NCBI GenBank assembly: GCA_902599495.1
Contig: CACKFY010000003.1
Span: 48,204 to 112,203 of the forward strand
Source of the DNA: an uncultured Pelagibacteraceae bacterium
GTDB taxonomy: Bacteria > Pseudomonadota > Alphaproteobacteria > Pelagibacterales > Pelagibacteraceae
Reading direction: 5' to 3'
DNA length: 64,000 bases
The notes under the pieces were generated by a model, which saw only the letters and a program-made list of their open reading frames with translations, had not been told where the DNA came from and ran no database searches. Positions 1 through 64,000 of this stretch are shown here, in pieces. Every line of letters starts with the position of its first letter. Position 1 is the first letter of the stretch. The translations under genes and the position numbers were made by a program.

Positions 1-1164
1 TTCACCAACTTTACTTTTAATTTCCAATTCTCCTCTATGTTGAATGATTCTATGACGACAAATCGCAAGGCCAAGTCCTGTGCCTCCTACCTCTCTACTT
101 TTTTTGGCATCAACTCTATAAAATCTTTCTGTTATTCTAGAAATATGTTCTGCCGGTATTCCAATTCCTTGGTCAGAAATAGAAATTTTATAAGAATTAT
201 TTAATAACTTTCCATCACCTTTTTCAATTTTAATTTCTATAGATTTTTTATTTTCTGAATACTTAATGCTGTTGTCTATTAAATTAGAAAAAATATCTAC
301 CAAAGCTTCAAAGTTTCCTTTAACAAAAAAATCAGATTGTATCTTATTGGTGAATTTAAAGTTGAGTAATTTATTTTGATGAATATCTTCTACAGAATTA
401 AAAATTTCTTTTAAATTAACTTTATCCTGTGGTTGAATATGTTCTTCAAGTTCAATTTTGCTTAATGACAATAAATCTTTTATCAAATTTTCCATTCTGT
501 CAGCTTGTTCTAACATTATTGGTATAAACTTTTTTTGAGCTTCAGGATCATTTTTTGCATGCCCATTTATGGTTTCTAAAAACCCTTTGATCGATACTAA
601 TGGAGTTTTTAATTCATGACTAACATTTGCTACAAAATCTGATTTGAATTTTTGTGCTTTTACAATTTCAGTATAATCTTTTAAAAAAAGATTTATGGTA
701 TCTGGATCATCAGAAAAAATACTTTCGCCGATCATGATATAAACTTTAAAAAATTGAAAGGAAGGCTGACTCAACTCTAAATCCATATTAATAGTTTTTC
801 TTTTATTTACAACTAAATCAATATTTTGTAGCAGATCAGGAACTCTTAATATTGTAGCAATATGTTTACCAAGACTTTCTTTGCCAAATTTATTTTTAGC
901 GCTTGGATTTAAATACTTTATATTTTTATATTTATCTAAAATTATTAAATAATCATCTAATTGATTTAATATTGCTCCTTTCTGAGGGTCGTCCTCAATA
1001 TCTTCGTTGGTAATATCTTGAACTTCTTGATATAAATTTTCAGTTTGTTTTTGATCTCTAACTTCACTTCTGGCATCAAATCCGGCCTTGATGAATTTTG
1101 CAGAAACTAGAATAACAACGATTGAAATAATTGCAGCTAGCGATAAAAATAATAATGTCATCAT
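1..1164 (-). CDS. phoR: Sensor histidine kinase, PhoR-like (3' end cut by window edge)
   Basis: Reverse-strand translation from ATG at 1164 contains FVANVSHELKTPLVSIKGFLET (H-box), FSNLIDNSIKYS (N-box) and GGTGLGLAI (G-box); N-terminal TM and PAS-like region; lies next to lipid-remodelling genes. Confidence 0.8.
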   Translation of the reverse strand, partial: MMTLLFLSLAAIISIVVILVSAKFIKAGFDARSEVRDQKQTENLYQEVQDITNEDIEDDPQKGAILNQLDDYLIILDKYKNIKYLNPSAKNKFGKESLGKHIATILRVPDLLQNIDLVVNKRKTINMDLELSQPSFQFFKVYIMIGESIFSDDPDTINLFLKDYTEIVKAQKFKSDFVANVSHELKTPLVSIKGFLETINGHAKNDPEAQKKFIPIMLEQADRMENLIKDLLSLSKIELEEHIQPQDKVNLKEIFNSVEDIHQNKLLNFKFTNKIQSDFFVKGNFEALVDIFSNLIDNSIKYSENKKSIEIKIEKGDGKLLNNSYKISISDQGIGIPAEHISRITERFYRVDAKKSREVGGTGLGLAICRHRIIQHRGELEIKSKVGE

Positions 1165-1253
1165 TGTTTAAGTTTTCCTAAAACATTTATAAGAATTGCT
1201 TCATATAAATACGAAATTATAACTTAAACTTTAAATTATGCAAAATATAGAGG

Positions 1254-2285
1254 TCAATTAGGTGCAGTGTTAGCTAAAAATATTTTAGCACAGTTCTCCC
1301 AAGTATATTTTTTAGCTATTTCTTTACAATCGTCTCTATTTAATTTTAAAGCTTCTAGAGCGGCTACTTTTAAATCTTTATTTAAAACACCACCATTCGT
1401 TCCCTCTAAAATATCTTTTGGACCTGTAACTGGATAGGCTGCAACAGGTGTTCCGCATTGTAAACCTTCAATAATAACTATACCAAAAGTATCTGTTAAG
1501 CTCGGCATAACAAAAACATCTGCTGATGCAAAGTAAGATGCTAACTCACCATTTGTTTTCTCGCCTTTAAAAATGACATTAGGAAATTCTTGTTTTAATT
1601 TTTTTAAATCTGGCCCCTTTCCTACTACAATTTTAGTTCCTTCTAGATCAAGATTAAGAAAAGCTCTAATATTTTTCTCAATGGAAACTCTACCTACATA
1701 TAGCCAAATAGGTCTTTTATATTCTAAATTAATGCGCCTGGGGTTTTTAAATGCTCCATGATTGGCCCCTCGTGTCCAAACAGTGAGTTTTTCTGGATCA
1801 AAACCAATTTTTTTTAAATCCTCTTTCATTGATTTTGTAGTTACTAAAGTTTTGTAAGCGGCTGAGTGAAAGTTTTTGAGAAATTTTTGAGGTATTTTAA
1901 TAGGTATAAAAGGTGCGTAAAGTTTAATATATTTATCGAAAGACGTGTGGTAACTGGTTGTAAATTTTAAATTATTTTTTAAACAATATCTTCTTGCAAA
2001 GTAACCCAGCGTATCTTCTGTGGCTATATGGATAACTAACTTTTCTTTATTTTTTTTAGCAAATTCTAACTCTTTTTGAATCATTCTTCCAACTTTAGGC
2101 CATACATTTAAAGCAATTTTAATATCATTATATTTAGGCAACGGAACAGTCAAAAAATTTACTGGAGTTATAAAGTTAACAGTATGCCCAAGTTTTTTTA
2201 ATTCTTCTTTTAATTGTTCAAGGGTTCTCACTACACCATTTATTACCTGTTCTTTGCAAGCTCCTGTGACTATTAATATTCTCAT
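1254..2285 (-). CDS. Glycosyltransferase family 4 (Agt/SqdX-like glycolipid glycosyltransferase)
   Basis: MRILIVTGA N-term, YVGRVSIEKN, SLTDTFGIVIIEGLQCGTPVAA motif; adjacent to PlcP-like phosphoesterase. Confidence 0.8.
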   Translation of the reverse strand: MRILIVTGACKEQVINGVVRTLEQLKEELKKLGHTVNFITPVNFLTVPLPKYNDIKIALNVWPKVGRMIQKELEFAKKNKEKLVIHIATEDTLGYFARRYCLKNNLKFTTSYHTSFDKYIKLYAPFIPIKIPQKFLKNFHSAAYKTLVTTKSMKEDLKKIGFDPEKLTVWTRGANHGAFKNPRRINLEYKRPIWLYVGRVSIEKNIRAFLNLDLEGTKIVVGKGPDLKKLKQEFPNVIFKGEKTNGELASYFASADVFVMPSLTDTFGIVIIEGLQCGTPVAAYPVTGPKDILEGTNGGVLNKDLKVAALEALKLNRDDCKEIAKKYTWENCAKIFLANTAPN

Positions 2286-2288
2286 GGA

Positions 2289-3104
2289 TTATTTATTAAC
2301 GATTTTTAAATATGGTTCGTAATTTACAACTTCTTCTCTTATTTTGTCCCAATCTATAACTTCCATTCTACCATCAAAATGCTCAACTAAAAATGTTGCT
2401 CCCTCAACCCAGTCGCCACAGTTTAGGTAATTTATTCCATCAAGATTTTGGTTTGCAGCATGATGTATATGACCACATATAATACCATCAGCTTTTTTCT
2501 TCTTTGCGTAATTTGCTAAGGTCTTTTCATAGTCACCAATATACTTAACTGCATTTTTAACTTTATGTTTTAGATATTTTGCTAAAGACCAATTTGGCTT
2601 TTTGAATAATCTTCTGATGAAATTTATTACTACATTAAATTCTAACAGAAAGCTGTATGCTACTGCTCCAACTTTTGATAACCAAGGTGCATATTTCATT
2701 ACACCGTCCCATGCATCGCCGTGTACTACTATATATTTTTTATTATCACTTGAAACATGTAAGCAGCGGTTTATAACTTCGATACCACCAAAATGAAGTG
2801 GTAAAAATTTTCTAAAAACGTCATCATGATTACCAATTATATATTTTACTTTTGTTCCGTGTCTTGCTTTTCTTAAGGTTTTTTGAATAACGTCATTATG
2901 TTCCTGAGGCCAATAAAAATTATTTTTCAAAGCCCATATATCAATAATGTCACCTACGAGATATAAATTTTCTGATTTTGAATGCTTATAAAATTCAAGT
3001 AGCTTATTTGCAGAACTTTTTCTGTGTCCTAAATGAACATCACTTATAAAAATGCTTTTATAATTTAAAATTTTTCCTTTAGATTTTGTTTGAATTGTTT
3101 CCAT
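2289..3104 (-). CDS. plcP: PlcP-like calcineurin-type metallophosphoesterase (ORF track start 3143; METIQ start at 3104 preferred)
   Basis: FISDVHLGH, GDIIDIW, IGNHDD, HGDAWD, GHIHHA metallophosphoesterase motifs; clustered with a glycosyltransferase as in phospholipid-substitution loci. Phased repeats overlap the 3105-3143 extension. Confidence 0.75.
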   Translation of the reverse strand: METIQTKSKGKILNYKSIFISDVHLGHRKSSANKLLEFYKHSKSENLYLVGDIIDIWALKNNFYWPQEHNDVIQKTLRKARHGTKVKYIIGNHDDVFRKFLPLHFGGIEVINRCLHVSSDNKKYIVVHGDAWDGVMKYAPWLSKVGAVAYSFLLEFNVVINFIRRLFKKPNWSLAKYLKHKVKNAVKYIGDYEKTLANYAKKKKADGIICGHIHHAANQNLDGINYLNCGDWVEGATFLVEHFDGRMEVIDWDKIREEVVNYEPYLKIVNK

Positions 3105-3126
3105 AAATTTAATAAAACGAATCTCT

Positions 3127-3166
3127 AGTAACAGTTGAATCATATAAATGTTACAGAATTGTTAAA
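3127..3166. promoter_or_regulatory. Candidate Pho-box-like array (TGTnACA-type 7-mers at 11-bp spacing)
   Basis: Minus strand reads TTTAACA-attc-TGTAACA-ttta-TATGATT-caac-TGTTACT: four 7-bp units phased exactly 11 bp, in the plcP/dagK divergent gap. Confidence 0.45.
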
Positions 3167-3168
3167 AA

Positions 3169-4065
3169 ATGATTAAGAAACTAAATTTTGCAGTTATATT
3201 CAACGCCAATGCAGCAGGCGGTAGAAAACTTAAGTTAATTAATAAGGTCATTTATCTTCTAGAGAAAAATCACACTGTAGAACTTTTTAAAACTCAAAGT
3301 GAAGAACATGCGAGAAAAGTGTTTAAAGAATTGTCTAATAAACAATTTGATCGATTAGTATTTGCTGGAGGTGACGGAAGTGTTTGCTTTGGTATCAATG
3401 AAATGTTTAAAAGTGACAATTTAAAAGACAAATTAGTTGGATACATACCTGCAGGTACTGCAAATATTCTGCAAATAGAAACTCAAATTAAGAAAAAGGC
3501 TGAGGAGATTTACAATGTCCTCGTATCAGATAATCATAAGAAAATTTCATTAGCAAAAATAAATGATAAGTATTTTTTCTTAATGGCTGGTGTAGGTTTT
3601 GACTCTAGAATTGTTGAGTCCATAAATACAAATATTAAAAAGTATCTCGGAAAAGTAATTTTTGCTTTTAAAGGTTTTCAGCATTTTTTATTTTTAAAGA
3701 ATAATAAAATGGAGGTTGAGTTAGAAAATGAAAAAATAATGGCTGATTGGATTTTATGTACTAATTCAAAATACTATGCTGGTCCCCATTCTATTACAAA
3801 CGATACAAATATATTTGAAAACAAGATAGTGGCTTACATATTTAAAGACCTAACCAGAATAAAATTGCTTTACTATGTTTGGTTAATATTGACTAAGGGT
3901 GACTTAGGTCCAGCAAAAAGTGTGATCAAAAAAGAACTGGACAGATTAAAAATAAATGGCGTTAACAATAAAGTTCTATCTCAGGTTGACGGTGAAAATT
4001 GTGGTTACGTAAACAGTCTTGAAATCCAAAAAACAGACAGGTTTATCAATTTATTAGTTCCGTAA
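3169..4065 (+). CDS. Diacylglycerol kinase catalytic-domain lipid kinase
   Basis: FNANAAGG, FAGGDGSV, PAGTANI, GVGFDS motifs of the DAGK_cat family. Confidence 0.85.
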   Translation: MIKKLNFAVIFNANAAGGRKLKLINKVIYLLEKNHTVELFKTQSEEHARKVFKELSNKQFDRLVFAGGDGSVCFGINEMFKSDNLKDKLVGYIPAGTANILQIETQIKKKAEEIYNVLVSDNHKKISLAKINDKYFFLMAGVGFDSRIVESINTNIKKYLGKVIFAFKGFQHFLFLKNNKMEVELENEKIMADWILCTNSKYYAGPHSITNDTNIFENKIVAYIFKDLTRIKLLYYVWLILTKGDLGPAKSVIKKELDRLKINGVNNKVLSQVDGENCGYVNSLEIQKTDRFINLLVP

Positions 4066-4171
4066 AATTTTCTAAATTTTTTTTCAACTTTTAGTTTAAA
4101 AGGTTTTTCTAAATTTCATTTGAAAACTTTTTAAAACTGTTCTAAGATTTTTAAGTTTTTGGAGGAACAAT

Positions 4172-4372
4172 ATGAAAAAAAAATTGAAAAAAAACGAAAA
4201 AAAGAAAAAGAAAATACTAAAATCAATCGATAAGCTTAAAAATAAAATAAGCACTAAACAAAAAAAACTATCAAAGGTTGAACTAAAGATAGCTAGTCTC
4301 GAGAAAAAAATTGCTGAAAAAAAAGCTAGCAAAAATAATAAAGAGCCTATCGCAGCATCTTTAAATAATTAG
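4172..4372 (+). CDS. Small Lys-rich coiled-coil protein
   Basis: GGAGG ribosome-binding site just upstream of ATG; KKKLKKNEKKKKKILKSIDKLKNKISTKQKKLSKVELKIASLEKKIAEKKA; followed by terminator. Confidence 0.6.
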   Translation: MKKKLKKNEKKKKKILKSIDKLKNKISTKQKKLSKVELKIASLEKKIAEKKASKNNKEPIAASLNN

Positions 4373-4391
4373 TTTATATAGAAATTAAATG

Positions 4392-4422
4392 CCCCTGATC
4401 CTAAAAATCAGGGGTTTATTTT
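4392..4422 (+). terminator. Rho-independent terminator
   Basis: CCCCTGAT-ctaaaa-ATCAGGGG perfect 8-bp stem followed by TTTATTTT. Confidence 0.8.
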
Positions 4423-4760
4423 AATTCACCAAAAAGGTTTAAAAGTATTACTCCTGAAACAATTAAGATTAATCCAACAGTTCCATAAAGGTTTGGGGTT
4501 TGATTATATTTAAATATTCCAAATAATGTAACTGCGGTTATCGTTAATGCTCCGTAGGTCGCATAAGTAAATCCAACTGGAATTATTGTCATTGCTCTAG
4601 ATAAACAAAAAATACAAACAACAATACTTGAAATACAAAAAAGTGTAGGTGTAAGCTTAGTAAAACTTTCTGTAGTTTTTAAAAAACCGTTAGTGGCAAT
4701 ACCTGTAATGATTGCAAGAGTTAAATAAATATATCCTGAAAATAAACTTAAACTCTTCAT
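4416..4760 (-). CDS. SMR-family small multidrug/EmrE-like membrane transporter
   Basis: 114 aa, four hydrophobic helices, GYIYLTLAIITGIATNGFLKTTESFTKLTP resembling SMR TM1. Confidence 0.65.
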   Translation of the reverse strand: MKSLSLFSGYIYLTLAIITGIATNGFLKTTESFTKLTPTLFCISSIVVCIFCLSRAMTIIPVGFTYATYGALTITAVTLFGIFKYNQTPNLYGTVGLILIVSGVILLNLFGELK

Positions 4761-5704
4761 TTTGCTTTTGCGAATTGCCCTCCATCACGATAACGCCACA
4801 ACCATTTTTCCATAGCTTGTTCAACGTCTTTTGGATTTATCTCTAAATCACTAATTGTAAGCTCTTTATTAGAAACAACATTATCAGCCTCTGATAAAAT
4901 TTCACATTGGTCTCTCGTTAAAACTGGTGGGATCGGTAATAAGCTTAAAATTGAACTTTGTATTTTCGCTATAGCCATAGGCATCTCTATAACAAATCTT
5001 TTTTTATTAATAGTTTTCATGATAGATTTTACCATATCACCGAAACTTATTACTGTAGGGCCACCTATCTCGTAAATTTTTCCCTCGTTCTTTTTTGCCT
5101 GTATAGCTTTAACAATAGCATCAGCTACATCTGTTACCATTATCGGTTGAAATTTATAATCTATTCCCACAATTGGAATTACTGGTGAAAAACTTAATTT
5201 AGAAAATAAATTAGTGAAATTATCTTCAGGTCCGCACACAACGCTTGGTCTTATTATTACTGTGTTTTTAAAGTTCATTAGAGATTTTTCTTCTCCAGCA
5301 AATTTAGATCTTTGATATGCAGATTTTGAATCTTTGTTGGCCCCTATTGCTGAAACATGAATATATTTTTTGACTTTATGTTTTTCACATAATCTTGAAA
5401 TAATATCTGGGATATCTGAGTGAATTTTTGTAAATTTTTGCTTTCTATTTTCAAACAAAATTCCAATTAAATTAATCACCACATCCGAATTACTGATGGC
5501 CTCTTCTATTTTATCAAAATTTTTTGCTTTAAAATCAATTAACTCAACAGCGCCTGAAGGGGCTTGGGTCTTAAGATAGCCCTTTTGGAACGCGTTTCTA
5601 GTTGGAATGATGCATCTATAGTGTTTATTCGTCAAATTTCGAACAAGATATCGTCCTATAAATCCCCCACCGCCAAGGATTGTTGCTATTGGGTAATTGT
5701 TCAT
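4757..5704 (-). CDS. NAD(P)-binding SDR-family protein, complex I NDUFA9-like
   Basis: ATILGGGGFIGRYLVRNL Rossmann motif, extended SDR layout. Confidence 0.75.
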   Translation of the reverse strand: MNNYPIATILGGGGFIGRYLVRNLTNKHYRCIIPTRNAFQKGYLKTQAPSGAVELIDFKAKNFDKIEEAISNSDVVINLIGILFENRKQKFTKIHSDIPDIISRLCEKHKVKKYIHVSAIGANKDSKSAYQRSKFAGEEKSLMNFKNTVIIRPSVVCGPEDNFTNLFSKLSFSPVIPIVGIDYKFQPIMVTDVADAIVKAIQAKKNEGKIYEIGGPTVISFGDMVKSIMKTINKKRFVIEMPMAIAKIQSSILSLLPIPPVLTRDQCEILSEADNVVSNKELTISDLEINPKDVEQAMEKWLWRYRDGGQFAKAK

Positions 5705-5718
5705 GGTAATTAGATAAT

Positions 5719-6345
5719 ATGGTAAAAATTCATAGATTAAAAGGCGACATTACTCCCAAAATAGCTAGCTCATTTAAAGGAAGTATTGCAATAGATACTG
5801 AAGCAACTGGTCTTAAAATTCCAGGGAGGGATAAATTAAGTTTAATACAAATTTGCGGAAAAGATGGAGAAGTTTTTATCATTCAACCTGATAGAAATAA
5901 TTATAAAGCACCAAACTTGGTTTCTTTATTAGAAAATGAAAAAATTCTAAAAATTGGACACTTTCTCAGATTCGACAAAAATGCTCTAGAATATTTTTTA
6001 AAATGTAAAATAAAGAATATCTTTGATACCAAAATTGCATCTAAAGTCGTAAGAACTTATACCGATCAACATGGATTAAAAAATTTGGTTTTTGAGTTTT
6101 GCAACAAAAATTTGGACAAAAGACAAGGAAGCTCGGACTGGAATAAGGACTTAGATGAACTAACTGATAAACAATTAGAATACGCAGCTGGAGATGTCAT
6201 TTATTTGCACAAAATTAAAGCTCAATTAGAAAAAATGCTAGTAAGAGAGAAGAGGATAAATTTATATAAAAGATGTATTGATTTTTTAGATACAAGAATC
6301 GAGTTAGACCAAAACGGTTTTAAGTTTGATATTTTTGAACATTAA
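5719..6345 (+). CDS. rnd: Ribonuclease D-like 3'-5' exonuclease
   Basis: IAIDTEATGL, KIGHFLRFDKNAL, YAAGDVIYL (DEDDy motifs). Confidence 0.85.
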   Translation: MVKIHRLKGDITPKIASSFKGSIAIDTEATGLKIPGRDKLSLIQICGKDGEVFIIQPDRNNYKAPNLVSLLENEKILKIGHFLRFDKNALEYFLKCKIKNIFDTKIASKVVRTYTDQHGLKNLVFEFCNKNLDKRQGSSDWNKDLDELTDKQLEYAAGDVIYLHKIKAQLEKMLVREKRINLYKRCIDFLDTRIELDQNGFKFDIFEH

Positions 6346-7322
6346 TGAATAAAAAAAACTACATAAAACTAGCAAGAAAATCTGCGGCTAAACAAATTTC
6401 TGAGCTTAAAAAAATTAATAAAGTTTTTAATAGCTCTTTTGTCAGAGCTATTGAGTCAATTTATCAATGTAGAGGTAAGGTAATCTGTGCTGGAATAGGA
6501 AAATCAGGTTTGATTGCTAGAAAAGTTTCTGCAACTTTATCATCTGTAGGTATCTCATCATTTTTTTTAAGTCCCAGTGAAGCAAATCATGGTGATCTAG
6601 GGCAAATTGATAAGAAAGATTTACTATTAGTTTTCTCTTATTCTGGAAACACAACAGAACTTACCAGTATTTTAAAATATGCAAACAGATTTAATATTAA
6701 GATAATCGGAGTTGCTTCAAAGCCAGATAGTACATTAATTAAGGCAAGTGATATTAAAATATTAATTCCAAGTGTAAAGGAAGCAGATCCCACAGGAATG
6801 GTGCCGACATCAAGCACAAGTATAACTTTATTATTGGGTGACTGCTTAGCTGTAGCTTTAATGAATAAAATTAAATTTTCAAAAGAAAGGTTTAAAGTCT
6901 TTCATCCGGGTGGGAATATCGGTCAAGCTTTGCTTTTGGTAAAAGATATAATGGTTTCTGGCTCAAAAATTCCAAAAATAAAAATATCAAGCAATATTAA
7001 AGAAGCTTCAAGTAAAATTACAAGATATAAACTTGGGTTAGCAATAGTTATGAAAAAAAATGTTGTTGCAGGTATTCTAACTGATGGAGACGCTAGAAGA
7101 AGTTTGCGGTATAACTTAAAATCTCAAAATCTAAAAAATATTATGACTTCAAAACCTATATTTATTTCAGAAAATTCTTCCGCTTCAAAGGCTTTGGCAA
7201 TAATGAATAAAAAAAAAATTACGAGTCTTTTAGTTACTTCTGAAAAAAATTTAAATAATAAAAATAAAAAATTAAAGGGTATTGTTCATATTCATTCAAT
7301 ATTACAATATGGAATTAAATGA
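6345..7322 (+). CDS. kdsD: Arabinose-5-phosphate isomerase (KdsD/KpsF family)
   Basis: SIS domain GIGKSGLIARK, SPSEANHGDLG, C-terminal CBS pair. Confidence 0.9.
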   Translation: MNKKNYIKLARKSAAKQISELKKINKVFNSSFVRAIESIYQCRGKVICAGIGKSGLIARKVSATLSSVGISSFFLSPSEANHGDLGQIDKKDLLLVFSYSGNTTELTSILKYANRFNIKIIGVASKPDSTLIKASDIKILIPSVKEADPTGMVPTSSTSITLLLGDCLAVALMNKIKFSKERFKVFHPGGNIGQALLLVKDIMVSGSKIPKIKISSNIKEASSKITRYKLGLAIVMKKNVVAGILTDGDARRSLRYNLKSQNLKNIMTSKPIFISENSSASKALAIMNKKKITSLLVTSEKNLNNKNKKLKGIVHIHSILQYGIK

Positions 7323-7906
7323 GCTATAGAAAAAAGAGACTGCTTTTAATTCAAATTTTACTTTTTACAACGGCAATATTATTAATGTATATATTCTATT
7401 ATCAAGGTACTTCTAATGATAAGGAGGTAGAAAAAGTTGAGCTTAAAAACGAAGAATTGACAGGTGATAATTCTGCAAATTTTTTTGAGGATGTTGAATA
7501 CAGAGGTCTAGACGCGAACGGAAATAGATATTTACTAGAATCTGAAGTTGCGTCTTTTAATGATGATAAACCTGAGCTTATAGATATGATTGGTATGAAT
7601 GCTACTTTTTACTTCAAGGATGGAAAAACACTTAAAGTTTCTGGAGATAAAGGGAAATATAATAATAAGACAAATGATATGTTGTTCAGAGATAATGTTG
7701 TCGTACTACAAGCAGATAATGAAATATTTGCTGATAATTTGGACTATTTTAATTTAAAAAAATTAATTAAAATATATGGTAACGTTAAAGGAAAAAGTTT
7801 AGATGGAAATTTTACTTCTGATATTTTAAACTTAAGTATTGAAGATCAAGCTGTTGAATTATTAATGAAAGATAATGAACAAGTAAAAATAAATCTAGAA
7901 AAATGA
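7319..7906 (+). CDS. lptC: LPS export protein LptC
   Basis: Single N-terminal TM, beta-rich OstA-like region; position between kdsD and lptB. Confidence 0.75.
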   Translation: MSYRKKRLLLIQILLFTTAILLMYIFYYQGTSNDKEVEKVELKNEELTGDNSANFFEDVEYRGLDANGNRYLLESEVASFNDDKPELIDMIGMNATFYFKDGKTLKVSGDKGKYNNKTNDMLFRDNVVVLQADNEIFADNLDYFNLKKLIKIYGNVKGKSLDGNFTSDILNLSIEDQAVELLMKDNEQVKINLEK

Positions 7907-8667
7907 AAAAAAGCTTTAAAATCATAAAATTCAAAAAATCAAAAACTCGATTTGAATTTCAAAATATAAGTAAATCATTTGATGGTCGGCCAATTTTAAA
8001 AAAAGTATCCATGAAAGTGTATCCAGGAGAAATAGTTGGATTATTAGGACCAAACGGTGCTGGAAAAACTACATTATTCAATATTGCAATTGGTGCGGAG
8101 AATGCAGACAACGGTAATATTTTAATTGACGGAAAATCTATAAAAGATATTCCTATTCATTTGAGATCAAAAAGTGGTTTGTCTTATTTACCTCAAACAA
8201 GATCTCTTTTTGATAATCTAAGTGTATTTGATAATTTGCATGGACTAGTCCAGCTATTTGAAAAAGATAATAGTAAAGCTATAGAAAAAACTGAACAATT
8301 ACTTAACAATTTTAACCTTGTCCATCTTAGTGGATTAAAAGCTTCGGCATTGTCAGGAGGAGAAAGCAAAAGAGTTTTGTTGGCAAGATTAATGATTAGC
8401 AATCCTAAGATAGTTTTAATTGACGAATTATTCAGTTTTGTCGATCCAATTGTAATTCAAGAAATGCAAAAATATATTTTTCAGATACAATCACAAGGCG
8501 TAAGCTGTATCTTGACTGACCATAGTGTAAATACTTTATTCGAGACAACAGATCGTAATTATATGATGACTGACGGCCATATTGTTGCTGAGGGAACTAA
8601 AAGTGAGTTACTAAAAAATTCAATAGCTATAAAGTCTTATTTTGGTCCAAGTTATAATAAGGATTAA
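7903..8667 (+). CDS. lptB: LPS export ABC transporter ATPase LptB
   Basis: GLLGPNGAGKTT Walker A, LSGGESKR signature, VLIDELF Walker B. Confidence 0.85.
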   Translation: MKKSFKIIKFKKSKTRFEFQNISKSFDGRPILKKVSMKVYPGEIVGLLGPNGAGKTTLFNIAIGAENADNGNILIDGKSIKDIPIHLRSKSGLSYLPQTRSLFDNLSVFDNLHGLVQLFEKDNSKAIEKTEQLLNNFNLVHLSGLKASALSGGESKRVLLARLMISNPKIVLIDELFSFVDPIVIQEMQKYIFQIQSQGVSCILTDHSVNTLFETTDRNYMMTDGHIVAEGTKSELLKNSIAIKSYFGPSYNKD

Positions 8668-10016
8668 TGTCTTCTAAGAGCTTTTCATTAACTATAAAAG
8701 ATAAGATTAAACCTTATAATAAAACTATAAAAGTGGACTCTGACAAGTCAATATCGATAAGATCCTTTTTATTTGGTTCTATAAGTAATGGAATCTCATC
8801 AATAAGAAATGTTTTAGAGTCTGAAGACGTGTTTTCCACAATTAATTGTCTAAAAAAATTAGGAGTAAAAATTGTTTACAAAAAAAAACAAAATTATCAA
8901 ATTTTTGGTAAAGGTCTAGGTTCTTACAATATTAAAAGTAATTCAAAATTGAATTTTGGAAACTCTGGAACTTTAGCAAGGTTAATTTTGGGTATTATCA
9001 CATCAACACCAAATATGAATTTAATAGTTTCTGGTGATAAATCTCTAAATAAAAGAAATATGAAAAAGTTAATTCAATTAATGAATGAATTTGGAGCCGA
9101 GTTTTTTCCAAAAAAAAAATATTTTTTTCCACTCCGCGTTTTATCGTCAAATTACCCTATCGGTATAAATTATCAATCAGGTACTTCGGCTCAGCTTAAA
9201 AGTGCAGTCATATTAGCTGGTTTAAACTCTTACGGTTTAACTCAAATTATCGAAAAACAAAAAAGTAGAGACCATACTGAGAATATGTTGAAAAAAAATA
9301 ATAAAGCTATGAAAATTGTAAATAAAAAAAATAAAATTATTAAAGTTATTGGGAAGGAAAGTTTAGATAAGTTTTCAGTAGACGTGCCTGGTGATCCGTC
9401 ATCTGCAGCTTTTTTTACAGCATTGACTTTGCTAAAAGAAAATTCTGTTCTTAAAATTAAAAATGTTGGACTTAATCCAACAAGAATTGGTTTTTATGAA
9501 TTATTAAAAAAAAGTGGAGCTAATATTAAATTTTTAAATATTAGAAAAGTTAATAACGAGAAAGTTGGAGATATTTTGGTTAAAAGCAGTAATTTAAAAC
9601 CTTTAAGGGCCTCAAAAAATTACATAACTAGCACCATGGATGAGTATCCAATTTTATTTGTTATGTCAGCTTTGATTAAAGGCAAAAGTTATTTCTATAA
9701 TCTTTCAAGTCTCAAGAACAAAGAGAGCAATAGGGTGTTAGAAATGCAAAAAATTTTAAAACAGATAGGAATTTATTCAAAACTTAATAAAGATAAATTA
9801 TTTATTATAGGGAAGAATATTCATACAATTGCTTTAAATAAGGTTAAAGTTAACAATGTTTTCGATCATCGCATAGCAATGGCATCAGCGATACTAGCTT
9901 TACTAACAGGTGTCAAAATCGTTATAAATGGTTTTGATACAGTTAAAACATCATCTCCAAATTTTTTAAAAATAATAAAAACTCTAGGTGGAAAATTTGA
10001 AAAGAAAAAAAATTAA
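8667..10016 (+). CDS. aroA: 3-phosphoshikimate 1-carboxyvinyltransferase
   Basis: DKSISIRSFL, NFGNSGTLARL, SSAAFFTALTLL, FDHRIAMASAI motifs. Confidence 0.9.
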   Translation: MSSKSFSLTIKDKIKPYNKTIKVDSDKSISIRSFLFGSISNGISSIRNVLESEDVFSTINCLKKLGVKIVYKKKQNYQIFGKGLGSYNIKSNSKLNFGNSGTLARLILGIITSTPNMNLIVSGDKSLNKRNMKKLIQLMNEFGAEFFPKKKYFFPLRVLSSNYPIGINYQSGTSAQLKSAVILAGLNSYGLTQIIEKQKSRDHTENMLKKNNKAMKIVNKKNKIIKVIGKESLDKFSVDVPGDPSSAAFFTALTLLKENSVLKIKNVGLNPTRIGFYELLKKSGANIKFLNIRKVNNEKVGDILVKSSNLKPLRASKNYITSTMDEYPILFVMSALIKGKSYFYNLSSLKNKESNRVLEMQKILKQIGIYSKLNKDKLFIIGKNIHTIALNKVKVNNVFDHRIAMASAILALLTGVKIVINGFDTVKTSSPNFLKIIKTLGGKFEKKKN

Positions 10017-10641
10017 ACAATTAGTTATTAGTTGCGACGGTGGGGCAGCAAGCGGTAAAACAACCGGTGCAAAGTTAGTATCAAAGAAATATAACCTTAA
10101 ATTTCTCTCTTCAGGCCTACTCTACAGATATGTAAGTTATCTTTTGCTTAAATCAAAACCAAGAAATAAAATATTTTTTTTGGAAAAAAAATTTAATAAC
10201 TTAAATTATAATAAATTAAAAAAAATAAACTTACATACTCCTGAAATTTCAGAGTATAGTGCGATTATAGCAAAAAATAAGGACGTAAGAAAAATCTTAA
10301 AAAGATATCAAATAAAATTTTCAAAAAAATTTAAAAGCTGCTGTATTGAAGGTAGAGACATATCTACAAAAATTTTACCAAATTCAGATCTTAAATTTTA
10401 TTTTATATGTAATATAAATACAGCAGCGCTTAGAAGATATAAAGAGCTTAAAAAAAAATCAAAAAATATTCGGCTAAAAGATGTAAAGCGAGCTTTAAGA
10501 AAACGAGATAGACTTGATAAACAGCGCAAAATTTCACCTTTACTTAAACATAGAGATTCGATAATTGTAAACACGCAAAAATTAAATAAAAAAGAAATGG
10601 TTGAAAAAATGTCAAAACATATAGAGAATTTAATTAATTAA
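9988..10641 (+). CDS. cmk: Cytidylate kinase
   Basis: SCDGGAASGKTTGAK P-loop, SSGLLYRYV, IEGRDI motifs. Confidence 0.85.
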   Translation: MENLKRKKIKQLVISCDGGAASGKTTGAKLVSKKYNLKFLSSGLLYRYVSYLLLKSKPRNKIFFLEKKFNNLNYNKLKKINLHTPEISEYSAIIAKNKDVRKILKRYQIKFSKKFKSCCIEGRDISTKILPNSDLKFYFICNINTAALRRYKELKKKSKNIRLKDVKRALRKRDRLDKQRKISPLLKHRDSIIVNTQKLNKKEMVEKMSKHIENLIN

Positions 10642-10644
10642 ACT

Positions 10645-12375
10645 ATGCCTACTGAGCAAGATCAAAATCAATCGAATACAAACCCAAAGCATAAAGAATT
10701 CCAAACTTTACTCGACGAAGATTTTAAAGAGAGAAAGCTTAAAGAGAATGAGATTATTAAAGCTACTGTTACTGAGATAACAAAAAATTTTGTAATTTGC
10801 GATCTAAGAGCCAAGCAAGAAGCTATGATCCCTATCGAAGAATTCAAAAATGATGGGGAACTTGATAAACTTAAAATTGGATCGGTAGTTAGCGTTTATC
10901 TTGAAAGAATTGAGAGCTTTAAAGGTGAGATTGTTGTTTCAAGAGAGAAAGCGAGAAGAATGGTCGCCTGGAAACGAGTTCTGAAATTATTTGAAACACA
11001 AGAAGAGACCGTCGGCTATTTAAAAGGACGTGTCAAGGGAGGGATGGTTTGCGAAATCGACGGACTCCCGACGTTTATGCCCTCTTCACAAATCGATCAG
11101 CGCCCAATGAAAAAAATTGATCACTTAATGAACGTTCCAATTAAAGTAATAATCACGCGGGTTGACTCTCAAAGAGGAAATGCCTGTTCAAGCAGAAGAG
11201 CGGTTCTTGAGAAAAGCAAAAATGCTGAGCTTAAAGAAGCTTTAAAAAATTTGAAAGAGGGAGACATTGTTGAAAATGCAAAAGTAAAAGCAACCACGGA
11301 CTGGGGAATATTTTTAGATATTGATGGTATAGACGCTTTATTACATGTATCCGATCTTTCATACGGTAGGGTTAAAAAACCATCCGATTTAGTGACGATT
11401 GGCCAAAATTTAAAAGTTAAAATTACAAAAATAGACAAAACGACAAACAGAGTTTCAGCTTCTATCAAAGCTCTTACAGAAGACCCTTATGAAAACTTAT
11501 CTAAAAAATTTAAGATAGGAGAGATATACGAGGGTACATGTACTAAATTAATGGACTACGGAGTTTTTGTAAAACTTGAAGAGGGTATAGAAGGATTAAT
11601 CCATAATAGTGAGTTATCTTGGCAAAACAGAAATGTTCAACCTAGTAAAGTTTTGTCCCCTTCTCAAAATGTAAAGGTAAAAATAATTAATATAGATAAG
11701 GATGCTAAAAGAATTTCTCTCTCTTATAAAGAAACTTTAGAAAATCCTTGGACAAGTGCGATGCAATCTGTTGGTAAAAAAGTAAAAGTAAAAATTAAGA
11801 ACATAACTGACAAAGCTATATTTGGAGAGCTTGAGTCTGGCTTGATTGGAATGCTTCACTATAAAGAGATAAGTTTTGACGAAAAGCAAGAAAATCTAAA
11901 TAAATATAAAAAAAACGAATTTATAGATGTAAAAATTATTGAAGTTAAAGATGAAAAAATAAGATTCTCAAAAAGAGCTTTGGATAAAGATCCTATGGAT
12001 TGGTTTAAAGATAATAAAAAAAAAGTTGGAGATATTATCACTACAAGAATACACGAGGTTATGAAAACTGGTGTAAAAGTATCAGTAGATGAAGATAAAA
12101 AAATAATTGTTTCAATAAGAAAAGCTGACTTAGCAAAATCTTCAGCTGACGCGCGCCCAGAGATTTTCAGTCCAGGGAATCAGCTCGATAGTAAATTAGT
12201 GGAGCTCGATTTGGTGAAGCGCAAAATAAAATTAAGTGTTAAAGCAGCTCAAATAGATGAAGAAAAAAGTCTTGTTGCAAAATTTGGTGAGGGAGCAACT
12301 AAATCTGGTGCCACATTAAAAGGTATATTTGAGAAAGCTTTAGGAAAAAAAAGTACTAAAAAAAAAGATAAGTAA
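10645..12375 (+). CDS. rpsA: 30S ribosomal protein S1
   Basis: 576 aa with tandem S1 repeats (e.g. WGIFLDIDGIDALLHVSDLS, YGVFVKLEEGIEGLIHNSELSW). Confidence 0.95.
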   Translation: MPTEQDQNQSNTNPKHKEFQTLLDEDFKERKLKENEIIKATVTEITKNFVICDLRAKQEAMIPIEEFKNDGELDKLKIGSVVSVYLERIESFKGEIVVSREKARRMVAWKRVLKLFETQEETVGYLKGRVKGGMVCEIDGLPTFMPSSQIDQRPMKKIDHLMNVPIKVIITRVDSQRGNACSSRRAVLEKSKNAELKEALKNLKEGDIVENAKVKATTDWGIFLDIDGIDALLHVSDLSYGRVKKPSDLVTIGQNLKVKITKIDKTTNRVSASIKALTEDPYENLSKKFKIGEIYEGTCTKLMDYGVFVKLEEGIEGLIHNSELSWQNRNVQPSKVLSPSQNVKVKIINIDKDAKRISLSYKETLENPWTSAMQSVGKKVKVKIKNITDKAIFGELESGLIGMLHYKEISFDEKQENLNKYKKNEFIDVKIIEVKDEKIRFSKRALDKDPMDWFKDNKKKVGDIITTRIHEVMKTGVKVSVDEDKKIIVSIRKADLAKSSADARPEIFSPGNQLDSKLVELDLVKRKIKLSVKAAQIDEEKSLVAKFGEGATKSGATLKGIFEKALGKKSTKKKDK

Positions 12376-12657
12376 TTGTCGAAGATTGAAATTTTAAAAA
12401 TATTAAAAAATAAACATCCTGAAATTACAAATAAATATCTCGAAAAAATCTTTGATGTTTTTATTGAAAGTATCTCACAGAATCTGGTGGATAAGAAATC
12501 TTTAGAAATTAGATCTTTTGGAACATTTTTTGTAAAAGAAATTAAAGAAAAAAAACAAGCCAGAAATCCAAAAACTGGTGAAATTATATATATTCCAAAA
12601 AGGAATAAAATAAGATTTAGGGCTAGTAAAAGACTTAAAGAACTAATAAATAAATAA
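12376..12657 (+). CDS. ihfB: Integration host factor beta / HU-like protein (TTG start)
   Basis: EIRSFGTFFVKEIKEKKQARNPKTGEIIYIPKRNKIRFRASKRLKE. Confidence 0.9.
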   Translation: MSKIEILKILKNKHPEITNKYLEKIFDVFIESISQNLVDKKSLEIRSFGTFFVKEIKEKKQARNPKTGEIIYIPKRNKIRFRASKRLKELINK

Positions 12658-12659
12658 GT

Positions 12660-13349
12660 ATGAGAAATATTTTTATTGCTTGCGATACCAGCAGTGTTCC
12701 AAAAATAAAATCAATTATAAAAAAAACACAAATTAAAATTAAAGGATACAAAATAGGTTATAAATTTGGATTAGAATTTTTTTATTCTATTAAAGGTCGT
12801 CAGGTCATATCGAAACTAAAGAATAAAATTATTTTTTTAGATTTAAAACTCAATGATATTGGAAATACGTGTGCTGCTGCAATCAAATCATTAAAAGATT
12901 TAAAAAATATAAATTATCTTACAGTTCATGCTAATTCTGGAGAGGCTACACTTAAATCTGTTGTTAAGGCAACTAGGAAGTATAATAAAAAAATTCGTGT
13001 AATCGCAATAACAGTTCTTACAAGTATTTCGAATGCAAATATAAAAAAAATTGGGCATACTAGATCTATAAAAGATCTTGTTAAGAAACAAACTCTTTTA
13101 GCTAAAGCATGTGGTTGCCATGGAATTGTTTGTGCTGGCTCAGATACAAAGTTTGTTAAAAAAATTTTCAAAAAAGAAATCATTGTGCCTGGTATTAGAC
13201 TTAAAGGTGACAGTGTTGGAGATCAAAAAAGGGTTAGTGGTCCTAAAGAAGCTTTTTCAAATGGAGCAACATCAATTGTAGTTGGCCGTTCAATTACTAA
13301 AAATAATATTAGAAAAAATATTAAGAGATTAATTAAAGAATTAAAGTAA
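12660..13349 (+). CDS. pyrF: Orotidine 5'-phosphate decarboxylase
   Basis: IFLDLKLNDIGNT active site; VPGIRLKGDSVGDQKRV. Confidence 0.9.
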   Translation: MRNIFIACDTSSVPKIKSIIKKTQIKIKGYKIGYKFGLEFFYSIKGRQVISKLKNKIIFLDLKLNDIGNTCAAAIKSLKDLKNINYLTVHANSGEATLKSVVKATRKYNKKIRVIAITVLTSISNANIKKIGHTRSIKDLVKKQTLLAKACGCHGIVCAGSDTKFVKKIFKKEIIVPGIRLKGDSVGDQKRVSGPKEAFSNGATSIVVGRSITKNNIRKNIKRLIKELK

Positions 13350-13963
13350 TGCGTATTAAAATTTGCGGTTTAAATCCAATTAGGGATGTTCAAATTTGTA
13401 TTGACCTTAAAGTTGATTTTCTAGGATTTGTTTTTTACAAAAAATCACCCAGAAACGTAAATTTAACCGAAGTTAAAAATCTTCTTAATTATAATAAGCA
13501 AAAATCATCTTTTGTTGCTGTTACTGTTGATCCCACTGATGATTTTATTAATAAAACTATACTAAATCATTTTGATTATATTCAACTACACGGAAATGAA
13601 ACAAATGAAAGAGTAAAAGAGATTAAATCTATGGGATTAAAAGTAATTAAAGCTATAAAAATTAAAGAGGAGTCTGACATTGTCAACCATAAAAAATATG
13701 TTGAGGCTGATATAATTTTATTTGATACTCCTGGTATGGAGAAGTCAATCGAGTTTCCAAAAAGTTTAATTTCAAAACTTCCTAAAGGTGAGAAGTACGC
13801 ACTTGCTGGATCTGTCTCAGTGGAAAATATAGAAAATATAGCAAAATTAGGAGTTTCTTTTTGTGATTTATCAAGCAGTTTGGAAATAGATAGGCAAATA
13901 GGATACAAAGATCATCAAAAAATAGAAAAATTTGTAAATAAAGTAAATGAGCTTAAAAATTAA
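13349..13963 (+). CDS. trpF: Phosphoribosylanthranilate isomerase
   Basis: KICGL..., FLGFVFYKKSPRNV, YIQLHGNE, ALAGSVSVENI. Confidence 0.9.
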   Translation: MRIKICGLNPIRDVQICIDLKVDFLGFVFYKKSPRNVNLTEVKNLLNYNKQKSSFVAVTVDPTDDFINKTILNHFDYIQLHGNETNERVKEIKSMGLKVIKAIKIKEESDIVNHKKYVEADIILFDTPGMEKSIEFPKSLISKLPKGEKYALAGSVSVENIENIAKLGVSFCDLSSSLEIDRQIGYKDHQKIEKFVNKVNELKN

Positions 13964-15188
13964 AAAAGGAATACCTTTAATAGACCAACACGATAAAAAT
14001 GGAATGTGGGGTGGAAAATTTGGTGGAAATTTTGTTCCTGAAACACTTAAAAAACCTATAGAAGATTTAGAAAAACTATTTTCAAAACTTAGAAAAGACA
14101 AAAGTTTTGTTAAAGAAAGAGACTATTATTTCGAAAACTATGTAGGCGCTCCAACTCCCCTAATACCATTAAATCAATTGACTGATTATTTAGGTGGAGC
14201 TCAAATATGGGCTAAAGTGGTGTCTGAGAATCCTGGTACAGCTCATAAAATCTACAATGCAATTGTTCATTGCTTAATAGCAAAAAGAGCAGGGAAAAAG
14301 TTTGTTTGTGGTGACACGGGAGCAGGTATGGCCGGAAAGACACTTGCTATGGTCGCTAAAAAATTTGGTTTGAAGTGTAAAATTTTTATGGGCGTAAAAG
14401 ATATTAAAAGACAAAAACCTAATGTAGATGCTATGAAAAAATTTGGAGCTGAAGTAGTTCCTGTTACCTCAGGAAGTCAAACTCTAATTGATGCAGTCAG
14501 TGAGTGCATGAGATACTGGGTGGCCAACTGTTTAGAGTCTCATCTAGTTGTAGGCAGCACAGTCGGACCAAATATCTTTGTAAAGATATGCGGATATTCA
14601 ACTTCTCAAATTTCTAGAGAGCTTATAGTTCAAATTAAAGATGAATTTGGAAAAATTCCAAGACGATTAAAGCTTTTGAATGTATGTGGAGGTGGCTCGT
14701 CAAGTTATGGATTTTGGAGTTCATTTATGGATTACGACAAAAAACAAGTTGAATTTGTGGGAATAGAAGCTGGTGGTCCTAAAAAAAGTAAATTACATGC
14801 AGCACCTCTCACTAATAATTCTAAAATTGGAATTTTACATGGAGCAGCTCAATATGTTATCCAAGATAAAGATGGTCAGATAGGTCTGACAGATTCAATA
14901 AGTGCTGGACTCGACTATAGTGGAATTTCTCCGCTTCATTGTTTTTTGAAAGATACAAAACGTGCGAGATATACCTCTGCAACTGATGAAGAAGCACTTA
15001 GTGCCTTTAAATTAGTTTCTAGTATGGAAAATATTTCACCTTCACTTGAACCAGCTCATGCTTTTGCTGAAGCAATAAAAATTGCGCCTAAACTAAGTAA
15101 AGATACAATAATTGTGGTGAACAGTTGTGGCGACAGCCTAAAAGATAGAGATATAATTAAACAACGATTAGGTTCATACGTAAGATGA
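13947..15188 (+). CDS. trpB: Tryptophan synthase beta chain
   Basis: AHKIYNAI (PLP lysine region), CGDTGAGMAGK, NVCGGGSSSYGFWSSF, SLEPAHAFAEA. Confidence 0.93.
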   Translation: MSLKIKKGIPLIDQHDKNGMWGGKFGGNFVPETLKKPIEDLEKLFSKLRKDKSFVKERDYYFENYVGAPTPLIPLNQLTDYLGGAQIWAKVVSENPGTAHKIYNAIVHCLIAKRAGKKFVCGDTGAGMAGKTLAMVAKKFGLKCKIFMGVKDIKRQKPNVDAMKKFGAEVVPVTSGSQTLIDAVSECMRYWVANCLESHLVVGSTVGPNIFVKICGYSTSQISRELIVQIKDEFGKIPRRLKLLNVCGGGSSSYGFWSSFMDYDKKQVEFVGIEAGGPKKSKLHAAPLTNNSKIGILHGAAQYVIQDKDGQIGLTDSISAGLDYSGISPLHCFLKDTKRARYTSATDEEALSAFKLVSSMENISPSLEPAHAFAEAIKIAPKLSKDTIIVVNSCGDSLKDRDIIKQRLGSYVR

Positions 15189-15985
15189 AATCTAAAATAC
15201 AATTAGCTTTTGAAAAATGCAAAAAAGAGAAAAGGCCAGCTTTGATTTCTTATACGGTTGCTTCAGACCCTAATCAGAAAAAATCCCTAAGAATTTTAAG
15301 TTCTATATCTCCTCACGTCGATTTAGCAGAGATTGGATTTCCATTTTCTACACCAATTGGAGATGGCCCAGACATACAAACAAGCTCTTTCAGAGCAATA
15401 AAAAATGGTTTTAAATTGAGGGATATTTTTAAGATTATTAAAGAATATAATAAAATAAATAATCCAAAGCCGATAATATTAATGGGCTATTATAATATGA
15501 TTTATCAGTATGGGGAAAATAATTTTCTAAAAGATTGTAAAAAAGTAGGTGTCTCTGGAATTATTTGTGTAGATTTGCCATGGCCAGAAAATAGAATTTT
15601 TGCAAAAAAATGTAAAAAAAAATCAATTAATTTTATACAACTCGTAGCTCCAACTACAACAAAAAACAGGATCAAGAAGATTATAAGAGAATCTCATGAT
15701 ATGGTGTATTACATATCTATGCTTTCAACGACTGGTGGAAAGCTTAAGGTTTCACCAAAAAAGATATTAGAAAATTACAATAAGATTAAAAAGATTAACC
15801 CTAAAAAAAACTATGTTATTGGTTTTGGAATCACTGATAAGACTATAAAGTCTCTAAAATCGGCAGATGGACTTGTAGTAGGGAGTTTGTTGTGTAAAAC
15901 AATAACAAATTCACTCAAAATGAGACAAAATCCTGTCACAAAAATAGGTAAAGTCGTATATTATTTAAAAAAGCGGATTATATGA
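15185..15985 (+). CDS. trpA: Tryptophan synthase alpha chain
   Basis: VDLAEIGFPFSTPIGDGPDIQTSS, YYISMLSTTGGK. Confidence 0.93.
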   Translation: MKSKIQLAFEKCKKEKRPALISYTVASDPNQKKSLRILSSISPHVDLAEIGFPFSTPIGDGPDIQTSSFRAIKNGFKLRDIFKIIKEYNKINNPKPIILMGYYNMIYQYGENNFLKDCKKVGVSGIICVDLPWPENRIFAKKCKKKSINFIQLVAPTTTKNRIKKIIRESHDMVYYISMLSTTGGKLKVSPKKILENYNKIKKINPKKNYVIGFGITDKTIKSLKSADGLVVGSLLCKTITNSLKMRQNPVTKIGKVVYYLKKRII

Positions 15986-16899
15986 ACTGGATTAGCAAAT
16001 ATTTAAAACCAAAAATTAAGTCTATTTTTAAAAAAAAATCTTCGGAGAACGATGATACTTTATGGACTACATGTTCATGTAAAAATTTAATTTTAAAAGA
16101 AGACTTAGAAAAGAATTTTTTTTGCTGCCCTAAATGTGGTGATCATCATAAATTAACATGCATACAAAGATTTAATACCTTCTTTGATTCAGATTATACA
16201 ATCTTGGAGACACCCAACCCTGTAGACGATGTTTTAGGTTTTAAGGATAAAAAAAGTTATAGAGATAGATTGGACGCTGCAAGAAAATTGACTAAGCAAC
16301 AAGATACCGCTTTAGTAGCTTCGGGTGCTGTTGGAGGTGTTAAATGCACAGTTGGAAGTATGGACTTCAGATTCATAGGTGGTTCAATGGGCCGACATTT
16401 TGGTGAAGCTTTTTTATATGCTTGTAATTATTCTATAGAAAATAAACAGCCTCTAATATTTTTTTGTACAAGTGGAGGAGCTCGCCTCATGGAGAGTACG
16501 GCAGGTGGACTTTCTCAAATGGCACGGTCTGTTTTAGGAGTAAATGAATTAAAAAAAAGAAATATACCTTTCATAGTTGTTTTGTGTGAACCCAGCACTG
16601 GAGGTGCCCTCGCCAGTTGGGCGTCTTTAGGGGATCTTCAAATATCAGAAAAGGGTGTTCGTAATATATCATTCGCCGGGGCCCGGGTAGTGCAACAAAC
16701 AATCAAAGAAACTTTACCCGAAGATTTTGGTACAGCATCATTTCAAAAAGACAAAGCTGGTCAAGTTGATCTTATTGTTGAAAGAAAATATCTAAATCCT
16801 ACGATAGGTACATTATTAAATGTCTTATTGAAAAAAGCAGAAGCTAAAGATAAACAATCGAATGTCTCAGTCGATAAATCTATACAAGCAGCTTCTTGA
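15982..16899 (+). CDS. accD: Acetyl-CoA carboxylase carboxyltransferase subunit beta
   Basis: Zn ribbon CSC...CCPKC, FFCTSGGARLMES, PSTGGALASWASLGD. Confidence 0.92.
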   Translation: MNWISKYLKPKIKSIFKKKSSENDDTLWTTCSCKNLILKEDLEKNFFCCPKCGDHHKLTCIQRFNTFFDSDYTILETPNPVDDVLGFKDKKSYRDRLDAARKLTKQQDTALVASGAVGGVKCTVGSMDFRFIGGSMGRHFGEAFLYACNYSIENKQPLIFFCTSGGARLMESTAGGLSQMARSVLGVNELKKRNIPFIVVLCEPSTGGALASWASLGDLQISEKGVRNISFAGARVVQQTIKETLPEDFGTASFQKDKAGQVDLIVERKYLNPTIGTLLNVLLKKAEAKDKQSNVSVDKSIQAAS

Positions 16900-18124
16900 T
16901 CATAAATTATTTAACAAATCAGTAAAATTTGGTCTTAAGAGGATCAGGCTAGCTTTAAGTTTATTAGGAAATCCAGAAAGAAAACTTAATAATGTTATTA
17001 ATGTACTTGGGGAGTCAGGAAAATTTACTACGTTATGGGCATTAAAAAATTTTATAGAGGCTAACAATCAGACAGTATCAACTTACATTTCCCCGTCTCT
17101 TCAAGATATTAGAGAGAGATTTTATATGGGAAGTAGATATTTAACTTATAAAGAAATAAAAGACACTATAAGAAAAATTGAAAAATTAAAAATACCCTTA
17201 ACTGTATATGAAGTTCTTACTTTAGTTTACGTAATTAATGCTTCCAAACTTAATGTAGATTATTTCATTTTAGAAACAGGAGCTCTTTGGAAGCATGATT
17301 GTTCGAATATCTTTGATTTTCCCTTATTACAAATAGTAACTAATATTAACCTTCAACATAAGATATTCTTACAAAAGAAAACTTTGAATGAAATAATTAA
17401 AGAGGATGTTGGATATTTAAGTAATTTTACAAACATATATATAGGAAAACAAACGCCTTATGTGTTAAAGAAAATTAAAGTTCATTTAAAAAGAAATAAA
17501 AGTCAAATTCATTATCCAAATTCGTGGAGATTAATAAAAAGAAATAAATATTACTATTATCAAGATAAAAAAATTAAAATCAAACTTAATGCTAAGAATG
17601 TACATTCTTTAGGAATGTATCAAAATTTAGCGCATGCTATTAAAATAGCCTTAGATTTAAAAATAAATAAAAAAATAATAGAAAAAACTATACCAAGCTT
17701 AGCTTTTCCTGGACGATTTAATTATTTAAAAAAAGGGAAGATTAAAAAGCTATTGCACAAAAATGAATTGATAATGATCGATGGAGCTCATTCACCCGCG
17801 GATGCACTTAATTTATGTAAATATCTTAAAACTATAAAATTACCTAAATATGGTATTTGGTCGATGACTAAAAATAAAGAGCCTGATTTATTTATTAAAG
17901 AGCTAAAAAATGTGTTTCAAAAAATCGTAACTATGCCAATTGAAAATGAAAATGGTTCTGAGTCTGCTGGTAAACTGAATAGAATCGCTTTTAAGAACAA
18001 AATTGTCTCGGAGACAGCTTATAATTTTAAAGATGCTTTGAAAAAAATAAGTAGCAGTGAAAAAAAACTTATTGTGGCATTCGGCAGCTTATATGCCGCT
18101 GGATCTATATTGAACAAAAACTAA
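16862..18124 (+). CDS. folC: Folylpolyglutamate synthase / dihydrofolate synthase
   Basis: Mur ligase-like; follows accD; LALSLLGNPERKLNNVINVLGESGK, LIMIDGAHSPADAL. Confidence 0.85.
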   Translation: MSQSINLYKQLLDHKLFNKSVKFGLKRIRLALSLLGNPERKLNNVINVLGESGKFTTLWALKNFIEANNQTVSTYISPSLQDIRERFYMGSRYLTYKEIKDTIRKIEKLKIPLTVYEVLTLVYVINASKLNVDYFILETGALWKHDCSNIFDFPLLQIVTNINLQHKIFLQKKTLNEIIKEDVGYLSNFTNIYIGKQTPYVLKKIKVHLKRNKSQIHYPNSWRLIKRNKYYYYQDKKIKIKLNAKNVHSLGMYQNLAHAIKIALDLKINKKIIEKTIPSLAFPGRFNYLKKGKIKKLLHKNELIMIDGAHSPADALNLCKYLKTIKLPKYGIWSMTKNKEPDLFIKELKNVFQKIVTMPIENENGSESAGKLNRIAFKNKIVSETAYNFKDALKKISSSEKKLIVAFGSLYAAGSILNKN

Positions 18125-18468
18125 CTCTTATTTTCTTCTACTGTAGTTTTTACAAATTCAATAAATTTAGATTCTTCTACGAAGCCAACTTTTGTGCCTA
18201 AAATCTTGTTGCCTTTCATGACATGAGATGTTGGCACCCCTCTCACATTCATCATAGTTGAAAAATTTAGACCAGTATCTTCCGTTGCAACAACTCCAAA
18301 TTTAACACCCGGAACTTTGTTATTTTTTGCTATTGACTCAATCACGGGATGAAGCATTTTACAAGGCTGGCAAAAAGAAAGTGCGCTAAATGTTACACAC
18401 CAAATATCATTACTTTGATGAATTTCTTTTTCATAATTTTGATCAGTTATTTGAATAAGATCAGACAT
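18121..18468 (-). CDS. Thioredoxin-fold protein with CQPC active site
   Basis: WCVTFSALSFCQPCKMLHPVIESIA, VRGVPTSHVM. Confidence 0.85.
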   Translation of the reverse strand: MSDLIQITDQNYEKEIHQSNDIWCVTFSALSFCQPCKMLHPVIESIAKNNKVPGVKFGVVATEDTGLNFSTMMNVRGVPTSHVMKGNKILGTKVGFVEESKFIEFVKTTVEENKS

Positions 18469-18507
18469 AATACTTAAATAATTAAAATTTTTTATAAGTC
18501 AATACTT

Positions 18508-18669
18508 TTAATGATAAATTGCTACCTGTTTATAACATTGAGGTTTAGTTTTTGATTTGCCCACAGTTATTATTTCTCCGGTATCTTTGACGCAATAAAT
18601 ATAATAATAAAATTCGTTGTTTTCATAATCCTTAACTTCTTCTATTCTGATTTCAGATATACTTTGCAT
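18508..18669 (-). CDS. Short hypothetical protein (53 aa, absent from ORF track)
   Basis: Own translation: MQSISEIRIEEVKDYENNEFYYYIYCVKDTGEIITVGKSKTKPQCYKQVAIYH*; fills an otherwise unexplained gap. Confidence 0.5.
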   Translation of the reverse strand: MQSISEIRIEEVKDYENNEFYYYIYCVKDTGEIITVGKSKTKPQCYKQVAIYH

Positions 18670-18694
18670 TATTTTTCAAAATTCAATTTTATTT

Positions 18695-20134
18695 TCATGC
18701 TACAGCTTTCTCGTATTTTATTCTCATTTCTTTGATCATTTCATCAATTTCATTCATATACTCTAATTTTTCTGATGAAATATCTTTTTCTGCCCTAATA
18801 TTATCTATTAGCTGTTCTGCCATGGGAATTGTAGTAAAATTTTCCTCTTCTAAGCTCAATAATCTTTTAGCTGTTTCTATGTGTATTCTGTCAAAATCAT
18901 TTTTAGGTAACGACTCTGGTTGATTTTGATAAATTAATCTTTCTCCAAAATATTTAAATCTTTCATCCTTTAATGACTGTAATAATGAAAATCTCTGTGA
19001 CCAGTCAATTGTGTGAAATTTTTTCATAATTTCTTGATCTTTGTTTTCAGGAAAACCCCCACTATATAATTGATTGTGAGGATCTTTAGAAGTTTTGTCG
19101 TTTTTATTTTTTTTAGATAATTCTTTCTCTTCTGCTATTTCTAACAATGCTTTGCTACAATTTTCTAAAAATTTGGGGTTATCTTTTATAATTTTTGCCC
19201 GTTCTTTTAATTTTTGCATACCAATTTGGGCGTACATTGGTTCTTTTTGTGAAAAAGAAATATTTAATATAACTGGATGTTTGAGTGGTATCGCCCTTAG
19301 AAATTTTCCTGGCTTTTTCATTTTTTCTTTTAAATCATAATAACTTAATTTTATTAATTCTTTTGGATCTGTTTCAAGACAATAGACCATAGGCCAAAAA
19401 TATTTTTTATGATCAAATAGATAAGTGCAAGCAAAAGCTCGGGCTTTACCAAAGAAATAAAGTACGGTTGTAAATAGTTCATTTTCAGTGATCAATTTTT
19501 TAGCTTTATCTTTTGAAGTTGATAAAAAAGCTGAGTCATAAATAGGTTTAGCTGTAGATCTAAATTTATTCATCACTTTAGCACTTACCTCCACATCTTG
19601 AGTAGCTGTGTGAAATTTTGATTTATCAAGTTCAGGAAAGTTTTGCATACCTAAATCCTCTAATTTAAATACTGGATTAGCTGATTTAGAAAACGTGGTC
19701 TTAAGAGAGTCAGGGAAAAATAATTTTGCCGCCCTAGCCCAAGGAAGAAAATCTGCAGCTTCATTTCCTCCAGTTTTAAGAACATAAATAGGTAAAAGAG
19801 ATCTATAATTTTCTTTTTCAATTAGAGGATAATCGTAACCATGACCATTCCAAGTAGCCCAGATGCAAGGAGACCATTTCTGTATAATTTCATGCAAAGC
19901 AAGCATCATAGAGTAATGGCTCATATTAGACTCTTTAAATTTCTTTAATCCTTTATTAACCCAAAGAGAATAAGGGTCAGGACAATAGCCAGGGATATTA
20001 CCATTACAAAAAAATTCAAATCGATCAAGTTCCTGAAAATTATCGTTATATAAAATTCCAGAAATTGAGATTATTTTTCCTGTGCTTGTAGAGCTGCTTT
20101 GGGCTTCACAATCAATTACTGCTATATTGCTCAT
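18695..20134 (-). CDS. sbcB: Exodeoxyribonuclease I (ExoI/SbcB-like)
   Basis: IAVIDCEAQS DEDD exonuclease N-term, TWNGHGYDYPLI, HTATQDVEVSAKVM, NQLYSGGF motif. Confidence 0.8.
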   Translation of the reverse strand: MSNIAVIDCEAQSSSTSTGKIISISGILYNDNFQELDRFEFFCNGNIPGYCPDPYSLWVNKGLKKFKESNMSHYSMMLALHEIIQKWSPCIWATWNGHGYDYPLIEKENYRSLLPIYVLKTGGNEAADFLPWARAAKLFFPDSLKTTFSKSANPVFKLEDLGMQNFPELDKSKFHTATQDVEVSAKVMNKFRSTAKPIYDSAFLSTSKDKAKKLITENELFTTVLYFFGKARAFACTYLFDHKKYFWPMVYCLETDPKELIKLSYYDLKEKMKKPGKFLRAIPLKHPVILNISFSQKEPMYAQIGMQKLKERAKIIKDNPKFLENCSKALLEIAEEKELSKKNKNDKTSKDPHNQLYSGGFPENKDQEIMKKFHTIDWSQRFSLLQSLKDERFKYFGERLIYQNQPESLPKNDFDRIHIETAKRLLSLEEENFTTIPMAEQLIDNIRAEKDISSEKLEYMNEIDEMIKEMRIKYEKAVA

Positions 20135-21249
20135 TTTTTTTTAGTCTTATGATATAGTTTAATAAAATCTTGACGGCTTCCACCTTGTTTACCCAGCTTT
20201 CTGAACATTTCAGTTTTTGTTTTACTGTTCTCATCATTTGTTTCTTCTTCGTCTACATCAAATGGAACCTGTTTTTTAGGAGATAAACCTAACTTGTTCA
20301 TCTTCTGAATTTTGCTTAGAAAACTTCCTCTTCCATCTTTAATTTTTTCCATTACTTCTCCCATACTTTTAGAAGTTTTATTTATTGCTTCCTGGGCTTT
20401 TTGAGCTGAACCATAAATGTCTACGGCTTGAGAACTTACTTTGTTTGCTAATTCGATTATATCTTGAACATGTTTTGATTGTTTATCAGCTTTCCATGAG
20501 TATTCCGCTGTTTTTAGCATGTAATATAATATGGATGGTGTACATAGAGTTATTTTTTTCTTTAAAGCATAATCCATTAGTTTGCTTCCACCTTCTCGAG
20601 GCAGATCAGAGATTGCACTTTGATCTGGACAGAACATTATTACAGTGTCTATGGTGTTTAAGTCTTGAATACCTTGATAATCTTTCTTAGCCAAAGTATC
20701 GATGTGATTTTTTAACGATTGTTTATGTCGATCTAATGCATTTTCTTTCGTAAATTCATCTTCTGCATTCACATATTCATCCCAAGCTGTAAGAGAAACT
20801 TTTGAGTCAATGATTGCGTGTCTGCCATCTGGAAAATTTATGATAACATCTGGTATTTGTGTGCCTTCGTCTGTTTTAAAACCTTTGTGAAAATTAAATT
20901 CTTCGCCCTCAGTAAATTTAAGATTTTCAATTAATATGTGATTAAGTAAAAGTTCTCCCCAAGCTCCTTGTTTTTTGCTACCACCTGAAATAAGGGTGTT
21001 TTTTAGCTCTTGAGCAACTTTTACCAACTCACCTTCAGATTTCATGACTGAGTCGAATTTCTCTTTTACTACACCTCTATCTGTAACATTATCCTCGTGA
21101 TATTTATCTAATTTATCATTTAAACTTCTAATATCATTCTCAAAAGAACTAATATCTGTTTTTTTAGTAAAAAAGGATTTTAATAAAAAACCTAAAATCA
21201 AACCAAGAATTAAACCTAATAAAATTTCTATGCTAAATAAATTTATCAA
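20131..21249 (-). CDS. rmuC: DNA recombination protein RmuC
   Basis: N-terminal TM, coiled coil, KKQGAWGELLLNHIL, PDVIINFPDGRHAIIDSKVSLTAWDEYVNA. Confidence 0.9.
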   Translation of the reverse strand: MINLFSIEILLGLILGLILGFLLKSFFTKKTDISSFENDIRSLNDKLDKYHEDNVTDRGVVKEKFDSVMKSEGELVKVAQELKNTLISGGSKKQGAWGELLLNHILIENLKFTEGEEFNFHKGFKTDEGTQIPDVIINFPDGRHAIIDSKVSLTAWDEYVNAEDEFTKENALDRHKQSLKNHIDTLAKKDYQGIQDLNTIDTVIMFCPDQSAISDLPREGGSKLMDYALKKKITLCTPSILYYMLKTAEYSWKADKQSKHVQDIIELANKVSSQAVDIYGSAQKAQEAINKTSKSMGEVMEKIKDGRGSFLSKIQKMNKLGLSPKKQVPFDVDEEETNDENSKTKTEMFRKLGKQGGSRQDFIKLYHKTKKK

Positions 21250-21638
21250 TGTAATTTCTCCGGATTAGTTGGATGAACGTTAAGCTCTGGGTGATGTTCT
21301 TCTATAAAAGACTTATAATTATCTTTGTTTTCTTTAGTAGTTTGTTCATCGATTGATTTAAAATAAGCTATATTGGTAGACCACATAACTTCTTGCTTAA
21401 TATAATAAAGGATATTATACCAGGCGTCCTCTCTAGAAATACGAGCTTCATTAACAAATTTTCTTAGATCTTTTACTATTTCTTTTGAATGAGCATTAAT
21501 TCGGTCAATCTCTGCTTTTCTTAAACACTCTGGACTAGAATTATTTAATACTTTGAATTTTTTCTTAAAGGGAATTACTTTATTATCCTTTATTTTCCTC
21601 AACTTTTTAGACTTTTTCTTACTTTTTACGTCAGACAT
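21246..21638 (-). CDS. Hypothetical protein in rmuC-sbcB operon
   Basis: 4-nt overlap with rmuC; RBS-like AGGAGA upstream. Confidence 0.6.
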   Translation of the reverse strand: MSDVKSKKKSKKLRKIKDNKVIPFKKKFKVLNNSSPECLRKAEIDRINAHSKEIVKDLRKFVNEARISREDAWYNILYYIKQEVMWSTNIAYFKSIDEQTTKENKDNYKSFIEEHHPELNVHPTNPEKLH

Positions 21639-21658
21639 ATTTCTCCTTTTTTGTTCTG

Positions 21659-21726
21659 ACGCCTATAAGAGTAATGTGAGAATTTAATTTCAACAAAACA
21701 CTTTCTAATACAATTTATATAGGCGT
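21659..21726. repeat. 9-bp perfect inverted repeat (ACGCCTATA ... TATAGGCGT), about 50-bp spacer
   Basis: ACGCCTATA at 21659-21667 and TATAGGCGT at 21718-21726 in an intergenic region. Confidence 0.5.
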
Positions 21727-21798
21727 TCGTTACAAAATTCTTATACAAAGGATTTTTAATTATGTCAATAATTTTATTTAAAAATTTTAGTCGTTCCA

Positions 21799-22032
21799 TT
21801 ATTTACAATTACAATTAAGATTTTCTTTCCCATAATAAACTATACCTGTGCCATCACAACTAATGCAGAATATTTCCTCGTAATCCACTAAATTAATTCC
21901 CATACCTTTGCAGTCATAACATTCACCAACTATTTCGTTACAATATAGTTTTCCTTCTTCTATTATTCTTTTTTTTATAAAATAATCAGAAAAAAGTATT
22001 ACATTATTTTTTTTTATCATCTTTCGAAACAC
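21799..22032 (-). CDS. Small protein with two CxxCxG zinc-finger-like motifs (GTG start, or ATG at 22020)
   Basis: CYDCKGMG ... CISCDGTG ... CNCK, DnaJ-like zinc knuckles. Confidence 0.5.
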   Translation of the reverse strand: MFRKMIKKNNVILFSDYFIKKRIIEEGKLYCNEIVGECYDCKGMGINLVDYEEIFCISCDGTGIVYYGKENLNCNCK

Positions 22033-22048
22033 TCTCTCAGCCTATTTA

Positions 22049-22075
22049 ACGGAGAAGGGATCTATCCTTCCCCGC
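22049..22075 (-). other. 10-bp RNA hairpin downstream of tRNA-like element
   Basis: Minus strand GCGGGGAAGG-atagatc-CCTTCTCCGT; two G:U pairs only on the minus-strand transcript. Confidence 0.5.
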
Positions 22076-22091
22076 AAGATATAGTCATCTT

Positions 22092-22176
22092 TGGTACCCA
22101 AAATCAGACTTGCACTGATACTCACCGTAGTGAAACAAGACTAGCTTGTCGCGTCTAACTTTTTCGCCATTTGGGC
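22092..22176 (-). tRNA. tRNA-Leu(UAG)-like element, degenerate/atypical, ends in CCA
   Basis: GCCCAAA TG GCG AAAAAGTTAGA CGC GACAA GCTAGTC TTGTT + variable arm + ATCAG TGCAAGT CTGAT TTTGGGT ACCA. Stems intact; non-canonical 19, 33, 37 and 55. Confidence 0.6.
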
Positions 22177-22190
22177 ATATATTTTTAAAG

Positions 22191-22289
22191 TTAAAAACCA
22201 AACAATAATTTAACTATAAAAAACAATCCAAAACCTAATATTACGAACAAAATAAAACTGCTCAAAAATTGCCATATAAAACTAAACAT
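22191..22289 (-). CDS. Single-TM small protein (32 aa, absent from ORF track)
   Basis: Own translation: MFSFIWQFLSSFILFVILGFGLFFIVKLLFGF*. Confidence 0.35.
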   Translation of the reverse strand: MFSFIWQFLSSFILFVILGFGLFFIVKLLFGF

Positions 22290-22296
22290 TTTTCAT

Positions 22297-22578
22297 TTAT
22301 TGTTCGTATTTACTTAATTCTTTTTCTAAAACTTCTATTTCATTTAGAACTTTTCTGCAGTTAAAAGTACACAGTAAGTATCTAAAATATTTAATAAAAT
22401 CAGTAGGTAAATTTAATAATCGAACAAAGATATAAAGAATTGGTTGATCTTTATAAAACTCTCTTTGTATTTTATTGTAAAAATTTAAGCTTCGCAAATA
22501 TGCATTTGTATCTTTTAAATAATCTTTTGCGTATTCAAGTCTGTCTCTTAAAATATAATAGAAGTTATCTTTACGCAT
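22297..22578 (-). CDS. Hypothetical protein (93 aa)
   Basis: ORF 12 bp downstream of the Vsr-like gene, same strand. Confidence 0.5.
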   Translation of the reverse strand: MRKDNFYYILRDRLEYAKDYLKDTNAYLRSLNFYNKIQREFYKDQPILYIFVRLLNLPTDFIKYFRYLLCTFNCRKVLNEIEVLEKELSKYEQ

Positions 22579-22590
22579 ATTATTTTTTAA

Positions 22591-22953
22591 TTAAACAGCT
22601 CCATTTATTAAAAGCTCTAAATTTTTAAAAGTTCTAGCTTTAGCTTTTTCATCATTAAGTACACATTCCCAAATATTAATTATTTTATATCCTAAAGCTT
22701 TAAGCTTTTTTGTGTTTTCGTAATCTCTTGCTTTATTTTTTTCAAATACACTTAACCAATAATTAGTATTTTTTTCAGGAATTCTTGAGTGAACACATCC
22801 ATGATTATGCCAAAAACATCCATGAATATTAATTATTAAATTTTTTTCTTTAGTGTAGAAGTCTGGTTTAAAGTGAAAATTTTTTGGTTGGAATTCATAT
22901 TTAGTTTGTAAATCTTCAAGAAACTTTTCTATAATTTTTTCTGGCTGTGTCAT
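22591..22953 (-). CDS. Vsr-family (very short patch repair-like) endonuclease
   Basis: FKPDFYTKEKNLIINIHGCFWHNHGCVHSRIPEKNTNYWLSVFEKNKARDYENTKKLKALGYKIINIWEC: characteristic Vsr motif set. Confidence 0.88.
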   Translation of the reverse strand: MTQPEKIIEKFLEDLQTKYEFQPKNFHFKPDFYTKEKNLIINIHGCFWHNHGCVHSRIPEKNTNYWLSVFEKNKARDYENTKKLKALGYKIINIWECVLNDEKAKARTFKNLELLINGAV

Positions 22954-22959
22954 ATTTTT

Positions 22960-23652
22960 CTAAATTTTTTTACGTGCAATCCCGGATCTTTCTTTTTTTA
23001 TATAATCAATTTCTTTTTTAAATTTGGTTTCAAAAAATTCTTGATTTTTTTTAAGATTTTTTAATTGCTTTTTATCTATAGTTAAACTTTCATCTATATT
23101 TAAATATTTTGTATCTTTTTTAAAATCTTTTTCTAAAATTGAAATCCAAGTTTTTATTTGTTCTAATTTTTCTGTTAGGACAGGTCCATTCACTCGTGAA
23201 GTTATTCCCCAAAAGTAACAAATTTGATCAAAAGTAGTATTTTCAACATTTTGAAATTTAAGGATTTTTTTCGCGATCTCATCTTCTAAAAATTTTTTTA
23301 CTTTTTCATATATGTTTCTGGAAAGATTGGCTCTCATTTCTTTTTTTTCAGATCTTTTACTTTTGAGCTCTTCTAAAATATAATTCTCAGCTGTGTCAGT
23401 TATTTTATATTGTTTTTCACCGACTTTTCTTATCCAGCCATTCTTATACATAGGACCATTTTTGTTCATTAAAAAAGTATAAATTTGATTTGAGTTTGGA
23501 AATTGCTGATAACCTCTAAGACTGAAATCATCTTGATAAAGTTCCCAACTTTTGACTGTAAGATCCTCAGCAGAAAAAATTTTTTTAGATTTCGACAGCT
23601 CACTAGCAGATATTAAAATTTTTTCAGCTTGGGATAATTTATTAGATTTCAT
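22960..23652 (-). CDS. Hypothetical protein with N-terminal winged-helix-like region, defence cassette
   Basis: DLTVKSWELYQDDFSLRGYQQFPNSNQIYTFLMNKNGPMYKNGWIRKVGEKQYKITDTAENYI; 1-nt overlap with upstream ATPase gene. Confidence 0.6.
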   Translation of the reverse strand: MKSNKLSQAEKILISASELSKSKKIFSAEDLTVKSWELYQDDFSLRGYQQFPNSNQIYTFLMNKNGPMYKNGWIRKVGEKQYKITDTAENYILEELKSKRSEKKEMRANLSRNIYEKVKKFLEDEIAKKILKFQNVENTTFDQICYFWGITSRVNGPVLTEKLEQIKTWISILEKDFKKDTKYLNIDESLTIDKKQLKNLKKNQEFFETKFKKEIDYIKKERSGIARKKI

Positions 23653-26024
23653 TATTCTACTTTAAATATCCCTGCGCTTAAAAGTCTTTCTAAATGTGGT
23701 TCAATAAGTTTATGGAATTTTGTGGTCTCTAAATCAATTAACTTTTGTCTTTCATCCATAGACTCGACTTCGGTATCTTTTTTATTCATTAAATTAATTC
23801 TTGCCATAATTTCAAACCATTGCATTACTACATAAATTCTAAATTGTTTAGATCTTGCTCCTGCTAAGTCACCAAAAGACTTGCTTTTACTTTCCCAAAG
23901 AAAATGAGCAAAAGGAGATTGTAAATTAATCCACCAAATATTTTTTTCTACATCCATTACTCTTTGCCAAACTGGAGGCGTGTCTCTTGAAAATCTTACA
24001 ACTTCCTCTTTTTCAGGTTCTAAGGGATCAAAACTAATTCCGCTATATTTGATTGTTGGAAAACCTCCTTCTTTAGGTTTTTTTTCTTTCTTCTCATTAT
24101 ACTCTATAATTACTTTTGCATCATTACTCTCACAATCTTGTGACATTGCTCTTATTTGTGTTTCACCTACACTTCTACCCCTTACTAAACCTGTAGATGC
24201 TGGAGAAGCTACTCTATCATCATTAGCAATGTAGGTTAAGTAAGCTGAAGAAATTTCAGAATTATTGTTATCAATAATTTTTGGATTAAGTCTGATACTT
24301 GTTCTTTCTTTAAATGAAAAAATTTTATCGTCGAAATTTATTTTAGAAATTTTAGTAACGTTGAGATTTACCCAGTTTGATTTTATCTTTTTATTTTTGG
24401 TTAAAACTCTTATAGCTGTTGATCCAGATTTTTTAGTCTGAAGCAAGTTTAACTTTCTTTCATGAGGAGCTACTATACTTTCATCTCTAATTTGAAAATC
24501 TAAACTTTCATTTGTAACTTCTTCACCATTCTCGTCAAAAGACTTAATATTAGGTCTAAAAACAACTCCAATACCGGCATATTTATGAGTAAACTTTAAT
24601 TCTATATGTGTAATTTTACCCTTTTTCTTAGGAGGGACCGGGGGATCAACATCGTCATCTTCATTACCGTCCTTTTCATTAGGTTTTCCTGAACCTTTAT
24701 CAGACCCAAAAGGATTGTCTAAAAATTTATTATCTTTAATAATGTCTTGCAGAGCTTCGCTGAATTGTAAGATTTTTTCTTGAGACTGTTTGTCAACCTT
24801 GTCACTCTCACTTTCTGCAAATTCTTTTGCAATTTCATCAATTATTTCTGACATCCAATGTTCCAAAGCTCTTATAAATGGATCTCTATTAAAGTCTTTT
24901 CTCGTATTTGAGGATCTTGCCTCTAGTCCGTCGTGAAAAACATCGCCATATAAATATTTAGGAAAGCCACTTGGGAAATTTGTTAGGTTTTTTACCCTAA
25001 ATAATCCATGAGTAACTTTTAATCCTGTTGAGTGTCTTCCTCTAATTACATGTCTTTGTCTAAGAATAGGAGATTTTAAAAAGTCTGTATCTGAAGTTTT
25101 TAAAATTAAATATTTTTCTGTAGAATCTTTAAATGAAATAGTTTCTCCTGTAAGTGGATCAACAAGTTCATCTGGAATATCTATTTTTTTAGATTTGAAA
25201 AATTCATGTGGTAATATCTTTTCTTGTCTGTGGATGTAATCTTTATTAGTATTTTCTAGAATTTTTTTGCCGTCTTTTATTTGATACAAATTTATATTTT
25301 CAAGAGTTTCATAAGCTTCTGGATCCTTCAGAAATTCTTTAATAATATTACTAGGCACAAAATTTTTTGGGTTTTTACCAATAAAAAAAGTGAAATTTTC
25401 TATTTGTGAGAATTCACGCCTTAAAGTGAGTAATTTTGCGTAAGAGTACCCAAATTCTTTAAGTAATTTACTAAGTTTTGTTGCAGGATTAGTAACATGT
25501 TGTTCATCAAATACCTTTAAACCTAATTTTTTTGCTTTACCATAATTAGTTTCATACGTAAGCTGATTATATTTGTTGTTCAAGCACGTATGCCATGTTG
25601 CTTCTTCAAAGTGAAAAGCTCCATAAACTTTTCCACCATTACCGTGTCCTCCTCTAGCATCCTCTTTTTTTGTATGACTGTACAAAGCTGCATCTGATTT
25701 ATTGAGTACCTCAAATTTTTCTACTCTCGATCTGTCAAAACCTATAAAATCTAAAAAACCGATTAATGGAACATCTTTAGCACTTTTTCGTTGTGAAAAT
25801 AATAGAATACAATCTCTACCTGTATGCTTAGGTGCAACTTTGTTTCCTATCATTGCATTTTCAGAATTTTTAGCTAATTCTCTTAAACCTTCAGCGTGCG
25901 AACTTAGAGTTCTTGATAACGATTTGAATGTACTATCGTAATCAATTCTGTTTGAAATTCTAAAATTTGCTTTAGAATTATTTTCTTTTTGATTAGTATC
26001 TTCCATAAAATTTACAATTTCCAT
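23652..26024 (-). CDS. GHKL-family ATPase (MORC/MutL/Hsp90-like) with Ig-like (Big_2-like) mid-region
   Basis: N-box LRELAKNSENAM, IGFLDFIGFD, GGHGNGGKVYGAFHF; C-terminal half has DDRVASPASTGLVRGRSVGETQIRAMS. Confidence 0.75.
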   Translation of the reverse strand: MEIVNFMEDTNQKENNSKANFRISNRIDYDSTFKSLSRTLSSHAEGLRELAKNSENAMIGNKVAPKHTGRDCILLFSQRKSAKDVPLIGFLDFIGFDRSRVEKFEVLNKSDAALYSHTKKEDARGGHGNGGKVYGAFHFEEATWHTCLNNKYNQLTYETNYGKAKKLGLKVFDEQHVTNPATKLSKLLKEFGYSYAKLLTLRREFSQIENFTFFIGKNPKNFVPSNIIKEFLKDPEAYETLENINLYQIKDGKKILENTNKDYIHRQEKILPHEFFKSKKIDIPDELVDPLTGETISFKDSTEKYLILKTSDTDFLKSPILRQRHVIRGRHSTGLKVTHGLFRVKNLTNFPSGFPKYLYGDVFHDGLEARSSNTRKDFNRDPFIRALEHWMSEIIDEIAKEFAESESDKVDKQSQEKILQFSEALQDIIKDNKFLDNPFGSDKGSGKPNEKDGNEDDDVDPPVPPKKKGKITHIELKFTHKYAGIGVVFRPNIKSFDENGEEVTNESLDFQIRDESIVAPHERKLNLLQTKKSGSTAIRVLTKNKKIKSNWVNLNVTKISKINFDDKIFSFKERTSIRLNPKIIDNNNSEISSAYLTYIANDDRVASPASTGLVRGRSVGETQIRAMSQDCESNDAKVIIEYNEKKEKKPKEGGFPTIKYSGISFDPLEPEKEEVVRFSRDTPPVWQRVMDVEKNIWWINLQSPFAHFLWESKSKSFGDLAGARSKQFRIYVVMQWFEIMARINLMNKKDTEVESMDERQKLIDLETTKFHKLIEPHLERLLSAGIFKVE

Positions 26025-26251
26025 TTTTTATTTCTTTTGTTTTCTTGTGCTTTTAATTTGGACTTTATTAATGAGAGTTCATCTCCAATGTCTTTTAAAA
26101 TTTTTTCGAATTCGTCGCCATCGTAGCTATAGTTATTTTTATTTGTCATATTCCCAACCAATCTGAGATGTTTGAGAACATTGTTGACCCTGATAGGAGC
26201 CAAATCTGTAAATCTTTTTCTTTTATTAACATTCTTCTTTTTTTCTTCCAT
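26012..26251 (-). CDS. Small basic protein upstream of and overlapping the GHKL ATPase gene
   Basis: 79 aa, 13-nt overlap with the ATPase ORF. Confidence 0.5.
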   Translation of the reverse strand: MEEKKKNVNKRKRFTDLAPIRVNNVLKHLRLVGNMTNKNNYSYDGDEFEKILKDIGDELSLIKSKLKAQENKRNKKWKL

Positions 26252-26353
26252 TTCTTCCTTTCTTAGGCTAACTAATATTAGAAAGGAGTTAAATATCAGC
26301 TAGCCTTAATTTGCTTTAAAGCCATGGACAATATAAACCTATGAAACAAAGCA

Positions 26354-26387
26354 AAATCGGCGCAGAAAGACAAAAAACCACCGATTT
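26354..26387. repeat. Inverted repeat AAATCGG ... CCGATTT in divergent regulatory region
   Basis: 7-bp perfect arms, 20-bp spacer. Confidence 0.4.
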
Positions 26388-26433
26388 ATTAAGTATTTTA
26401 CAATTGCAACTTGTATAATACTTATAATCCATA

Positions 26434-26462
26434 TTGTACATATAAGCACTATATAGTAATAT
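26434..26462 (+). promoter_or_regulatory. Candidate sigma70-type promoter of methyltransferase with embedded palindrome
   Basis: TTGTAC-N17-TAATAT; perfect palindrome ACTATATAGT at 26448-26457 straddles spacer and -10. Confidence 0.45.
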
Positions 26463-26494
26463 ATATATAATTGTCAATAGATTAATTAAAAGAA

Positions 26495-27535
26495 ATGGGA
26501 AAAAATCCGATAAAAAAAAAATTAAATGGAAGTGGAATTATTTACCGCGAAATAGCCAAGAAAAATGGCGGGATCATTTATCAAGGAAATTCTCTCCAAT
26601 TAATCAATAATCCAAAATTTATTAGAAGATATGAGGGTAAAATAGACTTGATACTTACTTCCCCTCCATTTGCACTTAATAATCCAAAAAATTATGGCAA
26701 TCATGCAGGTAATAAAAAACCCAACGCATCTTTAGCTGTTGGAGAAGGAGAAGAATATATAAAATGGTTTTCTAGTTATGCAAAGCCACTTGCAAAACTT
26801 CTTTCAAAAAAAGGTTCAATTGTAGTTGAGATGGGCAATTCTTGGACCAGAGGAGAGCCGACCATGTCTTTGACCACTTATGAGGCTTTAAAGGGATTTA
26901 TGAAAAAAGGCAATCTTAAATTATGCCAAGAATTTATTTGGAATAATACAGCAAAACTCCCGGGTCCAGCTCAATGGGTTACAAAAAATAGATGGAGAGC
27001 AAAAGACTCTTTTACAAAAATTTGGTGGTTCTCAAAAACTGCATACCCAAAAGCAAATAATCGTAAAATTCTTAAGCCCTATAGTAAGGAAATGATAAAA
27101 TTATTAAACAGGCAGACGTATAATTTTGGTAAAAGATCTTCGGGTCATAGAATTTCAGCCGAAAGTTTTTTAAATAGAAATAAAGGCTCAATACCATCAA
27201 ATGTATTTAAAAACGAGGAATTTTATTTAAAGGACCCTTCCAGTGTAATTGAGATATCAAATACGATCGAAACAAAATATTTAAGGTATTGTAAAATAAA
27301 TAATATACAAATCCATGATGCTCGGATGCCTACGCATATTGCTGCGTTTTTTATTGATTTTTTAACCACTCCTGGAGATAAAGTTTTAGATCCCTTTGCA
27401 GGTTCTAATACAACAGGATACGTTGCATCGCGAAAAAAAAGAAAATGGGTTTCAATAGAATTAAATAGAGATTATATAAGAGGTAGCTTGGGATGGTTTA
27501 AGGGGAAAAAATATTTTAAGAATAAAGAAATATAA
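26495..27535 (+). CDS. Site-specific DNA methyltransferase, TSPP type (likely N4-cytosine, class beta order)
   Basis: DLILTSPPFALNNPKNYGN (catalytic motif) precedes VLDPFAGSNTTGYVA (SAM-binding motif). Confidence 0.85.
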   Translation: MGKNPIKKKLNGSGIIYREIAKKNGGIIYQGNSLQLINNPKFIRRYEGKIDLILTSPPFALNNPKNYGNHAGNKKPNASLAVGEGEEYIKWFSSYAKPLAKLLSKKGSIVVEMGNSWTRGEPTMSLTTYEALKGFMKKGNLKLCQEFIWNNTAKLPGPAQWVTKNRWRAKDSFTKIWWFSKTAYPKANNRKILKPYSKEMIKLLNRQTYNFGKRSSGHRISAESFLNRNKGSIPSNVFKNEEFYLKDPSSVIEISNTIETKYLRYCKINNIQIHDARMPTHIAAFFIDFLTTPGDKVLDPFAGSNTTGYVASRKKRKWVSIELNRDYIRGSLGWFKGKKYFKNKEI

Positions 27536-27547
27536 CAGCTTAATTGA

Positions 27548-27566
27548 GGGGTAGCTAAGCTACCCC
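27548..27566. terminator. Strong hairpin between convergent genes (terminator-like, no clear T tract)
   Basis: GGGGTAGC-taa-GCTACCCC, perfect 8-bp stem. Confidence 0.55.
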
Positions 27567-27574
27567 TACAAGAG

Positions 27575-27766
27575 TTAAATGTTGTCTGAAGATTTTTTTA
27601 AATGCTTAAGAACCCTACCACGATTTTTACCCTCTTTGATGGTATATCCTGCCGTGCCATGTTTATTCACTGCTACGGCTTTTCTGGACTTTTGCATTTT
27701 GTTAAGTAATTCAGCCTGAGATTTGCTTCGGCTGAACTCATTTAACAATTTTGTATGTCTATCCAT
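27575..27766 (-). CDS. Small basic hypothetical protein (63 aa)
   Basis: Strong AAGGAGG SD 4 nt before ATG; preceded by a recognisable promoter. Confidence 0.65.
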   Translation of the reverse strand: MDRHTKLLNEFSRSKSQAELLNKMQKSRKAVAVNKHGTAGYTIKEGKNRGRVLKHLKKSSDNI

Positions 27767-27794
27767 ACATCCTCCTTGTTATTTTATTCAACCT

Positions 27795-27839
27795 ACTTTT
27801 AACTCATGTAGATGAGCCACTTTTGACCATGTGGATGGT
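27795..27839 (-). repeat. Two tandem stem-loops in 5'UTR of the 63-aa gene
   Basis: Plus strand ACTTTTaaCTCAT-GTAG-ATGAG and ACTTTTgACCAT-GTGG-ATGGT; arms differ but remain complementary. Confidence 0.55.
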
Positions 27840-27845
27840 AATTTA

Positions 27846-27875
27846 ATTCTATTGTATTATATTTATAAATGTCAA
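27846..27875 (-). promoter_or_regulatory. Candidate sigma70 promoter of the 63-aa gene
   Basis: Minus strand TTGACA-N18-TAGAAT. Confidence 0.5.
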
Positions 27876-27888
27876 TATAGGAAATATT

Positions 27889-28044
27889 ATGAAAAATAGA
27901 CATTTAGGCATATTTTTAGTACTCGCTGGTGTGCTAACTGTTTTTGTAAAACACGAATCAGCATGGATAGTTTCTGCTATTTTAATAGGTGGAGGAACTG
28001 GAATATTTTTTTGGAAGGATAAAGTTGAAAGTGAAGATAAGTAA
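27889..28044 (+). CDS. Small membrane protein (51 aa, absent from ORF track)
   Basis: Own translation: MKNRHLGIFLVLAGVLTVFVKHESAWIVSAILIGGGTGIFFWKDKVESEDK*. Confidence 0.55.
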   Translation: MKNRHLGIFLVLAGVLTVFVKHESAWIVSAILIGGGTGIFFWKDKVESEDK

Positions 28045-28246
28045 ATTTTTTTTTATTAATGGATTTATTGGATCTTTAATTTTTTATTATTTTGTAAGGA
28101 AAATTCAAACTTTCTATGAAGTAGATATTAGTATTGATGGTTATGGTTTAGCAGGTGCAGTGTGGTACGGTATAGGATTGGGATTTGTTTTTGGAATTAA
28201 ATTTATCAGGGTGCAAGAAATAATTGAGTATTTCAAAAAAAATTAG
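28031..28246 (+). CDS. Small membrane protein (GTG start likely; ORF track start 27989)
   Basis: VKISKFFFINGFIGSLIFYYFVRKIQTF...; short overlap with preceding gene stop. Confidence 0.5.
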   Translation: MKISKFFFINGFIGSLIFYYFVRKIQTFYEVDISIDGYGLAGAVWYGIGLGFVFGIKFIRVQEIIEYFKKN

Positions 28247-28258
28247 TAAAAGAATGAG

Positions 28259-28834
28259 ATGAGCAGAATTTTTGTTGTATATGGCCATCACAATGTAGAT
28301 AAAAGTTTTAACCAAGAGATAAGAGATACATTTTGCTCAGAGGCAAAAAAATTAGGTCATGAGATTGATTTAATAAATTTACATAAAGAAAAGCCCATAC
28401 CCTTTTATAATGGCTCTAAGCCAAGTGAACAAATTTTAGATTATAGAAAAAGATTAGAGCAGAGTGATGTGTTATTTATGATATCCCCTTGTTACAACTT
28501 AAGAGCAACTGCGATACTGGAAAATTGGATTGATCACGTACTTGCTCCTAAATGGTTTTTTTCATTTAAAAGGTTGATAGGCAACTGGGGATATCCTTTG
28601 GCTGGAGCAATGAAAGGTAAAACAGCTATAATGTCCATGTCCTATGGTGGAAATTTTTTTAGTATAGAAACTTGGTTTCAAAATATACCCTTTAGAAGAA
28701 TAAAGGCTGGTGTTTTAAAACTTGGAGGTATGAAAACGAGCTACATAAGATTTTATGAAGTCTTGCCTGGAATGTCGCAGAAAAAATTTGAAAAGCATAT
28801 GAGCAGAGTAAGAAATTTGGTAAGGAAATTATGA
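28259..28834 (+). CDS. Flavodoxin-fold NAD(P)H-quinone oxidoreductase (KefF/MdaB-like)
   Basis: YGHHNVDKSFNQEIRDTF, SDVLFMISPCYNLRATAILENWIDHVLAPKWFFSF. Confidence 0.75.
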   Translation: MSRIFVVYGHHNVDKSFNQEIRDTFCSEAKKLGHEIDLINLHKEKPIPFYNGSKPSEQILDYRKRLEQSDVLFMISPCYNLRATAILENWIDHVLAPKWFFSFKRLIGNWGYPLAGAMKGKTAIMSMSYGGNFFSIETWFQNIPFRRIKAGVLKLGGMKTSYIRFYEVLPGMSQKKFEKHMSRVRNLVRKL

Positions 28835-28870
28835 ATTTTATTTTCAATATAAAAAGTATATAAGTCGATT

Positions 28871-29317
28871 ATGGAAAGTTTAAAAAATTGGATGGTAGAA
28901 ACAGCAAACATAATGTTTGACGACAGTAAAAATGATTTAAGATCGCTACCAAAAACTGTCAGGCTTCAAATTTTAATAGTATTATCTTTTGTATGGTCAA
29001 CTGTTTTTAGTTTATATGTATTTAGCTTAACAAGTTTTATTTGGGGATGGGCTGGTGTTGTATTAGCACATATTGGTTTAATAATTGCAGTATATATAAC
29101 TTTTAAATTTTTCCACAAAGCAAACGTAGAAAAAAAAAGTGTTTTTGAGACAGGAAACTATAATCCAGCAAAGATATTTGTAGTTTTTTTTATAATATTT
29201 TTTATTTTTATATTTACAAAAGGTGTTGAAGTTTTAACTACGTCAAACTCATATTCGATTAAATACGATGGTCCAAAAAAAAGTACGATCGAGCGTATAA
29301 AAGAATTCGTAAAATAA
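28871..29317 (+). CDS. Hypothetical membrane protein
   Basis: 148 aa with about three hydrophobic segments. Confidence 0.5.
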   Translation: MESLKNWMVETANIMFDDSKNDLRSLPKTVRLQILIVLSFVWSTVFSLYVFSLTSFIWGWAGVVLAHIGLIIAVYITFKFFHKANVEKKSVFETGNYNPAKIFVVFFIIFFIFIFTKGVEVLTTSNSYSIKYDGPKKSTIERIKEFVK

Positions 29318-29324
29318 ATTTCTA

Positions 29325-29963
29325 ATGTGTGGAAGATTTGCACAAACCAATATAATAAAAGCAACATCAGATATAGTAAAAACTGTCATTGGAAAAGTAG
29401 ACAACATAGATAATTTTAATATAAGTCCAGGACAAGAGGCTGCTGTTATAAAAAAATACAGTAATGGGAGAGCATTAGAGCTTGGTAAATGGAGTATTTT
29501 TCCAAGTTGGGCAAAAGACAAAGAAGGTTTTAAACGTCTTCACAACACGAGATTTGAGAGTTTAACCAAGCCATATTTTAAAAGATTAATTTTGACAAAC
29601 CGGTTATTAATACCTTGTAGTTTTTTTTACGAGTGGTCAAAATCTGAAGATAAAAAAAAAATTCCCTATTGTTTTAAATTAAATGACGAAAACGAATTAA
29701 TGTATTTTGCAGGAGTTTTTGAAAATAATCAATTTAGTATCATTACAAGAGAAGCTGAGGGCAAGAACATTAAAATTCACCACCGTCAACCATTAATAAT
29801 AAATAAATCGAAAATTAATGATTATTTAAATCTTAAAAATGATGCATTAGATGTTTTGAAATCTATAAAGCCACCAACTCTTGATTTTTATAAAATTGGT
29901 CTTGAGGTAAATAATCCAAAAAATAATTTTAAAGAACTGGTTAAACCTTTACCAAATCAGTAA
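29325..29963 (+). CDS. SOS response-associated peptidase (SRAP/YedK/HMCES family)
   Basis: Catalytic MCGRF N-terminus, NISPGQEAAVI, HNTRFESL, CSFFYEW, KIHHRQP. Confidence 0.9.
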   Translation: MCGRFAQTNIIKATSDIVKTVIGKVDNIDNFNISPGQEAAVIKKYSNGRALELGKWSIFPSWAKDKEGFKRLHNTRFESLTKPYFKRLILTNRLLIPCSFFYEWSKSEDKKKIPYCFKLNDENELMYFAGVFENNQFSIITREAEGKNIKIHHRQPLIINKSKINDYLNLKNDALDVLKSIKPPTLDFYKIGLEVNNPKNNFKELVKPLPNQ

Positions 29964-31010
29964 TTATTCTTTTAAAATTGTTAGATGGCCCATTTTTCGG
30001 CCTTCTCTTGGCTCTTTTTTTAAATAATCATAAAAAAACTCATTTTCTTTTAAAGTCCTTTTTTTATAATCTTGAATTTCAAATCCTAAAACATTATACA
30101 TTTCTGCGTTTGAAACTTTTTTAATCAACTTAGGTTGTAAATTACAAACAGCTCTTACATGATTTTCAAATTGAGAAATATTAAAAGCTTCAATTGTAAG
30201 ATGACCCGAATTATGAAAACGTGGAGCTATTTCATTAACCAATAATTTGTCGTTTTCAGTAATAAAGTATTCCACAGTAAGTACGCCCACATATGAGAAA
30301 CTGTCAGCAATTTTTTTTGCATTATTTATGGCCTCTTTTGATATTTCTTTACTTATTTCAGCAGGAATTTTTGATTTATATAAAATCTGATTTTTGTGAA
30401 CATTTTCGATTGGTTCGTAATAAGATGTGGTGCCGTCCAAATATCTTGTAATTATAACTGAAATTTCTTTTTTTAATTTTACTTTTTTCTCTAAAATATA
30501 ATCAGATGTAAAACACCAGTCTTCTTTTATATCATCTATGGAGCTAAGAATAAATTGACCTTTTCCATCGTAACCTAATGTGTTTGACTTAAGTATTCCT
30601 GGTAGAAGATGCCGATTTTTTTTTATATCTTCAGCAGATTTTATATATATCCAATCAGTCGTATTAATTCCAAGCTCGTTAATAAAAGTCTTTTCTAGTT
30701 TTCTGTTTTGAGCAATTTTATTTATTTTTGGATAAGGCAGAACTTTTTTTTGTCTCTCTATTAAGTTTAAAAAATTTACTGGGATATTTTCAAACTCATA
30801 GGTAACTACATCAACTTTACTTATAAACTCTTTGATTTTTTCATTATTTTCATATTTGCTAACAATAAAATAATCACAAAAGTTTTTAGCAGGTCCGTCT
30901 TTGTCATCAGATAGTACAACTGTTTCTATATTTATTTTTTTTGCAGCCATACATAAAAGTGAGCCCAATTGACCTCCACCAATTACTCCTAAACGAACAG
31001 ATTTTGACAT
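29964..31010 (-). CDS. purK: 5-(carboxyamino)imidazole ribonucleotide synthase
   Basis: LGVIGGGQLGSLLC, VEYFITENDKLLVNEIAPRFHNSGHLTIEA. Confidence 0.93.
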   Translation of the reverse strand: MSKSVRLGVIGGGQLGSLLCMAAKKINIETVVLSDDKDGPAKNFCDYFIVSKYENNEKIKEFISKVDVVTYEFENIPVNFLNLIERQKKVLPYPKINKIAQNRKLEKTFINELGINTTDWIYIKSAEDIKKNRHLLPGILKSNTLGYDGKGQFILSSIDDIKEDWCFTSDYILEKKVKLKKEISVIITRYLDGTTSYYEPIENVHKNQILYKSKIPAEISKEISKEAINNAKKIADSFSYVGVLTVEYFITENDKLLVNEIAPRFHNSGHLTIEAFNISQFENHVRAVCNLQPKLIKKVSNAEMYNVLGFEIQDYKKRTLKENEFFYDYLKKEPREGRKMGHLTILKE

Positions 31011-31493
31011 TTATTTTGGTTTTATTTTTACTGATTTTGTTTGTCTTACTCTAAAACTTTCAAGTTTAAGTCTAACTTTTTTGTCTTGTAAAGCAATTAT
31101 AGAAATTGCTAACAAGCCGGCATTAAGCGCTCCATTAATTGCTGTTGTTGCAACGGGAATTCCATTAGGCATTTCAGCTACAGAAAACAAAGCAGAAACT
31201 CCGTCAGTTTTTTTATCTTTTATTGGAACTCCTATGACTGGGATTTTCGTTAAAGAAGCACACATTCCAGCTAAATGAGCAGCTCGTCCAGCACCAGCAC
31301 AAATAACTGAATAGTTTTTATGTGCATTTTTTGCGAATTTGAAAAGTCTTTCGGGAGTTCTATGAGCGCTCACTATTAAAACATCATTTTTAACTTTGAA
31401 TTTTTTTAAAATTTGCTCGCATTTTCTCATCACAGGGTAGTCGTTTTTACTACCCATAATTATAGCTACTTTATTTGGAGAATTTGCTCTCAC
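31011..31493 (-). CDS. purE: 5-(carboxyamino)imidazole ribonucleotide mutase
   Basis: AIIMGSKNDYPVM, SAHRTPERL, GAGRAAHLAGM. Confidence 0.95.
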   Translation of the reverse strand: MRANSPNKVAIIMGSKNDYPVMRKCEQILKKFKVKNDVLIVSAHRTPERLFKFAKNAHKNYSVICAGAGRAAHLAGMCASLTKIPVIGVPIKDKKTDGVSALFSVAEMPNGIPVATTAINGALNAGLLAISIIALQDKKVRLKLESFRVRQTKSVKIKPK

Positions 31494-31541
31494 AGAATAT
31501 TTTTAACAATTTTTACGAAAATTACAATAGAGCTTTTAAAA

Positions 31542-31931
31542 TTAAATTAAGGATAAAAGCTTATCTGGTAACTTAGTAATTTTTCCGTTAGAGGAAACTA
31601 CAGCTAATTCAATCGTTGATGTAAAAATCAATTTATTGACTTTTTCTATATTTTGTTCAAGTAAAAGTCTTACGGGGCTTTTTTCTAAAATTTTTGAAAC
31701 TACAACTAAATCATCTTCAAATTTAGCTGGTGCTATATATTTAGAGGATAATGATTTTACAACAAAAATAACATCAAATTTATTTTTTAAATCTAGGTGT
31801 TTAAGTTTTAGTCTTTCATAAATAAGTTCTGATCTAGCTCTTTCAGTATATTTAAAATAATTTGCATAAAATACTACTTGTCCAGCATCAGTGTCTTCAT
31901 AGTATATTCGAACATTATATTTATGATCCAT
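31542..31931 (-). CDS. ybgC: YbgC-type acyl-CoA thioesterase
   Basis: YNVRIYYEDTDAGQVVFYANYFKYTERARSE hot-dog motif. Confidence 0.88.
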   Translation of the reverse strand: MDHKYNVRIYYEDTDAGQVVFYANYFKYTERARSELIYERLKLKHLDLKNKFDVIFVVKSLSSKYIAPAKFEDDLVVVSKILEKSPVRLLLEQNIEKVNKLIFTSTIELAVVSSNGKITKLPDKLLSLI

Positions 31932-32042
31932 TTTCTAAATATATGATTTTATTTCTATAACTTCAACTTGCTTAAATTTCGTTCTTATTTTGAACAATTT
32001 TATGACAACCAAATTGCTAATTTTATATTTAAATAAGCTTAT

Positions 32043-32246
32043 ATGAAAATATTATCAATTGTAGCTTTACTTCTCATGTTGACAAACTGTGCCGGTGGTA
32101 ATGTTGCAAAAATTAAATTAGGCAAAAAATGTACCGTTGCTGACTCAAAACAAATACAGGAGTCCTCATTTATTTGGTTCGTATCAAAAGAAGCGCTTAA
32201 TGACTTTGATAAACGGATCAATAAAAAACATTGTTTAAATAGTTAA
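32043..32246 (+). CDS. Small putative lipoprotein
   Basis: Signal peptide with lipobox-like LLMLTNCAGG. Confidence 0.6.
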   Translation: MKILSIVALLLMLTNCAGGNVAKIKLGKKCTVADSKQIQESSFIWFVSKEALNDFDKRINKKHCLNS

Positions 32247-32278
32247 TTTATTTAGAAAAAAAACTAAAATGTGCTAAT

Positions 32279-32303
32279 AAGGGGTGATGTCTTCATCCCT
32301 TTT
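32279..32303 (+). terminator. Terminator-like hairpin overlapping the start of the next ORF
   Basis: AAGGGG(T)GATG-tctt-CATCCCTTTT. Confidence 0.5.
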
Positions 32304-32505
32304 TAGCTTCAATGTATTTGGATATAATATCTTCGATATTATTATTATTATTATTGGTTTAATTCTCACTTTTTTTCTTCTTTATTTATTAAAAAATTGG
32401 AGAAATAAAAAAGAAAAAGATGATAAAAAATTTTTAAGTGAATGGGACAAAATTAAGAAATATGGAAAAAGTATTAATGAAAAAACTAGAAATAAAAATA
32501 AATAA
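32284..32505 (+). CDS. Small single-TM hypothetical protein
   Basis: IIIIIIGLILTFFLLYLLKNW followed by charged tail. Confidence 0.5.
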   Translation: MMSSSLFSFNVFGYNIFDIIIIIIGLILTFFLLYLLKNWRNKKEKDDKKFLSEWDKIKKYGKSINEKTRNKNK

Positions 32506-33554
32506 TGAAATTATACTTAATTTGTTTTTTAATCTTAAATATATTATCCTCAATTAATGTAATGGCGGAAAGACCTTATCATCACTTATCAGATGGAACT
32601 TTTAGAAACCCTGAGGGATCACCAAAAAGAGATCCAAATATAAAATGGTCATACAAAATTTTCAATGAGGAGAGAAAAAAAATTAAAATTAATTTTCCCA
32701 AAGATCATGTTGTTCCAAGAAATAAAGTTTTAAAAGATTTAAAAGATAACATTAATAATGATTATGTTGCATGGATAGGACATGCCACATTTTTGATAAA
32801 ACTTGGAAATATTACGATTATTACTGATCCTTTATTCTCAAAAAATACAGGACCTTTGATTTTTGGACCAAAAAGATACGTTGACCCAGCTATAAATTTA
32901 AGTGAGGTGCCTAAAACAGATGTCTTTTTACTGACACATAACCATTATGATCATCTAGACGTAAATGCTGTTAGAAATTTTCCGCATAAAAATGTAAAAG
33001 TAATTACTCCTTTAAAATTGTCGAAATATTTTAATCGTTACAAAGATGTTAACGAATTAGATTGGTATGAAAAAATTAAAGTAAATGACGATTTACATAT
33101 TACCCTGCTGCCAGCAGTGCATTGGTCTAAAAGAAGTTTGTTTGATACAAACAAAACTCTGTGGGGAAACTATCTAATTGAATACAAGGATAAAAAGATT
33201 CTATTTGCATGTGATACAGGCGTGGGAGACATTTATAAGGAACTTGGAAATAAATATGGTCCAATTGATATAACTTTTATAAATATTGGTGCATATAATT
33301 TTTTTCCAATTTTGCCTGAAAAAGATAAATCTATTTATCATACTAACCCGGAAGAAGCTTTAGGTTTGGCTAGGGATCTCAATAGTAAAAAAGTTATTGG
33401 GATGCATTGGGGAACTGTTATTCTCTCATTAGAGCCAATTATGGAACCACCAAAGAGATTTAAAAAAAATGCAAATAAATTTGGTTTTAAAAATAGTGAT
33501 GCAATTATATTTAAAATTGGACAAGTAACAAAGTTATCTGATATTTTAAATTAA
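32505..33554 (+). CDS. MBL-fold metal-dependent hydrolase (RomA/NAPE-PLD-like), secreted
   Basis: Signal peptide; WIGHATFLIKLGNITIITDPLF, LTHNHYDHLD, ACDTGVGD, GMHWGT. Confidence 0.85.
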   Translation: MKLYLICFLILNILSSINVMAERPYHHLSDGTFRNPEGSPKRDPNIKWSYKIFNEERKKIKINFPKDHVVPRNKVLKDLKDNINNDYVAWIGHATFLIKLGNITIITDPLFSKNTGPLIFGPKRYVDPAINLSEVPKTDVFLLTHNHYDHLDVNAVRNFPHKNVKVITPLKLSKYFNRYKDVNELDWYEKIKVNDDLHITLLPAVHWSKRSLFDTNKTLWGNYLIEYKDKKILFACDTGVGDIYKELGNKYGPIDITFINIGAYNFFPILPEKDKSIYHTNPEEALGLARDLNSKKVIGMHWGTVILSLEPIMEPPKRFKKNANKFGFKNSDAIIFKIGQVTKLSDILN

Positions 33555-34723
33555 TTTAATTTTTTCTTATATTCTCTGTCAATCATTGAGGTAAGAGAGT
33601 CAACAAGGGCATCAGAAAATTTAAAAATTTCATTAGGTTTGTATTCAGAAGACTGATTTTTAGATAGGTTAGTTTTATCTTCAACAATAATATTTGAAGT
33701 TGGATCATTATCTTTTAAATATACTAACATTATCCAGTTTTCATCTGTCTCTTCATCAAGTTTAATAAAAATTTCAGAAGTCTCGTATCTTCTATCTATT
33801 ACCCTTAATAGTGACATTTTTTTTGGTAACCATCTCCTGTTAAGTTGAAAAACACAAGAAGCCATACTTCTATAAAAGCTCTCCAAATTATTTTCTATTT
33901 TTTCTCTAGCAATATTAAATTGTCTCTCTTTTTCTAATAAATCGGATCTTGTATCTTCATCTGATACCTCTATACCTAGTTGCTCTATTCTTTCTCTAAT
34001 TTTTTGATCTCTTATAGCTTGATATTTTAATTTAATTTTTTCTATTCTTTCTTGAACTTCCTCATAATTTTCTCTTTCTTGATTTAAAACAAACTTCTCT
34101 AAATTTTTAATTTCTAATGCCTCTCTCTTTCTAAATTGATCGATTTTCTTCTCTAGTCTGATTTTTTCGTAGAACAATCTTTGCTTTTCTGCTTGATCTT
34201 TTCTCACTTGCGCTTGTTCTTCTTTTATAAATTTCTTTAATTCAATTTTTCTCTCTTTGACTAATTTTATTTCTTCCTTAATTTCACTTTGCTTAGCTTT
34301 TAATTCCTCTTGTTTCATCATTTTATCTCTTTTTATAATATCGTCTTTTTCCTTTTTCATTTTCTTGAGCTGTTCCTGTCTTTTTCTATCTCGTTCCTCT
34401 TCAATTACCTGTTTAAAAGAGTTAATTTTATCTGATATATTTTGAAAAAAACTTTGAAGTTTTTGATCCAAATTAAAATTTATTTTAAAATTAAAACTAA
34501 TTTTATCCGTTAATCTTATAATTTTTCTAAAAGTTTCTTTAGTAGATCTTTTTCTTTTTTTTGATGAAACCTTTCTTTTTTTAGATAAAAATTTTAATTT
34601 TTTCTTTAAGGAACGTTTTCTTGTTTTTTTTTTGTATTTTTTTCTTCTTTTTATTCTTTTTTTTATTTTCGACTTTTTTTTAAATCTTGTTTTTTTTCTT
34701 ATTTTCTTTTTCTTTTTTTTCAT
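33551..34723 (-). CDS. Hypothetical coiled-coil protein with extremely Lys/Arg-rich N-terminus
   Basis: First ~65 aa almost entirely K/R; long charged coiled coil; globular C-terminal ~130 aa. Confidence 0.65.
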   Translation of the reverse strand: MKKKKKKIRKKTRFKKKSKIKKRIKRRKKYKKKTRKRSLKKKLKFLSKKRKVSSKKRKRSTKETFRKIIRLTDKISFNFKINFNLDQKLQSFFQNISDKINSFKQVIEEERDRKRQEQLKKMKKEKDDIIKRDKMMKQEELKAKQSEIKEEIKLVKERKIELKKFIKEEQAQVRKDQAEKQRLFYEKIRLEKKIDQFRKREALEIKNLEKFVLNQERENYEEVQERIEKIKLKYQAIRDQKIRERIEQLGIEVSDEDTRSDLLEKERQFNIAREKIENNLESFYRSMASCVFQLNRRWLPKKMSLLRVIDRRYETSEIFIKLDEETDENWIMLVYLKDNDPTSNIIVEDKTNLSKNQSSEYKPNEIFKFSDALVDSLTSMIDREYKKKLN

Positions 34724-34749
34724 ACCTGATAATTATTAAATATCAGTTT

Positions 34750-35955
34750 TTATGAATATATATAGTCTCTTGTAGGTCTGGCTGCACTAAAGTTCTTCAC
34801 AATTTGTAATTGAAATACCGCTAAGTCTCTATATCTAAAAGCTGCAGCACAACTTGCTAGATAAAAAGACCACATTTTTACAAATTTTTCATCAAACATG
34901 TCTTTTACTAAATCCTTCTTTGCCATAAATCTACTCAACCAACTTAAAAGTGTTTTATCATAATGACGAATTAGTGTTTCTGTGTCTGCTACTATTAATC
35001 CTGTTTTTTCAATTGGTTTTACTATTTGACTCAATGATGGACAAATTCCTCCAGGGAAAATATATTTATTAATAAATTTATTGGGGGGAGTAGGTTTGTC
35101 TACTACTCCAATAGTATGTAACAAAAATATCCCGTCATCTTTTAAAAGTTTGCTTATTGATTTAAAAAATATATTATAGAATTTTTTTCCAACATGCTCG
35201 AACATTCCTACTGAATAAATTCTATCATATTCCCCTTTAACTTCTCTGTAATCAGCTAATTCAAATGAAACTTGATTGTCTAAGTTTAATTCTTTAGCCT
35301 TTTTTTTACAGTAATTAATTTGATTTTTACTTAATGAAATTCCTTTAACCTCGCACCCTTTTTGTTTTGCTATTTCAAAAGCCATACCTCCCCAACCACA
35401 TCCTACTTCTAAAATCTTTTGTCCGCTTTTGATATTTAGCTTTTTAATTATATGATCTATTTTATTTTGTTGCGCATCCTCTAAAGTTTTAGTTCCTTCC
35501 TTCCAGTAAGCACAAGAATATTGTCTGTGTTTAGTGTCTAAAAATATATCGTATAATTTTTCTCCTTTATCGCCCCCAATATCATAATGATGCTCGACAT
35601 TTTTTCTTGCTTTTCCAGGTAAATTAAAATTTGATAAAAATCTTACAATTTGAAAGATTCTTTTCGATAAATAGCTAGCGGTAGTAATTTCCTCTCTGCC
35701 AAGATTTTTTATTAAAGACATTAAAAACTCCTCTAAAGATCCATTTTGAATTATAATTTCATTTCTCATATAAGCCTCGGGAAACTCTAATTCTGGATCA
35801 AGAATTAATTTCCATTTAAGGTTATCTTTTAACAATTTGATCGTTAAGGGGTTTTCTTTTTTAGGATTGCCACAAATATATTTTTGTCCAGTTGAGTCTT
35901 CTAAAATAATTCCATCATTTTTATAAATTTTACTTAGAACTTTTGCTAAAATCAT
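34750..35955 (-). CDS. cfa: Cyclopropane-fatty-acyl-phospholipid synthase family methyltransferase
   Basis: HHYDIGGDKGEKLYDIFLD, QYSCAYW, KILEVGCGWGGMAFEIA, VGMFEHVG. Confidence 0.9.
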   Translation of the reverse strand: MILAKVLSKIYKNDGIILEDSTGQKYICGNPKKENPLTIKLLKDNLKWKLILDPELEFPEAYMRNEIIIQNGSLEEFLMSLIKNLGREEITTASYLSKRIFQIVRFLSNFNLPGKARKNVEHHYDIGGDKGEKLYDIFLDTKHRQYSCAYWKEGTKTLEDAQQNKIDHIIKKLNIKSGQKILEVGCGWGGMAFEIAKQKGCEVKGISLSKNQINYCKKKAKELNLDNQVSFELADYREVKGEYDRIYSVGMFEHVGKKFYNIFFKSISKLLKDDGIFLLHTIGVVDKPTPPNKFINKYIFPGGICPSLSQIVKPIEKTGLIVADTETLIRHYDKTLLSWLSRFMAKKDLVKDMFDEKFVKMWSFYLASCAAAFRYRDLAVFQLQIVKNFSAARPTRDYIYS

Positions 35956-35958
35956 ATA

Positions 35959-36843
35959 TTAAGCTGCAATATTTTTATTGAAACCAAACTTTAAAGTTTC
36001 AAGTTTTTTTAATAATTCTTTATTTTTTTTTGAATTTAATAATGTTAAGGGAGGCAATAAATTTTTAAATTTAGAATTTTGAGTAGACATATAGCTATGT
36101 AAACCAGAGATCAAATTATAATTATCAAAAACATGTCTTACCATGATCAATTTTTCATTTGAAGTTTGAGGTTTATTTTTTTCAAAATTATCAAAAACTT
36201 CTCTAGCTAATTTATGAGTAACGTTAGCAATAGCAGATATACATCCAGAGCAACCGATTTCTAAACCTTTAAGTAATTTAGACTCATCTCCCGGAAAAAT
36301 TAAAAAATCTTTAATTTTAAGTTTTTCGTACAAGTTATAAGTGGAGTCTTTACATCCAATTATATTTTTGGGAAATGAATCTACTAATTTTTTAACGAAA
36401 TTTACCTCAAATTTAAAACCACTTAATTTTTCAAAATTATATAAAATAATTTTTACTTTAGGTATTTTCTTTATAATCTCAGAGTAAAATTTAAAAACTC
36501 CATCTTCAGAATTGCCTTTATAGTAAGCAGGCGGCATTATAAGAAAATTTTGAAAATCATATTCAATCGAGTATCTTATAAATTCAATAGTTTCTGTAAG
36601 TGAATTACAACCAGTTCCTAAGTGAAAATTTTTTTTAAATTTACTTAATGGAAGTTTTGATACTAATTCTTTTTTCTCAGCCATTGAAATTAATTGACTT
36701 TGCCCTGTGGAGCCAAAAAAGAATACACCATGCAAACCCTCTTTTATTATATCTTCAGCGTGAGATATAGTTTCATCAATATCTAATGAAAAATTTTCAT
36801 CTAAAACACTTAAAGTTGCTGCATAAACACCTTTTTTAATCAT
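35959..36843 (-). CDS. Dihydrodipicolinate synthase-family aldolase
   Basis: GVFFFGSTGQSQLIS, ILYNFEKLSG, IIGCKDST. Confidence 0.8.
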   Translation of the reverse strand: MIKKGVYAATLSVLDENFSLDIDETISHAEDIIKEGLHGVFFFGSTGQSQLISMAEKKELVSKLPLSKFKKNFHLGTGCNSLTETIEFIRYSIEYDFQNFLIMPPAYYKGNSEDGVFKFYSEIIKKIPKVKIILYNFEKLSGFKFEVNFVKKLVDSFPKNIIGCKDSTYNLYEKLKIKDFLIFPGDESKLLKGLEIGCSGCISAIANVTHKLAREVFDNFEKNKPQTSNEKLIMVRHVFDNYNLISGLHSYMSTQNSKFKNLLPPLTLLNSKKNKELLKKLETLKFGFNKNIAA

Positions 36844-36890
36844 AATCTTACCTAAATTTATATGTCTAAGTTATAATAATATTTTTCAAA

Positions 36891-37835
36891 ATGAAAGTTC
36901 TTGTTATTCAGCAAAGATATGGGATAGGGGATATGCTTATATTTTTACCTTATCTTAAGGCTTTGGCAGAAAAAAATAATGTAAAAATTTCTTTGTTAGC
37001 AAAAAAAACATCTAGATCATCAGAGTTATTTAAAGCAGAGAATTTTTTGGATGAAATTATAGATTTAGATTCTACTAATGATGGAATAAGAGGTTTTTTT
37101 AAATTATCAAAAGAAATCAAAAAAAGAAAATTTGATAAGATATATATTTTTAATGGATCTTTAAGATACAAGATCTTAGCTATATTTGCTGGTATAAAAA
37201 GTATATATCAATATCCGCTTTTTACTTCTAAAGATATTATATTTCAAACAGCAAAAGTTTTTACTGAACCACTGGTCGGTAAAATTTTATCTACAGAACC
37301 TAATCTTTTATTAAAAGAAGAAGATGTTAATGATGCGAAAAATACTTATAGAATAAATGAAAAAACAAAAAATATTGTTTTGGGTGTTTCTGCTTCTGGA
37401 CCAACAAAAAGATGGGATATTGAACATTATATAAAATTAGCAGCGCAATTAAGTCACCATAAAGAATGTAGGTTTTTTATTGCGGTTGGCAAAGATGATT
37501 TGGAAATAATAAATAAAATTAAAAATTCAAATATTAACTCTATTTGTATGACTATGGAAAAATTACAAATTTCGAATATTTTAAATATTATTAAAAATTG
37601 TAATTTATATATCGGTAATGATACTGGGTTCATGCACATGAGCGCTGCACTTGGGATAAAGTCGATCGGAATTTTTACAGACTCACCAGCTTATTCTTAT
37701 AGTGCTTATTCTAAAAATATAATTCCAATTGTTCCTAGGGGGGAAACAGTTGAAAGTACAACCCACGATACTTTGGGTAAAGATAGAATTTCTTTAGAAG
37801 AAGTTTTAGGTGTTGCGAAAAAAGTTTTAAACTAA
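36891..37835 (+). CDS. Glycosyltransferase family 9 (heptosyltransferase-like)
   Basis: MKVLVIQQRYGIGDMLIFLPYLKAL, YIGNDTGFMHMSAALGIKSIGIF. Confidence 0.85.
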   Translation: MKVLVIQQRYGIGDMLIFLPYLKALAEKNNVKISLLAKKTSRSSELFKAENFLDEIIDLDSTNDGIRGFFKLSKEIKKRKFDKIYIFNGSLRYKILAIFAGIKSIYQYPLFTSKDIIFQTAKVFTEPLVGKILSTEPNLLLKEEDVNDAKNTYRINEKTKNIVLGVSASGPTKRWDIEHYIKLAAQLSHHKECRFFIAVGKDDLEIINKIKNSNINSICMTMEKLQISNILNIIKNCNLYIGNDTGFMHMSAALGIKSIGIFTDSPAYSYSAYSKNIIPIVPRGETVESTTHDTLGKDRISLEEVLGVAKKVLN

Positions 37836-38332
37836 CTAAAGTCAGTTTTTATAATTTTTTCCTTCGCTTCATTTACTAATTGACTTAGCCGCTCTGAATT
37901 AACGTCTCGATTCATATCTGGATGAATTTTTTTTTGTAATTTCGCTGCAGTTTTTAAAACGTCTTCTTTTGAACATCCCTTTTTTAAACCTAAAATTTTA
38001 TAGCTTTCCTCAGTAGATATACTTGTAGTTGCTTGTGAGGTTTTGTTGCCAAATCTACCTGAGCTCCTTAAAACTTGTATAAGCCTCCATAATTGAAATA
38101 ATTGTAATGCTGTAAAACCTTTTATTTTCAATCCGCTTAGGAGAATTAATAAAAATGGTAGTGAAAATATATATTTACCGCCTATTGCTAAAATTGCTGC
38201 TAAAAATATAGATATAACTATAGCTAATCTTTTCAAAAATTGTGCTATTTTTTTAGTACTAGTTTTAGCAAACCAATTTAAAAATAAATAAACAATGACA
38301 AATATGATAATTCCAATTAAAAACCAATTCAT
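37832..38332 (-). CDS. Membrane-anchored J-domain protein
   Basis: TM helices, then YKILGLKKGCSKEDVLKTAAKLQKKIHPDMNRD (HPD) at C-terminus. Confidence 0.8.
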   Translation of the reverse strand: MNWFLIGIIIFVIVYLFLNWFAKTSTKKIAQFLKRLAIVISIFLAAILAIGGKYIFSLPFLLILLSGLKIKGFTALQLFQLWRLIQVLRSSGRFGNKTSQATTSISTEESYKILGLKKGCSKEDVLKTAAKLQKKIHPDMNRDVNSERLSQLVNEAKEKIIKTDFS

Positions 38333-38346
38333 ATAATTCTTTAAAA

Positions 38347-40425
38347 ATGAGTATACCAGAATTAAAAAAAATAAAGAGCGAGAAAAAGTATCACAATACT
38401 ACTTTAAAGGATGATTATTCTTGGGTGGATCAGCCTGATATTTTAGATGTTTTAAAAAATCCAAATAAGCTACATCCTGAGGTTAAAAAGTACATTGAAG
38501 AAAATAACTTATTAACTGAAAAATATTTTGATGATGTTAAAGATTTGCAAAAAAAACTTTTTAATGAAATTAAATCAAAAATAAAACTCGATGATACATC
38601 TTTAAAATTTAAAGATAAAAAATACTTTTATTGGAGTAAAACTGAAGCTAAGGGGAATTATGGTAAGCGATTAAGACAATTAATCGATAAATCTAAACCA
38701 GAAGAAATTTATTTCGATGGAGACTTAGAAAAGAAAAAATCTGGATCCGAATATTTTGGCCTAGGTAGTGTCAGTGTTTCACATAATGATGACTTTATGG
38801 CATATTCTCTAGATTTAAAAGGATCTGAGTATTACACTATTTATTTAAGAGATTTAACTAATAGTAAAAATTTACCTGATCAAATTGAAAATACTAGCGG
38901 AAGTATTACTTGGTCACTAGATAGTAAAAGTTTTTTTTATTCAAAACTAGACAAATTTCACAGACCTAGAAAAATTTATAAACATTTTTTAGGTAAGCCT
39001 GTTGAAAGTGACGAGCTTATTTTTGAGGAAAAAGATGAAACTTTTACATGTAGTATTGGTTTAACATCGGATGAAAAATATTTCATAATTTCCACCTCAG
39101 ATCATATTACCACTGAGGAACATTTTTTTGAGTCAACTAGCGAAGAAATTAAACTAAGACTGTTTAAAAAAAGAAAAAAAGACGTACGTTATTCTTTGGA
39201 CTCCTGGGGAGATTATTTCTATGTTCACACCAATGAAAATGCAAGAGACTACAAAATTTTAAGGTGTAAAAAAGATAATATTGAAAATTTGGAGGAATTC
39301 GTTCCACCAAAAAAAGAGACGGTTATTGGTGGTTTAGATTTTTTGGATAATTATATAATTAGAGCTGAAAAATCTGATGCTATTCCAAAGTTATATGCGA
39401 GAAATATTAATACAAATGAGGAAGAGGAAATAAAAATTTCTAACGAACCTATTGGTGTTCCCGGAGCCAGTTTAATGCAAAAAGATACTAATACCTCTAA
39501 AATAAGAATTAGTTGGGAGAGCATGGCGACACCGGGTAAAATATTTGAATATGATATTAAAACAAAAGAAAAAAAATTAGTTAAGGAAGTTGAAATCCCT
39601 TCTGGCCATAATCCAGATAAATATATTGTTGAAAGAATAAAAGCTAAATCTCATGATGGACGTATGATACCTATTAGTTTAGTTAGACTTAAAAATTCAA
39701 AACAGGACGGAAAATCAAAAATATTATTATATGCTTACGGAGCTTATAAACATAGTGTATCTCCATCATTTAGTGCTTCAAGATTTTGCTTAGTTGATAG
39801 AGGTATTACATTCGCAATCGCACATATAAGAGGTGGGGGAGATTTAGGAGACAATTGGCACACAGAAGGGAAAAAGAAACTTAAGAAAAATACTTTTCAC
39901 GATTATATCGCATGTGCAAATCACTTAATTGAGCAAAGGTATACACATAAAGGCGGATTATGTTTTTACGGAGGTAGTGCTGGAGGACTTACAGGAGGTA
40001 GTGTAGCAAATATGGCTCCAGAATTATTTTTTGCAATGTTATTGCTAGTGCCTTTTGTAGATACAATGACAACGATGTTAAATGAAAAACTGCCACTCAC
40101 ACCAGCTGAGTGGGAGCTTTGGGGAAATCCAATTAAAAGTAAAGAGTACTTTGACTACATACTATCTTATTCTCCTTATAATAATTTAAGTAAAAAAAAA
40201 TACCCACCAATGTTAATCACGTCTTCAATATTTGATAACAGAGTTTTATATTCCGAGCCTGTAAAATATATTGCTAAGTTAAGAGATGTTAAAGAAGATG
40301 ACAACGAACAATTATTAAAGTGTAAAATGGAAGCAGCTGGTCATGGCGGAATGAGTGGTAGAGATAATGCTATTAAAGAACTTGCTGAAGAATATAGTTT
40401 TATTTTAAAGAACGCTAAAGTTTAA
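38347..40425 (+). CDS. ptrB: S9-family peptidase (oligopeptidase B-like)
   Basis: HIRGGGDLGDNWHTEGKK, FYGGSAGGLTGGSVANM catalytic Ser motif, AAGHGGMSGR catalytic His. Confidence 0.9.
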   Translation: MSIPELKKIKSEKKYHNTTLKDDYSWVDQPDILDVLKNPNKLHPEVKKYIEENNLLTEKYFDDVKDLQKKLFNEIKSKIKLDDTSLKFKDKKYFYWSKTEAKGNYGKRLRQLIDKSKPEEIYFDGDLEKKKSGSEYFGLGSVSVSHNDDFMAYSLDLKGSEYYTIYLRDLTNSKNLPDQIENTSGSITWSLDSKSFFYSKLDKFHRPRKIYKHFLGKPVESDELIFEEKDETFTCSIGLTSDEKYFIISTSDHITTEEHFFESTSEEIKLRLFKKRKKDVRYSLDSWGDYFYVHTNENARDYKILRCKKDNIENLEEFVPPKKETVIGGLDFLDNYIIRAEKSDAIPKLYARNINTNEEEEIKISNEPIGVPGASLMQKDTNTSKIRISWESMATPGKIFEYDIKTKEKKLVKEVEIPSGHNPDKYIVERIKAKSHDGRMIPISLVRLKNSKQDGKSKILLYAYGAYKHSVSPSFSASRFCLVDRGITFAIAHIRGGGDLGDNWHTEGKKKLKKNTFHDYIACANHLIEQRYTHKGGLCFYGGSAGGLTGGSVANMAPELFFAMLLLVPFVDTMTTMLNEKLPLTPAEWELWGNPIKSKEYFDYILSYSPYNNLSKKKYPPMLITSSIFDNRVLYSEPVKYIAKLRDVKEDDNEQLLKCKMEAAGHGGMSGRDNAIKELAEEYSFILKNAKV

Positions 40426-40432
40426 ATACCAT

Positions 40433-40460
40433 CTTGAAAATTAAAAAAAAGTTACCATAT
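40433..40460 (+). promoter_or_regulatory. Candidate RpoH (sigma32-type) promoter of hsp20
   Basis: CTTGAAA-N15-CCATAT, matching heat-shock promoter architecture. Confidence 0.6.
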
Positions 40461-40468
40461 AAATTCTT

Positions 40469-40514
40469 GTTGATTGCCGAAAGGGATCAACATTAACCTT
40501 GCTAACAAAGGAGG
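40469..40514 (+). promoter_or_regulatory. Candidate ROSE-like RNA thermometer 5'UTR
   Basis: Hairpin GTTGATTGCC-GAAA-GGGATCAAC (GNRA loop, one bulged G), then CCTTGCTaacAAAGGAGG placing a UUGCU-type anti-SD next to the SD. Confidence 0.45.
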
Positions 40515-40518
40515 AAAT

Positions 40519-40962
40519 ATGACAAGTAAGGATCTATCGATCTTTAATTCACTAAGACCTTTTAGCATTGGATTCGATGACATGTTTGATCAGTTCGAGT
40601 CTATGTTAGGGAATGGCAGTCTTGCTGTACAAAGCAATTACCCGCCATATAACATTCGAAAAGCAGGCAAAGATAAATATGCTATTGAAGTAGCAGTTGC
40701 TGGCTTTAACAAAGACGATGTTGAGGTAGAATATGAAGATAATCTTTTAACTGTAAAAACTAAACAAGTTAAAAGCACTGAGAAAAAAGATGGTGAAGAG
40801 ATAATTCATAGAGGTATTTCTCAAAGATCTTTTGCCAGATCATTTACAATTGCAGATGATGTAAAAGTAGGTGGTGCTGAGTTAAAAGATGGACTTTTGA
40901 CAATTTCTTGTGAAAAGATTGTGCCAGAAGCAAAGAAAAAAAGACTTATTGAGATCAAATAA
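40519..40962 (+). CDS. Small heat shock protein Hsp20/IbpA family (ORF track start 40474; ATG 40519 preferred)
   Basis: AAGGAGG SD before ATG 40519; YPPYNIRKAGKDKYAIEVAVAGFNKDDVEVEYEDNLLTV alpha-crystallin domain. Confidence 0.92.
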   Translation: MTSKDLSIFNSLRPFSIGFDDMFDQFESMLGNGSLAVQSNYPPYNIRKAGKDKYAIEVAVAGFNKDDVEVEYEDNLLTVKTKQVKSTEKKDGEEIIHRGISQRSFARSFTIADDVKVGGAELKDGLLTISCEKIVPEAKKKRLIEIK

Positions 40963-40971
40963 GTTTACCTT

Positions 40972-41007
40972 ACTTGCGGAGCAATCTCCGCAAGTAAACT
41001 TTTTTTA
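40972..41007 (+). terminator. Rho-independent terminator after hsp20
   Basis: ACTTGCGGA-gcaatc-TCCGCAAGT then aaaCTTTTTTT. Confidence 0.85.
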
Positions 41008-41009
41008 TT

Positions 41010-41450
41010 ATGGAGATAACAGAAAAATTTGATTGGTTTTGTAAAACTACTTGGTCCAAAAGTGCTTATAATACTTTATGGTGCCTCATTGGATGTTCTA
41101 TAGGCGACTTTGGAACTATTTATTATTTTCAAATAACTCCTCACTCTTTATCAGTATTTTTAGTAATGTTAATTGCTATAATTAATGGAATAATAACTTC
41201 TATCATTCTTGAAACTATAATTTTATTTAGACAAAAGTTTAAGTTAATAGAAGCGTTTAAAATTGCTTGTGGGATGTCACTAATCAGTATGATTTCTATG
41301 GAAGTGGCAATGAATTTGACAGACTACTTAATTGTAGGTTCAGCAAAATTAGTATGGTGGGTCGTACCTATAATGTTGCTAGTTGGATTTTTAACACCTT
41401 GGCCTTATAATTATTGGAGGTTAAAAAAATTTAATAAAGCTTGCCACTAA
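41010..41450 (+). CDS. Hypothetical membrane protein (possibly DUF4396-like)
   Basis: Four hydrophobic segments; SMISMEVAMNL and FLTPWPYNYWRLKKF. Confidence 0.5.
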   Translation: MEITEKFDWFCKTTWSKSAYNTLWCLIGCSIGDFGTIYYFQITPHSLSVFLVMLIAIINGIITSIILETIILFRQKFKLIEAFKIACGMSLISMISMEVAMNLTDYLIVGSAKLVWWVVPIMLLVGFLTPWPYNYWRLKKFNKACH

Positions 41451-41752
41451 AAACAGTTTTTGCTTGTAAAGCCTACAACTTTATTATTACTGTTAATTTC
41501 AAATGTTCTTTCGCATTTAATTTTTAATTTTTGTCTTGTGTAAACATAAAACCTATTTTTTGAACTATCTTTAAAACTAACTTTATCAGGCTTTCCAAAC
41601 TTTATTTTTAATTCTTCTTCAGATTTATTAAGCCACATACTTAATTCTTTTTCTTCCTGCGAAACTTTTTCATCAATTTTATTTGATACAGTTTGACAAG
41701 ACGCTAAATTAACGAATAAAAAAATTACTATAAAAATTAATTTCATTTTCAA
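41447..41752 (-). CDS. Hypothetical lipoprotein
   Basis: Signal peptide with LASC lipobox; short SmpA-like region. Confidence 0.55.
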   Translation of the reverse strand: MKMKLIFIVIFLFVNLASCQTVSNKIDEKVSQEEKELSMWLNKSEEELKIKFGKPDKVSFKDSSKNRFYVYTRQKLKIKCERTFEINSNNKVVGFTSKNCF

Positions 41753-41880
41753 CCAAGTGTAGAATATACATCAATTTTATAAACAGAAATATTTATCATA
41801 GGTTGTAATTACGAAACTACCTGGTTTTTTAAAAGATTTATTTAGAGAATCATTGTAATCACTGTTTATAGGAGGTTTTT

Positions 41881-43191
41881 ATGCTCGAAAAATATTTTGA
41901 ATACAAAAAACACAAAACAAACTTTAGAACAGAAGTAATAGCTGGTGTAACAACATTTCTTACAATGGCTTATATAATGTTCTTAAATCCTTTTATTTTA
42001 TCTGGAGAATTTGCAGGGCCGGAAAAAGGATTTTTTGATTTTGGTGCTGTCTTTACTGCAACAATTGTAGCTACTGCCATAGCTTGTTTTATAATGGCTT
42101 TTTACGGAAAAACTTGGCCGATTGGATTAGCGCCGGGAATGGGAATTAATGCTTTTGTTGCATTCGGTGTCGTCGCAGGAATGGGCTATACACCACAACA
42201 AGCTTTAGGAGCAGTTTTAGTTGCTGGTGTATTGTTCCTATTGATTTCTTTAACTCCAATAAGAGCCTGGTTAATTAACTCTATTCCAAGAAGTTTAAAG
42301 TTAGGAATTGGAGCCGGGATAGGTGGCTTTCTTGCAATAATAGGACTTGAAATCATGGGGGTTGTTGGTGATCACCCTGTTACCTTAGTTACTTTAGGTG
42401 ACATCAAAAATCCATTAGTTTTACTAGGATGTTTGGCTTTTGTATCCATGGTTGTAATGGAAAAAATGAAAATACGTGGAAACATTATAATTGGAATACT
42501 TGTTTTTAGTATTATCGCGTGGGTAACTGGTCTTGCAAAATTTAATGGTGTGGTAAGCAGCCCTCCACCCATGACTTATCTTTTTGCATTTGATCTAGGG
42601 GCGGCTTTGACCGCAGGAATGTCAACAGTAATATTTACTTTATTATTTATTGACTTCTTTGATACAGCCGGAACCTTGACTTCTGTTGCAAACGTTGCTG
42701 GTAAAGTTGGCAAAGATGGAAAAGTTCAAGACATAAATAAAGCTATGTTGTCTGACAGTGTCGGTACAGTTGCTGGTGCTTTTATGGGAACTACCACAGT
42801 AACAAGTTATGTAGAATCGGGAGCCGGTGTAAAGGCTGGTGGAAGAACTGGCATGACTTCTTTAGTAATTGGAGTTTTATTTTTAGCTTGTTTATTTTTC
42901 TCTCCATTAGCAACAAGTTTGCCTAAAGAAATCGATGGAGCTGCATTACTATACGTTGCTGTATTATTTATTAGGAATTTAGTAGATATAGAATGGAATG
43001 ATATAGCTGAGTCAGCACCTGCGGTGGTAGCTTTTATAGCAATGCCTTTAACTTATTCTATAAGTCATGGGATAGCTTTAAGTTTTATAGCTTATGCGCT
43101 AATTAAAATTTTCACAGGAAAATTTAATTCTACTTCACCGGCTATCTGGTTAATAGCGGCACTAAGTGTTGCTAGTTTTGCTGTAGCTTAA
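41881..43191 (+). CDS. NCS2-family purine permease (AzgA-like)
   Basis: NFRTEVIAGVTTFLTMAYIMFLNP, FFDTAGTL, TTTVTSYVESGAGVKAGGRTG. Confidence 0.9.
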   Translation: MLEKYFEYKKHKTNFRTEVIAGVTTFLTMAYIMFLNPFILSGEFAGPEKGFFDFGAVFTATIVATAIACFIMAFYGKTWPIGLAPGMGINAFVAFGVVAGMGYTPQQALGAVLVAGVLFLLISLTPIRAWLINSIPRSLKLGIGAGIGGFLAIIGLEIMGVVGDHPVTLVTLGDIKNPLVLLGCLAFVSMVVMEKMKIRGNIIIGILVFSIIAWVTGLAKFNGVVSSPPPMTYLFAFDLGAALTAGMSTVIFTLLFIDFFDTAGTLTSVANVAGKVGKDGKVQDINKAMLSDSVGTVAGAFMGTTTVTSYVESGAGVKAGGRTGMTSLVIGVLFLACLFFSPLATSLPKEIDGAALLYVAVLFIRNLVDIEWNDIAESAPAVVAFIAMPLTYSISHGIALSFIAYALIKIFTGKFNSTSPAIWLIAALSVASFAVA

Positions 43192-43197
43192 AAATTT

Positions 43198-43223
43198 AAA
43201 GGGCTGGGAAACTGGCCCTTTTT
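43198..43223. terminator. Bidirectional terminator between convergent purine permease and PRTase genes
   Basis: AAAGGGC-tgggaaactg-GCCCTTT with flanking A and T tracts. Confidence 0.7.
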
Positions 43224-43743
43224 ACTTTTGACTTTTTTTTAAATCTTCAATTCTTATTTCCTCATACTTTTCAAAAGGCTGTACTATCCAAGGATTGTCT
43301 TTAAGTTTTTGTGCACAAAAATCAGGTTCAAAAGTCGAGTCTGCTTTTTTCCAAAGTACAGCAGTTTTAATTGATTTAATTTTTCCTTTTAATGGAGGAT
43401 AATTTTTTAACCAATCAATGCTTTTGTTTAACGTAACTCCAGTATCTGATAAGTCGTCACATAGCAAAATATTACCACTCATCTCTTGCACAGTAGAGCT
43501 TAGTTCTCTAGAAAAAACTAGTTCTCCCTGTTGATCCTCAATGTTTTCTCCGGAATAAGACTCCACAGCTAGATATGCACATTTTAATTTAAAAACTCTA
43601 CTTAAAACATCTATTATGGGCGCTCCACCTCTCATTATTCCTATTAATAAATTGGGTTTAAAGCCACTGTCATAAATCTGTATTGCAAGCTTCTCTACTA
43701 TTTGATTATACTCTTTCCAATCTATGATTAATTTGTTGGCCAT
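43222..43743 (-). CDS. Purine phosphoribosyltransferase-family protein
   Basis: LLIGIMRGGAPIIDVLS, ILLCDDLSDTGVTL PRPP-binding motif. Confidence 0.85.
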   Translation of the reverse strand: MANKLIIDWKEYNQIVEKLAIQIYDSGFKPNLLIGIMRGGAPIIDVLSRVFKLKCAYLAVESYSGENIEDQQGELVFSRELSSTVQEMSGNILLCDDLSDTGVTLNKSIDWLKNYPPLKGKIKSIKTAVLWKKADSTFEPDFCAQKLKDNPWIVQPFEKYEEIRIEDLKKSQK

Positions 43744-43776
43744 AGAAAAAATTAATTTATTTTAAGGGAGTTGTAA

Positions 43777-44064
43777 ATGAAAGGTTATGTAGTTTGTGTT
43801 TATAAAAGTATAAGTAACGAGGAGAAGTTGAAAGAATATGCTGTTAAAGCTAGAGCAGCGGTTGAAAAATATAAAGGGAAATTTTTGATCAGGGGAGGTA
43901 AATCTAATTTAAATGAAGGTGAAAAATCACCTAGAACAGTTGTAATTGAGTTTCCATCTTTCGAAGAAGCAAATTCTTTCTACATTTCTACAGAATATCA
44001 AGATGCACATTCTATATTAAAGGGTTATGCTATTAGACAGCATCAAACAATTGAAGGTGTTTAA
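43777..44064 (+). CDS. DUF1330-family protein
   Basis: IRGGKSNLNEGEKSPRTVVIEFPSFEEANSFYISTEYQDA. Confidence 0.8.
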   Translation: MKGYVVCVYKSISNEEKLKEYAVKARAAVEKYKGKFLIRGGKSNLNEGEKSPRTVVIEFPSFEEANSFYISTEYQDAHSILKGYAIRQHQTIEGV

Positions 44065-44687
44065 TACTGTATTGGTTCATCATCAATTGAGCGCCAGAGA
44101 TACCAAGTAGCAACAGAGCAGTAAGGGCTAAATTTTTTATAAAGTTTATTTAAAAAACTTTTTGGTGGAAAATATTTTTTTTTATAATTATTTGATATTG
44201 CTCTTAAGAGACCAATATCTTGTAGTGGCCAAATATTTGATCTATTGAATGTAAATAATAATATCATTTCCGCAGACCATCTACCTATTTGCCTCAAATT
44301 AGATAAATACTCGATAGCTTCTTCATCATTCATCCTTTTAATTAAATTTGGATTAAACTCTTTGCTTAAAGTTTTTTTAGCTAGTTCTTTTATTCCTTTA
44401 ACTTTTTGTTTGCTTAACCCACAGCCTTTTAAACTAGGTGTGGATAATTTATTTACAATTTTAGGATTTATTCTTCCATTACATTTTTTTTTAAATTTTA
44501 AAAAGACTGAATTAGCTGCTGCTACACTTATTTGTTGACCAATTATACTTTTGCATAATGAAAAAAATACATCATTTCTAGTTATCAATGATCCATCTTT
44601 ATAATTTAAAATTAGTCTAGCCATTACTTTATCTCTTTTAGATAGAATTTTTTTGGCTTTAGACCAGTACCTCGGTGGTTTACTCAT
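44061..44687 (-). CDS. DNA-3-methyladenine glycosylase (AlkA-like HhH-GPD)
   Basis: FFSLCKSIIGQQISVAAA, LRQIGRWSAEMILLFTFNRSNIWPLQDIGLL. Confidence 0.88.
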   Translation of the reverse strand: MSKPPRYWSKAKKILSKRDKVMARLILNYKDGSLITRNDVFFSLCKSIIGQQISVAAANSVFLKFKKKCNGRINPKIVNKLSTPSLKGCGLSKQKVKGIKELAKKTLSKEFNPNLIKRMNDEEAIEYLSNLRQIGRWSAEMILLFTFNRSNIWPLQDIGLLRAISNNYKKKYFPPKSFLNKLYKKFSPYCSVATWYLWRSIDDEPIQY

Positions 44688-45565
44688 GACCTTGGATTTA
44701 TAATTTGCTTTTTGAGTTTGTTTTCTCTAATGAAAATTATTAGTGAACTAGTTATGACTAGTAAAGCACCAAAAAGTGTTAACAATTTTGGTATTTCACT
44801 CCAAATTAAGAAACCAAACACAATTGCAAAAACTAAACTTAGATATTTAATCGGCGTTACTAAGGATGCCTCTGCTAATCTGTAACTTTGAGTAAGTAAT
44901 AGATTTGCAACACTACCGCATAAACCCATTGTGATAAAAATTGCTAAATCAATTCTTGTTGGTAAAACCCAATCTCCTTTTAATATAGTTGCCATACCTA
45001 AGATTGAGCAAAGAAGAGTAAAGTAAAAAGCAATTCTATAATTTGGTTCAGTTTTAGATAAAGATCTAACACTTATAGCTACACAAGCAAAAAAAATGCA
45101 AAAGACAATTGGTGTGATATAGTAAAAATTTAATTCAATAAAAGCTGGCTGAACTATTAAAAGCATTCCAATAAATCCTAAAAATACCGCTGACCATCTT
45201 TTTATTCCAACTTTTTCAGATAAAAAGAAAATTGAAGCAACAGTAACGAATATTGGTCCTCCAAAAGTTAAGGACACTACGTCGGCTAAAGGCAACTCTC
45301 TAAGTCCAATAAATAATGCAATGATAGCTGCTGCACCTGTTATAGCACGAAAAGCATGTAGACCCGGTCTAGATGTTTTGTAAAAGTTAAATAATTTTTC
45401 CTTAGGTATTATGAAAAAAATTGGGATAAAACCAATAAAAAATCTTAAGAATAAAACTTGTCCAACAGGATAATAATTAAGCCATTTTACGCAAATATCC
45501 ATTATAGAAAAGCAAACTACGCTCCCTACCATGTACAATACGCCTATTTGATTTTTAGTAAGCAA
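44684..45565 (-). CDS. EamA/DMT-family transporter
   Basis: Ten TM segments in two EamA repeats. Confidence 0.85.
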   Translation of the reverse strand: MLTKNQIGVLYMVGSVVCFSIMDICVKWLNYYPVGQVLFLRFFIGFIPIFFIIPKEKLFNFYKTSRPGLHAFRAITGAAAIIALFIGLRELPLADVVSLTFGGPIFVTVASIFFLSEKVGIKRWSAVFLGFIGMLLIVQPAFIELNFYYITPIVFCIFFACVAISVRSLSKTEPNYRIAFYFTLLCSILGMATILKGDWVLPTRIDLAIFITMGLCGSVANLLLTQSYRLAEASLVTPIKYLSLVFAIVFGFLIWSEIPKLLTLFGALLVITSSLIIFIRENKLKKQIINPRS

Positions 45566-45604
45566 TTTATTATCCTCATAACTTCATAACATATAAAATT
45601 ACTT

Positions 45605-46054
45605 ATGCAAAAAATTTACTTTGGGATGGGCTGCTTCTGGAAACCAGAGGAGCAATTTAAAAATATAAAGGGTATATTAGAAACTGAGGTAGGTTACGCC
45701 GGAGGGTATAAATCTAAAGTAACTTATGAAGAGGTTTGTCAAGGAAACACAGGTCATGCAGAAGTAGTTAAATTATCATTTGATGAAAATGTTATATCTT
45801 TTGAAAAAATTTTAGAACTCTTTTTTAAATTGCACGACCCAACTCAAAAAGACATGCAATTTCCAGACGTTGGGACTCAATACAGAAGCGAAATATTTTA
45901 TGAAAATGATGGGCAAAGAGACTTAGCAATTAAAACAAAAGACAAATTCAATAAAATTTTAAATAATAAGATTGAAACTAAAATCTCCCCAATTAAAAAC
46001 TATTGTAAAGCAGAAGAATATCATCAAAAATACATTGAAAAAAATCGCAGATGA
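45605..46054 (+). CDS. msrA: Peptide methionine sulfoxide reductase MsrA
   Basis: FGMGCFWKPEEQF, VGYAGG, HDPTQKDMQFPDVGTQYRS. Confidence 0.93.
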   Translation: MQKIYFGMGCFWKPEEQFKNIKGILETEVGYAGGYKSKVTYEEVCQGNTGHAEVVKLSFDENVISFEKILELFFKLHDPTQKDMQFPDVGTQYRSEIFYENDGQRDLAIKTKDKFNKILNNKIETKISPIKNYCKAEEYHQKYIEKNRR

Positions 46055-46866
46055 ATCCTTTAAAAACAACTGGTTGGCTCGCAGAGAATATAGATAAAGT
46101 AAAATTGCTTGACGCTACCTGGCATCTGCCAAATTCAGATAGAAACGCATTTCAAGAATATGAGGATGGCCACATCGAAAATTCAATTTTTTTTGACTTA
46201 GATAAAAACTCAAATCAAAATGTTTCTCTTCCACATATGCTTCCAAAAAAAGGTGAGTGGGAAAAAATAGTTTCTAGTCTTGGAATTAAAAATAGTGATC
46301 ACATAGTAATATATGACAATTCTGATGTACTTAGTGCCAGCAGATGTTGGTTTTCATTTATATATTTTGGGCATGATTATAATTTAGTCTCAGTTTTAGA
46401 CGGCGGATTAAAAAAATGGAATTTGGAAAATAGAACTCTCACTAGTAAGAAAAAAAAATTGACACGCACAAATTATAAAGCTTCAACCAAAAATGAAATG
46501 GTAATTGATTTTAAACAAATTGAAAATAACATAATAAAAAAAGATTTTTGTTTAGTTGATGCTAGAGGAGAAAAAAGATTTAAAGGTTTAGAAGAAGAAC
46601 CAAGAAAAAATTTAAAGAAGGGAAACATAAATGGATCAAAAAACCTTCCATTTTCAAAAGTTATAAACCCTGAAAATAATACCTTTAAAAAAAAAGAGGA
46701 ATTAGAGAAAATATTCTTAAACCACGACATAAACTTCAATGAAAAATTAGCTTTTAGCTGCGGAAGTGGTATAACAGCCTGTGTCTTAGGTCTGGCTAGT
46801 TCTATTATTAATAACAAACTGCCTGTTATATATGATGGTTCTTGGGCAGAATACGGGCTCAAATAA
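46051..46866 (+). CDS. sseA: Sulfurtransferase (two-domain rhodanese)
   Basis: LLDATWHLP, GHIENSIFFDLD, FSCGSGITACVLGLA. Confidence 0.88.
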   Translation: MNPLKTTGWLAENIDKVKLLDATWHLPNSDRNAFQEYEDGHIENSIFFDLDKNSNQNVSLPHMLPKKGEWEKIVSSLGIKNSDHIVIYDNSDVLSASRCWFSFIYFGHDYNLVSVLDGGLKKWNLENRTLTSKKKKLTRTNYKASTKNEMVIDFKQIENNIIKKDFCLVDARGEKRFKGLEEEPRKNLKKGNINGSKNLPFSKVINPENNTFKKKEELEKIFLNHDINFNEKLAFSCGSGITACVLGLASSIINNKLPVIYDGSWAEYGLK

Positions 46867-46868
46867 AA

Positions 46869-47741
46869 ATGAAAACATCAACTAAAATTAAAACTTTTAT
46901 AATTATATTCTTAATTGCAATTACAATTGTTATAACTGCAAGACATTTCGTAGGCTTACACTTTAAAAAAAAATTTAGTGTTAGACCGGCTCCAGGTGTA
47001 ATAGTAAAAGAGGTTGAGAAATCACAATTTTATAAAAGTATTGAAACATTCGGTACCGCAATAGCTCAAAATTCTAAAACATATAGGATCAAAAAAGAAA
47101 ACATAATAGGGAACTTAAGAATAGAAAATAGGTTTGTTAAAAAAGGAGAGATCATTGCTGCTTTAAAAAATAATGATAATGTTATAGCAGAATTTGCTGG
47201 AAAACTTGGTAAAAGAGAAATTGCTCAAGGAGTTCTAGGATCTGATAGCTTGATTATAACTTTAGATGATTTAAAAAAGATTGTAATTGATATTAAAATT
47301 CCCGAGACTTATGTTGGAATACTAAAACCAGGACTAAAAGCAGAAATAACTAGTTCTGCAATTTCACAAAAAAATTTTAAAGGCAAAGTATCTTCTATTA
47401 GCTCAAGAATAGACCCTTCAACGAGATCAATTTTAGCAAGAATTTCCGTGAATAATAAAAATTTTGAAATTATTCCAGGCCAATTAATGACTGTAAAAAT
47501 AATATATGATGAAATTAATCAGATAGGTGTCCCCGAGAGTGCAGTAACAATTCAAGGAAGTACTTCTTTTGTTTACATTGTAAAAAACAATATTGCTGAA
47601 AAAAGAAATATCAAAATAGGAAATAGAAATTTTGGTAAGATTTCTGTTGTGTCAGGAATAGAGGAAGGGGATATGGTGATTTCTGAGGGTGTTTCTAAAG
47701 TAAGAAACAAATCTAAAGTAAAAATTATCAATACTAAATAA
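46869..47741 (+). CDS. RND efflux periplasmic adaptor subunit (ORF track start 46842; ATG 46869 preferred)
   Basis: N-terminal TM; HlyD-like barrel-sandwich; IDPSTRSILARISVNN, IIPGQLMTVKI. Confidence 0.88.
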   Translation: MKTSTKIKTFIIIFLIAITIVITARHFVGLHFKKKFSVRPAPGVIVKEVEKSQFYKSIETFGTAIAQNSKTYRIKKENIIGNLRIENRFVKKGEIIAALKNNDNVIAEFAGKLGKREIAQGVLGSDSLIITLDDLKKIVIDIKIPETYVGILKPGLKAEITSSAISQKNFKGKVSSISSRIDPSTRSILARISVNNKNFEIIPGQLMTVKIIYDEINQIGVPESAVTIQGSTSFVYIVKNNIAEKRNIKIGNRNFGKISVVSGIEEGDMVISEGVSKVRNKSKVKIINTK

Positions 47742-47745
47742 TAGA

Positions 47746-50700
47746 ATGTTTTTAACAGATTTATCAATTAAAAGACCTGTAGTTGCCTCTGTGATGAGCT
47801 TGGTTTTAGTAATTTTTGGTTTATTTACTTTTAATGAAATACCTACAGATGAATTGCCGGATGTTCAACCTCCTGTGGTCACTATACAGACTGAGTATAA
47901 AGGTGCTTCTGCAGAAATAATTGATACTCAGATAACTCAAAGAATAGAAGATTTTGTTGGGGGAACACCTGGATTAGAAACTATAGATTCTTTTAGTGAG
48001 GATGAAAGTTCTAGAATTACTCTTACTTTTGAAAACAATTTAGACTTAGACGATGTAGCTAATGACGTAAGAAGTTCTGTTGCTAGAGTATTGGATAATC
48101 TCCCAGACGGAGCTGAACAACCTGAGATTTTCAAACAAAGTGCCGGTATGAGAACAACAATGTGGTTATCTTTCAGTTCAGATACTATGACGGACTTAGA
48201 GCTAACTGATTATGCTGATAGATATCTAACTGATTTATTTTCAACTGTAGAAGGAGTTGGTAGAGTTCGTTTAGGAGGGGAAAGAGATCTATCTTTAAGA
48301 GTATGGCTTGATCCTATTGCTCTTGCAGCAAGAGATTTAACTACACAAGAGGTGGAATCTGTCTTAAGAAAAGAAAATGTTGAGTTTCCTGCAGGAAGAA
48401 TAGAGTCTAAAGATGTTGATTTAACTATTAAGTTAGATAAAGCCTATAAAAATTTAGAAAGCTATAAAAAATTACCACTTAAAAGAGCGAGAGATGGTTC
48501 AATTATTACACTTTCTGATGTAGCTAGAGTCGAGCTCGGAGCGGAGTCAACTAGAACCTTATTTAAAGGAAATGGAAAACAAGTTGTCGGTATTGGTATT
48601 TATCAACAGTCTGATGCTAATACTATTAAAGTAGCAAATGGAATAAAGAATAAGATCAAAGAAATTAGACCTGGATTACCTCCTGGAACATCTTTAGAGG
48701 TTTCTTTCGATAGAAGTAATTATATAAAGGCTGCAATAAAAGAAGTTTATAAAACTTTATTTATTGCTTTAATATTGGTGACAATAATAATCTATCTCTT
48801 TTTAGGTAATATCAGAGCATTAGTGGTGCCCCTTATAGCCTTGCCAGTTTCTTTAATATCTACTTTTTTATCAATATACTTTTTTAATTTTTCAATAAAT
48901 CTATTCACATTAATGGCTCTAGTTTTAGCAATAGGGATAGTTGTCGATGACGCTATTGTAATGCTCGAGAATATCGTAAGAAGAATAGAACTAGGAGATA
49001 CACCTCTAGTTGCTGCTTACAAAGGAGCAAAACAAGTTTCTTTTGCAATTATAGCTACTACAGTTGTATTAGTTGCAGTATTTGTTCCGCTTGTATTTAT
49101 CAAAGGTATCACTGGTGTTTTATTTACTCAAACTGCAATTACTTTGGCTTCAGCAGTTGTTATATCAAGTTTTGTAGCGCTTTCTTTGAGTCCAATGATA
49201 GGTAGTAAAGTTTTAAGAAAAAATATGAATAAGTCGAAAATTGTAATCAAATTTGAAAAATTTTTAAAAAATATAACTTCAGTTTATAAACAATCTTTAA
49301 TAACTTGGGTGCGAAAGAGAAAAATTATAATTTCATTTTTAGGAATTGTATTATCTCTAACTATTTTTTTATTTAATTATGCACCAAAAGAATTAATTGC
49401 TCCAGAAGACAGGGGTGCTTTTTTCGTAATAGTAAAAGCTCCACAGGGATCAGGGTTCAATTTTACAAAGTCTAAAGCTGAAGATATTGAAAATCTTTTA
49501 TTGCCTAGTGTTGGTAATGGAGAATACAGAAAATTAATATTACGAGTCCCTGGATTTGGAAAATCAGCAAAACAAGTGAACAGTGGTTTTATAATAGTTC
49601 TTTTAGAACCGTGGGCTAAAAGAGACCGTCATGGTGTTAAGATAATGAGAGAGTCTTTCGGAAAAATTTCTCAAGTGCCAGGTGTATTAGCGTTTCCAAT
49701 AATGCCTCAAGGTATAAGAACAGGCGGCGTAGAAAGTCCAGTTCAATTTGTGATTTTAGGAAATACGTATGATCAATTAATAGAATGGAAAAATATTATT
49801 AAAAAAGAAGCAAGAAAGAATCCAGGACTAACATCAATACAGGATGACTTTGATTTAAACAAACCCCAACTTAATGTTCAGATAGATCAAAAAAAAGCTG
49901 CTGATCTAGGTGTTTCAACAGAGGATATAGGAAGAACAATTGAAACTATTTTTGGATCTAAACGTGTAACAAATTTTACTAGGGATGGGAAAGAATATTC
50001 AATCATCCTTCAAGGCGATATTAAAGATAGACAAGAACCGGACAGTATTAGTAAAGTTTTTGTTAGATCTAATAATAATGGTAAACTTGTATCAGTCTCA
50101 AATCTAATTCGATATGATGAAGAGGGTCAGTCACCTTTTTTAGCAAGATACAATAGGCAAAAAGCTGTAACAATTTCAGCTAGATTAGTGGGTGATTACT
50201 CTTTGGACGAAGCTTTAAATTTTTTAGTTAAAGTTGTTGAGAATAATGTTCCAGAGGCAAAAATTGCTTATAAAGGAGAAAGCGAAGAGTACAAGAAAAC
50301 TAATACAGAATTATATATCATATTTATATTAGCTTTGGTTACGGCATATTTAGCAATGTGCGCACAATTCGAAAGCTGGAGACACCCACTAACTATAATG
50401 CTAACTGTTCCCCTAGCAATATTAGGAGGTTTATTAGGAATATTGGTAGTAGGCTCATCTTTAAATATTTATAGTCAAATAGCTCTAATTATATTGATTG
50501 GCCTGTCAGCCAAAAATGGAATCTTAATTGTAGAATTTGCAAATCAACTAAGAAAAGAGGGTAAAAATTTAGAAACATCAATAATAGAGGCCGCATCCAT
50601 AAGATTTAGACCTATTTTAATGACAAGTCTTTCAACTATTATAGGAGTCCTTCCCCTTATACTGGGCTCAGGGCCAGGAGCTGCAAGTAGACTTACTGTA

Positions 50701-50841
50701 GGAATAACTATATTTGGTGGAATGCTTTTTTCCACTTTTTTTACTTTATATGTGATTCCAACGATTTATTCTATTATTGGAAAGAATACCCAAAGAATCG
50801 ATGCTGTTGAAATTGAATTAAATAAGCAGCTTAAAAAATAA
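47746..50841 (+). CDS. RND efflux transporter permease (AcrB/HAE1-like)
   Basis: 1031 aa, FLTDLSIKRPVVASVMSLVLVIFG, GIVVDDAIVMLENI, TVPLAILGGLLG. Confidence 0.95.
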   Translation: MFLTDLSIKRPVVASVMSLVLVIFGLFTFNEIPTDELPDVQPPVVTIQTEYKGASAEIIDTQITQRIEDFVGGTPGLETIDSFSEDESSRITLTFENNLDLDDVANDVRSSVARVLDNLPDGAEQPEIFKQSAGMRTTMWLSFSSDTMTDLELTDYADRYLTDLFSTVEGVGRVRLGGERDLSLRVWLDPIALAARDLTTQEVESVLRKENVEFPAGRIESKDVDLTIKLDKAYKNLESYKKLPLKRARDGSIITLSDVARVELGAESTRTLFKGNGKQVVGIGIYQQSDANTIKVANGIKNKIKEIRPGLPPGTSLEVSFDRSNYIKAAIKEVYKTLFIALILVTIIIYLFLGNIRALVVPLIALPVSLISTFLSIYFFNFSINLFTLMALVLAIGIVVDDAIVMLENIVRRIELGDTPLVAAYKGAKQVSFAIIATTVVLVAVFVPLVFIKGITGVLFTQTAITLASAVVISSFVALSLSPMIGSKVLRKNMNKSKIVIKFEKFLKNITSVYKQSLITWVRKRKIIISFLGIVLSLTIFLFNYAPKELIAPEDRGAFFVIVKAPQGSGFNFTKSKAEDIENLLLPSVGNGEYRKLILRVPGFGKSAKQVNSGFIIVLLEPWAKRDRHGVKIMRESFGKISQVPGVLAFPIMPQGIRTGGVESPVQFVILGNTYDQLIEWKNIIKKEARKNPGLTSIQDDFDLNKPQLNVQIDQKKAADLGVSTEDIGRTIETIFGSKRVTNFTRDGKEYSIILQGDIKDRQEPDSISKVFVRSNNNGKLVSVSNLIRYDEEGQSPFLARYNRQKAVTISARLVGDYSLDEALNFLVKVVENNVPEAKIAYKGESEEYKKTNTELYIIFILALVTAYLAMCAQFESWRHPLTIMLTVPLAILGGLLGILVVGSSLNIYSQIALIILIGLSAKNGILIVEFANQLRKEGKNLETSIIEAASIRFRPILMTSLSTIIGVLPLILGSGPGAASRLTVGITIFGGMLFSTFFTLYVIPTIYSIIGKNTQRIDAVEIELNKQLKK

Positions 50842-51430
50842 TATACTTATTTTTATCTAAGTTTTTTTTACAAGAAGTTAATTGCTTCCTATATTTTGAA
50901 GCCATTTCTTTTACTGACTTAGCGTAGATGATGGCTTTTTTATCTTTAGAATAATTTTTATAATCCCCCCAACCCTTGTAATAAGCTAAGTATTGTTTGT
51001 AAGCATTTTTTTTTGAAATTCTTAAAATCTTATTGGTTTTATTAATGTACCAGCCGATAAAATCAACCGAGTCTTTAAATCTCGCCCTTGTTGCTAAAGG
51101 ATTTTTAGTCTCTCTTTTATATTGTTCCCATGTTCCCTTTACAGCTTGTGAATATCCAAATGATGAAGAAGGTCTTTTAAAAGGGATAACCTTGAAGAGC
51201 TTTTTTCTTGGTGGTTTAGCCAACCAATTAAAGTCACTTTCTTTTTTTACAAAAGCTAATTGTAAATGTATTGGGGCTCCCCATTTTTCATAAGAGGCTT
51301 TGGTATGTTTATACCACAGATATCTTTCTTCAAATATTGCACAACTATTCTGAGTATTTTTTGGAATTGAAGAGCATGCTGATAAAATTAAAAAAATAAA
51401 TATAATTAATTTTTTTCTATAAAGAATCAC
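50831..51430 (-). CDS. SLT-type lytic transglycosylase-like lipoprotein
   Basis: Lipobox LSACSS; KKESDFNWLA, SSFGYSQAVKGTWEQYKRET, YYKGWGDY. Confidence 0.7.
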   Translation of the reverse strand: MILYRKKLIIFIFLILSACSSIPKNTQNSCAIFEERYLWYKHTKASYEKWGAPIHLQLAFVKKESDFNWLAKPPRKKLFKVIPFKRPSSSFGYSQAVKGTWEQYKRETKNPLATRARFKDSVDFIGWYINKTNKILRISKKNAYKQYLAYYKGWGDYKNYSKDKKAIIYAKSVKEMASKYRKQLTSCKKNLDKNKYIIF

Positions 51431-51450
51431 TGATCAATTTATACTAAATA

Positions 51451-51942
51451 TTAATTAAGCTTTCTCCATTTTTCTGGGTTTAAAAATTTACCTTGCCACA
51501 AACCTAGCTTATTTTCTCTAGCGAAATCTTCATCAGGTATATATTCTTTTGAATATCGTCTATAAGCTACTGCATGACCGTTTCTAACCATCCACCGGTT
51601 AAGGTTTATTTTACCTTTGAAACACTTAGCTAAGTATCTTTTATATCTGTCCTTAGTGAGAGAAATACATTTAATTTTTGATCCTTTAACCTTGGCTTCT
51701 AAATTTTCTTTTGAATGCTTTCCGCAATAATAATTTTCATAAAATGTATAGCCTATAATTGATGAAATTTTAAGTTTTTCTTTTTTACATTTTTGTTTCA
51801 TTTCTGGAGCGTCTATACCCTCAAGTCTTATTTTATAATTATTAATATATACAGTATCGCCATCCACAACTTTAGGAATTCCAATTATCTCTTGGGCTAA
51901 AATGTTAGTGGAAAACATTAAAAATATTATTATTGTTCGCAT
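51451..51942 (-). CDS. Thermonuclease (SNase)-family secreted nuclease
   Basis: VVDGDTVYINNYKIRLEGIDAPEMKQ, RNGHAVAYRRYS, RENKLGLWQGKF. Confidence 0.9.
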   Translation of the reverse strand: MRTIIIFLMFSTNILAQEIIGIPKVVDGDTVYINNYKIRLEGIDAPEMKQKCKKEKLKISSIIGYTFYENYYCGKHSKENLEAKVKGSKIKCISLTKDRYKRYLAKCFKGKINLNRWMVRNGHAVAYRRYSKEYIPDEDFARENKLGLWQGKFLNPEKWRKLN

Positions 51943-51945
51943 AAT

Positions 51946-52386
51946 TTAATTTTTTAACTTTTTAATAAAAATTAGTGTAAAAAAGGCAGATAAAACTCCT
52001 GCACTATTAGCAAATAGATCATTAAGTTCAAAAGCTCTGTTAGGAATTATTAAATGCAACAATTCAAATAAGACTGAAACACAAATTAAAAAAGGGAAAC
52101 TATAAATTATTTTTTTATGTTTGATGTGTATAATAAAACTAAGAATACCCAAATAAAAAAAGAATATCAGATGGTTAATTGAGGTACCGATTGGATTAGA
52201 AATTAGATTAGGTTGTTTTTCAAGATCACCATATAACAAAAAACCAATTAGACTACCTGGAAATAAGTATAAAATTAGCAACACTATTAAAGATAAATAG
52301 TATGTATGTTTTATTGCTTTAAATATAGTATATTTCATTTTGATATTATTATAGTACAAAATAATTGAATAAACTATTATGAGCAA
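51946..52386 (-). CDS. VanZ-like membrane protein
   Basis: TM segments plus FELLHLIIPNRAFELNDLFANSAGVLSAF. Confidence 0.7.
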   Translation of the reverse strand: MLIIVYSIILYYNNIKMKYTIFKAIKHTYYLSLIVLLILYLFPGSLIGFLLYGDLEKQPNLISNPIGTSINHLIFFFYLGILSFIIHIKHKKIIYSFPFLICVSVLFELLHLIIPNRAFELNDLFANSAGVLSAFFTLIFIKKLKN

Positions 52387-53098
52387 ACTAATCCTTACTA
52401 GACATGGTCAAAGTATCTGGAATGCAGAAAATAGATTTACAGGATGGGTGGATATAGATCTATCAGAAAAAGGTGTTGAAGAAGCAGAAAAATCAGGAGA
52501 CCTGATAAAAAAGCTTAATATCAAAATTGATATTTCTTATACTTCTTTTTTAAAAAGAGCGATTAAAACTTTGACGACTATACTTCAAAAAAATGATCTT
52601 GAGCTTAAATTTAATACTGCTTGGCAGTTAAATGAGAGACATTACGGGTCATTAACTGGTCTTAATAAAGACGAAACTAAAAAAAAAATTGGTGAGGAAC
52701 AGTTTAAAAAATATAGAAGATCATGGGATATTCCTCCTCCCCCAATGCAAGAAGACAGTAAATATCTATCAAATTTCAGTCCATTAAATGGAAGTATTCC
52801 GATTGGAATGACTCCATTTGCTGAGTCTTTAAAAAATACTTATGAAAGAGTAATTCCTTTTTATGAAAATGAAATTAAAAAAAATCTTATTGAAGATAAA
52901 AATATTCTGGTTTCAGCACATGGAAACTCTTTAAGAGCGCTATTCAAATATTTATTCAAAATTTCAGATGAAAAAATTAATGAATTGGAAATTCCAACTG
53001 GCAATCCATTAGTGATTGAATTTGAAAAAAATTTAAAGATTGAAAAATATTTTTATTTAGATAGAGCAAGAGCCAAAAATATAATTTTTAATCAATAA
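52379..53098 (+). CDS. gpmA: 2,3-bisphosphoglycerate-dependent phosphoglycerate mutase
   Basis: LTRHGQSIWNAENRFTGWVDIDLSEKG, NERHYGSLTGLNK, SAHGNSLRAL. Confidence 0.94.
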   Translation: MSKLILTRHGQSIWNAENRFTGWVDIDLSEKGVEEAEKSGDLIKKLNIKIDISYTSFLKRAIKTLTTILQKNDLELKFNTAWQLNERHYGSLTGLNKDETKKKIGEEQFKKYRRSWDIPPPPMQEDSKYLSNFSPLNGSIPIGMTPFAESLKNTYERVIPFYENEIKKNLIEDKNILVSAHGNSLRALFKYLFKISDEKINELEIPTGNPLVIEFEKNLKIEKYFYLDRARAKNIIFNQ

Positions 53099-53786
53099 AA
53101 TCTAAATTAGAAATTTTATTATACATCTCTTCAGTGTTAAGATGGTAAAACTTTTGACTACTTTCTAAACCAGAAAGCTTATTATTGTTTATTAATTTGT
53201 TCCAAACTTCATTCATTGAAAAAACTTTTTTGTCAATCGGATCTAGATAGTTTCTGTGTAATAGTTGAAGGCCAGTAAAAATAAGATTGTTTTCAGTATC
53301 TTTGGAGACTATGTTATTTCTTAAATTAAAATCTCCTTTAAAAGAAGTGTCGAAAGATAGTCTTTTATTAACTAATAACAAACATGGTTTTTTAGTCTTG
53401 AAATAAATTTTCTCTAAAGATTTCATTTCGCTTGTATAATCTGTTGACCACAACGTATCTGGGTTTAAGACAAAAAAAGGATTTTTACCAAAAATTTTTG
53501 TTCCTTCTTTTACTCCACCACCGGTATCTAGTAGTAAATCTTTTTCATTCGAAATGATTATTTTTACTTTTGTTTTAAAATTTGAAACAAATTTTTCAAC
53601 TTGATCTGCTAGATAATGAACATTTATAGTTATTTGTTCTATCCCATAATTTTCTAAAAGATTAATAGATCTTTCTAATAAACTTTTACTTCTTACTTTT
53701 ATTAATGGTTTGGGTATTTTTAAGGTTAAAGGTTTCATTCGTGTTCCAAGTCCTGCGGCTAATATCATTGCATGTTTTACATTCAT
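53088..53786 (-). CDS. murU: MurU-like nucleotidyltransferase
   Basis: AMILAAGLGTRMKPLTLKIPKPLIKVRSKSLLE; next to AmgK-like kinase. Confidence 0.8.
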   Translation of the reverse strand: MNVKHAMILAAGLGTRMKPLTLKIPKPLIKVRSKSLLERSINLLENYGIEQITINVHYLADQVEKFVSNFKTKVKIIISNEKDLLLDTGGGVKEGTKIFGKNPFFVLNPDTLWSTDYTSEMKSLEKIYFKTKKPCLLLVNKRLSFDTSFKGDFNLRNNIVSKDTENNLIFTGLQLLHRNYLDPIDKKVFSMNEVWNKLINNNKLSGLESSQKFYHLNTEEMYNKISNLDFID

Positions 53787-54745
53787 AAATTATTAATTTT
53801 TTTTAATTTTTTTATCTTTACGTGTTTGTTTAATAGTAATTGAAAATTTTTAAAAATGGGATTTTTAAGCCGTCTATTAATTAAACTCCAAGTGTGAGGT
53901 AAAAATCTCAAATAAAATGACTTATTATCCCTTTTGCTTAATCTAACAAATATTCCTAAAATTTTGAAATTTCTTTGAACTGATAAAATATCGTAATCGT
54001 TTTTTAAATTCTGAAAATTTTCTCCCTTAAATTTTGACTTTGAATAGTAAAATTTTAGAAGTTTATTTTGTAAATTAATAGGCAGTTTTATTCTAACATC
54101 ATCAATTAGTGAAGCTACATCGTAAAGAGGATTGCCAATTATTGCATCTTGGCTGTCAACCAAACCAAAAGTTTTTTTGTTAACCATAATGTTTGAAGCA
54201 TGAAAATCTCTATGTACAAAAGTATTATTTTTGAAATAAAGTTTTTTATAAATTTTATTTAGTTCTATTTTTAAAATTCTTTTAATTTTACTAATTTTTA
54301 AATTTTTTGAACTAAACTTGAGATACCAATCAAAAAACAAATCGGACTCTTTGTGAAGATTCTGTAAAGAATATTTTTGAAATTTAAATTTGTATTTTCC
54401 TAAATAGTAGTTTTTTTTAATCTTTATTTTTTGTAATTTCAAAATAATTTTTATTAAATCTTTATAATAATTAAATTTATTTCTTTTTTTTGAAATTATG
54501 TCGTAAAAGGATTTTTCCCCTAGGTCCGAAATTTCAATCATATTATGCTGATAATGATTACTTATGAGTTTAGGTGCATTAATTTTATTTTCCTTAAGAA
54601 TTTTATTTATTATTGCGTAAGAAATTAAATTTTTAAATTTTTCTTTATTGGCTTTGACTATAATTGAAGTTCTATTTCCTTTTTTCAATCTATAAAATTC
54701 TCTAAATGAAGCATCTCCAGAAATTTTTTTTAATCTATAATTCAT
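53783..54745 (-). CDS. amgK: AmgK-like amino-sugar kinase (aminoglycoside phosphotransferase fold)
   Basis: FVHRDFHASNIMV, FGLVDSQDAIIGNPLYDVASLIDDVR. Confidence 0.8.
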   Translation of the reverse strand: MNYRLKKISGDASFREFYRLKKGNRTSIIVKANKEKFKNLISYAIINKILKENKINAPKLISNHYQHNMIEISDLGEKSFYDIISKKRNKFNYYKDLIKIILKLQKIKIKKNYYLGKYKFKFQKYSLQNLHKESDLFFDWYLKFSSKNLKISKIKRILKIELNKIYKKLYFKNNTFVHRDFHASNIMVNKKTFGLVDSQDAIIGNPLYDVASLIDDVRIKLPINLQNKLLKFYYSKSKFKGENFQNLKNDYDILSVQRNFKILGIFVRLSKRDNKSFYLRFLPHTWSLINRRLKNPIFKNFQLLLNKHVKIKKLKKINNL

Positions 54746-55184
54746 TAAAATCTTTCCATTTACCTGTTCCTAGTAGTTTTAGTTTTCTCTCATTATCATG
54801 TTGAGCATAGTCTAGATGAATTTCTAATTTATCAGATTTATGAATTTTTATTAAACTTGGCCATTCTATAATTTTTATAGCATTTTCATTTTCTTGAAAA
54901 ATGCCTAAATTATTTAGTTCTTTTTCATTCTTAAGTCTGTACAGATCGTAATGCATGATTTTATATTTCTTTAAATCGTACTCATATAACAAGTTAAAAG
55001 TAGGGCTTAATACTTCTGTAGCCTTTGAGCCTTCTTTTTTTTGTAAATAATTAATCAAATATCTTGTAAATGTAGTTTTTCCAACTCCAATTTCTCCTGT
55101 CAAAAAAATACAGTCTTTTTCTTTTAAGTGATCTGCTACTTTTTCTGAAAGCGAGTTGAGTTGATCTAAAGATTTTATAATCAT
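54735..55184 (-). CDS. tsaE: tRNA threonylcarbamoyladenosine biosynthesis ATPase TsaE
   Basis: FLTGEIGVGKTTFTRYLI, SPTFNLLYEYD, HYDLYRL. Confidence 0.92.
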   Translation of the reverse strand: MIIKSLDQLNSLSEKVADHLKEKDCIFLTGEIGVGKTTFTRYLINYLQKKEGSKATEVLSPTFNLLYEYDLKKYKIMHYDLYRLKNEKELNNLGIFQENENAIKIIEWPSLIKIHKSDKLEIHLDYAQHDNERKLKLLGTGKWKDFNEL

Positions 55185-55195
55185 TAGCTACTAGT

Positions 55196-56488
<1,293 letters not shown>

Positions 56489-56531
56489 TCATCGGTTTTT
56501 AACAATATAAACTACCCTAATCAAGTAAGAT

Positions 56532-58052
56532 CTAGGATAAAATTTTTGGTAACAAGACTTTTACCTGAGCCCCTTTTTGATTTATTCTATTTGATGCGGC
56601 TATAGCCCCCTTATGCAGCTCTACTATGTTTTTAGCAATATTTAAGCCTAAGCCAGAATGTTCTCCAAACTTTGATGGTCTGTTACTATAAAATCTTTTG
56701 AAGATTTTTTGTGGGGCGGCTTCAGTAAAACCAGGTCCTTGGTCTTTTATAGTCATTACAAAATTATTTGACGTTTCTGTAAGGTCAATTTCAATCTTTT
56801 GTTTGTCCGAACTAAAAGAAATAGCATTATCAAGTAGATTAGCTATGACTTGCTCAAGTCTATTTTCAATGCCAATTATGAAGTAGTTCTTTTCATCTTT
56901 ATTTGAAAAATTTGTTAGTATCTCTATGTTTTTGTTTTGGTTTACAAGATCTTGTTTGAAATCTTCAACTACATTTAAGATAATTTTCATTAAATTAACT
57001 TTTATCATTTTTTCTCGGGATAACGATGCCTCATCTTTAAGCATTTGAGAATAATCTGTAATCAATCTTTCAATTCTTTCAACATCATGATTAATTATCT
57101 CAAATAATTTATTTCTGTCTTTTGGATTCTCTGTTTTATCTAGCAGCTCCGATGCACCTTTTAATGAAGCTAGCGGATTTCTAATTTCATGGGCTAAGTC
57201 CGTGGAAAATGTTTCTGCTCTAGTAGTTCTTTTTTGGAGCTCTTTTGTCATTTCGTCTATTGATTTTGTTAATTTTCCTACTTCATCTTCTCTAACAAAA
57301 AATTTTTGTATATCAATATTTTGATCTGACTTATTTTTAATGGCTTCTGTAAAAGAAACTAAAAATTCAATTGGTTTTAATATATATTTATTTAAGAACA
57401 TTGAAAAAATCAAAATAACTAACGCTATTGCTAAAACAGTTCTGATTATAAAATTTTTTCTTTCTGAGACAGCTATTAAAATATCGTTGGCTTCATTGGT
57501 GACAACTATATAGCCAGCTGTATCATCTTTTAATCTAAGCTCACTAATAGTAGTAACAAAAAAAGAGTTGTTGATTTTATTTTCAATAGTAATTGGTTGA
57601 TTTTTATATTTATTTTTAATTATATTTGGTATCGAATTTTTTTCAGAACCATCTTCTGATAAAGGTTTTCTCTCAATTTGTTTTCTTACAACCCCTTCTT
57701 CTATGACTTCATCTGATTTTTCAAAAACACTTGTATCTAAATCTAATATATTCGTGTCTCCTATCAAGTTGGCATTCTTAGAAAAAAATTGAACTCTATC
57801 AAGGCCTTGAAAAAGGAACCTAGTGGACAATAAGAACTGTTTAATGCCCTCTTCATCAAACTCAACACCTAATCTTTCAATATGATCTGAAGTGTTATTT
57901 ATTATTATGAAATGATTAGATGAAACTTTTTTTACTAAATTAGGCTGTATTGCATTAAGGTAAAAGATAGTTAATAGTCCCAAAACAGAAAATATCGAAA
58001 AATTAAAAAGTAAGAATTTTCTTAAAATTGATGATTTTTTTTTCTTTTTCAT
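56532..58052 (-). CDS. chvG: Sensor histidine kinase, ChvG-like
   Basis: Two TM, HAMP, FSTDLAHEIRNPLASLKGASELL, SGLGLNIAKNIVELHKG. Confidence 0.85.
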   Translation of the reverse strand: MKKKKKSSILRKFLLFNFSIFSVLGLLTIFYLNAIQPNLVKKVSSNHFIIINNTSDHIERLGVEFDEEGIKQFLLSTRFLFQGLDRVQFFSKNANLIGDTNILDLDTSVFEKSDEVIEEGVVRKQIERKPLSEDGSEKNSIPNIIKNKYKNQPITIENKINNSFFVTTISELRLKDDTAGYIVVTNEANDILIAVSERKNFIIRTVLAIALVILIFSMFLNKYILKPIEFLVSFTEAIKNKSDQNIDIQKFFVREDEVGKLTKSIDEMTKELQKRTTRAETFSTDLAHEIRNPLASLKGASELLDKTENPKDRNKLFEIINHDVERIERLITDYSQMLKDEASLSREKMIKVNLMKIILNVVEDFKQDLVNQNKNIEILTNFSNKDEKNYFIIGIENRLEQVIANLLDNAISFSSDKQKIEIDLTETSNNFVMTIKDQGPGFTEAAPQKIFKRFYSNRPSKFGEHSGLGLNIAKNIVELHKGAIAASNRINQKGAQVKVLLPKILS

Positions 58053-58750
58053 TAACTAACATTCCATCTATATCCACTTCCATATCTTGTTTCAATTGCT
58101 GAAAATTTCTCGTCTACCTTTTTGAATTTTTTTCGAATTCTTTTCACGTGGCTATCAATAGTTCTATCCTCAATTTCAGTGTTTTCTTTATAAGCAATAT
58201 CCATTAAATGAGCTCTTTCTTTGATTACACCTGGTCTTTTAGCTAATTCTTTAACTATAAGAAATTCTGTGGTCGTAAGTTTATCTGGTAAAGCCTTGCC
58301 ATTCCATTCGCACTCCAATTGGGATGGGTCTAGTTTTAATTTCCCGTGAGTTATTATATTTTTAGTATCTTCTACCTTATCTGCTTTTTTTCTTAATTGA
58401 ACTCTGATTCTCTCTACTAAAATTTTCATTGAAAAACCGCCAGATTTTTTTACAAAATCATCAGCTCCAAGTTTTAATCCAAGTAACTCGTCTACTTCTT
58501 CATCTTTAGAGGTTAAAAATATAATAGGGATAGACATTTTTTTTCTTATTTTTTTTAATAATTCCTCACCATCCATTCTGGGCATTTTAATATCTAAAAT
58601 AGCAAGATCTGGAGGATTTCGAGTAAGACCTATTAGTGCAGACTCTCCGTCTATGTATGTTTGTACTTTAAAGCCTTCTCTTTCTAAAGCTATGCTTATA
58701 CTTGTCAAAAGATTTCTATCATCATCTACTAAAGCTATTGTGTGACTCAT
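58052..58750 (-). CDS. chvI: OmpR-family response regulator, ChvI-like
   Basis: [52 protein letters not shown]. Confidence 0.88.
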
Positions 58751-58799
58751 AATTAATTTATCATAATCAAATTGTCAAAATTTAGGCGACAATTTTTTA

Positions 58800-61571
58800 T
58801 TAATGTGCCTCTCCCCAATTATATCCTGAATTCACACTTACTTCCAATGGAATTGAAAACATGTGGTGCTCAGAAGATGAGACTGATGTCATAACCTTTT
58901 TGATCAATTTCTCATTGCTTTTTTGATCATTTTTTGTGCTTTCAAATACAAGCTCATCATGAATTTGAAGTAACATCTTTGCACTTATTTTATTTTCTTT
59001 TTCTATCATTTTATCAATATCAATCATCGCCAATCTTATTATATCTGCAGCGGATCCTTGTATTGGAGCATTAATTGCTGCTCTTTCTTGAAATGATCTA
59101 ACACTAAAATTTTTATCATTTATATTTCTCAAGTGAATTTTTCTTCCAAAAATATTATTTACATATCCATTTTTCCTACAAAATTTTATTGTAGTGTTCA
59201 TATAATCTTTAATTTCGGGAAACTTTTTAAAATATTCATTTATAAAATTTTGAGCTTCATTATTTGATACTGAAATTTGTTTTGCTAAACCATATTGAGT
59301 TATGCCGTATATAATCCCAAAATTAATTGCTTTTGCTTTTCTTCTCAAATCTTCGTTTATTTTGTTAATGGGCGCGTTAAACACCTGACTAGCAGTCAAG
59401 GAATGAATATCTATATTGTTTTTAAAAGCTTTTTTAAGTTCTTTTACATCTGCCATGTCAGCAAGTATTCGCATTTCAATTTGATTGTAATCAGCAGAAA
59501 TTAAAACGTTACCTTTATCGGCGATAAATGCTTTTCTAATTTCTTTTCCATCAGCAGACTTTATTGGAATATTTTGTAAGTTTGGGTCGCTTGATGCAAG
59601 TCTGCCGGTATTAGTTGCTGCTAGTAAAAATGAAGTATGAACTCTTTTTGTTTTTCGATTTATATGATCCTGTAAAGCATCGGTATAAGTGCTTTTTAAT
59701 TTAGAGTCTTGTCTCCATTCTAATACTAATTTTGGAAATTTATGGCCTGTTAACGCAAGATCTTCAAGTATTTTAGCACTTGTTGCTAAGCTACCTTTCT
59801 TTGTTTTTTTCAGTTTTGTAATTTTCAAGTCATTATAAATTATTTCTCCTAGTTGTTTTGGTGAACCTATATTAAATTTTTTACCTGAAATTTTAAAAAT
59901 CTCTTTTTCTTTTTTTACGAGTCTTTCCTCAAATTTTTTAGATAATTTTTTTAAATAAATATCATCAATTTTTATTCCACTCATTTCTAATTTCGATAAT
60001 AATTTGATCATAGGTTTTTCAAATACTTCATAAATTTTATTAAGTTTTTCGTTATCAACTCTATCTTTTAAAATATTATAGAGTCTTAGGGTAACATCAG
60101 CATCTTCTGCTGCATATTTAGTGGCATCTTTTAGATTTACCTCTGAAAAACTTAATTGTTTTTTACCTGATCCTACTACTTCTTTATATGTAATTGTTTT
60201 ATGGCCCAGGTGTATCTCCGATAAGATATCCATATTATGTCTGTTATTTCCTGCATCCAAAGTATACGAAAGAAGCATAGTGTCTTCTATTGGCTCAATT
60301 TCAATTCCATATTTTTTAAATATCATGAAATCATATTTGATATTTTGACCAACTTTTTTAATACTTGAGTCCTCAAGAATTTTTTTAATCTTTTTTAAAA
60401 CTAAATCTTTGTTCAAATTTTTTACATTTTTATGTGCTATGGGAATATAATACGCTTCGTTTGTATCACAACAAAAAGAAATACCCACTAGCTCAGCATC
60501 GATAGGGTTAAGCGAGGAGGTTTCACAATCAACTGAGATTATAGATTTTTCATACAATTTATTAATTAAATTATCTAGGTCTATTTCTTTTAATATATTT
60601 TTATAATTGTTTATGTCTACTTTTGTAGTTTTAGATTGTTCTTCTTTTCCTTTTTTCTCACTCTCAGTGCTTTCACCATAGAAATTAATGGCCAAACTTA
60701 ATAATCTGTTAAACTCCATCTCTCTTAAAAAATTAAATAAATTTTCTTTATTTACATCTTTTAAGATAAAACTACTCAGCTCATCTTTAACTGGAACATT
60801 AGATTTTAAAGTTACCAGTTCTCTACTCAACAAAGCTTTTTCTTTGTTTTCTATTAATGTTTCTCTCCTTTTATTTTGTTTAATCTCTGAAGCATTATTT
60901 AATAGAGTGTCTAAATCTTTATATCTATTAATAAGTTCTGCAGCTGTTTTAATACCAATGCCTGGTACTCCGGGAATATTATCTGATGAGTCTCCAGCTA
61001 ATGACTGAACGTCTATCACTTGATCTGGTTTAACTCCAAATTTTTCTATTACCTCTTTTTCTCCAATAATCTTATTTTTCATTGGATCGTACAGCCTAAT
61101 ATTTTTTGAAACGAGCTGCATTAAATCCTTATCGGACGAGATAACTGTAACTTTAGCTCCCAATTTAGTAATTTGTTTTGCGTAAGTTGCTATTAAATCA
61201 TCTGCTTCATAGTTTAATAATTCTATTGAAGGCAAATTAAAGGCTTTTACTGATTTTCTTATATATTCGAATTGAGGCGCTAAATCCTCGGGTGCCTCAC
61301 TTCTGTTTGCTTTATAATCTTTATATATTTCATTTCGAAAATTTTTTCTTGCAGAGTCAAAGATAACTGCAAAGTGTGTTGGTCTCTCTTTGCTATCATC
61401 AGCTCTTGAATCTTCTAATAATTTGAATAGCATAGAACAAAAACCGCTTACCGCACCAGTTGGTAAACCGTCACTTTTTCTTGAAAGAGGTGGCAAAGCG
61501 TAATAGGCTCTGAAAATATAACCTGAGCCATCAATTAAATAAAAATGGTCTGAATTTTTAATTTTACTCAT
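58800..61571 (-). CDS. polA: DNA polymerase I
   Basis: 5'-3' exo, 3'-5' exo (SVDCETSSLNP) and pol domains (SADYNQIEMRILA, RRKAKAINFGIIYG, LQIHDELVFE). Confidence 0.97.
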   Translation of the reverse strand: MSKIKNSDHFYLIDGSGYIFRAYYALPPLSRKSDGLPTGAVSGFCSMLFKLLEDSRADDSKERPTHFAVIFDSARKNFRNEIYKDYKANRSEAPEDLAPQFEYIRKSVKAFNLPSIELLNYEADDLIATYAKQITKLGAKVTVISSDKDLMQLVSKNIRLYDPMKNKIIGEKEVIEKFGVKPDQVIDVQSLAGDSSDNIPGVPGIGIKTAAELINRYKDLDTLLNNASEIKQNKRRETLIENKEKALLSRELVTLKSNVPVKDELSSFILKDVNKENLFNFLREMEFNRLLSLAINFYGESTESEKKGKEEQSKTTKVDINNYKNILKEIDLDNLINKLYEKSIISVDCETSSLNPIDAELVGISFCCDTNEAYYIPIAHKNVKNLNKDLVLKKIKKILEDSSIKKVGQNIKYDFMIFKKYGIEIEPIEDTMLLSYTLDAGNNRHNMDILSEIHLGHKTITYKEVVGSGKKQLSFSEVNLKDATKYAAEDADVTLRLYNILKDRVDNEKLNKIYEVFEKPMIKLLSKLEMSGIKIDDIYLKKLSKKFEERLVKKEKEIFKISGKKFNIGSPKQLGEIIYNDLKITKLKKTKKGSLATSAKILEDLALTGHKFPKLVLEWRQDSKLKSTYTDALQDHINRKTKRVHTSFLLAATNTGRLASSDPNLQNIPIKSADGKEIRKAFIADKGNVLISADYNQIEMRILADMADVKELKKAFKNNIDIHSLTASQVFNAPINKINEDLRRKAKAINFGIIYGITQYGLAKQISVSNNEAQNFINEYFKKFPEIKDYMNTTIKFCRKNGYVNNIFGRKIHLRNINDKNFSVRSFQERAAINAPIQGSAADIIRLAMIDIDKMIEKENKISAKMLLQIHDELVFESTKNDQKSNEKLIKKVMTSVSSSEHHMFSIPLEVSVNSGYNWGEAH

Positions 61572-61610
61572 AATTTATAATACCTAAAATTAATGTTATA
61601 TTAAAATTTT

Positions 61611-62543
61611 ATGATGAAAACTGCCTTATCTGTTGAAAACCTTTCAAAAGTATATTTACGAGAGAAAAAAAAGAATTCCAACGTAAACGCATTAAATAAT
61701 ATTACTCTTGAAGTAAAACAAGGTGAAATTTTTGGTTTATTAGGTCCAAACGGAGCCGGTAAAACCACATTTTTGAGTATATTGGCTGGTACAGTAATTA
61801 AAACAAGCGGCAAAGTAAATGTTTGGGGATTTGATTTAGATAAAAATCCAAGACAAGTAAGAGCATCGATTGGAATAGTGCCGCAAGAAGTAAATTTAGA
61901 TGCTTTTTTTAGCCCAAAAAAATTATTAGATTTACAGGCTGGCCTTTATGGGGTCAAGAATAGTGAAAAAATTACTGAAACAATTTTAAATCTCGTTTCT
62001 TTGAATAAACAGGCAGATAGTTACTCTAGAAATTTATCAGGTGGGATGAAAAGAAGATTGTTGATCGCTAAGGCAATGGTTCATCAACCTCCAATTCTTG
62101 TGTTGGATGAGCCTACAGCGGGAGTGGACGTTGAATTAAGAAAGAACTTATGGGAAAACGTTAAAGAGCTTAATAAAATAGGCGTCACTATAATACTAAC
62201 TACTCACTATTTGTTTGAAGCTCAAGAAATGTGCGATCGAATAGCAATAATAAACAAGGGTAATTTAGTGGCTTTGGATACTACCAGAAAACTTTTGGAA
62301 AGGATTAAAACAAAAAAAATTGCATTTAAGCTTAATCAATTTGACACAAACCTTTCTCTAAATTTACCAAACGTTAAATTTCAAATAGAGTCAAATGACA
62401 CAATTATAGTCAATTATGAAAAAGAATCAGTTAATTTTGAACAATTAATAAATTATCTCAAAGAAAAAAACTTGAAAATACTTGATATTTCAATAGATGA
62501 AGGTGACCTTGAAGATGTATTTCTTCAATTAACAAAAAACTAG
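61611..62543 (+). CDS. ABC transporter ATPase (CcmA/drug-exporter type)
   Basis: GLLGPNGAGKTTFLSILAG, NLSGGMKRRLLIAKAMVHQPPILVLDEPTAGVD. Confidence 0.88.
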   Translation: MMKTALSVENLSKVYLREKKKNSNVNALNNITLEVKQGEIFGLLGPNGAGKTTFLSILAGTVIKTSGKVNVWGFDLDKNPRQVRASIGIVPQEVNLDAFFSPKKLLDLQAGLYGVKNSEKITETILNLVSLNKQADSYSRNLSGGMKRRLLIAKAMVHQPPILVLDEPTAGVDVELRKNLWENVKELNKIGVTIILTTHYLFEAQEMCDRIAIINKGNLVALDTTRKLLERIKTKKIAFKLNQFDTNLSLNLPNVKFQIESNDTIIVNYEKESVNFEQLINYLKEKNLKILDISIDEGDLEDVFLQLTKN

Positions 62544-62574
62544 AAAATTTCTTTAAATAGATGTAAGCTTAATT

Positions 62575-63132
62575 ATGGAGTTGGTAAAAAATTTAAAACA
62601 AATAAAAATTGTAAAGTACTTTCTTATAATTTTACTAAGCTCAACTTTGTTGGCGATTTCTGCAAAATTAAAAATACCATTTTACCCTGTACCAATGACT
62701 ATGCAGACTTTTGTGGTTCTTTTAATTGGCGTGTGTTTTGGATGGAAACTAGGTGGGACAATTATTATTTTTTATTTATTAGAAGGTATAGTTGGGCTAC
62801 CCGTATTTTCAGGAACTCCTGAAAAAGGATCTGGTATTGTATACTTTGTTGGACCAACGATGGGATACTTATTGGGATTTTTATTTGCTGCGGTTCTTTG
62901 TGGTATTTTTAAATTTGATAAAAATATTGTTTTGAATTTTCTAAAATTAGTTCTAAGTGTAAGTATTATTTATCTTTTAGGCGTTATATGGCTAGGTACA
63001 TTAATCGGATGGGATAAGCCAATAATAAATTTAGGTATTAAACCTTTTTTATTAGCAGAGCTTTTTAAAATGACTCTGCTATCTATTATAATTACTTTAT
63101 TTAATGATAAGTTATATATTTTGAAAAAATGA
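62575..63132 (+). CDS. bioY: BioY-family biotin transporter substrate-binding subunit
   Basis: AKLKIPFYPVPMTMQTFVVLLIG, GLPVFSGTPEKGSGIVYFVGPTMGYLLGF. Confidence 0.9.
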   Translation: MELVKNLKQIKIVKYFLIILLSSTLLAISAKLKIPFYPVPMTMQTFVVLLIGVCFGWKLGGTIIIFYLLEGIVGLPVFSGTPEKGSGIVYFVGPTMGYLLGFLFAAVLCGIFKFDKNIVLNFLKLVLSVSIIYLLGVIWLGTLIGWDKPIINLGIKPFLLAELFKMTLLSIIITLFNDKLYILKK

Positions 63133-63140
63133 ATATAAAC

Positions 63141-63713
63141 TTATCTTGGAGATCTTTTAGATAAAATTCTCTGCAAAGTTCTTCGATGCATTTTCAAACG
63201 TCTTGCTGTTTCAGAAACGTTTCTATTACAAAGTTCAAATACCCTGTGAATATGCTCCCATTTTACCCTATCAGCGGACATTGGATTTTCTGGTGGCTTG
63301 GCTTTCGACTCTGGGGCTGCTAATAAAGCTGATTCTACGTCGTCTGCATCCACTGGTTTAGCAATATAATCAATGGCTCCTGCTTTCACAGCTGCTACTG
63401 CTGTTGGTAAGTTTCCATAACCTGTTAACATCACTATTCGACTGTCTGATTTACTCTTATAAAGCTCTTTTACGACGTCTAAACCATTTCCATCTTCTAA
63501 CCTTAGGTCAACTACAGCGAAGTTTGGGGGTGATTTCTTCACAATTTCAAGCCCTTCGGACACTGATTTCGCCTCTTTAACCATAAAACCCTTTTTCTCC
63601 ATTGCTCTAGACAATCTTCCTCTAAGAGGATCATCATCGTCGAGGATTAGTAAGGATTTGTCTTCAAAATCACTTAAATTTAGCTGCGGTGTTTGTAAAT
63701 TTGTCTTTCTCAT
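63141..63713 (-). CDS. regA: Response regulator RegA/ActR-like
   Basis: LLILDDDDPLRGRLSRAMEKKGF, AVVDLRLEDGNGL, C-term HRVFELCNRNVSETARRLKMHRRTLQRILSKRSPR. Confidence 0.9.
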   Translation of the reverse strand: MRKTNLQTPQLNLSDFEDKSLLILDDDDPLRGRLSRAMEKKGFMVKEAKSVSEGLEIVKKSPPNFAVVDLRLEDGNGLDVVKELYKSKSDSRIVMLTGYGNLPTAVAAVKAGAIDYIAKPVDADDVESALLAAPESKAKPPENPMSADRVKWEHIHRVFELCNRNVSETARRLKMHRRTLQRILSKRSPR

Positions 63714-63820
63714 ACGACATATATAGGGTCTCTAATAGTATTTTCAACCCACACCGGTAGAAAATTCATACATCTCTGCTATGCATTTTTTTCTTTACAT
63801 TAAGGTGAAAAAAACCCTAA

Positions 63821-63847
63821 ATGCGAACTGTTAAGAGTTTTTTATAA
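63821..63847 (+). CDS. Candidate leader peptide MRTVKSFL*
   Basis: ATG CGA ACT GTT AAG AGT TTT TTA TAA overlapping the 5' arm of a hairpin upstream of the ODC-like gene. Confidence 0.3.
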   Translation: MRTVKSFL

Positions 63848-63864
63848 ATTTTTTGAAAACTCTT
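63833..63864 (+). promoter_or_regulatory. Leader hairpin upstream of ornithine-decarboxylase-like gene (possible speF-type leader)
   Basis: AAGAGTTTT ... AAAACTCTT, 9-bp perfect arms. Confidence 0.4.
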
Positions 63865-63892
63865 TTGTGTTAATTAAAGGGAGACACATTAA

Positions 63893-64000
63893 ATGGAAAA
63901 ATTTAGTAACGTTAACGAGCTAGTTAACACACTTAAACCAGTAAATCCAATATACTGTATACGCCCAGATACCATAAAAAATTCAGTCAAGGTCTTTAAG
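63893..64000 (+). CDS. Ornithine/lysine/DAP decarboxylase family (fold III), 5' end only
   Basis: GGGAGA RBS; translation MEKFSNVNELVNTLKPVNPIYCIRPDTIKNSVKVFK, resembling N-termini of class III ODCs. Confidence 0.5.
   Translation, partial: MEKFSNVNELVNTLKPVNPIYCIRPDTIKNSVKVFK

Follow-up and report, generated by a model that had tools for sequence, protein, structure and literature searches.

We show herein that a GHKL ATPase can carry a built-in pair of immunoglobulin (Ig)-like domains, and that this protein design is genuine, conserved widely and not catalogued before. The example studied here is encoded in a 64,000-nucleotide stretch of DNA (hereafter the window) from an uncultured Pelagibacteraceae bacterium of the SAR11 group, and no family of Pfam, NCBIfam or PADLOC recognises the ATPase family to which it belongs. 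GHKL ATPases have been known in restriction-modification operons since 2008, and the mechanism of most of them is obscure. The protein described here appears to be the ATPase component of a putative defence cassette, mobile and linked to methylation in a restriction-modification-like manner, in which the Ig pair may act as a rigid spacer within a DNA clamp; we give this reading a probability of about 0.45.

The genes of the cassette and the parts of the ATPase are listed in Table 1. Read along the minus strand, a small open reading frame (ORF) is followed by the ATPase, a winged-helix partner, a Vsr-family endonuclease and a 93-aa ORF, and the gene for a DNA methyltransferase is divergent. The small ORF, missing from a preliminary description of this DNA, overlaps the start of the ATPase gene by 13 bases and is conserved in SAR11, Ensifer, Sphingomonadales, Desulfobacterales and a viral contig. 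The methyltransferase aligns with M.PvuII (1boo residues 13-293) at an E value of 1.6e-58 and matches Pfam N6_N4_Mtase at 1.2e-30. The Vsr-family protein also matches the NCBIfam model vsr at 2.3e-24, which is below that model's curated cut-off, and the 93-aa protein has no Pfam match. For the partner, a fold search gave weak winged-helix matches, none below an E value of 0.001, and the net charge of partner proteins is uniformly basic (+3 to +16). A Pfam match of the partner to Peptidase_M6 was set aside as chance.

Table 1. Features of the cassette and of the ATPase (window coordinates)
Feature	Position	Strand	Evidence or remarks
93-aa protein, downstream end of the cassette	22297..22578	-	homologs in L014 (71%) and L088 (30%)
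Vsr-family endonuclease, 120 aa	22591..22953	-	Pfam Vsr 5.6e-12, above cut-off; PADLOC Vsr 2.5e-19
Partner protein, 230 aa	22960..23652	-	basic; N-terminal winged helix and helical C-terminal half (predicted)
GHKL ATPase with tandem Ig-like domains, 790 aa	23652..26024	-	ORF and translation, homologs, AlphaFold2
ATPase: GHKL + S5 module, residues ~28-375	24900..25943	-	motif columns over 56 sequences; Foldseek
ATPase: long helix leaving the S5 domain, residues 382-431	24732..24881	-	AlphaFold2 secondary structure
ATPase: disordered charged/proline linker, residues ~441-468	24621..24704	-	pLDDT <50 at 441-465
ATPase: Ig-like domain 1 (Big_2 type), residues ~471-557	24354..24614	-	profile search, AlphaFold2, Foldseek
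ATPase: Ig-like domain 2 (Big_2 type), residues ~558-645	24090..24353	-	Pfam, homologs, profile, AlphaFold2, Foldseek, PHROG
ATPase: conserved C-terminal domain, residues ~653-790	23655..24068	-	alignments, conservation, model
Small upstream ORF, 79 aa	26012..26251	-	homolog conservation
N4-cytosine DNA methyltransferase, M.PvuII type, divergent	26495..27535	+	PDB 1boo, Pfam

Intact homologs of equal length occur in other SAR11 genomes, and the sequence of the ATPase shows no apparent signal peptide, in agreement with the preliminary description. Its AlphaFold2 model, built on a 34-sequence alignment, has a mean pLDDT of 82 and a pTM of 0.57, so that the relative placement of the domains is not fixed by it. 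The GHKL motif residues are E49 and N53 (N box), D92 and G95, G126-x-GNGGK132 and R375. N53, D92, G95, GxGNGGK and R375 are invariant in all 56 sequences aligned and E49 is present in 53; the G1 spacing is DFxG, unlike the usual DxGxG. The invariant R375 would be the conserved basic finger of the GHKL + S5 module. Among Pfam models, HATPase_c_3 gave only sub-threshold matches, in relatives. The best GHKL structures found by Foldseek were MORC3, MORC4 and MORC2 (1.6e-10 and weaker), which rank above TRAP1, topoisomerase IV and SMCHD1. The MORC signature motif GhXhhpXXRhl was found in the S5 domain of none of the 56 sequences. A PADLOC match to Cas8g (0.002) was set aside as chance. The helix leaving the S5 domain is about 50 residues long, and the C-terminal domain, which Ig-less relatives have too, contains a "WIN" motif at residues 698-700 and two long helices.

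The middle of the protein had been read as two Big_2 repeats at residues ~450-680, and a tandem Ig pair of Big_2 type is indeed present there, with slightly narrower limits (~471-645). Taken by itself, the window ATPase has a weak Pfam Big_2 match at residues 597-632 (E 0.0096, below cut-off), and its residues 555-641 match a PHROG family of tail proteins (E 6e-6). Five homologs pass the gathering cut-off of Big_2 (PF02368), namely L019 (3.9e-8), L008 (7.4e-7), L007 (2.1e-6), L020 (3.7e-6) and L024 (1.2e-5). Searched against solved structures, a family profile of the Ig region matched a teneurin-like protein (3e-10), bglH (1e-8) and a surface protein of phage SU10 (2e-8), as well as Nup210, LigB and a BIG2 NMR structure. 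AlphaFold2 modelled residues 473-557 and 559-641 as two beta-sandwiches, with a block pLDDT of ~89-98, and the top Foldseek match of the pair was Leptospira LigA (5e-13). The region does not correspond to the S5-like transducer, since the S5 domain is separate, at about residues 251-375. Two further Pfam matches inside the Ig region, HL_N-beta (0.0011) and Ig_NUP210_15th (0.078), are sub-threshold. The first domain terminates in a conserved SNxV strand motif. It is fair to regard Big_2 folds as mainly extracellular or phage-structural modules; the closest solved matches here are of that kind, and those among viral structures are tail and head proteins.

Relatives of the ATPase were absent at first from a single-protein search of the viral_contigs set, from 289 genomes of the class, from phages searched by tblastn and from the PDB searched by phmmer. 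Use of a four-sequence alignment as the query recovered six relatives in viral contigs, and an eight-sequence alignment recovered 60 loci in genome contigs, in a scan biased by the use of a single conserved peptide pattern and of a tandem-Ig query. The 56 near-full-length sequences were sorted by the length of the segment that connects the helix to the C-terminal domain. Three architectures emerged: the tandem-Ig form (about 205-225 residues; 22 sequences), a form with a single extra domain (137-142 residues; 11 sequences) and a domain-less form (48-74 residues, with one sequence at 97; 23 sequences). Thus, the Ig pair and the linkers swap between two conserved ends of the ATPase. The single extra domain, of ~100 residues at the Ig position, occurs in L033-L035, L037, L038, L040, L043, L045, L048, L063 and L064, mainly Patescibacteria (CPR). 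A test of it as a further Ig-like domain gave no confirmation, with no PDB match and an hhalign probability of 0.2 against the Ig pair.

In an unrooted quick tree built without bootstrap from the shared columns, with the Ig columns omitted, the tandem-Ig sequences form one side of one branch (SH-aLRT 99). All 22 sequences of that branch, from at least six phyla, possess the Ig pair. In this branch, the ATPase gene precedes that of the winged-helix partner; in the other branch, the partner comes first. The methyltransferase differs as well. Wherever one of the two methyltransferase types searched for was visible, it was the M.PvuII-like N4-cytosine type in 16 of 16 tandem-Ig loci and the C5 type, often with Vsr, in 19 of 19 loci of the other branch (16/0 vs 0/19; Fisher p 2e-10, a value that overstates the association because the split follows one deep branch). 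The preliminary description had asked whether other GHKL-Vsr operons keep the Ig insert; the branch usually associated with C5 methyltransferases and Vsr is without it. Among the tandem-Ig loci, Vsr itself was seen in two of 22, the window and L014. The link to a methyltransferase is not absolute, since L020 has none within 6 kb and L007 has McrB/McrC-like genes in its place. At L021, an adjacent gene reads by eye as a D12-type adenine methyltransferase.

Several loci deviate from the common layout. McrB-like AAA ATPase and McrC-like genes adjoin the tandem-Ig ATPase pair at L006 (3908-6891) and L007 (8018-11842), where they are possibly an alternative effector. AbrB-like and PIN-like pairs of the toxin-antitoxin type lie directly upstream of the ATPase in the distant genomes of L019 (5256-5884) and L024 (5265-5941). 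At L025 (747-3028), the ATPase is encoded in two ORFs overlapping by four bases, one for the GHKL + S5 part and one for the rest of the helix, the Ig pair and the C-terminal domain, which might reflect a frameshift or a natural split into two genes. A transposase-like gene breaks the ATPase gene of L026 (3520-4593) directly ahead of the Ig half. The ATPase ORFs of L036 (5953-7812) and L060 (5893-7029) stop after the S5 domain; at L036, the partner gene comes next, within about 25 bases, and the Ig pair and the C-terminal domain are missing.

The cassette is rare, being found in three of 397 related genomes. In L014, also SAR11, the same cassette lies as an insert of ~5.2 kb between ADP-ribosylglycohydrolase-like and RmuC-like genes. 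In the siblings L087 and L089, 17 bp separate this pair of genes, an empty site. The SAR11 cassette is a mobile insert. By eye, other copies adjoin tyrosine- or serine-recombinase-like genes or sit in a phage-like contig. At L008 (39-11897), a tandem-Ig cassette with an N4-methyltransferase lies amid terminase-, head- and portal-like genes, which suggests carriage by a phage or prophage. The same SAR11 spot is occupied in L088 (strain G322; 4016-10136) by another GHKL ATPase set, consisting of a GHKL protein of 725 aa, a C5-methyltransferase, two further proteins (292 and 261 aa) and Vsr. That set includes distant relatives of the 79-aa ORF (33%) and the 93-aa ORF (30%) of the window, and its GHKL protein matches the PADLOC candidate defence family PDC-M33A (6e-17). 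When the L088 GHKL protein was tested as a homolog of the window ATPase, no sequence similarity was found. Some beta-rich stretches, at the C-terminus of the L088 GHKL protein and within the 292-aa protein, resemble Ig domains by eye and have no library match.

A working model can be drawn from these parts. The methyltransferase, which belongs to the M.PvuII family, would mark host DNA with N4-methylcytosine. The GHKL + S5 module, whose fold and motifs are evident, would dimerise on ATP and clamp DNA in the manner of MORC and MutL; the earlier picture of Ig domains joined to an ATP-gated clamp holds as far as the fold goes, with the dimer and the clamp inferred. The basic partner, with its predicted winged helix, might load or address the ATPase to DNA. 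Lying between the ATP gate and the C-terminal domain, the two Ig domains could join them as a rigid spacer or scaffold. Finally, trapped unmethylated DNA might be blocked, or cut by a nuclease in trans such as the Vsr-type enzyme of the locus, this being the weakest step. Searches with Pfam, NCBIfam and PADLOC recognised no nuclease domain in either the ATPase or its partner, and an identifiable nuclease is absent from most tandem-Ig copies. Either a nuclease would act in trans or DNA would be blocked without cutting. A stronger form of the latter idea, that a MORC-like ATPase with Ig "legs" traps and silences unmethylated DNA with no nuclease at all, as in eukaryotic MORC silencing, strikes us as distinctly improbable.

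What the Ig pair itself does can be narrowed by its pattern of conservation. Mean identity is 31% for the first Ig domain and 25% for the second, compared with 32% for GHKL, 32% for S5 and 30% for the C-terminal domain. The pair thus diverges at about the rate of the ATPase and is neither hypervariable nor relaxed; a hypervariable Ig pair was ruled out on this ground. The first domain has a net charge anywhere from -7 to +8 and the second one from -7 to +1, which lends no support to DNA binding through basic charge. A charge that is not conserved suggests no conserved DNA-binding surface, and contact with DNA is more likely made by the ATPase module and the basic winged-helix partner than by the Ig pair. 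In relatives, the place of the pair is taken by a disordered-looking Gly-rich linker or by one other domain. MutL proteins have their long linker at the corresponding place, between the ATPase and C-terminal dimerisation domains. Because of its divergence, its charge and its linker position, we prefer to see the Ig pair as a rigid spacer or scaffold of a clamp gated by ATP, a role that position and steady divergence may indicate; docking of cassette partners ranks second and recognition of an invader third.

As a dock, the pair would hold the cassette's own winged-helix partner, the methyltransferase or the small-ORF product, in a manner specific to the N4 branch. It tracks both the methyltransferase type and the gene order exactly in this sample, and the conserved SNxV motif at the end of the first domain is a further point in favour of docking. 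Common descent alone would suffice to explain an association that follows one deep branch, though. The partner adjoins the ATPase in almost all relatives, Ig-less ones included, and the small ORF was not found beside every tandem-Ig copy. We therefore hold docking to be rather unlikely. The preliminary description had suggested an arm recognising phage structures or DNA; on binding an invader's protein or DNA, such an arm would trigger the ATPase. For Ig-like domains of BREX PglZ and DndH, a role in sensing invaders has been proposed (PMC12839542), Big_2 modules bind targets elsewhere, and the viral structures matched here are tail and head proteins. An arms race should nonetheless give hypervariability, and the number and place of the Ig domains are fixed in the branch, their divergence is about that of the catalytic part, they share no common charge, and relatives with the same two ends do without them. 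Such an arm thus has no positive support and is, in our view, unlikely.

A different explanation removes the cassette from defence and has the ATPase and winged-helix pair regulate expression of the methyltransferase, or act in Vsr-like repair. A methyltransferase gene with a winged-helix gene next to it is a frequent arrangement of regulators. Vsr repairs deaminated 5-methylcytosine. A Vsr gene sits in the window operon, and interplay of MutL with Vsr is established in E. coli (cited in PMC2292703). Here, however, the methyltransferase found with Vsr is of the N4-cytosine type, and Vsr is missing from most Ig-bearing loci; moreover, an ATP-driven protein of 790 aa would be unusual as a regulator, and the locus is a mobile insert. 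Regulation or repair is accordingly doubtful as the function of the pair. Nature provides a comparison, in that the same ATPase and C-terminal domain are joined by an Ig pair, by one other domain or by a bare linker, and in that the Ig pair tracks methyltransferase type across a family spanning many phyla. The nuclease-poor, Ig-bearing copies make non-cutting, MORC-like restriction directly testable, and a cultured host with a plasmid copy is available in Ensifer adhaerens (pCTYH.Ch1_3).

The names MORC and paraMORC1-5 have been given to GHKL ATPases of restriction-modification operons (Iyer, Abhiman and Aravind 2008, PMC2292703). An N-terminal GHKL + S5 module and DNA methyltransferase and Vsr neighbours are common to those proteins and the present system, which differs in the MORC motif (0/56), in having no helicase seen and in its N4-cytosine methyltransferase; that study makes no mention of Ig domains, whereas the window ATPase has a pair. 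VcSduA (paraMORC3, Shedu type I-D), a GHKL-nuclease tested as an anti-phage protein (PMC12137116), resembles it in its GHKL ATPase, clamp-like middle domain and anti-phage setting. VcSduA ends in a PD-(D/E)XK nuclease (DUF4263), whereas none is recognisable in the window ATPase, the C-terminal region of which had no match in Pfam, NCBIfam or PADLOC. With the MORC motif and the paraMORC3 nuclease both absent, the protein is MORC-type by fold and is not filed as MORC or paraMORC3. It could be a descendant or member of paraMORC1, 2, 4 or 5; the TIR domain of paraMORC4 was not among its Pfam matches. For MORC2, clamping of DNA has been demonstrated (PMC12216690), in support of the analogy with a clamp.

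The HEF_HK/Response_reg_2 elements (PMC8011034) share with the family a two-gene GHKL and partner arrangement beside a C5-methyltransferase and Vsr, and neither domain was matched by Pfam in the ATPase or in 27 partner proteins. The PvuII restriction-modification system has a similar methyltransferase, and no PvuII-type nuclease was recognised in the window cassette. In a search of mostly open-access literature, no paper was found that pairs GHKL with bacterial Ig-like domains. Ig-like beta-sandwiches do occur in cytoplasmic defence proteins, namely CoCoNuT McrC and BREX PglZ (PMC11090510, PMC12839542). Those have a single terminal Ig-like domain on other ATPase or nuclease frameworks, whereas the window protein carries tandem Big_2 domains within a GHKL protein. 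Given such proteins, Ig-like domains inside the cell are less strange than the preliminary description had supposed.
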